This document shows positions 1 through 22,567 of a stretch of 22,567 nucleotides of DNA, in pieces. Position 1 is the first letter of the stretch. Each line of letters starts with the position of its first letter. A program made the position numbers and the translations under genes. The notes beneath the pieces are model-generated. The model saw only the letters and a program-made list of their open reading frames with translations, searched no databases and had not been told where the DNA came from. The stretch lies in the IMG/VR virus record IMGVR_UViG_3300017781_000159, positions 1 to 22,567 of that record; one strand, 5' to 3'. The stretch comes from a virus.

Positions 1-925
1 CAAATGGCTTCATTGGTAGATAACCACTTTTCAAACGTACTTCTATATTCCACTCAACTGATCGATCAGGCATTGCTCTTTGCATATACTCTCCAAATGC
101 AGTTTGAAAATCTTCTGCACCTTCATATCCTGGATCACCAGCTCCATAAACAGTTTGTGTATCTTGACCGTCTAATTTTAAGTCATATTCTTGTAATTGT
201 TTTGCAGTCGCTGTACGTATTGAATCATATCTTGACCCCTTTTCTACTAACATTACTTCTAATGTTTTGTAATTAGGTATTGGTCTAGCCTTTCCATTTA
301 ATATATAAAATACACAAAATATTCCTTCTATATCAGATGCATCTGATTCAAGTGTATGTGGTCCACTTCTTATATATTCATCATGTGGATCTGTTTTTCT
401 AAAATCTCTAGCTGTTAAAAAGAGTCCTGTCTTTTTAGGTTTAACTATAGGCACTTCTTCAGTTTCAATTGGATCTTTAAATGTAACCCATTCTTCATCT
501 AAAATTTCATCTAAATCTTCTTCATCAACAGATGGATATGCCTTTGTTAATTCGTATTTTTCATATATTTTTTCACGTGCAGAAAATTGAGCAACTCCGG
601 CAGGTGTTCTTTTTGTTATTTGCATTTCTCGAACAACTTCTCGAGATCTAGGATTCAATCCTTCTCGTGCTTGTATACCTTGTGCACCGGGAGTCAATCT
701 ACCTTGAGAATAAAATACGTCATCTGGAAACTCTTCTTGCATTATTCTTAATAGCATACGAGCTCGATCCGTCTCATCATAATTTTCTTCAGAATTTCTA
801 TTCCATGTGTATCTATTATTACCTAATAATGCATTAGGGTCTCGTCCAGAAGCTAATCCTTCATTAACTTGTTCCGTATTTGGAATCTCCGGAGATGGAG
901 AATCTCTATCCATATATCTTGCCAT
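1..925 (-). CDS. Putative virion structural protein (C-terminus cut by window edge)
   Basis: I translated this frame by hand. It opens with ATG at 925-923 (MARYMDRDSPSPEIPN...) and stays open to base 1, giving about 308 residues with the C-terminus missing. The start lies 1 nt after the stop of the upstream gene, so the two are translationally coupled. The protein is hydrophilic and acidic, with no signal peptide or TM segment. Residues about 135-165 hold an acidic stretch followed by a Lys-Pro-rich turn (IVKPKKTG), and the downstream half looks globular (FCVFYILNGKARPIPNYKTLE). I do not recognise the family. Its place directly after gp6 and a DNRLRE-like protein in a baseplate operon suggests a baseplate or tail component. 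This is inferred from context only. Confidence 0.75.
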   Translation of the reverse strand, partial: MARYMDRDSPSPEIPNTEQVNEGLASGRDPNALLGNNRYTWNRNSEENYDETDRARMLLRIMQEEFPDDVFYSQGRLTPGAQGIQAREGLNPRSREVVREMQITKRTPAGVAQFSAREKIYEKYELTKAYPSVDEEDLDEILDEEWVTFKDPIETEEVPIVKPKKTGLFLTARDFRKTDPHDEYIRSGPHTLESDASDIEGIFCVFYILNGKARPIPNYKTLEVMLVEKGSRYDSIRTATAKQLQEYDLKLDGQDTQTVYGAGDPGYEGAEDFQTAFGEYMQRAMPDRSVEWNIEVRLKSGYLPMKPF

Positions 926-926
926 A

Positions 927-2072
927 TTAGTTCACTACTTTAAAATAAAAATCATCAAAAGTTTGTATATCATCGCCGCCATTACGTTCTATCTTCAACA
1001 TTATTTTGTAAAATCTTTCTGGCATAAATGAATCCATTCTTAGTTTCATAAAACTACCATTTTCGTCTCCATCAATTTTTGTTGCAGTTGTATCAAATGG
1101 TATTATTGTTTCATTTGTTACTGAATCAAAAATACTATAATAACTCGATGTCGGTAATCGATCGCCTGTTAAATAAAATGACGATGTTTGAAATGCCTTG
1201 TTAGGAAATTCGGGTCGAACGCCTATTCTAAATTTTGTTATCTCTGATGTTCTATATTCAGATTTTATATTCTTAAAATATGGAACATATGTATCAGCTG
1301 ATATTTCTGTTAAGGTTGTATACTCTGATGGTTGAGTTGTGTCATCAAATACTATTTCTAATCTAGGTATAAATATTGTATGAGATTCTCGACTAAAGAA
1401 TTTTAAACTTCCCTGAACTTCTGCCGATCTTTCATCTGATCTTGTACGTTTAAAAATAAATCCATTATTTGGAATACTTCCAGAAAGCCATTGCTGCACA
1501 ATATCTGTAACATTCATTCTTATATCTGGAGATTCATTTTGGAATGATTGAGAAGCCTCATATCCCGATCCTGTCCACCATGTTCCGCCTCCAGTTGGTT
1601 CAGTTAATCCATCATTACCATCATGAGTAACTCCGGAACCGGTTGCCCAATAATTAGCAACATCATCACTTGTTCGATAAAACCATGAAGCACCATATTT
1701 TTGTATTGGGACATCTGAATAATTACCATTTCCATTAACCCATGATTCTGAAACAGGAAAGGCTTTTAAGGTATATGTATGTAATAAATCTGTTGCAGCT
1801 GCTGCTCTTAATACAATATGAGCAGATGCAGAATTTGTATTGTTACCTAAAGGTGGTATTTTACCAGAAACTATAGATGCTGATAACGTATTTATTTGTG
1901 TCCCAAAATCTAATATAAATCTTGAATTATATGTATTGGATTGTATTACATTATTTAATTTAGATCCTGAAGATATTTTTACTAGCTCCAGTATTTGATC
2001 TATACCCGTATTTTGTTCTGGGTACTTTTCATATAATGTTATATCTCTTTCTGCGTAAAATACTCTAATCAT
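927..2072 (-). CDS. Virion protein with DNRLRE-like beta-sandwich domain, baseplate-associated
   Basis: 381 aa. Residues about 40-242 carry the hallmarks of a DNRLRE-type beta-sandwich: an Ala-rich strand with LRA near 88-92, Trp-containing strands (SWVNG at 110-114, WFYRT at 130-134), the signature VTDIVQQWLSG (188-198) followed by NNGFIFKRT (202-210), and FFSRES...IPRLEIVF near 225-242. The C-terminal 130 residues form a second, unrecognised domain ending in repeated hydrophobic strands. DNRLRE domains are usually found in secreted or cell-surface proteins and often bind carbohydrate or act as stalk modules. Here the gene lies directly downstream of gp6, so the product is probably a baseplate-periphery or fibre-attachment protein. 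It occupies the place where T4 has gp7/gp8, but I see no direct similarity to those. The start is 9 nt after the gp6 stop. Confidence 0.7.
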   Translation of the reverse strand: MIRVFYAERDITLYEKYPEQNTGIDQILELVKISSGSKLNNVIQSNTYNSRFILDFGTQINTLSASIVSGKIPPLGNNTNSASAHIVLRAAAATDLLHTYTLKAFPVSESWVNGNGNYSDVPIQKYGASWFYRTSDDVANYWATGSGVTHDGNDGLTEPTGGGTWWTGSGYEASQSFQNESPDIRMNVTDIVQQWLSGSIPNNGFIFKRTRSDERSAEVQGSLKFFSRESHTIFIPRLEIVFDDTTQPSEYTTLTEISADTYVPYFKNIKSEYRTSEITKFRIGVRPEFPNKAFQTSSFYLTGDRLPTSSYYSIFDSVTNETIIPFDTTATKIDGDENGSFMKLRMDSFMPERFYKIMLKIERNGGDDIQTFDDFYFKVVN

Positions 2073-2081
2073 AATTTAGTT

Positions 2082-3935
2082 CTATGGTTTTACCGCTCTT
2101 CCTCTAATATCCTTATTTGGATATTTTATTTCAAATATGCAAGGATCTAAAGATGGATATATAATTCCATGTTTAGTTGCTATCTCAAAATCATATACAT
2201 TATTTGAATAAGGACCGTTAGCTTTATTAAAAATTTCTAAAGTAGGTATACTTTGTACGCCTTCAATTAAATTTAATTGATTAATTACTGCAGATATATC
2301 AATTGATCCATTGATCTGCATTTTATCATTATGAAACATTTCTTTTATTTTATTGATACATTCTAATAATACTTCATTACTGTTATTTTTTGGTTTAGGT
2401 ATAACTTCAAAATCTATACCTATATTAACTATAAAAGCTGTTTTACAATTAATTGCATCTGTCAACATTCTATATTGTGATAGATATGTTCTTATATTTT
2501 CTTTAAGTGCTTGATTTGCTGGAATAAATCTTCCATCTGAATTATATGCTAATAAATATAAATTCAATGCCAATGGATTTTGTATTGTATCTCTTGGATA
2601 ATTTTTATCACTTGTATCAATTTGTTGATCTCCAACTATATATGCTTTAGCTATTGATCCATATTTTGCTGGCAATGCATATACACGTGATATATAATCT
2701 TCTCGTGTAATACATCTACTTTGTGCCGCAAATGCTGCCATTGCATTTTGACGTATATTATCTAAATCTTGTTGCGCACCTCCACCTACTGCAGGTTCTG
2801 GATTTGTAACTGCTAATGTATCTTTTGTATCTCCTAAATCAACTTCTGCTATTTCACTTAAATAAGTAACATTATTAACAGTGTTAATTGCATTGACTCC
2901 TACATTTTCATTCATCGAACCTCCTACTGTATATGTAACAGTTAATGTTGTATTTTGAGGTGCCAATCCATATGTACTAGTATATAAAAAGTTTGATGGG
3001 TCAATAGTATCAGTTGTTGTACGTTTTAAGTATTCTAATCCTGAACCAATATTTTTTGGATTAGGAACAATTTCTTCATCTGCATCAGAAGATACTCCAG
3101 AACCAAATTGTATTTCTATCCTACCATCTTCTCTTAAACGTTTTACCCATCTTCTTGCAGTTCTTTTTAATCTCAAAATATATGGCACTGTCGATCGATA
3201 TTGAGATAATTCCGGATCATTAAATGGTATATTTTGTATATCTTCAAATACAGTATCTTGTGCTAGATAATCTACTTCTACCCAATTATTTTTAGATGAA
3301 TCTTTAATTGAAACTATATCAATAACATTTTCTTCATCTAATACAATTTTATCATATGGTTTAGGATCTTGAAAAGTAAAGTCTTGTGTTTTAACTTCAC
3401 CAGATGTCATAGCAACTTGTTTTTTAAGTAAATATCTAGCAACCTCTCCAGACGTATTAAGTTCATAAACTGTCACTTCTGGGTCTTGATTAAAATCAAT
3501 TGGTTCTACAGATCGAAATCTTATTCCTTGATCTGTGGAACATTGCATATTAGATGCAATTGTTAATGCATAATCCATATCAGGTGCTGCATATTCTCCA
3601 CTACCTGAAGCTGGAACTAACTGAAATACATCTGTTTTAACATTCGCCGGCGTATTTCTTTTTGTATGATATCCAAATAATCTTGCAAGATTTAATATAT
3701 TTGAACCTTCTCTTGCAGTTGATAATAACGATTCTCTAAAAGATTGGTCTGTATAATAATTTAAAACATCGCCTACATATGCTGTCATTTCAATAAACAT
3801 CATACCTGGTGATGATTCATTAAAATCTTGATATGTTTTTGGATAGTAATTTTTTGCAAAATTAATTAGATTTTGTCTATACTGTGCAAAATCTTTATTT
3901 AAATATTTAACATCCTTTTTTACTAAATCTGCCAT
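2082..3935 (-). CDS. 6: Baseplate wedge protein gp6-like (baseplate J family)
   Basis: 617 aa, close to T4 gp6 in size. The N-terminus (KYLNKDFAQYRQNLINFAKN, then ESSPGMMFIEMTAYVGDVLNYY near 41-62) is the typical opening of gp6/baseplate-J proteins, which form the dimeric scaffold ring of the wedge and hold the baseplate together during sheath contraction. The middle contains the ARRWVKRLREDGRIEIQFG region and the conserved ITREDYISRVYALP segment (near 410-425), which leads into the C-terminal core-bundle domain. The partner gp25-like gene is immediately upstream (14 nt), as expected because gp6, gp25 and gp53 form the wedge core. No disruption is visible. Confidence 0.93.
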   Translation of the reverse strand: MADLVKKDVKYLNKDFAQYRQNLINFAKNYYPKTYQDFNESSPGMMFIEMTAYVGDVLNYYTDQSFRESLLSTAREGSNILNLARLFGYHTKRNTPANVKTDVFQLVPASGSGEYAAPDMDYALTIASNMQCSTDQGIRFRSVEPIDFNQDPEVTVYELNTSGEVARYLLKKQVAMTSGEVKTQDFTFQDPKPYDKIVLDEENVIDIVSIKDSSKNNWVEVDYLAQDTVFEDIQNIPFNDPELSQYRSTVPYILRLKRTARRWVKRLREDGRIEIQFGSGVSSDADEEIVPNPKNIGSGLEYLKRTTTDTIDPSNFLYTSTYGLAPQNTTLTVTYTVGGSMNENVGVNAINTVNNVTYLSEIAEVDLGDTKDTLAVTNPEPAVGGGAQQDLDNIRQNAMAAFAAQSRCITREDYISRVYALPAKYGSIAKAYIVGDQQIDTSDKNYPRDTIQNPLALNLYLLAYNSDGRFIPANQALKENIRTYLSQYRMLTDAINCKTAFIVNIGIDFEVIPKPKNNSNEVLLECINKIKEMFHNDKMQINGSIDISAVINQLNLIEGVQSIPTLEIFNKANGPYSNNVYDFEIATKHGIIYPSLDPCIFEIKYPNKDIRGRAVKP

Positions 3936-3948
3936 TGTTTAATCCCTT

Positions 3949-4578
3949 TTAATATCCTCCACCAAATCCTCCACCTGATCCTCCTAGATCAAATGCTGTA
4001 TTAGCTCCTACTGTCATATCACCAACTTGTGTTAAACGTTCTACTATATCCATTTCGGCATCTGTAACTTGAAATGAATTTTCTGTTGCTAATATATTAA
4101 TTACCATATTTGCTCCGGTGGTACTTACACGAAAATGTATTCTTATTGTAAGTGAATGTCTGTCATCACTAGATACCATTTCAACCTGTCTAAGTTCTAT
4201 ATATGGTAACCAATAATTAATATCCTTTCGTATTGTTGTATCTAAAGCACTTCTTAAATCAGATGTATTATTATCAAATAAAACTTCTCTAATTCTTGTA
4301 CCAAAATTTGGTTGCATATATCGTTCACCTTTAAAGGTCATTAATAAGTTTTTCAAATTTGAAAGTACTTGTTCTTCTGTTGTAAATGTTTGTGCAAATA
4401 CTTGTCCTCCACCTCGCGATCCAGAAGCATAATTAAGAGCATCACCAAAATATGAACCTCTAAAATGTTCAGTAACTGCAATAGAAGATTTGTTAAAAGG
4501 TAGTGGTATTCCTACCGCAACTTCGGGAGTTTCATTAATAGGCTGATATTGATATACCGGTCTTTTATTGATTGCCAT
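3949..4578 (-). CDS. 25: Baseplate wedge protein gp25-like
   Basis: 209 aa, longer than T4 gp25 (132 aa). Residues about 60-165 match the gp25/GPW family: LKNLLMTFKGERYMQPNFGT (a membrane-free helix followed by the conserved RYMQPNFG), then IREVLFD and a strand-rich end (LTIRIHFRVSTTGANMVINI). gp25 sits at the sheath-baseplate junction and nucleates sheath assembly. The N-terminal 55 residues (PVYQYQPINETPEVAVGIPLPF) are an extension, as is the glycine-rich tail (LGGSGGGFGGGY). The ATG shares its first bases with the TAA of the upstream gene (TAATG), indicating coupling; gp6 follows. Confidence 0.92.
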   Translation of the reverse strand: MAINKRPVYQYQPINETPEVAVGIPLPFNKSSIAVTEHFRGSYFGDALNYASGSRGGGQVFAQTFTTEEQVLSNLKNLLMTFKGERYMQPNFGTRIREVLFDNNTSDLRSALDTTIRKDINYWLPYIELRQVEMVSSDDRHSLTIRIHFRVSTTGANMVINILATENSFQVTDAEMDIVERLTQVGDMTVGANTAFDLGGSGGGFGGGY

Positions 4579-5039
4579 TATTTACCTTTCTTTTTATCTA
4601 TTGCTTTCATTAATCCACGATAATCTTTTGTCATATTTTCAACTGTTTTTGCAACATTTTCATTTTGCATATTAACCGGCCTACCGGTAGTATCATGTGT
4701 TGCCAATGGACCTTGAACCGTATTAGATGTCCTCATTGAACCCATATCCGGCCATGAATCTTGTTGCATTACTAATGGTCCTTGCTGCATACTTGCAAAA
4801 TCTGCTGTCCCAGCTGTTTCATTTAATATATCATTCAGCATTGAATTTGAACTAAATGATTTTTTTGATTTAGATTTAGACTGGGGTTTAGGCTGTTCTG
4901 TCATTGTATGTAAATTCATTCCATGTGACATAACTTTATCATGATTTATATTCTGTTCTGTTATTATTTCTTTAACAGCAGAACGTACTTCTTCTCGTAT
5001 AATCTTTCGTAATACTTTAACAAATGATTTAGAACTCAT
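4578..5039 (-). CDS. Hypothetical virion-associated protein with amphipathic N-terminal targeting-like peptide
   Basis: 153 aa and highly polar, rich in Gln, Met, Ser and Lys, probably largely disordered after residue 30. The first about 28 residues form a basic amphipathic helix (FVKVLRKIIREEVRSAVKEI) that resembles the N-termini of two other proteins in this window (start positions 19801 and 22551). Lys/Ser-rich KSKSKKSF lies near residue 57. Start choice is supported by a strong Shine-Dalgarno (AGGAGAGG at 5043-5050) and a CATATTTATA element 15 nt upstream of the ATG. It lies between a small structural gene and gp25, so a virion or assembly role is likely. The family is not recognised. Confidence 0.75.
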   Translation of the reverse strand: MSSKSFVKVLRKIIREEVRSAVKEIITEQNINHDKVMSHGMNLHTMTEQPKPQSKSKSKKSFSSNSMLNDILNETAGTADFASMQQGPLVMQQDSWPDMGSMRTSNTVQGPLATHDTTGRPVNMQNENVAKTVENMTKDYRGLMKAIDKKKGK

Positions 5040-5054
5040 ATACCTCTCCTTTTT

Positions 5055-5064
5055 TATAAATATG
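5055..5064 (-). promoter_or_regulatory. CATATTTATA element (candidate late promoter)
   Basis: On the coding strand the sequence is CATATTTATA, 15 nt before the ATG at 5039 and just before a strong SD. Its reverse complement contains TATAAATA, the T4 late-promoter -10 sequence. It is one of six copies that share the motif between genes. Function is inferred from recurrence and position. Confidence 0.5.
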
Positions 5065-5082
5065 AAATAGTTGTGAATTAGC

Positions 5083-5391
5083 CTAGGTTACTTTACCTAA
5101 TCCTTTACCTATTCCAGGTCCTGCTCCTTTACCCGGAGTAATAGTTGCTCCTGCTCCTGATACTGGGTCTGACATAACTCCTTGGCCGGCTGCATTAATA
5201 GTTGTAACTGCAGTAGTAACAGCTGTTTTTACATCTCCCGATCTTACAAATTTATCAATTGCGGCTGCAACATCTTGTGCAAATTGATCTATACCTTCTG
5301 CTTGGTCTCGAACTTCTTCGCCTTCTTTTTCGCCTTGTCGCTGCAAGGCAGCTTTTAAATCTTGTAATAATCCATTTTTATCTAAAGGCAT
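5083..5391 (-). CDS. Small virion protein, Gly-rich C-terminus (unknown)
   Basis: 102 aa. Residues 1-60 are predicted helical (LLQDLKAALQRQGEKEGEEV, then FAQDVAAAIDKFVRSGDV). A beta-like Thr/Val repeat follows (VKTAVTTAVTT), and the tail is flexible and Gly/Lys-rich (GKGAGPGIGKGLGK). Small proteins of this design, an AIDxFV helix then a T/V stretch then a GKG tail, occur near baseplate and tail genes of many myoviruses, but I know no assigned role. An SD-like AGGAG at 5400-5404 lies 8 nt before the ATG. The hub gene ends 14 nt upstream, so the two are probably co-transcribed. Confidence 0.75.
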   Translation of the reverse strand: MPLDKNGLLQDLKAALQRQGEKEGEEVRDQAEGIDQFAQDVAAAIDKFVRSGDVKTAVTTAVTTINAAGQGVMSDPVSGAGATITPGKGAGPGIGKGLGKVT

Positions 5392-5405
5392 AATTTATTC
5401 TCCTA

Positions 5406-6461
5406 TTATTGATGCATCTTTTCAATTTCTTCTTGTATCTCTTTTAATCTCTCAAGAGCACTAGATTGCCCCGTTGGACCTGACGGTGTTGCATATCGTT
5501 CAATACCTTCAGCTAAATCTACACATATTTTAAGCCATTCTTCAATTTGTGTAAAATAATGATCTGCATCTATTTGCCATGCCGGTGTTACAAACTTTAT
5601 ATCCTTTGCAGATATTAACATTAGTTCATCTTTTTTTGTATTAAATATCATCCTTTCGGCTCCTATAATAACCTGCGATTCTTGATAATCTACTAACGGC
5701 ATAGGTTCTTCAGGAGTTTGTCCGATGTTTGGTTGTGCTAATTCAAATCGTTTTATTTTTTGTTTTGATGTTAAATATATAAAACTTTTATCATCATCTG
5801 GTTCTTCAATTTTATAATATGGGTCATATGTATCTTCACCTGAATATCCGTCTAATAATCCTTTTACTTCACATGTAAGTGCTATAAATGGATCACCAGC
5901 TTTTTCTCCTTCCCAAAAAGGTTCTTCTTTATATTTATCTAATTCTAAATGAGTACTACTAAATCTAAAAATAGAACCAAATCTTGATGCTCTAATTATA
6001 TCTCCTTGAAATGGTTGTATAGGCAGTACATCTTTTTTTTCAAATGATACTTGTTTAGGTTCTGCTCCTGGTGAAACTTTTGATATTCCATCAGAACTAT
6101 ATCCTCTACCAGATACTTGTGAATCTTGTATAAATGGCATAATGGTATTATTAACTATTCCATGTGCATTTACTAGACACATATAATACCATCTATATTG
6201 ATTTAACTTTTCTGCCTTACCATCTATAGCATTATAAACCAAAACTTGTTCTCCGTATAAAGGTACATTTAACATCGTAGGATCGGCCGGAACAGCCCAT
6301 ACTTCAGAAGATGTAGTCATTTCTTTACCTCTGAGTCGTATACGTATTGTTCCAGGAGGATGATCTAAACCATCTTCATCTTGATATTTATCATAAAGTG
6401 TATGATCAGATTCAGGTTCTATCACTTGACAAATCTGTAGGGCTAGTTGTGATACTGCCAT
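5406..6461 (-). CDS. 5: Baseplate hub protein, gp5-like OB-fold
   Basis: 351 aa. Residues about 35-100 form an OB-fold-like strand set (GTIRIRLRG, VWAVPADPTMLNVPLYGEQVLVYNA split by short loops), and 149-170 carry the hub signature QPFQGDII..SRFGSIFRFSST, which is seen in gp5-like hub proteins of T4-like phages. The T4 gp5 lysozyme domain is absent, as is usual in T4-like phages outside the enterobacterial group. The C-terminal about 40 residues (SSALERLKEIQEEIEKMHQ) are a coiled coil, probably for trimerisation or hub-spike contact. The start overlaps the end of the upstream gene by 50 nt. Confidence 0.8.
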   Translation of the reverse strand: MAVSQLALQICQVIEPESDHTLYDKYQDEDGLDHPPGTIRIRLRGKEMTTSSEVWAVPADPTMLNVPLYGEQVLVYNAIDGKAEKLNQYRWYYMCLVNAHGIVNNTIMPFIQDSQVSGRGYSSDGISKVSPGAEPKQVSFEKKDVLPIQPFQGDIIRASRFGSIFRFSSTHLELDKYKEEPFWEGEKAGDPFIALTCEVKGLLDGYSGEDTYDPYYKIEEPDDDKSFIYLTSKQKIKRFELAQPNIGQTPEEPMPLVDYQESQVIIGAERMIFNTKKDELMLISAKDIKFVTPAWQIDADHYFTQIEEWLKICVDLAEGIERYATPSGPTGQSSALERLKEIQEEIEKMHQ

Positions 6462-6831
6462 CGTTCTTTATCTCCGGTTTATTGGTTTCTTTAATATTGT
6501 TTATTTCTTCTTCAGCTTCTTCTAATAATCGAGCTCGTTCATCTTCACTTAGTCCAAATTCATTTCCGTCATCATCTTTAGAACTAGCTGAAACAAGTCT
6601 TTGAACTACCGCTGCTAGTTTAACTAATGCATCGTCATTTTTAACTGATACTTCTAGATAATCTTTTATCATTGGTACAATTATTGATGCATCGCCTATA
6701 TTTTTTATCATTGGTTCTAAACTTTTAATTAACGTATCTATTTGACGCGACTTCTTTTTTGAGTTGTGATATACATCTCTCATTAGATCAGAAAAGTTTG
6801 TACCTTTAAATAATTCGAATTCTTGGCTCAT
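6412..6831 (-). CDS. Conserved phage protein upstream of hub gene (unknown)
   Basis: 139 aa, hydrophilic and helical. The N-terminal half (FKGTNFSDLMRDVYHNSKKK, then QIDTLIKSLEPMI) resembles small proteins that sit next to hub or tail genes in T4-like phages; the C-terminal half is acidic and coiled-coil-like (EDERARLLEEAEEEINN) with a Ser/Thr-rich tail. No enzymatic motif is seen. It overlaps the hub gene by 50 nt, which argues for tightly coupled expression. A CATATTTATA element lies 14 nt before the ATG, with an AAAGGA weak SD between, so it heads the baseplate operon. It may be an assembly chaperone or hub component; this is context only. Confidence 0.8.
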   Translation of the reverse strand: MSQEFELFKGTNFSDLMRDVYHNSKKKSRQIDTLIKSLEPMIKNIGDASIIVPMIKDYLEVSVKNDDALVKLAAVVQRLVSASSKDDDGNEFGLSEDERARLLEEAEEEINNIKETNKPEIKNDGSITTSPTDLSSDRT

Positions 6832-6845
6832 ATTATATCCTTTTA

Positions 6846-6855
6846 TATAAATATG
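6846..6855 (-). promoter_or_regulatory. CATATTTATA element (candidate late promoter)
   Basis: Coding-strand CATATTTATA, 14 nt before the ATG at 6831, in the 36-nt gap between the sigma-factor gene and the first baseplate gene. This is where a late promoter would be expected to start the structural operon. It matches the copy at 5055-5064 exactly over 10 nt. Confidence 0.5.
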
Positions 6856-6867
6856 AGTAGCTAGGTT

Positions 6868-7644
6868 TTATGATATCAAATGACCGGATTTTGAATAGGA
6901 TGCGAACATTTTAGCATAATCTTTTTTCATTACATTGAGAACCTTTGTAATGTTTTGAGTCTTAAGACCTGTCCGTTCTCTTATAAGTATATAAAGAGCT
7001 TTTTTATTGAAGTTTTCTATATTATCTCGTATTCTAAATAATTCTAGGATTGTATCTGCTACTATAATATCTCGTTTATTTGTGAAAATAGAATTCATAT
7101 TCTTATCATACCATTCAACCCATAAATTTGTAAATTCTTTTAAAGATTCTTGATGATCTGATAATGCCATTTCTGCAGAGATATTTCTTCTATCATCTAA
7201 AATATCAGTACTCATACGTGCTTTCATTTTAGCATAATTAGCATTATTTTGAATTATCAAATAATTTTTAGCTATAATTGAAAAATATGAAAAGGCTTTA
7301 CCTTTACCTTCTTGAAATTTACCAATCTTCTGTACTAGAAATGCAACTACTTCTGCTTTAACATCTTCATATGGAACATCAAAATATGAAAATTTAAATG
7401 TATGATAAATATTTTCAACTAGTTTATTAAATGGATAATTAATATATTCTTTAAATACTCGATTTCTTTTTGACCAAGAAGGTTCTGAATTATATGCAAT
7501 AATTGCTTGATCTGTTATGTATGTAAAATATTGCTTCTTGCTAGGTTTACGACCTCTTCTTACACGTGGACCGTTTTCTTCTAGGTCTTTCATTTCAGCA
7601 GCATGCCATTCATAAAATTTTTGTACTGGGCTAAGTTCTTCCAT
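6868..7644 (-). CDS. 55: Late-transcription sigma factor, gp55-like
   Basis: 258 aa (T4 gp55 is 185 aa). Residues about 71-135 resemble sigma-70 region 2 as it appears in gp55 proteins: PFNKLVENIYHTFKF, the acidic YEDVKAEVVAFLVQKIGKF, then GKAFSYFSIIAKNYLI, which corresponds to the -10 recognition helix. Residues 216-245 (ALYILIRERTGLKTQNITKV...) look like a helix-turn-helix. T4 gp55 has no region 4 but ends in a sliding-clamp-binding tail, so this C-terminal module is notable. The N-terminal 45 residues are basic (RRGRKPSKKQ). The product is expected to redirect host RNA polymerase to late promoters. The gene precedes the baseplate operon and its candidate promoter. The TAA overlaps no neighbour; the ATG overlaps the upstream stop by one base. 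Confidence 0.8.
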   Translation of the reverse strand: MEELSPVQKFYEWHAAEMKDLEENGPRVRRGRKPSKKQYFTYITDQAIIAYNSEPSWSKRNRVFKEYINYPFNKLVENIYHTFKFSYFDVPYEDVKAEVVAFLVQKIGKFQEGKGKAFSYFSIIAKNYLIIQNNANYAKMKARMSTDILDDRRNISAEMALSDHQESLKEFTNLWVEWYDKNMNSIFTNKRDIIVADTILELFRIRDNIENFNKKALYILIRERTGLKTQNITKVLNVMKKDYAKMFASYSKSGHLIS

Positions 7645-7928
7645 TAAAATCCTTTATTTAAATCTTCTATTACTTCTTTAATTATTTTGAATGAAGTTCC
7701 TACTTCATCAGAAGCTTCAAATGCTCCTAATCGATCAGCATTTTTTATTACAGAATTAGATTGACCGACTTTTGTTTTTAATTGTTGAAAAAAGTTATAA
7801 TACTCAGTATTCGATGTTTCTAATTCATCTATATAATCAGTTTGAGTTTCTTGTTTTTTCAATTGATTAATATTAACAAATATAGATGTTAATAATAATA
7901 CTGATAAAATTATAATAGTTGTTATCAT
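7644..7928 (-). CDS. Small N-terminally membrane-anchored phage protein (unknown)
   Basis: 94 aa. Residues 1-18 (MITTIIILSVLLLTSIFV) are one TM helix; the remainder is a soluble helical domain ending in EASDEVGTSFKIIKEVIEDL. Proteins with a single TM helix followed by a coiled segment and a (F)E.SDEVG..F..IK motif are widespread in marine T4-like phages, generally next to gp55 or replication genes, without a known function. The start is ATGA, overlapping the HD gene's stop by 4 nt; the stop shares one base with the sigma-factor start. This tight spacing argues for a polycistronic mRNA. Confidence 0.75.
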   Translation of the reverse strand: MITTIIILSVLLLTSIFVNINQLKKQETQTDYIDELETSNTEYYNFFQQLKTKVGQSNSVIKNADRLGAFEASDEVGTSFKIIKEVIEDLNKGF

Positions 7929-8683
7929 TTGTTATCTCCAAATAAATCATCAAACATTTTAGATGCATTAACTTTTGTTTGAGGATTGGTTATTATCTTT
8001 GACTTTCTTTTCATAGATGTAGTTGTAATTGGTTTATTATTATTCCATCTTTCAAATTCTATTCTAGCTGCCATTAAATCTGCCTGATGCATTACAAATC
8101 CTAAATTAGTTTTTAATTTAGAATCAGCTGTTCTGGACATGAAATATGGTTTATTACTTTCATCATATAATCCATCTGTCAATTTAATTCCTAACATTTC
8201 ATTCCAAGTGATGCTAATACCATAATGTTGCAATAGCCAAATAGATAGGTCATTTACGAGGGTGAATTGGTTGTTAGGATTAACCTTATACATCCTTCCC
8301 ATATTCTTTCTATGCCATTCAGAATCATTAGGAATATATGTTTCATTACCTTCTCCAGGAAATCCCATTTTGCCAATATCATGATTTAATGCTGTAAAAA
8401 TTAATTCTTCTTTAGTATAACCAGACATATCTGCTCCCATTCTTGTCCATAAATCATATACCTCATGAGCACAATCAATTACTCGTAAAACATGATCTAC
8501 ATAACCGCCATCAAATGCATTATGATAATGATCAATACTAGATGCTGGTTGAGTTGACATTCTATCTTCTAAATCTGTATACATAGATAATAGTTTAGTT
8601 TGTCTTTCTCCTGTAAATTCCGTTCTAATTACTTCTAATAAACGTTCCCAATTTTCTACTATTTGTTCTGCTGTTAATTTCAT
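7925..8683 (-). CDS. HD-domain phosphohydrolase
   Basis: 252 aa. It has an HD-superfamily metal site: His64 in GGYVDHVLRV, the His101-Asp102 pair in ALNHDIGKMG and Asp202 in MHQADLMAARIE, in the correct order and spacing. HD enzymes hydrolyse phosphate esters of nucleotides (dNTPs, NMPs, ppGpp-like or cyclic nucleotides); the substrate here cannot be told from sequence. Insert 110-135 (FPGEGNETYIPNDSEWHRKN) sits where substrate loops lie in related phage HD proteins. The C-terminal 40 residues are basic then acidic and probably disordered. It is encoded between the co-chaperonin gene (3 nt gap) and the small membrane protein (4 nt overlap). A role in nucleotide-pool control during infection is inference. 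Confidence 0.85.
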   Translation of the reverse strand: MKLTAEQIVENWERLLEVIRTEFTGERQTKLLSMYTDLEDRMSTQPASSIDHYHNAFDGGYVDHVLRVIDCAHEVYDLWTRMGADMSGYTKEELIFTALNHDIGKMGFPGEGNETYIPNDSEWHRKNMGRMYKVNPNNQFTLVNDLSIWLLQHYGISITWNEMLGIKLTDGLYDESNKPYFMSRTADSKLKTNLGFVMHQADLMAARIEFERWNNNKPITTTSMKRKSKIITNPQTKVNASKMFDDLFGDNK

Positions 8684-8686
8684 ATC

Positions 8687-8992
8687 TTAATTATTTGACG
8701 ATACCATTGATATTTCTGATTCTCTAACTAGTAAATATTTTACATCTTCTAGAATTATTTCATTTCCATTTTTACCTGATAATAATCTATTTGCTGCTAA
8801 TACAACATCTCCTACTTTACACGTCATTGGAATTTTATCTCCTGTTTGAGTAAATAATCCTGGTCCTACTGCTATAACATCTGCATAACCATATTCAGGT
8901 GCACTTGTTGTAAGTATAATTCCATTTACAACATTTTCTTTTTGTTCTTTTGCTTTTAATAAAAGCTGGTCTCCCATAGGTTTCATTTTCAT
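8687..8992 (-). CDS. GroES-like co-chaperonin
   Basis: 101 aa, the usual GroES length. The N-terminus MKMKPMGDQLLLKAKEQ matches the GroES opening strand. Residues about 18-32 form the mobile loop ending in GIIL (the GroEL-contact motif, GIVL in E. coli), and PEYGYADVIAVGPG and CKVGDVVLAANR match the conserved beta-barrel core. In T4, gp31 replaces GroES so that GroEL can fold the major capsid protein gp23. This protein is more canonical in sequence than gp31. The neighbour upstream is a ClpP-like protease, so the pair forms a proteostasis unit under one promoter. Confidence 0.92.
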   Translation of the reverse strand: MKMKPMGDQLLLKAKEQKENVVNGIILTTSAPEYGYADVIAVGPGLFTQTGDKIPMTCKVGDVVLAANRLLSGKNGNEIILEDVKYLLVRESEISMVSSNN

Positions 8993-9006
8993 AACTTATT
9001 CTTTTT

Positions 9007-9639
9007 TTATATTATTTGATCTATAACTCCAATTTCTAATAATTCTTCAGATGTTAAAAAACAATCTGATCTCATTTTATTTTTCCACCAGTCGGCATCT
9101 TTTTTAGTTTTTTCTGCTAACATGCCATAAATAATTTTTTCTAAACTTTTTACATTATCTAGATATGCTGTTATATCTGACATCTTACCTCCTAGAAAGC
9201 TAGATGATTGATGAAACATTACTGTTGAACGTTTACTCATCATTCTATTTCCAGTACCACATGTTAAAATTATGGCGGCGGCTGAAAATGCTCTACCTCT
9301 ACAAATTGTATTGACTTTAACATCTAATGATTCAATATAATCTATTATACCAAACATTTCATAAATGTCTCCACCTGGTGAATTAATCATTAAATTAATT
9401 GGAGCTGTTTTGTTTCGTCTATGTTGTAATAAACTTCTCATACGTATAATAAAATCTGTTAACGTATGTTCTCCTATTTCATCACTTAAAAATATAACTG
9501 AATCTTCATAATCCAATTGTGTTCCTATTTGATTATGTAATGATTCATAATCACCAGCTGGTTTATTTATTACAGGTTGTTCTTGTAACTGTTCGTCTTG
9601 TTTCTGTGCCTTTAAAGGCTGTTCTTCATATATACTCAT
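9007..9639 (-). CDS. clpP: ClpP-like serine protease
   Basis: 210 aa, similar in size to bacterial ClpP. The catalytic triad is intact: Ser119 in GRAFSAAAIIL, His143 in VMFHQ and Asp192 in RSDCFLT. The head-strand motif INSPGGDIYEMFGI (85-98) is conserved. The first about 45 residues (Gln/Glu/Lys-rich) are a non-homologous extension in place of a normal propeptide. ClpP forms tetradecameric chambers fed by ClpX or ClpA; no such ATPase is in the window, so it may use the host unfoldase. In other phages, ClpP-family enzymes also act as prohead proteases, but the sequence here is closer to true ClpP than to capsid proteases, and no capsid gene is adjacent. Its promoter element ends only 5 nt before the ATG. 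Confidence 0.92.
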   Translation of the reverse strand: MSIYEEQPLKAQKQDEQLQEQPVINKPAGDYESLHNQIGTQLDYEDSVIFLSDEIGEHTLTDFIIRMRSLLQHRRNKTAPINLMINSPGGDIYEMFGIIDYIESLDVKVNTICRGRAFSAAAIILTCGTGNRMMSKRSTVMFHQSSSFLGGKMSDITAYLDNVKSLEKIIYGMLAEKTKKDADWWKNKMRSDCFLTSEELLEIGVIDQII

Positions 9640-9644
9640 ATAAC

Positions 9645-9676
9645 TTAATATAATAACTTTTATTCGTAATTCCTAA
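9645..9676 (-). promoter_or_regulatory. Sigma-A-like promoter for clpP-groES-HD operon
   Basis: Coding strand: TTAG, exactly 20 nt, TATATTAA; the spacer begins GAATTACGAA, as in the other class-B copies. The last base of the -7-type box is 5 nt before the clpP ATG, so transcription should start at or next to the start codon (leaderless mRNA). It sits wholly in the 38-nt gap between clpP and the upstream gene. Confidence 0.7.
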
Positions 9677-9677
9677 T

Positions 9678-10211
9678 CTATTTAACTTTTTTTAATTGAC
9701 GCTGTAATTTCTTTAATTGTGTATTGCCGGCATTTATATCTTTCTTCCATTTAGCCTTCTTTAGTTGACCTCTAACCATAGCCATTTGTTCTAATATAGC
9801 CTGTTCCAATCTCAATCTTTCTGATTTAGATAATTTCTTTTTATCTTTTTTAGGTTCTATTTTGGTTGGTTTTAAAGTTCCTTTCAACTTAACTTGTTCT
9901 TTACCCTTATGAAATACATTGCCATCCTTATCAACAAACTCTTTCATGAATTGCCATCCTCTTGGACGACCTTTTGAAACATAGCCACCTTTTATGTCCG
10001 GTGGTGGAACTGTTTTACAAACACATCTCCAACATAATACTGCAGTAGAATCTGCATTAACAGCTGTATAATGAAAACATCTTGGACCGTTAGCTAATTT
10101 AGGCCATGCCCAATAACTTGTATCTTCAATACTATTTCGACAAATCATTTCATGTTTGCCTTTATTTCTTCTTGTATGAAATTTATGTGTAACTTTTTTC
10201 TTTTTTGCCAT
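9678..10211 (-). CDS. Basic Cys-containing conserved phage protein
   Basis: 177 aa, very basic, with Lys-rich ends (MAKKKKVTHK; QLKKVK). It contains five Cys: C24, C45 and the cluster C60-x2-C63-x-C65 (LCWRCVC), a plausible zinc-binding knuckle. A strongly conserved-looking core follows: KGRPRGWQFMKEFVDKDGNVFHKGKEQ split at 80-106, and KLKGTLKPTKIEP. Proteins with this GRPRGW.FMKEFVDKDG.VFHKGKEQ signature are common in marine T4-like phages and have no assigned function. The AT-hook-like GRPRG, zinc knuckle and basic tails fit nucleic-acid binding, but this is inference. The gene ends in the run that leads to the clpP promoter. Confidence 0.8.
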   Translation of the reverse strand: MAKKKKVTHKFHTRRNKGKHEMICRNSIEDTSYWAWPKLANGPRCFHYTAVNADSTAVLCWRCVCKTVPPPDIKGGYVSKGRPRGWQFMKEFVDKDGNVFHKGKEQVKLKGTLKPTKIEPKKDKKKLSKSERLRLEQAILEQMAMVRGQLKKAKWKKDINAGNTQLKKLQRQLKKVK

Positions 10212-10229
10212 AACTTTAATTTTTAATTA

Positions 10230-11294
10230 TTAACTCCAATATCCATTACCACGACTAGGAGGAGGTTTTGGTTTTGGTTTTGGTTTTTCATCATATATAT
10301 CTGGAAGAGGTTCTTGTTCATCATCTTCATCATCATCTTCATCATCATAATCTTCTATTCCTTCAGTTAAATCTTCTTTAACCTCTTCTTCAGTTATTAA
10401 CGGTTCATCTTCAAATACAATCTCTCGATCTGCCCAATCACCTAATGGTTCTCTCATATCAGGAACTTCTTCTGGTATATTCATATCTTCTTTTGATTTA
10501 ATTTGAGCAAATGCAAAATTTGCTGCTACTACCATTGCAATAGCTAATGGGTCAAATACAAATATAATTAATAATAAGAACCAATTAACTACTTGTCCCA
10601 TATCCTTACCAGTTGTCTCTGATAAGTATTTTAATGGACCAAGTTCTCTTTGCTCTTCATTACCTATTTCCAATTCTAATAATTGAGTATCAAGTGATAG
10701 GATAGAATCTTGTACCGCTTCTAACTTTACATTTATAGTATCTCTATCTGCAATTGTTAATGACAGTTCTGATTGTAATGCTCTCCTAGCTGAACTAGAT
10801 GATGTTGTAATTACTTGGCCTGCTTCTTCTGAATAATATGATACTGAAGTTGGACTAGATAATGATTTTCTTAAATCAGATATAGTTGTATTCAATTGCG
10901 TCTTTTCAATTGTTAAGTCTGTTTTATTTTCTTCAAACCTAATTTGTTTAGTTTCTAATACTGCAAGTGACTTATCTAAAAATTCAGACTTGGTTGCTGT
11001 TTCTTGATAAGCTCCGGATAAGAATCCATATATACCACCACTAGTAATTATGATTAAAACAAATACCGCAATGGATAAATAAGCTCTTAACCATTTATTA
11101 ATAGTATCCCAGTACTGGTATAGTAAAGATGCACAAACAAGTTTAGCAAATTCTAACGAACCGGCCATTATAATTACTTGTGTACTTGCTCCTGCAAACA
11201 ATTTACTCAATCCAAATACAGAATAGAATGCAGCTGAACCTGAAACGGCTAATGCTGCTAGACCTATTAAGAATGGAAATATTCTTGCTTTCAT
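10230..11294 (-). CDS. Multi-pass membrane protein with coiled coil and acidic tail
   Basis: 354 aa. TM helices are visible near 4-25, 38-60 and 68-92, followed by a long coiled coil (about 105-225, with Ser-rich break SSSSARRA) and another TM segment near 235-262 (WFLLLIIFVFDPLAIAMVVA). The C-terminal about 90 residues are cytoplasmic-looking: very acidic (DYDDEDDDEDDEQE near 318-332), then KPKPKPKPPP and an aromatic end. The matching DNA is low-complexity (GGTTTT repeats near 10264-10290, GAT repeats near 10320-10350), prone to length variation. Similar coil-containing membrane proteins occur in T4-like phages of marine hosts, with unknown function. Possible roles are superinfection exclusion, inner-membrane anchoring of phage complexes, or sensing. 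Confidence 0.75.
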   Translation of the reverse strand: MKARIFPFLIGLAALAVSGSAAFYSVFGLSKLFAGASTQVIIMAGSLEFAKLVCASLLYQYWDTINKWLRAYLSIAVFVLIIITSGGIYGFLSGAYQETATKSEFLDKSLAVLETKQIRFEENKTDLTIEKTQLNTTISDLRKSLSSPTSVSYYSEEAGQVITTSSSSARRALQSELSLTIADRDTINVKLEAVQDSILSLDTQLLELEIGNEEQRELGPLKYLSETTGKDMGQVVNWFLLLIIFVFDPLAIAMVVAANFAFAQIKSKEDMNIPEEVPDMREPLGDWADREIVFEDEPLITEEEVKEDLTEGIEDYDDEDDDEDDEQEPLPDIYDEKPKPKPKPPPSRGNGYWS

Positions 11295-11295
11295 T

Positions 11296-11469
11296 TTAAC
11301 TAGCCGTACATCGGTCTGTAATAAATTGTAACTTTTGTCTTATTGTTCGGAATCTATTTCTAATTTCAAGTGGATCAATTGGTTGTCCTTTTGATACAGC
11401 TTGATCGATAATCATTATCATGTTATCGACATCATCTAGGTGTCTTAAGACATTTTCTCTATCTTTCAT
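11296..11469 (-). CDS. 57-aa helical protein (unknown)
   Basis: A short gene read directly from the minus strand: ATG at 11469-11467, TAA at 11298-11296, beginning MKDRENVLRHLDDVDNMIMI and ending TDRCTAS. The start is an ATGA overlap with the UvdE stop codon, and the stop is 1 nt before the next ATG, so it fills the space between two genes exactly. The product is two amphipathic helices separated by KGQPIDPLEI. Tight coupling and sensible composition support a real gene; no function can be suggested. Confidence 0.7.
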   Translation of the reverse strand: MKDRENVLRHLDDVDNMIMIIDQAVSKGQPIDPLEIRNRFRTIRQKLQFITDRCTAS

Positions 11470-12452
11470 ACTAAAACTTTTTTATTATTATTATATTGAT
11501 AAATATTGCGATATTCGAAAAGTGCTAATTCTTTTGCCTTAGCTTCTATAACAATATCTAATTCATGATCATATGTATTAATCTCATCTTTTATATAATC
11601 TGAATGTGCTTGTGCCCTAATTTTAGGGTCTTGTTTTTCTTTTGCTCTACTTTCTGAATAATGACAACATTGTCTAACATCTTTTGGCCAAGTAGAACCT
11701 GCTAATTCTAATGCTTCTTGTTCGGTCAACTCATCTGGGTGGAATGTATGGTGGTGGTAATCAAATGTAATTGGAATACCTATTTCTTTATGAAAATAGT
11801 TATATAACATTCTAGTCGACCACATACTAGGTTTATCATCATTTTCTAATACTACTCTTTTCTTACAACTATCAGATAATTGATGCCATCCTGCAATCCA
11901 TCTTTTCGATGTACCTACAAAATCTCCTCCATATGAACCACCTACATGAATGTTAATTTTATTTTCAAATGAAGGTTCAAATCCCATAAGGTCAAATGTT
12001 TCGCTATGACGTTCTAAACTAATAATCGTACGTCTTACTACCTCCGGGTTGGGAGATCCTAATACATTAAATGGCCCTGGATGGGTAGTTACTCTAATAC
12101 CATGTTCACGTGCATATTCTCCACATTCCATTAGTTTGGCAGAAATATCTTTAAACTGAGGAAGTTCACATAATTCATAATGATCATGCCAAGGAAATAA
12201 TTCAGACCCTAATCGAAATAATGTAATCTTATGTTCTTTATTCCATTGTAGATAATGTAACAAGTCGTTTGCATTAAGTAGTGTTCTTTCTCCTAATAAA
12301 TGTAAGTCCCAATCTTTTGATTTTGTTGAGCCATTCTGCCATGTTGCTTTTCTTGCTGTTCTAGAAGTAGTTACTCTACCTCCTAATTTATTTGGTCGGT
12401 TAGTTAATGTCATGTTAACACATGCATAACCTAATCTTACTTTCTCATTCAT
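11466..12452 (-). CDS. uvsE: UV-damage endonuclease (UvdE/UvsE family)
   Basis: 328 aa, the usual length for the family. It opens with VRLGYACVNMTL (5-16), the typical UVDE start. The TIM-barrel metal and active-site motifs are present in order: FRLGSELFPW (79-88), THPGPFNVLG (123-132), INIHVGGSYG with His169, VLENDD with Glu203, FDYHHHTFHP with Asp231 and His233-235, and CHYSESR near 263-269. The enzyme nicks DNA immediately 5' of cyclobutane dimers, 6-4 photoproducts and some abasic sites, starting alternative excision repair. The ligase gene lies two genes upstream, which could seal the nicks. The start is set by the conserved opening and lies 4 nt from the promoter box. Confidence 0.93.
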   Translation of the reverse strand: MNEKVRLGYACVNMTLTNRPNKLGGRVTTSRTARKATWQNGSTKSKDWDLHLLGERTLLNANDLLHYLQWNKEHKITLFRLGSELFPWHDHYELCELPQFKDISAKLMECGEYAREHGIRVTTHPGPFNVLGSPNPEVVRRTIISLERHSETFDLMGFEPSFENKINIHVGGSYGGDFVGTSKRWIAGWHQLSDSCKKRVVLENDDKPSMWSTRMLYNYFHKEIGIPITFDYHHHTFHPDELTEQEALELAGSTWPKDVRQCCHYSESRAKEKQDPKIRAQAHSDYIKDEINTYDHELDIVIEAKAKELALFEYRNIYQYNNNKKVLV

Positions 12453-12456
12453 ATTA

Positions 12457-12488
12457 TTAATATATAAAAAATTTTTCGTAAATCCTAG
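12457..12488 (-). promoter_or_regulatory. Sigma-A-like promoter for uvsE
   Basis: Coding strand: CTAG, 20 nt, TATATTAA, with the class-B spacer GATTTACGAA. The -33-type box overlaps the stop codon of the lipoprotein gene, and the -7-type box ends 4 nt before the uvsE ATG. This arrangement predicts a leaderless transcript. Confidence 0.65.
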
Positions 12489-12754
12489 TAATTAGGATAA
12501 ATACATAATTCATTATCACAAGCAGAGCTATTTCTAAAATATGCTTCTGTAACACATACGCCGTTCACATATGGCTCAAAATTTACAGCATCCCAGTCAC
12601 AACAAAATGTATTAATCATACTTACATCTGGTTTAGACCTTTCTGGAATATCTATAAACTCTTGTTTTTCACATCCAGTTAACACTGTTAACAATGTCAA
12701 CACTATAACCCAAAAGGCTATGACAATAATACTTGCTATTTTTCTTTTTAACAT
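12485..12754 (-). CDS. Small Cys-rich lipoprotein
   Basis: 89 aa. A basic N-terminus (MLKRK), a hydrophobic helix (7-25) and the lipobox LTGC with Cys28 form a lipoprotein signal peptide. The mature part is about 62 residues with five further Cys (51, 52, 67, 79, 84), suggesting disulfides in the periplasm or outside the cell. The residues after Cys28 (EKQEF) are charged, roughly like the acidic export signal that sends Bacteroidota lipoproteins to the surface, though not an exact match. Phage lipoproteins are known to block receptors or superinfection (for example T5 Llp). Such a role is plausible but unproven. The stop overlaps the uvsE promoter; the ligase gene ends 15 nt upstream. Confidence 0.8.
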   Translation of the reverse strand: MLKRKIASIIVIAFWVIVLTLLTVLTGCEKQEFIDIPERSKPDVSMINTFCCDWDAVNFEPYVNGVCVTEAYFRNSSACDNELCIYPNY

Positions 12755-12769
12755 ATAACTAATTTTAAA

Positions 12770-14065
12770 TTAAACATTTCTTCCATTTTCAAAAACATGT
12801 TTTACGGTCGGAAATCGTAAACTTAACTCTCCTTGTTGATTTTTTGATTCTTCAAAATATTGAACGGTAATTGTTTTTCCAATTATTGCATTTGGGTCAG
12901 CTTCATATTTTATTCGTTGTTCTTGATTCCAACCAGAACCAACTGCAACTTTATAACCTTTATGACTAATATAAGCTTGGCCCATCATTTTAACTACAAC
13001 TTCTTTACCTTCTCTAATAATTCTATGATCTTCAAAATCAATACTTTCAACTATATATTCAGCATCATAAAACTTTTTTACTTTTAATAAATTTTGAGAT
13101 CTCTTACCTTCATACCCTACATTCTTTCTTAACATAATTCCTTCATGTCCTTCTTTCTCTGCATTAGCTTTCAATTCACCAAAATGAATATCTCCATTAA
13201 CAACTACTTGACCTAGAACTGACATTGAATCTTCATTTTTTAACATTACGTCTAATTTTGCAAATCTAGCAATCCTTTGTACTAATGTCATTTCACTTAC
13301 TTTATTATTAAACTCTGTCAATGTCAAATAATCAAACATTACATATTTAGGATTGTCAATAGTATGATCTTTTCTTTTGATTTGTTTCATAATACCTTGA
13401 AAATCTTCATTACCATTTTCATCCATCAAACAAATCTCCCCATCAAATACAATACCTCTAACTCCTAATCTACCTACTGCATCTTTAACAACTTGTAATG
13501 TCGTAAACTCATTACCTACTCTAGAATAACATTTAACATTACCATGGATATCTACTACTGTAATACATCTTACGCCATCTAACTTTCTAGATGCTAACCA
13601 TATATCGTCCCAATTAACTCGTTTAGGGTCAAACTTATTTGCTAATGCAACATCAAAGGTTGGAATCAATCCTGGAATAACTTTATTGATAACTGATTCA
13701 GAAGCTCTAATCTCTAAATTTCTATCTATAATACTAAAGATCAAATCTTCATATTCTGAATATTGAGCAATAAATCCATTTACCATTGCAATTGCATCAT
13801 GTCCTGTATATACCCTATCATTGAGGTCGTTTAACAAATGAAATATACTAGTATGAATCAAATTCATATCACATAAGTCTGAACGTTTCTTACATGTTTT
13901 ACTTGTTACATAATATTTCTTATACGGATCAAATGTATAAACTAATGCACTTTTAATGAATGTATTCTTTCCATAGGCATTAATAATAGTTTTCTTTGCA
14001 TTGAGTGAACTTGTACTTTTCATTTCATCTACAAATGCTTGGAGTTCTTTTAGGCTTATTTTCAT
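12770..14065 (-). CDS. ATP-dependent DNA ligase
   Basis: 431 aa, between T7 ligase (359) and T4 gp30 (487). The nucleotidyltransferase core has motif I SRKLDGVR (Lys161 is the adenylated residue), motif III VFDGEICLMD, IIIa YVMFDYL, motif IV HEGIMLRK and motif V LLKVKKF. The C-terminal OB domain is recognisable from IIGKTITVQYFEES and GELSLRFPTVKHVF, which favours a DNA ligase over an RNA ligase. Residues 1-150 form a helical N-terminal domain as in the gp30 type. The product would seal nicks in replication and in repair with the nearby UvdE. The gene has its own class-A promoter 24 nt upstream. Confidence 0.9.
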   Translation of the reverse strand: MKISLKELQAFVDEMKSTSSLNAKKTIINAYGKNTFIKSALVYTFDPYKKYYVTSKTCKKRSDLCDMNLIHTSIFHLLNDLNDRVYTGHDAIAMVNGFIAQYSEYEDLIFSIIDRNLEIRASESVINKVIPGLIPTFDVALANKFDPKRVNWDDIWLASRKLDGVRCITVVDIHGNVKCYSRVGNEFTTLQVVKDAVGRLGVRGIVFDGEICLMDENGNEDFQGIMKQIKRKDHTIDNPKYVMFDYLTLTEFNNKVSEMTLVQRIARFAKLDVMLKNEDSMSVLGQVVVNGDIHFGELKANAEKEGHEGIMLRKNVGYEGKRSQNLLKVKKFYDAEYIVESIDFEDHRIIREGKEVVVKMMGQAYISHKGYKVAVGSGWNQEQRIKYEADPNAIIGKTITVQYFEESKNQQGELSLRFPTVKHVFENGRNV

Positions 14066-14089
14066 ATTTTAATCTTTTTATTTATATAA

Positions 14090-14121
14090 TAAAGATAAGG
14101 AAAATATTTCAATTAGGCAAA
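14090..14121 (-). promoter_or_regulatory. Sigma-A-like promoter for the ligase gene
   Basis: Coding strand: TTTG, exactly 20 nt, TATCTTTA. The spacer starts CCTAATTGAAATAT (class A), and an A-tract (AAAAAAAGC) lies just upstream, like an UP element. The box ends 24 nt before the ATG at 14065. Confidence 0.75.
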
Positions 14122-14268
14122 GCTTTTTGAAGCTTTTTTTAAAAATATTTAATATAAAATTAATATTAGATTAATATGATTGATATGAAATTATGTTATT
14201 TATTAATATGAAAAGGCAAATAGATATAACAACTTTTATATATATTGTAATGATGATTTCAATATTCC
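14122..14268. other. Noncoding AT-rich spacer
   Basis: About 150 nt of almost pure A/T between the 64-aa gene and the ligase promoter. It contains a 7-bp inverted repeat (AAAGCTT, loop TTTG, AAGCTTT at 14119-14136) that touches the -33 box of the ligase promoter. It is followed by a T run only on the plus strand, so it is not a terminator for the minus-strand genes. No supported gene is seen. Confidence 0.5.
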
Positions 14269-14463
14269 TTATTGCTCTATAATCTCAGCATCTTGAATAG
14301 TCTCACAACAATATAGTATACCATTTTTACGTAATAATGTATCTGTTCTTGTCCATTCTTTCATAACATTTGTATCAAAATTTGGATGAAGATCTTGTTC
14401 ACGAAATTTTCTATTTACTTTAAGTAAAATATCTTTAAATTTTATTAATTCTAATTGATACAC
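14269..14463 (-). CDS. 64-aa conserved-type phage protein, GTG start
   Basis: 64 aa. The only usable start is GTG at 14463-14461, because an in-frame TAA lies just upstream with no ATG between. The protein (LIKFKDILLKVNRKFREQDL, then MKEWTRTDTLLRKNGILYCC) resembles small T4-like phage proteins with an NFR...W..T.TLL...G.LYFC pattern, which supports a real gene of unknown function. The start codon is inside the 15-bp inverted repeat at 14461-14475 and no SD is visible, so expression is probably low or coupled to the upstream DUF2061 gene, whose stop is 15 nt away. Confidence 0.6.
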   Translation of the reverse strand: MYQLELIKFKDILLKVNRKFREQDLHPNFDTNVMKEWTRTDTLLRKNGILYCCETIQDAEIIEQ

Positions 14464-14475
14464 TGCGGGTTGGTT
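14461..14475. repeat. 15-bp inverted repeat, left copy
   Basis: CACTGCGGGTTGGTT on the plus strand. It is the exact reverse complement of 15167-15181. The similarity extends a few bases further outward (TAATTGAT) with a 2-nt indel. The G+C-rich core stands out against its AT-rich surroundings. Confidence 0.85.
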
Positions 14476-14478
14476 TAA

Positions 14479-14688
14479 TTAATTGTTTTTAGTTCCAAAT
14501 TTTGATCGTAACCAAATTCGTTCATGAAAATAATACAAAATAAATTTAGTAAATAATTCTAATGCGCCTATTTTCAAACCCATTAATGGACTACCAGTTA
14601 TTATCCATCCTAGTGTCATTGTATCCAATGTTCCTATAATTCTCCAACTGATAGCTTTTAATAAGCTTCTTGTTTTAGTTACTTTCAT
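14479..14688 (-). CDS. DUF2061 small membrane protein
   Basis: 69 aa. The sequence SLLKAISWRIIGTLDTMTLG (8-27), then ITGSPLMGLKIGALELFTKF and ILYYFHERIW, matches the DUF2061 family: KA.SWR..GT at the start, GS...A..IG..E...K in the middle and the YY.HER.W end. The family comprises two-TM inner-membrane proteins of unknown function found in many marine bacteria and in some phages. It lies 10 nt downstream of the Hsp20 gene, inside the interval bounded by the inverted repeats. Confidence 0.8.
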   Translation of the reverse strand: MKVTKTRSLLKAISWRIIGTLDTMTLGWIITGSPLMGLKIGALELFTKFILYYFHERIWLRSKFGTKNN

Positions 14689-14698
14689 TTTTGAACTC

Positions 14699-15112
14699 TT
14701 ACTTTATCGTAACTGTTTTTGGTTTAGCTGCTTCTGTAAGAGGAGCAAACAAATGCAATAAACCGTTCTCTAATTTAGCATCCAATTTGCTCAAATCAAA
14801 TCTTCTACTAATTCTCCATCCTAGATTAAATGCTCTTTTAGCAATATTTCTATGGATGTAATCAGCTTCATTAGCTGATGTCTCTTTTTTATATTCTACT
14901 TTTAAGATATCTTCTTCTATTGTAATATCAATATCTTTTTTTATCAAGCCAACACAAGCAATATCGATATTAAGACCGTCATTGGCCTCATATATGTCTA
15001 CTGGATGATTGATTTTGATTTGGTCAAATGGAACAAATTTTCCGTTTGAATTGAAAAAATCCTTTATCAGGATGTCGAATGGCGATATGCCGAATGGTGT
15101 TAAATTTCCCAT
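14699..15112 (-). CDS. Small heat-shock protein (Hsp20/alpha-crystallin)
   Basis: 137 aa. The alpha-crystallin domain spans about 35-130: PVDIYEANDGLNIDIACVGL, then KKDIDITIEEDILKVEYKKE (strand 5-6 region), the RRFDLSKLDA segment and the family signature LENGLLHLFAPL (114-125). The C-terminal VTI gives the short I/V-x-I/V tail that mediates oligomers. The N-terminus (PFDILIKDFF) is typical. Hsp20 proteins are common in T4-like phages of marine hosts, where they probably protect folding virion proteins. A strong SD (AAGGAG at 15120-15125) lies 7 nt before the ATG, and a CATATTTATA element is 85 nt upstream, which leaves an 80-nt leader containing the repeat copy. Confidence 0.95.
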   Translation of the reverse strand: MGNLTPFGISPFDILIKDFFNSNGKFVPFDQIKINHPVDIYEANDGLNIDIACVGLIKKDIDITIEEDILKVEYKKETSANEADYIHRNIAKRAFNLGWRISRRFDLSKLDAKLENGLLHLFAPLTEAAKPKTVTIK

Positions 15113-15166
15113 AATAAATCTCCTTAAATAATTTTATTTTTGTTAAACATTAGTTTTAACATAACC

Positions 15167-15181
15167 AACCAACCCGCAGTG
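15167..15181. repeat. 15-bp inverted repeat, right copy
   Basis: AACCAACCCGCAGTG on the plus strand, the exact reverse complement of 14461-14475. It lies in the 5' leader of the Hsp20 gene, so the two copies bracket Hsp20 and DUF2061. Confidence 0.85.
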
Positions 15182-15197
15182 ATGATCAATTATTTAA

Positions 15198-15207
15198 TAT
15201 AAATATG
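15198..15207 (-). promoter_or_regulatory. CATATTTATA element (candidate late promoter)
   Basis: Coding-strand CATATTTATA, 85 nt upstream of the Hsp20 ATG and directly after the stop of the preceding gene. If it is a promoter, the Hsp20 mRNA has a leader of about 80 nt with the repeat inside it. Confidence 0.45.
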
Positions 15208-15209
15208 CC

Positions 15210-15620
15210 TTAATTGCTACTTAATGGTCCTGTACGAGCAATAATTTTATAAGCTTTATAAAATCTATACATATCAAAGTCAGTCTTTTTAGATTTAATA
15301 GGCCATAATAATAACCCATCATTTGTCATTTTATTGACAAATTGTCTAATTGCCTTTAAACTATTAGAATTTAAATAAACTGTATGTTTAGTTAATGTAA
15401 CTGCTATCCTATGTTGTCCAATTTGATAATCTTCTGTACTAACAATTTGTTTTGAAGGCATTCTAGAATATTGTTCATCTAATTTAGCTATTTGTTTTAA
15501 GATTGAAGCTTCAATGCCACTTTCAATTGCATCAAATAAAAACTCAATTTTATTTGGGTCATTTAATGCAACGAATATATCGAAGTCGTCTTCTAATATT
15601 TCAAGTTCATTTAGTTTCAT
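15210..15620 (-). CDS. Hypothetical protein (136 aa)
   Basis: 136 aa with no motif I recognise. The N-terminal half is acidic and helical (LNELEILEDDFDIFVALNDP; the second helix IESGIEASILKQIAKLDEQY). The C-terminal half has a strand-like TEDYQIGQHRIAVTLTKHTV and a final helix with aromatic residues (DFDMYRFYKAYKIIAR). No signal peptide or TM is seen. The ATG overlaps the stop of the upstream 63-aa gene by one base, so the two are likely translated together. It could be a small regulatory or adaptor protein, but I cannot support that. Confidence 0.7.
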   Translation of the reverse strand: MKLNELEILEDDFDIFVALNDPNKIEFLFDAIESGIEASILKQIAKLDEQYSRMPSKQIVSTEDYQIGQHRIAVTLTKHTVYLNSNSLKAIRQFVNKMTNDGLLLWPIKSKKTDFDMYRFYKAYKIIARTGPLSSN

Positions 15621-15811
15621 TATCCTAACAATAAGTTTTTTGAATCATTTTTAATTTCTTTAACATGAAACATGTTTCGAAATTGTTCTAATGATAATTG
15701 TTTCACTCCAGCAAAATATGCAGCTGCATGAGCCTCTGATGGCATATCAACAGTATTTATATGTCCTGCAGATTCGCTAGTATTTTTTGTATATAGTCCA
15801 AACTTCTTCAT
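15620..15811 (-). CDS. Hypothetical small protein (63 aa)
   Basis: 63 aa. The central part (EAHAAAYFAGVKQLSLEQFR) followed by NMFHVKEI resembles small T4-like phage proteins with a YFAG.K.LS...F...F.V pattern, of unknown function. A TATTTATA element ends 4 nt before the ATG and overlaps the stop of the gene upstream, which suggests a local promoter and a near-leaderless mRNA. It is coupled to the next gene by a one-base overlap. Confidence 0.65.
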   Translation of the reverse strand: MKKFGLYTKNTSESAGHINTVDMPSEAHAAAYFAGVKQLSLEQFRNMFHVKEIKNDSKNLLLG

Positions 15812-15815
15812 TTTA

Positions 15816-15825
15816 TATAAATATT
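15816..15825 (-). promoter_or_regulatory. AATATTTATA element (candidate late promoter)
   Basis: Coding-strand AATATTTATA, one mismatch (A for C at position 1) to the recurring CATATTTATA. It ends 4 nt before the ATG at 15811. It partly overlaps the stop codon of the preceding gene, so chance occurrence is more likely here than for the other copies. Confidence 0.35.
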
Positions 15826-16060
15826 ATTTTTCGAAACCTTTCTTAATAGAAGCATCTGAAATAAGTTCAGATACTTTATTCCAAGTTTCGGTTGGTTTAA
15901 ATTTTTCTTCATGTAATAAGTCAACAACTTGTGATGCAAGTCCATCTTCAGCTATAAGGGCATCAGCTCCATCAACCCATTCGGCAACAGCATTGATACC
16001 CCTATTTCTGTACATGTCAATTAATGATTCATTCATTAACCATCTCTTATGAAATCCCAT
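15824..16060 (-). CDS. Conserved-type small phage protein (78 aa)
   Basis: 78 aa beginning MGFHKRWLMNESLIDMYRNR, then GINAVAEWVDGADALIAEDG and LASQVVDLLHEEK. This MGFHKRW...I...Y...GI opening and the later DG.AS.VVDL are familiar from hypothetical proteins of T4-like marine phages, with no known role. It is predicted to be helical and soluble. The ATG overlaps the stop of the upstream gene (TAATG). Confidence 0.7.
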   Translation of the reverse strand: MGFHKRWLMNESLIDMYRNRGINAVAEWVDGADALIAEDGLASQVVDLLHEEKFKPTETWNKVSELISDASIKKGFEK

Positions 16061-16326
16061 TATCTCATAAATCCTAATTTGTATCTTTTGTTAACTACTT
16101 CTTTTGCAGTTTGTAATGTTCTTTGTATTTGATCTAATTCTTGAAATGTTACATCGAATTTTTTACCGCCTATCATAAGTTGTCCAATAACAGGTTTATT
16201 CTGTTGCTTTTTAAACATTTCAGCTGATACATTTTCATTAACTTCAAAATCTATTGATCCATAAAGTTTTCCATATTTTCTGACATACTTTTGATCGTAT
16301 GCATAAGTTTGATTTACTCTTCCCAT
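16060..16326 (-). CDS. Hypothetical protein (88 aa)
   Basis: 88 aa, soluble and basic overall. The centre reads like a small beta-domain (PVIGQLMIGGKKFDVTFQEL) followed by a helix (DQIQRTLQTAKEVVNKRYKL). Short phage proteins with IGG..FDV...EL followed by a helix are common in T4-like genomes, without function. It lies between the methyltransferase gene (1 nt gap) and the 78-aa gene (1 nt overlap), in a compact run that probably shares one mRNA. Confidence 0.65.
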   Translation of the reverse strand: MGRVNQTYAYDQKYVRKYGKLYGSIDFEVNENVSAEMFKKQQNKPVIGQLMIGGKKFDVTFQELDQIQRTLQTAKEVVNKRYKLGFMR

Positions 16327-16327
16327 A

Positions 16328-17122
16328 TTATTTTTTGTTTTTATAAATTATTAATGTAAATAGATCACTGGATATTGAATGATCGAGAGCACAATTTTTA
16401 TATTTTTCTTGAGCCCAATTTAATATATCACCAGGATTATAATTAATTAATCCATCGTCTATTTTTGTTAATGTTGATGCCAACATTATTATAACTCCCT
16501 TTTCTGCATGTTGATACATTTTATCAATAGTATCTTTAAGATATTGCTTATCCTTTCTTTTAGTATCAGCATCATATCTTAAATTATTTGAGTTAACATT
16601 TATCGTCCAATCTGCGATCATATCTTCCGGTATCTTAAACCAATCTAAGCATCGTAAATCAACTTCATTATTATATGCACTATTACCTGCATCTATTAAT
16701 TGTTGATTCATATCTATACCAATATAGTCTAAATCATTATGATATTCGGTTTGATAAAATCTTTCAAAATCACCACGTCCACAACCAAAATCTATTACAC
16801 TATCATTTTCTTCAAGATATCCTACAACCGTATGATATACTGCCCATTGATGTGTCCGATTTTCATAACCTACAGCTTCTGCAGCAAATTCTAAATAATC
16901 TGGATTAGATTCTGCTGGCTGTACATTATCAATTTGTGGTGTTGCTAAAATTTCTTCATTCTTTTTAATCATTTCTTCTTGATCTAATTCTGCAGTGGTC
17001 TCTGCCTCTGCACGCGTTTGAATTTCAGATTCAGTTACTTCTAAACTTTCTTGATATTCTTTTTCCAACTCATCTGTTGGTATACGCATTTCTCCTGTTT
17101 TTTGTTTATTTTCTTTTGCCAT
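16328..17122 (-). CDS. SAM-dependent methyltransferase (class I) with acidic N-terminal extension
   Basis: 264 aa from the preferred ATG at 17122; an in-frame GTG at 17131 would add three residues. The ATG is favoured because GGA lies just upstream. Numbering from the GTG, the Rossmann core begins near residue 100: motif I is SVIDFGCGRGDF (111-122), the acidic residue after strand 2 is in DYIGIDMNQQ (Asp140), and the strand-4 region is IADWTINVNSNNLRYD. The first about 90 residues are polar and Glu-rich (EEMIKKNEEI), likely a flexible linker or partner-binding region. The substrate is unknown: the motif-IV position reads NVNSNN rather than DPPY/NPPY, so an N6-adenine or cytosine-N4 DNA methyltransferase is unlikely. 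A small-molecule, protein or RNA substrate is possible. Confidence 0.85.
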   Translation of the reverse strand: MAKENKQKTGEMRIPTDELEKEYQESLEVTESEIQTRAEAETTAELDQEEMIKKNEEILATPQIDNVQPAESNPDYLEFAAEAVGYENRTHQWAVYHTVVGYLEENDSVIDFGCGRGDFERFYQTEYHNDLDYIGIDMNQQLIDAGNSAYNNEVDLRCLDWFKIPEDMIADWTINVNSNNLRYDADTKRKDKQYLKDTIDKMYQHAEKGVIIMLASTLTKIDDGLINYNPGDILNWAQEKYKNCALDHSISSDLFTLIIYKNKK

Positions 17123-17411
17123 ATCTTCCACGTTTTTTACGTTTATTAATTCTATTTAATTTGCTTTCAACATTAGAAAGATCCATTCTCATAGGATGAG
17201 ATCTATTAAAATTCTGAGTTGTTTTACATGCTAATGCTGCATATTCCCAAGCCTTATCCAAATCATATGTATCAGGTAGGAAATAATCTTTAGCAATAAA
17301 TATATCACCGGTCATTATTTTATATCCTTCGCCGTCATAGTCTACATATGCATTTGGATAATCTCGTAGAACTCTTGTTTTAATTCTTTCTTTCTTAATC
17401 TCTTCTCTCAT
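17106..17411 (-). CDS. Hypothetical basic protein (101 aa)
   Basis: 101 aa. The N-terminal half has aromatic-rich strands (PNAYVDYDGEGYKIMTGDIF, then YFLPDTYDLDKAWEYAALAC) and the C-terminus is highly basic (LNRINKRKKRGRYGKRK), which suggests RNA or DNA contact. No family is recognised. Its 3' end overlaps the start of the methyltransferase gene by 17 nt with the preferred start, and its ATG is 2 nt after the previous stop, so it belongs to the same transcription unit. Confidence 0.7.
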   Translation of the reverse strand: MREEIKKERIKTRVLRDYPNAYVDYDGEGYKIMTGDIFIAKDYFLPDTYDLDKAWEYAALACKTTQNFNRSHPMRMDLSNVESKLNRINKRKKRGRYGKRK

Positions 17412-17413
17412 GA

Positions 17414-17824
17414 TTAAAATGATCTAGGACCTTGCGTTGGAAATACAAAATCATTTTTCTTTTCTAAATGTCCCATCTTTCCTCCTTCACCATCAAATCT
17501 TAATCCTTTCTCTATAATATCATCTGCAAAATTCCATCTTGTATGACCTACATTATCTTTTGCAAATAAATTTGTTTTTTTAGCATCACCATTATCAACT
17601 GCTTTATTCCAAGCAGCTGTCATAGATGAATCTATAATAGGATAATCTGGACGAGGTTTTCTACGTTTAACATCTACAGGTACTAATGAATAACCAGATC
17701 CTATTTCAGATCTAATATAATACCCAACTTTACCATCTTTAGTTTTTGATTTACCGGTAACTACACCTACTTGAAATTCGCCATTAAACTTAAAGACGAC
17801 TTTATCATTTGTTTCATAACCCAT
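17414..17824 (-). CDS. Hypothetical protein with SH3-like N-terminal barrel
   Basis: 136 aa from ATG 17824; an in-frame TTG at 17851 would add nine residues but overlap the upstream gene by 23 nt. The ATG leaves a clean 4-nt gap and an AGAGAT pre-sequence, so I prefer it. The first about 60 residues (NDKVVFKFNGEFQVGVVTGK, then KVGYYIRSEIGSGYSLVPVD) look like a KOW/Tudor-type SH3 barrel, with NDKVVFK...VGVVTG typical of such folds. The rest is polar with conserved-looking TAAWNKAVDNGDAKK and FPTQGPRSF. Its role is unknown; SH3-like barrels often mediate nucleic-acid or protein contacts. Confidence 0.7.
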   Translation of the reverse strand: MGYETNDKVVFKFNGEFQVGVVTGKSKTKDGKVGYYIRSEIGSGYSLVPVDVKRRKPRPDYPIIDSSMTAAWNKAVDNGDAKKTNLFAKDNVGHTRWNFADDIIEKGLRFDGEGGKMGHLEKKNDFVFPTQGPRSF

Positions 17825-17828
17825 ATCT

Positions 17829-18038
17829 CTATAATTTTTTAGTTGAACCAATAACTTTACAAATCTGTGATGCTGATACTGACTTTACTTCAAATTCAAG
17901 TCCTGCATCTTTGAAATCTTCATGAACTAATTGTTCTGCATGAGTGACTGAAACCGCATTTACTAGATACGTTTCACTGTTCCATTTAACTCCTTTAGGA
18001 GTATCTATGGCAATTTTTACTTTACTTACGTAATACAT
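17829..18038 (-). CDS. DUF4494-like small protein
   Basis: 69 aa. The pattern YYVSKVKIAI, then ETYLVNAVSVTHAEQLVHED and LEFEVKSVSASQICKVIG follows the layout of DUF4494 proteins of Bacteroidota, in which YLVDALSFTEAEARI is followed by an EF.V..V....I.E pattern. The fold is predicted beta-alpha-beta and small. Function is unknown. It has a class-A promoter whose box ends 26 nt before the ATG. The family assignment is from memory of the pattern, so moderate confidence. Confidence 0.65.
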   Translation of the reverse strand: MYYVSKVKIAIDTPKGVKWNSETYLVNAVSVTHAEQLVHEDFKDAGLEFEVKSVSASQICKVIGSTKKL

Positions 18039-18064
18039 ATATTCTATTTTTTAATTTATATTAT

Positions 18065-18096
18065 TTAATATAAGGATAATATTTCATATATCCTAA
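18065..18096 (-). promoter_or_regulatory. Sigma-A-like promoter (class A)
   Basis: Coding strand: TTAG, exactly 20 nt, TATATTAA. The spacer starts GATATATGAAATAT. An A-rich tract (AAAAAAGTTAACAAAAG) is just upstream. It drives the run from 18038 leftward. Confidence 0.7.
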
Positions 18097-18115
18097 TCTT
18101 TTGTTAACTTTTTTA

Positions 18116-18370
18116 CTAAAATTTGGTTGCATAATATATGAATTGAGCTCTACCATATTTAATTGCATCCTTAGGCCATTCCATTCTACCAATAATACCT
18201 TTCTTCAAACCTCTTCGTAACATATCAGCATATTTCTTATTTGAATGCCAGGTGGTATTTCTATCATAACCAAATGCTGCTTTATTGATTTCATTTTCGG
18301 TCATAGGTCCTATTCTTTTTAAGGCATCTACCATTTCATGAACTGAATTACTTTTTTTTCTATTTATCAT
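18116..18370 (-). CDS. Putative winged-helix-like small protein
   Basis: 84 aa, basic. The order NSVHEMVDALKRIGPMTENE, then INKAAFGYDRNT and MLRRGLKKGIIGRMEWPKD...YYAT is what a winged helix-turn-helix would show: two short helices, a possible recognition helix, then a two-strand wing ending in YYA. DNA-binding regulators of this size are common in phages. I see no closer family match, so a transcriptional role is inference. A class-A promoter lies 58 nt upstream of the ATG; the leader contains an AAGGGAGAAG segment too far from the start to be its SD. Confidence 0.65.
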   Translation of the reverse strand: MINRKKSNSVHEMVDALKRIGPMTENEINKAAFGYDRNTTWHSNKKYADMLRRGLKKGIIGRMEWPKDAIKYGRAQFIYYATKF

Positions 18371-18428
18371 TTATTAATTTTTAAATTTTGATTTACTTAT
18401 GGCTAAATCTTCTCCCTTTATATTAATA

Positions 18429-18460
18429 TAAAGATAAGGAATATATTTCAATTATCCTAA
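18429..18460 (-). promoter_or_regulatory. Sigma-A-like promoter (class A)
   Basis: Coding strand: TTAG, exactly 20 nt, TATCTTTA; the spacer GATAATTGAAATATATTCCT is near identical to the ligase copy. It lies between the terminator at 18482-18513 and the 84-aa gene, so it restarts transcription after the terminator. Confidence 0.75.
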
Positions 18461-18481
18461 TCTTTTGTTGAAAAAGTTTAC

Positions 18482-18513
18482 AAAAAAATAGGGAGCCTAT
18501 TATGACCCCCTAT
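18482..18513 (-). terminator. Rho-independent terminator
   Basis: On the minus strand ATAGGGGG pairs with CTCCCTAT (8 bp, one G-U) around a 10-nt loop and is followed by TTTTTTT. It begins 14 nt after the stop of the 73-aa membrane protein gene and ends the outer-membrane protein operon. It is the clearest intrinsic terminator in the window. Confidence 0.85.
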
Positions 18514-18526
18514 CTAATTCAATTAA

Positions 18527-18748
18527 TTACTTTGTAAAAAATGACATAATAATTACTAATGCTACTAGTCCAATAAATCCACCATTTAAGAATGTATTTA
18601 ATAGAGTAGTAATGTTAGCAATAACATCAAATCCTAGAACTGAAGTTCCAGTTAATACAAACCATAAAATTGCTAATGGGATAAGTCCTAAAAATACAGT
18701 TACTAAACTGCCAACAAATCCATTTACCATTTTAAATACTGAGTCCAT
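18527..18748 (-). CDS. Small two-TM membrane protein
   Basis: 73 aa, almost entirely hydrophobic. TM1 is about 12-35 (GSLVTVFLGLIPLAILWFVL) and TM2 about 50-71 (TFLNGGFIGLVALVIIMSFF), with a short loop holding SVLGFDVIAN. There are few charges (one Lys at each end). The size and layout would suit a class II holin or a small membrane regulator, but no holin-specific feature (basic tail, dual start) is seen. It follows the outer-membrane protein gene in one operon, shares a leader hairpin with it and ends at the terminator. Confidence 0.8.
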   Translation of the reverse strand: MDSVFKMVNGFVGSLVTVFLGLIPLAILWFVLTGTSVLGFDVIANITTLLNTFLNGGFIGLVALVIIMSFFTK

Positions 18749-18776
18749 ATTGTTTCTCTTTATTTATTTTGTTTAC

Positions 18777-18788
18777 GGCACTATTGCC
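18777..18788 (-). repeat. Repeated leader hairpin, copy 1
   Basis: GGCAATAGTGCC on the coding strand: a 4-bp stem around ATAG, 28 nt before the ATG of the two-TM protein. It is identical over 12 nt to the copy at 19253-19264. This is too small to be a terminator and no T run follows; a role in mRNA processing, stability or translation is suggested by its repetition. Confidence 0.6.
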
Positions 18789-18817
18789 AATGTTGATTAG
18801 AGAGCTCATTCACTAAT

Positions 18818-19228
18818 TTAGAATTTAAAACCGAAGCCTATTCCTAGGTTAACAGTTTCACTTCCCGCGTTATAAACGAGTTTTGGGTCAACATAAACAT
18901 TACTTCTTAATGTAAATTGTTTACCAAGACCTAATTCAATCTCATCAAAATTGAGACCAGTCATTCCAGCATGTACAAACATACCGTTCCAAAAATATTT
19001 AGCATAAAAATCTAATGCTAAATCAGCGTCCGCATCTTCTTGTGATACAGAACCGCCTATTACTAATGCATCCGTAAATGCAAATCCAATTGTTGGCGTT
19101 ACCGCCCAATCAGTCCAAGCAACGTTCACGACATCGCTTGTTCCTACATACCAAGTTCCCTTGGTGTTTTGTGCTTGAGATGCAGTCATACCGCATATCA
19201 AAACTAAAATTAAAAATAATTTTTTCAT
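18818..19228 (-). CDS. Outer-membrane beta-barrel protein with signal peptide
   Basis: 136 aa. A Sec signal peptide (MKKLFLILVLICGMTASQAQ) has the ...AQ ending typical of Bacteroidota exported proteins. The mature part of about 116 residues is strand-rich with alternating aromatic and small residues (GTWYVGTSDVVNVAWTDWAV, then PTIGFAFTDALVIGGSV, LDFYAKYFWNGMFVHAG, VNLGIGFGFKF) and ends in Phe, the usual outer-membrane assembly signal. It fits a small 8-strand OmpX/OmpA-like barrel. Its G+C appears somewhat higher than its neighbours', which fits a host-derived gene. It is preceded by a class-B promoter and a 135-nt leader. A role in altering the host surface or excluding other phages is inference. 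Confidence 0.85.
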   Translation of the reverse strand: MKKLFLILVLICGMTASQAQNTKGTWYVGTSDVVNVAWTDWAVTPTIGFAFTDALVIGGSVSQEDADADLALDFYAKYFWNGMFVHAGMTGLNFDEIELGLGKQFTLRSNVYVDPKLVYNAGSETVNLGIGFGFKF

Positions 19229-19252
19229 AATAAAATTTCCTTTTTTTATTGA

Positions 19253-19264
19253 GGCACTATTGCC
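19253..19264 (-). repeat. Repeated leader hairpin, copy 2
   Basis: GGCAATAGTGCC on the coding strand, extended to a 5-bp stem by flanking A/T, 24 nt before the ATG of the outer-membrane protein. It is identical to the copy at 18777-18788 and followed by an A-rich tract with AAAGGA before the start. On the plus strand the hairpin is followed by T6, but no plus-strand gene would use it. Confidence 0.6.
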
Positions 19265-19324
19265 TTTTTTATTTACAGGAACTCTCTAATAATAGTACTT
19301 GCATCAACATACAAACACTAAGCA

Positions 19325-19348
19325 AATGTACACACTAATGCGTACATT
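19325..19348. repeat. 7-bp inverted repeat in the long leader
   Basis: AATGTAC and GTACATT separated by 10 nt, 16 nt downstream of the class-B promoter box. It could be an RNA stem-loop in the leader or an operator for a dimeric regulator. A perfect 14-base dyad is uncommon in such AT-rich DNA, but no second copy was seen. Confidence 0.5.
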
Positions 19349-19363
19349 ATTCTAAATATTAAT

Positions 19364-19395
19364 TAAATATATAAAAACTTTTTCGTAAAACCTAA
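19364..19395 (-). promoter_or_regulatory. Sigma-A-like promoter (class B) for the outer-membrane protein operon
   Basis: Coding strand: TTAG, exactly 20 nt, TATATTTA, with spacer GTTTTACGAAAAA. It begins 8 nt after the stop of the 132-aa gene. The leader from this box to the ATG is 135 nt, the longest in the window. Confidence 0.7.
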
Positions 19396-19402
19396 TATAA
19401 CC

Positions 19403-19801
19403 TTATAATTGTTTTGGGATTGGAATCGCTCGGCGACCCCCCTTTGTGCGTAACTGTTCTAATTCTTCTGCTATTTCTTGTTCTGCTTTTATTTGTTGCA
19501 TGAGGACACCTTTGTCCTCTAAAACTCCTTCAAGTGACTTATAGCTATCATAGGATGTATCGGAACCTGCTGCAGCACTTTTTGCTGTATTAAGTGCTCC
19601 TTCTAATCTTGTCATTATTTCCTTACGTAAGGCTGATCTAGCCATGGTTCCGAATCCTACAATATGTACTTCTGGATCAACAGGGTCAAACTGCTCTGAA
19701 TCTAATAAACCACCATATTGGTATGTACGTTCAGCAAGAACGTCTTTAACCTCTTGTATAATTATTCCTTTTAGCTTATTTCTCAAATCTTGTTTTTTCA
19801 T
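19403..19801 (-). CDS. Hypothetical protein with amphipathic N-terminal peptide (132 aa)
   Basis: 132 aa, soluble, helical. The N-terminus (KLKGIIIQEVKDVLAERTYQ) resembles the openings of the proteins starting at 5039 and 22551. The middle contains HIVGFGTMARSALRKEIMTR and a long helix (SLEGVLEDKGVLMQQIKAEQEIAEELEQL split at G), and the end is basic (TKGGRRAIPIPK). It is probably a virion or internal protein, because this N-terminal type recurs next to structural genes; no family is recognised. It lies 3 nt downstream of the coiled-coil/TM gene. Confidence 0.7.
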   Translation of the reverse strand: MKKQDLRNKLKGIIIQEVKDVLAERTYQYGGLLDSEQFDPVDPEVHIVGFGTMARSALRKEIMTRLEGALNTAKSAAAGSDTSYDSYKSLEGVLEDKGVLMQQIKAEQEIAEELEQLRTKGGRRAIPIPKQL

Positions 19802-19804
19802 GTT

Positions 19805-20059
19805 TTAATTCCAGAATATTAATTTTGCAATTACTCCTATCATGGCTACCCATATGGACCATAATGCAGCATTTGCTTTTTTTCTAAAATCTGTATTACG
19901 ATTAACTTTTGATATTGTCCCATTATCAGGATCTAACAATACCTTTTTAATCATCGTAATATCAGACTGCATTTTCAATTGACCATCTTTCAGAAATGTC
20001 ATATCCTTTTTAACAAGTTTTATCTCGTTATGTAAATCTGAATTAGTCAATCGTGCCAT
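19805..20059 (-). CDS. Coiled-coil protein with C-terminal TM helix (XhlA-like)
   Basis: 84 aa. Residues about 5-45 form a coiled coil (LHNEIKLVKKDMTFLKDGQL), followed by a linker and one C-terminal TM helix (AALWSIWVAMIGVIAKLIFW). This design, a short coil followed by a terminal TM segment, is that of XhlA/haemolysin-type accessory proteins encoded with phage lysis genes. No endolysin gene is in the window. The start is directly after the TAA of the histone-like gene (TAAATG). Another possibility is a tail-anchored membrane adaptor. Confidence 0.75.
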   Translation of the reverse strand: MARLTNSDLHNEIKLVKKDMTFLKDGQLKMQSDITMIKKVLLDPDNGTISKVNRNTDFRKKANAALWSIWVAMIGVIAKLIFWN

Positions 20060-20248
20060 TTATACTGTTCTTTTACTTTCAGCAACAGATGCTTTTCTAT
20101 AATCTGTTACTAATTTTTTAAATTCACCGACTGCCTTTCTAGCTCTTGTTGCAGCTGCCTTATTGCCTTTTTCAGTAAATTTTGAATGGTTCTCATTAAA
20201 CTCATTCCATTGTGTTTCCATCTTTGTAAATAATTCATTTGATGTCAT
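20060..20248 (-). CDS. Histone H1-like nucleoid protein (Hc1 type)
   Basis: 62 aa. The segment EKGNKAAATRARKAVGEFKK (26-45) and LVTDYRKASVAE match the short histone H1-like proteins common in Bacteroidota (GNKAAGTRARK...L.KL....RK). An N-terminal helix with WNEFNENHSKF precedes it. Such proteins bind DNA and compact nucleoids; in a phage it could organise the incoming or packaged genome or displace host chromosome proteins. A strong SD (AAAGGAG at 20257-20263) and a CATATTTATA element 17 nt upstream suggest strong late expression. The Lys/Ala-rich tail of longer H1 homologues is missing. Confidence 0.85.
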   Translation of the reverse strand: MTSNELFTKMETQWNEFNENHSKFTEKGNKAAATRARKAVGEFKKLVTDYRKASVAESKRTV

Positions 20249-20265
20249 AACGGTTTCTCCTTTGT

Positions 20266-20275
20266 TATAAATATG
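20266..20275 (-). promoter_or_regulatory. CATATTTATA element (candidate late promoter)
   Basis: Coding-strand CATATTTATA, 17 nt before the histone-like gene's ATG, with a strong SD between. It is placed as in the copies at 5055 and 6846. Confidence 0.5.
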
Positions 20276-20285
20276 TAAGTTAGTA

Positions 20286-20501
20286 TTATAAATTAGAAAT
20301 TGTATCAGAAGTTTCTTTGGTCACTTTAAACTCTTTATTCAAAGCATGGTCTAATTGGTCATCATTAATAACTTCTAATGATTGAAAAATTAAATCTCCA
20401 TCTAAATAAACTTCTCCAATTAGTGTGTCGTCATCGACAAAATATTCTATTTCGTCGCCATTATACACCTCTCCGGTTGATATGTTTTCTAATGTAATCA
20501 T
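20286..20501 (-). CDS. Small acidic hypothetical protein (71 aa)
   Basis: 71 aa, strongly acidic, with beta-rich periodicity (TGEVYNGDEIEYFVDDDTLI, then GEVYLDGDLIFQSLEVINDD). Such small acidic all-beta phage proteins sometimes mimic nucleic acid or inhibit host enzymes, but no match is recognised, so that is only a thought. A CATATTTATT element ends 4 nt before the ATG. It lies 37 nt upstream of the histone-like gene. Confidence 0.65.
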   Translation of the reverse strand: MITLENISTGEVYNGDEIEYFVDDDTLIGEVYLDGDLIFQSLEVINDDQLDHALNKEFKVTKETSDTISNL

Positions 20502-20505
20502 TTAT

Positions 20506-20515
20506 AATAAATATG
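20506..20515 (-). promoter_or_regulatory. CATATTTATT element (candidate late promoter)
   Basis: Coding-strand CATATTTATT, one mismatch at the last base, 4 nt before the ATG at 20501. If it is used, the mRNA would be nearly leaderless. Confidence 0.4.
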
Positions 20516-20559
20516 CATTACACCAAAATAAATAGGTTAAAAGCCGGATATTCTTAAGT

Positions 20560-20706
20560 TTATCCTCCTATTGCATAACATATTAACATCCATAAATAAC
20601 ATGATACACACATGGCTGCAAATACACCCAATGTTCCTAATGCTTCTAATGGATTACTCTTTACCTCTTTCCAGGCTTCACTAAATAAAAATTTTAATTC
20701 TTTCAT
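20560..20706 (-). CDS. 48-aa single-TM membrane peptide
   Basis: Read directly from the minus strand: ATG at 20706-20704, TAA at 20562-20560. The peptide starts MKELKFLFSEAWKEVKSNPL, and about residues 22-48 are a TM helix with three Cys and a final GG. A class-A promoter box ends 41 nt upstream and an AAGAGAT segment precedes the ATG. The alternating charged-then-hydrophobic layout and the dedicated promoter argue for a real small membrane protein. Function is unknown; it may modulate the host membrane. Confidence 0.7.
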   Translation of the reverse strand: MKELKFLFSEAWKEVKSNPLEALGTLGVFAAMCVSCYLWMLICYAIGG

Positions 20707-20747
20707 ATCTCTTAATTTTTAATCTTTTATATCTAATTACTTATATA

Positions 20748-20779
20748 TAAAGATAAGGTAAATATCTCGTAATACCAAA
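20748..20779 (-). promoter_or_regulatory. Sigma-A-like promoter (class A) for the 48-aa gene
   Basis: Coding strand: TTTG, exactly 20 nt, TATCTTTA. The spacer begins GTATTACGAGATATTTACC, mixing the TTACGA of class B with the -7 box of class A. An AAAAAAGCTGCCAAAAGA tract lies upstream, partly in the 3' end of the nucleotidyltransferase gene. Confidence 0.75.
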
Positions 20780-20795
20780 TCTTTTGGCAGCTTTT

Positions 20796-21527
20796 TTAAA
20801 CTTTTTTACTGGTTGGCATTAACCATAAATCGGTATCATGACCAAATATTGCTTCTAATAAGAAAGGTATTTTTTGTATCAAGCCTAAACTCTTAACGGT
20901 ATCAACTTGCATCATCTTTTGAACTTCTTCTCTTATTCTTTCAGAAGAAACAACTTCTTCTAATTTACCTACTAGTTCTGGTTGCATCATTGCATCCCAT
21001 AATGGATCAGCTATTCTAAATCTTTTAGTAACACTAAATCTTAAAGCTCTTAATAATCTTAATGGATCATCCATCATTGTTGTCATTGGATCTAATGGAG
21101 TTCTTAAAGTCATTTGGTCTAATGCTTGCAATCCTCTCCATTCATCAATAATAGTACCATCTTCAGCTTTTGCTAAAGCATTAACGGTAAAATCTCTTCT
21201 CATTAAATCATCTGATAACGTACCTAATTCTAATATAGGTTTTCTTGTTCCAGGTATAACACCTACTTCTTTTCTAGCCATTACAAAATCAGCAACTGTA
21301 CCTTCATGTTTATGTCCTTTAGGAAACATTGCACGAACGGTAAAACAATCTTTGGTTTTTAAGAATACTTTGAATCCTTGATCTTTTAGAAAGGTTAGCA
21401 TTATATCCCAACCTTGATCAACGGTTTGATTTGTATCATCTAATACTACTGTGAAATCAATATCTTTAGTATGAACTCCCAGGATTTCATCTCTAACACA
21501 TCCACCTACTTCAAATAATTTTAACAT
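20796..21527 (-). CDS. tRNA nucleotidyltransferase / poly(A) polymerase family protein, short form
   Basis: 243 aa. The head domain has GGCVRDEILG (8-17), the DxD pair Asp22-Asp24 in TKDIDFTVV, a third acidic residue in GTVADFVMAR (Asp80), the RRDFTVNALA (110-119) neck motif and DDPLRLLRALRF (153-164) with SSERIREE (194-201). These are the motifs of class II CCA-adding enzymes. The usual bacterial enzyme is about 400 aa or more; here the body and tail domains end shortly after SSERIREE. It could repair 3' CCA ends of host or phage tRNA, or act as a poly(A) polymerase-like enzyme. No tRNA gene is seen in the window. A class-A promoter lies 24 nt upstream. Confidence 0.9.
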   Translation of the reverse strand: MLKLFEVGGCVRDEILGVHTKDIDFTVVLDDTNQTVDQGWDIMLTFLKDQGFKVFLKTKDCFTVRAMFPKGHKHEGTVADFVMARKEVGVIPGTRKPILELGTLSDDLMRRDFTVNALAKAEDGTIIDEWRGLQALDQMTLRTPLDPMTTMMDDPLRLLRALRFSVTKRFRIADPLWDAMMQPELVGKLEEVVSSERIREEVQKMMQVDTVKSLGLIQKIPFLLEAIFGHDTDLWLMPTSKKV

Positions 21528-21551
21528 ATCTTTATCTTTTTATCTTATATA

Positions 21552-21583
21552 TAAAGATAAGAAATATATTTCAATTAGGCAAA
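21552..21583 (-). promoter_or_regulatory. Sigma-A-like promoter (class A) for the nucleotidyltransferase gene
   Basis: Coding strand: TTTG, exactly 20 nt, TATCTTTA; the spacer CCTAATTGAAATATATTTCT is near identical to that before the ligase gene. The TTTG box directly abuts the stop codon of the upstream 66-aa gene. Confidence 0.75.
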
Positions 21584-21784
21584 TTATTTATTAGCTTTTT
21601 TTGATTTATTTTCGTGGTATAGTCGAACGACTTTATCTCTGGCGTATCTCCAGCAATCACGGGTATCACGATATCGATGATGATCTTGATCTCTCATCTT
21701 TTTTAATTGAGCATCAAATTTTCTTTTTAATTTAAGTTCTTTGATTTCCTCATGAATGTCCCAATATATATCTTCGTATGACAT
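21584..21784 (-). CDS. Small basic helical protein (66 aa)
   Basis: 66 aa, charged and rich in Lys, Arg, Asp, Tyr and His (DIYWDIHEEIKELKLKRKFD, then MRDQDHHRYRDTRDCWRYAR). It is predicted to form one long helix or helical hairpin, with no TM or signal peptide. No family is recognised. It starts 2 nt after the stop of the 54-aa gene (TAG TT ATG) and ends next to a promoter box, so it belongs to the two-gene unit that starts at 21951. Confidence 0.65.
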   Translation of the reverse strand: MSYEDIYWDIHEEIKELKLKRKFDAQLKKMRDQDHHRYRDTRDCWRYARDKVVRLYHENKSKKANK

Positions 21785-21786
21785 AA

Positions 21787-21951
21787 CTATTTATTTACAT
21801 AGGCCTTGACCTGTTCAACGACCTTTTTATAATTTTCTTCAGCATCATTGTAATTAGGAAATGTTTCGGCTTTTAAAAGTTCATTATTCTTTTTGATAGT
21901 TACTAATTTATCAACACATTCAACGGTAATATTTTTATTTTTATAGATCAT
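21787..21951 (-). CDS. 54-aa hypothetical protein
   Basis: Read directly from the minus strand: ATG at 21951-21949, TAG at 21789-21787. It begins MIYKNKNITVECVDKLVTIK with two strand-like segments, then a helix with FPNYNDAEENYKKVVEQVKA. The composition is normal for the phage. A class-B promoter box ends 22 nt upstream, with AAAGAT before the start, and the next gene follows after 2 nt. This gives reasonable support for a real gene of unknown function. Confidence 0.7.
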   Translation of the reverse strand: MIYKNKNITVECVDKLVTIKKNNELLKAETFPNYNDAEENYKKVVEQVKAYVNK

Positions 21952-21973
21952 ATCTTTATTTTTTAATTATACT

Positions 21974-22005
21974 ATAATATAATAAAAATATTTCGTAATT
22001 CCTAA
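21974..22005 (-). promoter_or_regulatory. Sigma-A-like promoter (class B)
   Basis: Coding strand: TTAG, exactly 20 nt, TATATTAT, with spacer GAATTACGAAATAT. The -33-type box abuts the stop codon of the upstream gene, as at 21580. Confidence 0.7.
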
Positions 22006-22551
22006 TTATCTTTCCATTTCTAAACGTCTGGACATTATATTATTTATTGCTCGTGCAGCAATTCGTTTCTGTCTTGGATCTAGTTGTTGATATGCTTTAT
22101 CTTTTTTCATAACTTTTTCTAATTCTTTATGGTTGCGGATCTTGGCATTTCTTTCTCCTGGATCAATATAGTTTTTTCCAAACATATAACTATTAAAAAC
22201 TGCCATACCATCTGCTTTTAGGCCATCTGTAGTTTTACCTTCTTCTATTCTAGAAGCTTCTAACTCTAATTCTGCATCTTGATATAATCCACCTAATGCT
22301 TTATCCATTTGAAGTTCTAAGTCTTTTTTCTTTTTAGTTAATTTAAGAGCAATATCTCTATGTTTAGCTAATTTTTTTTCATCGCCTGATTCTTTTGCTG
22401 CTTTATACATAGGAAAGTTCTTTTTAAGTGCATCAATAGTCTTTACTAGATCTCTTTGCACCTTTTGGACTTTGCTAGGAGTCATTTTAGCTTCTTGTAA
22501 AGCTTTAAAAAACTCTTCTCTGATAATTTCTTTTAATCTCGATGTTTTCAT
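22006..22551 (-). CDS. Lysine-rich putative virion/internal protein
   Basis: 181 aa, very rich in Lys, Glu, Leu and Ala, helical. It begins MKTSRLKEIIREEFFKALQE, an amphipathic segment similar to the N-termini at 5039 and 19801 and reminiscent of T4 capsid-targeting peptides (MKTYQEFIAEA). The segment LQE followed by Ala at 19-22 has the form of a T4 prohead-protease site (L/I-x-E). Coiled-coil stretches run about 25-105; DGMAVFNSYMFGKNYIDPGE (about 115-134) is the one globular-looking part. It could be an internal head protein or scaffold; it is not recognised as a named family. Only 16 nt of upstream sequence are in the window, with AAAGCAAGAAACT before the ATG. Confidence 0.75.
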   Translation of the reverse strand: MKTSRLKEIIREEFFKALQEAKMTPSKVQKVQRDLVKTIDALKKNFPMYKAAKESGDEKKLAKHRDIALKLTKKKKDLELQMDKALGGLYQDAELELEASRIEEGKTTDGLKADGMAVFNSYMFGKNYIDPGERNAKIRNHKELEKVMKKDKAYQQLDPRQKRIAARAINNIMSRRLEMER

Positions 22552-22567
22552 AGTTTCTTGCTTTACC

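Follow-up and report, generated by a model that had tools for sequence, protein, structure and literature searches.

A conserved phage gene pair for a predicted outer-membrane barrel and a two-helix membrane protein, with complementary RNA segments flanking the barrel gene, in uncultured T4-like phages

Results

The window, which is an entire 22,567-base IMG/VR record from a T4-like phage with baseplate wedge gp6 (phrog_219) and gp25, carries two adjacent genes predicted to encode a small exported barrel of eight strands and, next to it, a two-helix membrane protein. Across relatives the two genes remain adjacent as a single-copy unit whose genome position shifts from one phage lineage to another. 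In most lineages a leader segment (P) is complementary to a segment between the genes (P'), such that the predicted RNA helix would close the barrel reading frame into a loop of its own, between both ribosome-binding regions. The RNA elements flanking the barrel gene (Table 1) are new here and go beyond the preliminary description of the window. Our joint reading, which we offer tentatively as a possibility, is a phage-specific two-gene envelope cassette with a loop-closing mRNA helix, acting in superinfection exclusion.

Table 1. Features of the gene pair and its flanks in the window
Feature	Position	Strand	Remarks
Intrinsic terminator after two-helix gene	18486..18515	-	12-pair stem and T tail
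Two-helix membrane protein	18527..18748	-	ORF; 73 aa
Hairpin H2 (GGCA-ATAG-TGCC)	18777..18788	-	before ribosome-binding site of two-helix gene
Second intergenic segment P2' (ATCAACAT)	18790..18797	-	two-base overlap with P'
RNA segment P', between genes (GAGCTCTCTAAT)	18796..18807	-	complementary to P
Outer-membrane beta-barrel protein (predicted)	18818..19228	-	ORF; 136 aa, mature part ~117 aa, signal peptide residues 1-19
Hairpin H1 (GGCA-ATAG-TGCC)	19253..19264	-	before ribosome-binding site of barrel gene
RNA segment P, leader (ATTAGAGAGTTC)	19279..19290	-	pairs with P' across barrel ORF; probability 0.97 in full mRNA
Second leader segment P2 (ATGTTGAT)	19303..19310	-	pairs with 18790-18797; can extend long-range helix
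Stem-loop H0, 5' end of leader (TGTACGCATTAGTGTGTACA)	19327..19346	-	inverted repeat; other stems at same place in relatives
Promoter-like 21-nt motif (ACGAAAAAGTTTTTATATATT)	19366..19386	-	second copy 12459-12479

The preliminary description had read the first gene as a signal-peptide protein with a strand-rich mature part and a terminal Phe, and all three features were borne out. The N-terminus, MKKLFLILVLICGMTASQA/QN, resembles a Bacteroidota-type signal peptide with putative cleavage at ..SQA/QN, and the terminal residue, Phe136, is at least 90% conserved. An AlphaFold2 model of the protein, a structure prediction being proposed at the outset as a check on the barrel claim, is indeed a barrel, with 8 strands and moderate confidence (20 relatives; pLDDT 77, pTM 0.72). 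The solved folds nearest to it in Foldseek were designed 8-stranded transmembrane barrels and the barrels of OprF and OmpA (best E 1.1e-3), and soluble lipocalin barrels were also among the matches; the match to Pfam OMP_b-brl fell below the family cut-off (20.0 bits against 28.7, E 8.6e-4), with a relative (L111) scoring 15.7 bits. The protein thus combines a signal peptide, an even number of amphipathic strands and a C-terminal aromatic residue, as beta-barrels do, with closure predicted. Because no fold was found below E 0.001 and lipocalins appeared as well, the outer-membrane reading draws jointly on the signal peptide, the terminal Phe, the fold and the weak Pfam match, and on these we take the product to be a putative exported outer-membrane barrel.

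The second gene starts 69 nt past the barrel stop codon. Hydropathy and conservation point to two hydrophobic helices with lysines at either end, and AlphaFold2 placed helices at residues 2-33, 42-55 and 58-71, in agreement with the earlier assignment of a two-TM partner. Two motifs are conserved, G-[FM]-D-V-x-A-N-[LI]-T in the loop and GGF-x-GL-x-x-L at the C-terminus. A Foldseek search of BFVD with the two-helix model gave no match.

When 2.9 million viral contigs were scanned with alignments of the two proteins, the barrel had 207 relatives there and the two-helix protein at least 493. All of them lie on metagenomic contigs, many incomplete, and since loci overlap, counts are given on distinct sequences where so stated. 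Of the 162 barrel loci, 158 had the two-helix gene directly downstream, and no other order was seen among 244 loci, so the co-occurrence in related phages on which the preliminary description had staked its proposal was found; distinct pairs number about 100. The one complete case of a barrel without its partner is a single sequence present twice (L225 and L228), and the barrel loci L210 and L213 are cut near a contig end. Viewed from the other gene, 158 of 170 loci have the barrel gene adjoining; the two-helix protein occurs without it in L081, L181 and a diverged group (L086, L091, L095 and L107), so the pair is not obligate from this side. L108 is another diverged relative lacking a barrel partner, and L107 has no convincing same-strand neighbour gene at all. 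Each gene was present in one copy in all 15 large records. The notion of a self-contained pair, in which a two-helix membrane protein accompanies an exported barrel-like protein, therefore holds across relatives.

No family was assigned to either protein by PHROGs, Pfam or a sequence search of PDB, and neither had an isolate-phage match by tblastn in 50,697 phage records. The statement that no described phage system is equivalent accordingly stands for Pfam, PHROGs, these phage records and the literature searched. When bacterial and archaeal genomes (84,980 species) were scanned with the barrel alignment, the sole match was in a MAG named Candidatus Nitrosopelagicus, on a contig that is phage-like (L244); a bacterial source was thus not found by this pattern-based scan, which would miss distant relatives.

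The surroundings of the pair were compared by clustering of neighbour genes at 101 distinct loci, which gave at least five neighbourhoods. The commonest, A (57 loci), lies within the tail-gene run, between a homologue of the gene at 6868-7644 of the window and the baseplate genes; B (23 loci) lies between the gp21 protease and scaffold/gp23; C (9 loci) is as in the window; and D and E, the latter a looser group, account for 3 and 7 loci, respectively. Genes beside the pair in relatives include those for the gp20 portal, gp21 protease and gp23 capsid protein. On a tree of both proteins there were 12 changes of neighbourhood, a count that is soft because many inner branches are weak, although the starred branches alone still force several. 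The genes that flank site A are adjacent to each other in the window (6868-7644 and 6412-6831), with the pair absent there, and Flavobacterium phage immuto likewise has nothing inserted at site A.

Neighbourhood A also bears on a role in lysis, in which the two-helix protein would be a class II holin or pinholin while the barrel, substituting for a spanin, would weaken the outer membrane. The two-helix protein is small, with two helices and lysines at both ends, and would resemble a class II holin of N-in/C-in topology (topology as read from the lysines only); moreover, an N-terminally anchored SLT transglycosylase is encoded three genes upstream of the pair in this neighbourhood. However, a class II holin is expected to be the phage's lysis gene and to sit beside an endolysin, and the SLT gene is linked to the pair in A only, being elsewhere at a distance (140 kb versus 114 kb in G003; 14 kb versus 5 kb in G006). 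Any periplasmic domain of either protein would be too short to bridge the periplasm, and in 10 of 15 large records a holin of phrog_3427 (Pfam GTA_holin_3TM) is encoded at a distance from the pair, so that the pair is less needed for lysis. We consider such a role unlikely. The anchored transglycosylase itself (L165:3078-3650) has relatives in 9 of 19 records and is possibly the endolysin of these phages.

The preliminary description placed the pair in a dedicated operon between a class-B promoter and a strong terminator. Such an arrangement is seen in the window and the neighbourhood type closest to it, but most relatives have the pair in the tail-gene run or between the prohead protease and scaffold genes. 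The terminator was confirmed, and the surrounding 2.9-kb region holds four terminator-type sites against 0.8 expected. As for the promoter, the 21-nt motif is a real repeat, its second copy differing at one position (0 copies expected) and lying just upstream of a uvdE-like gene, and the motif also precedes the pair in L006, L209 and L242; a sigma-70 scan found no excess of promoter matches, and the motif may act as a promoter. A different sequence of 44 nt occurs four times before genes in the window (18062-18105, 18426-18469, 20745-20788 and 21549-21592), the copies being 73-84% alike, and is probably a second class of promoter.

The intergenic gap measures at least 50 nt in 70 of the 101 loci, and in these the segments P, ~65 to 25 nt ahead of the barrel start, and P', ~10 to 25 nt past the barrel stop, are complementary. 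The sequences themselves differ widely, as in TTAGAGAGCTC/GAGCTCTCTAA, TTAGAGAGATC/GATCTCTCTAA, TTAGAGAGTC/GACTCTCTAA and GCGCGATG/CATCGCGC, or CGAAAGCATGTT/AACATGCTTTCG, GAGAGCATT/AATGCTCTC and ACTGAAGG/CCTTCAGT, and the match is kept in at least 13 sequence classes. The mean Watson-Crick run was 8.9 for a P with its own P' versus 5.7 for a P with the P' of another class, and in 50,000 permutations (one representative for each of 13 classes) the observed sum was never reached. RNAalifold recovered the helix together with H2 from 13 class-I sequences, with three pairs changed on both sides, and folding of the full mRNA gave the helix a mean probability of 0.75-1.0 in 14 of 15 loci, the exception being L190. 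At the place equivalent to P2/P2', other relatives have GGGTGT/ACACCC.

A small hairpin stands ahead of each ribosome-binding site in many classes. The stem of H1 varies with pairing kept (GCCA..TGGC, GACA..TGTC, GGTA..TACC), and H2 is conserved in relatives as GGCAAnnnTGCC-ACAAAAC. With this tail, 32 of the 38 sense-strand matches to H2 in 854 kb fell within the intergenic gap of the pair. The combined P'-H2 DNA pattern was found in 15 stretches among the 2.9 million IMG/VR viral contigs, every one at this gene pair, whereas 9 of 27 matches to the exact H2 pattern by itself were in contigs without the pair; P' plus H2 is therefore diagnostic and H2 alone is not. No Rfam family reached its gathering score in a cmscan of 18400-19460 (three sub-threshold matches). 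L200 and L221 have a third hairpin of the H2 type, with the ACAAAAC tail (GACAATAGTGTCACAAAAC); it directly follows the stop codon of the gene upstream, ~110-120 nt ahead of the barrel start. Occlusion of the second gene's ribosome-binding site by P' was considered as well and dropped, since only the CTCTCT classes are consistent with it.

Could the complementarity be a by-product of a duplicated control sequence, each gene being preceded by the same hairpin, or of selecting the best match? In the window H1 and H2 are similar to each other (direct repeat D3), and the purine-rich leaders resemble ribosome-binding sites. Yet P and P' are complements and not copies of each other, several classes (GCGCG.., CGAAAGCATG.., CTGAAGG..) are unrelated to ribosome-binding sites, and permutation among classes together with shuffles rejects chance choice, which leaves this explanation very unlikely. 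Alternatively, the segments might be inverted repeats in DNA that bound the barrel gene and allow a recombinase to flip or move it; palindromes do lie beside them, and the unit does change place between lineages. Single internal mismatches in the helix were G.U in eight distinct cases and A.C in one (the remaining single mismatches lie mostly outside the helix), a bias on the sense strand that is expected of pairing in sense RNA and not of a DNA repeat. The right-hand repeat sits between the two genes and so cannot bound a moving unit; the barrel gene was never inverted relative to its partner in ~160 loci; and no recombinase gene recurred beside the pair in the loci compared. We regard this explanation as very improbable.

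The helix was present in 64 of 69 loci of neighbourhoods A, C and D. None of the 30 loci of the capsid-type neighbourhoods B and E had a qualifying helix, the gaps there being shorter than 50 nt, and the helix is thus not needed for the proteins to work. The intergenic gap of the pair is short, and simple co-translation across it could also take place with the helix playing no role. The association of helix absence with neighbourhood comes down to three independent tree contrasts, and because these coincide with a Shine-Dalgarno-poor phage group (sites at 1% of genes in B and E phages versus 30% in A, C and D), the absence may be a lineage effect. The Shine-Dalgarno-poor group has a TATTAAC-A-rich sequence ahead of its starts.

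Discussion

Small barrels encoded by phages are already known. Lom of phage lambda is an outer-membrane barrel of the Ail/OmpX kind, and barrels are also listed for cyanophages, Cellulophaga phages and Tenacibaculum phages. These are likewise small and exported, but they are not sequence relatives of the barrel described here, as tblastn against the 50,697 phage records gave no match. What these searches did not turn up in any known system is a fixed combination of a barrel and an inner-membrane partner that is kept through repeated relocation.

The closest functional likeness is to Imm and Spackle of T4, a pair of small envelope proteins that confer superinfection exclusion (PMC7677548, PMC11436027). 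There too a T4-like phage makes two such proteins, of which one is in or at the inner membrane and the other is exported, and early resistance to further phages is the outcome we propose. The differences are that Spackle is a soluble periplasmic lysozyme inhibitor and not a barrel, that exclusion has been shown for T4 only, and that no RNA helix has been described for Imm/Spackle. Nor did we find a sequence relation to Imm or Spackle: matches to Pfam and PHROG families stayed at noise level, and isolate phages gave no match.

For the RNA helix, the nearest parallels are in bacteria. Leader-trailer helices flank the transcribed unit of rRNA operons and close it into a loop (PMC10250234); those helices are long and enclose rRNA, whereas here a helix of 8-13 bp surrounds a phage mRNA reading frame. 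For bacterial operon mRNA, the idea has been put forward that each ORF folds as a unit of its own (PMC5318159), an ORF-centred structure from which the present case differs in having a dedicated, conserved helix in untranslated gaps and a hairpin before each start. If the long-range helix works as RNA, it would be a clear case of ORF loop-closure inside a phage operon. In the simplest reading, loop closure would set the translation or the lifetime of the barrel message relative to that of the two-helix message, and it may insulate the unit from a varying neighbourhood, independent of upstream transcription, as would fit a moving unit.

The preliminary description offered receptor masking, superinfection exclusion or envelope stabilisation as possible functions, and each is compatible with the sequence evidence. 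In the exclusion reading, and with less certainty than for the RNA, one protein would reside in the outer and the other in the inner membrane of the infected cell, and they would keep further phages from entering, much as Imm and Spackle do. It is favored by the presence of two small proteins, membrane-bound or exported, that are found only in phages, and by the separate holin in the 10 large records. Surface proteins in an arms race are often variable; the predicted surface loop L1 (AWTDW) of the barrel is about as conserved as the strands, which counts against exclusion. The conserved loops fit envelope maintenance as well as exclusion, and our confidence in the function is for this reason modest. 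In maintenance, the barrel would be a pore or plug and the two-helix protein an inner-membrane stabiliser, which together would keep the swollen infected cell intact or alter uptake, with no anti-phage role. Loops that are conserved and not variable, a pair that is single-copy and widely kept, and its position among late genes in many phages all agree with this; on the other hand, neither protein has an enzyme or transport signature, and the loops of the barrel model are very short. We consider maintenance conceivable, if somewhat unlikely.

A broader version of the exclusion reading would be a mobile envelope module with its own RNA insulation, in which the covarying helix would fix the ratio of barrel to partner wherever the module lands and the two proteins would jointly act as a superinfection barrier across both membranes in a large uncultured group of T4-like phages; as a whole, we hold this to be doubtful. 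Should superinfection exclusion prove true, the pair would provide a first entry point to such systems among uncultured T4-like phages that probably infect Bacteroidota. The host assignment draws on the style of the signal peptide and on a Flavobacterium phage among the nearest isolates, which by comparison of a baseplate protein are Microcystis phage Mel-JY01 (47%) and Flavobacterium phage immuto (41%); tblastn found no match to the barrel or the two-helix protein in either phage. The phage of the window also carries a cluster of stress-type genes at 7644-15112, encoding Cpn10 (8687-8992), ClpP (9007-9639), UvdE (11466-12452), an ATP-dependent ligase (12770-14065) and Hsp20 (14699-15112).
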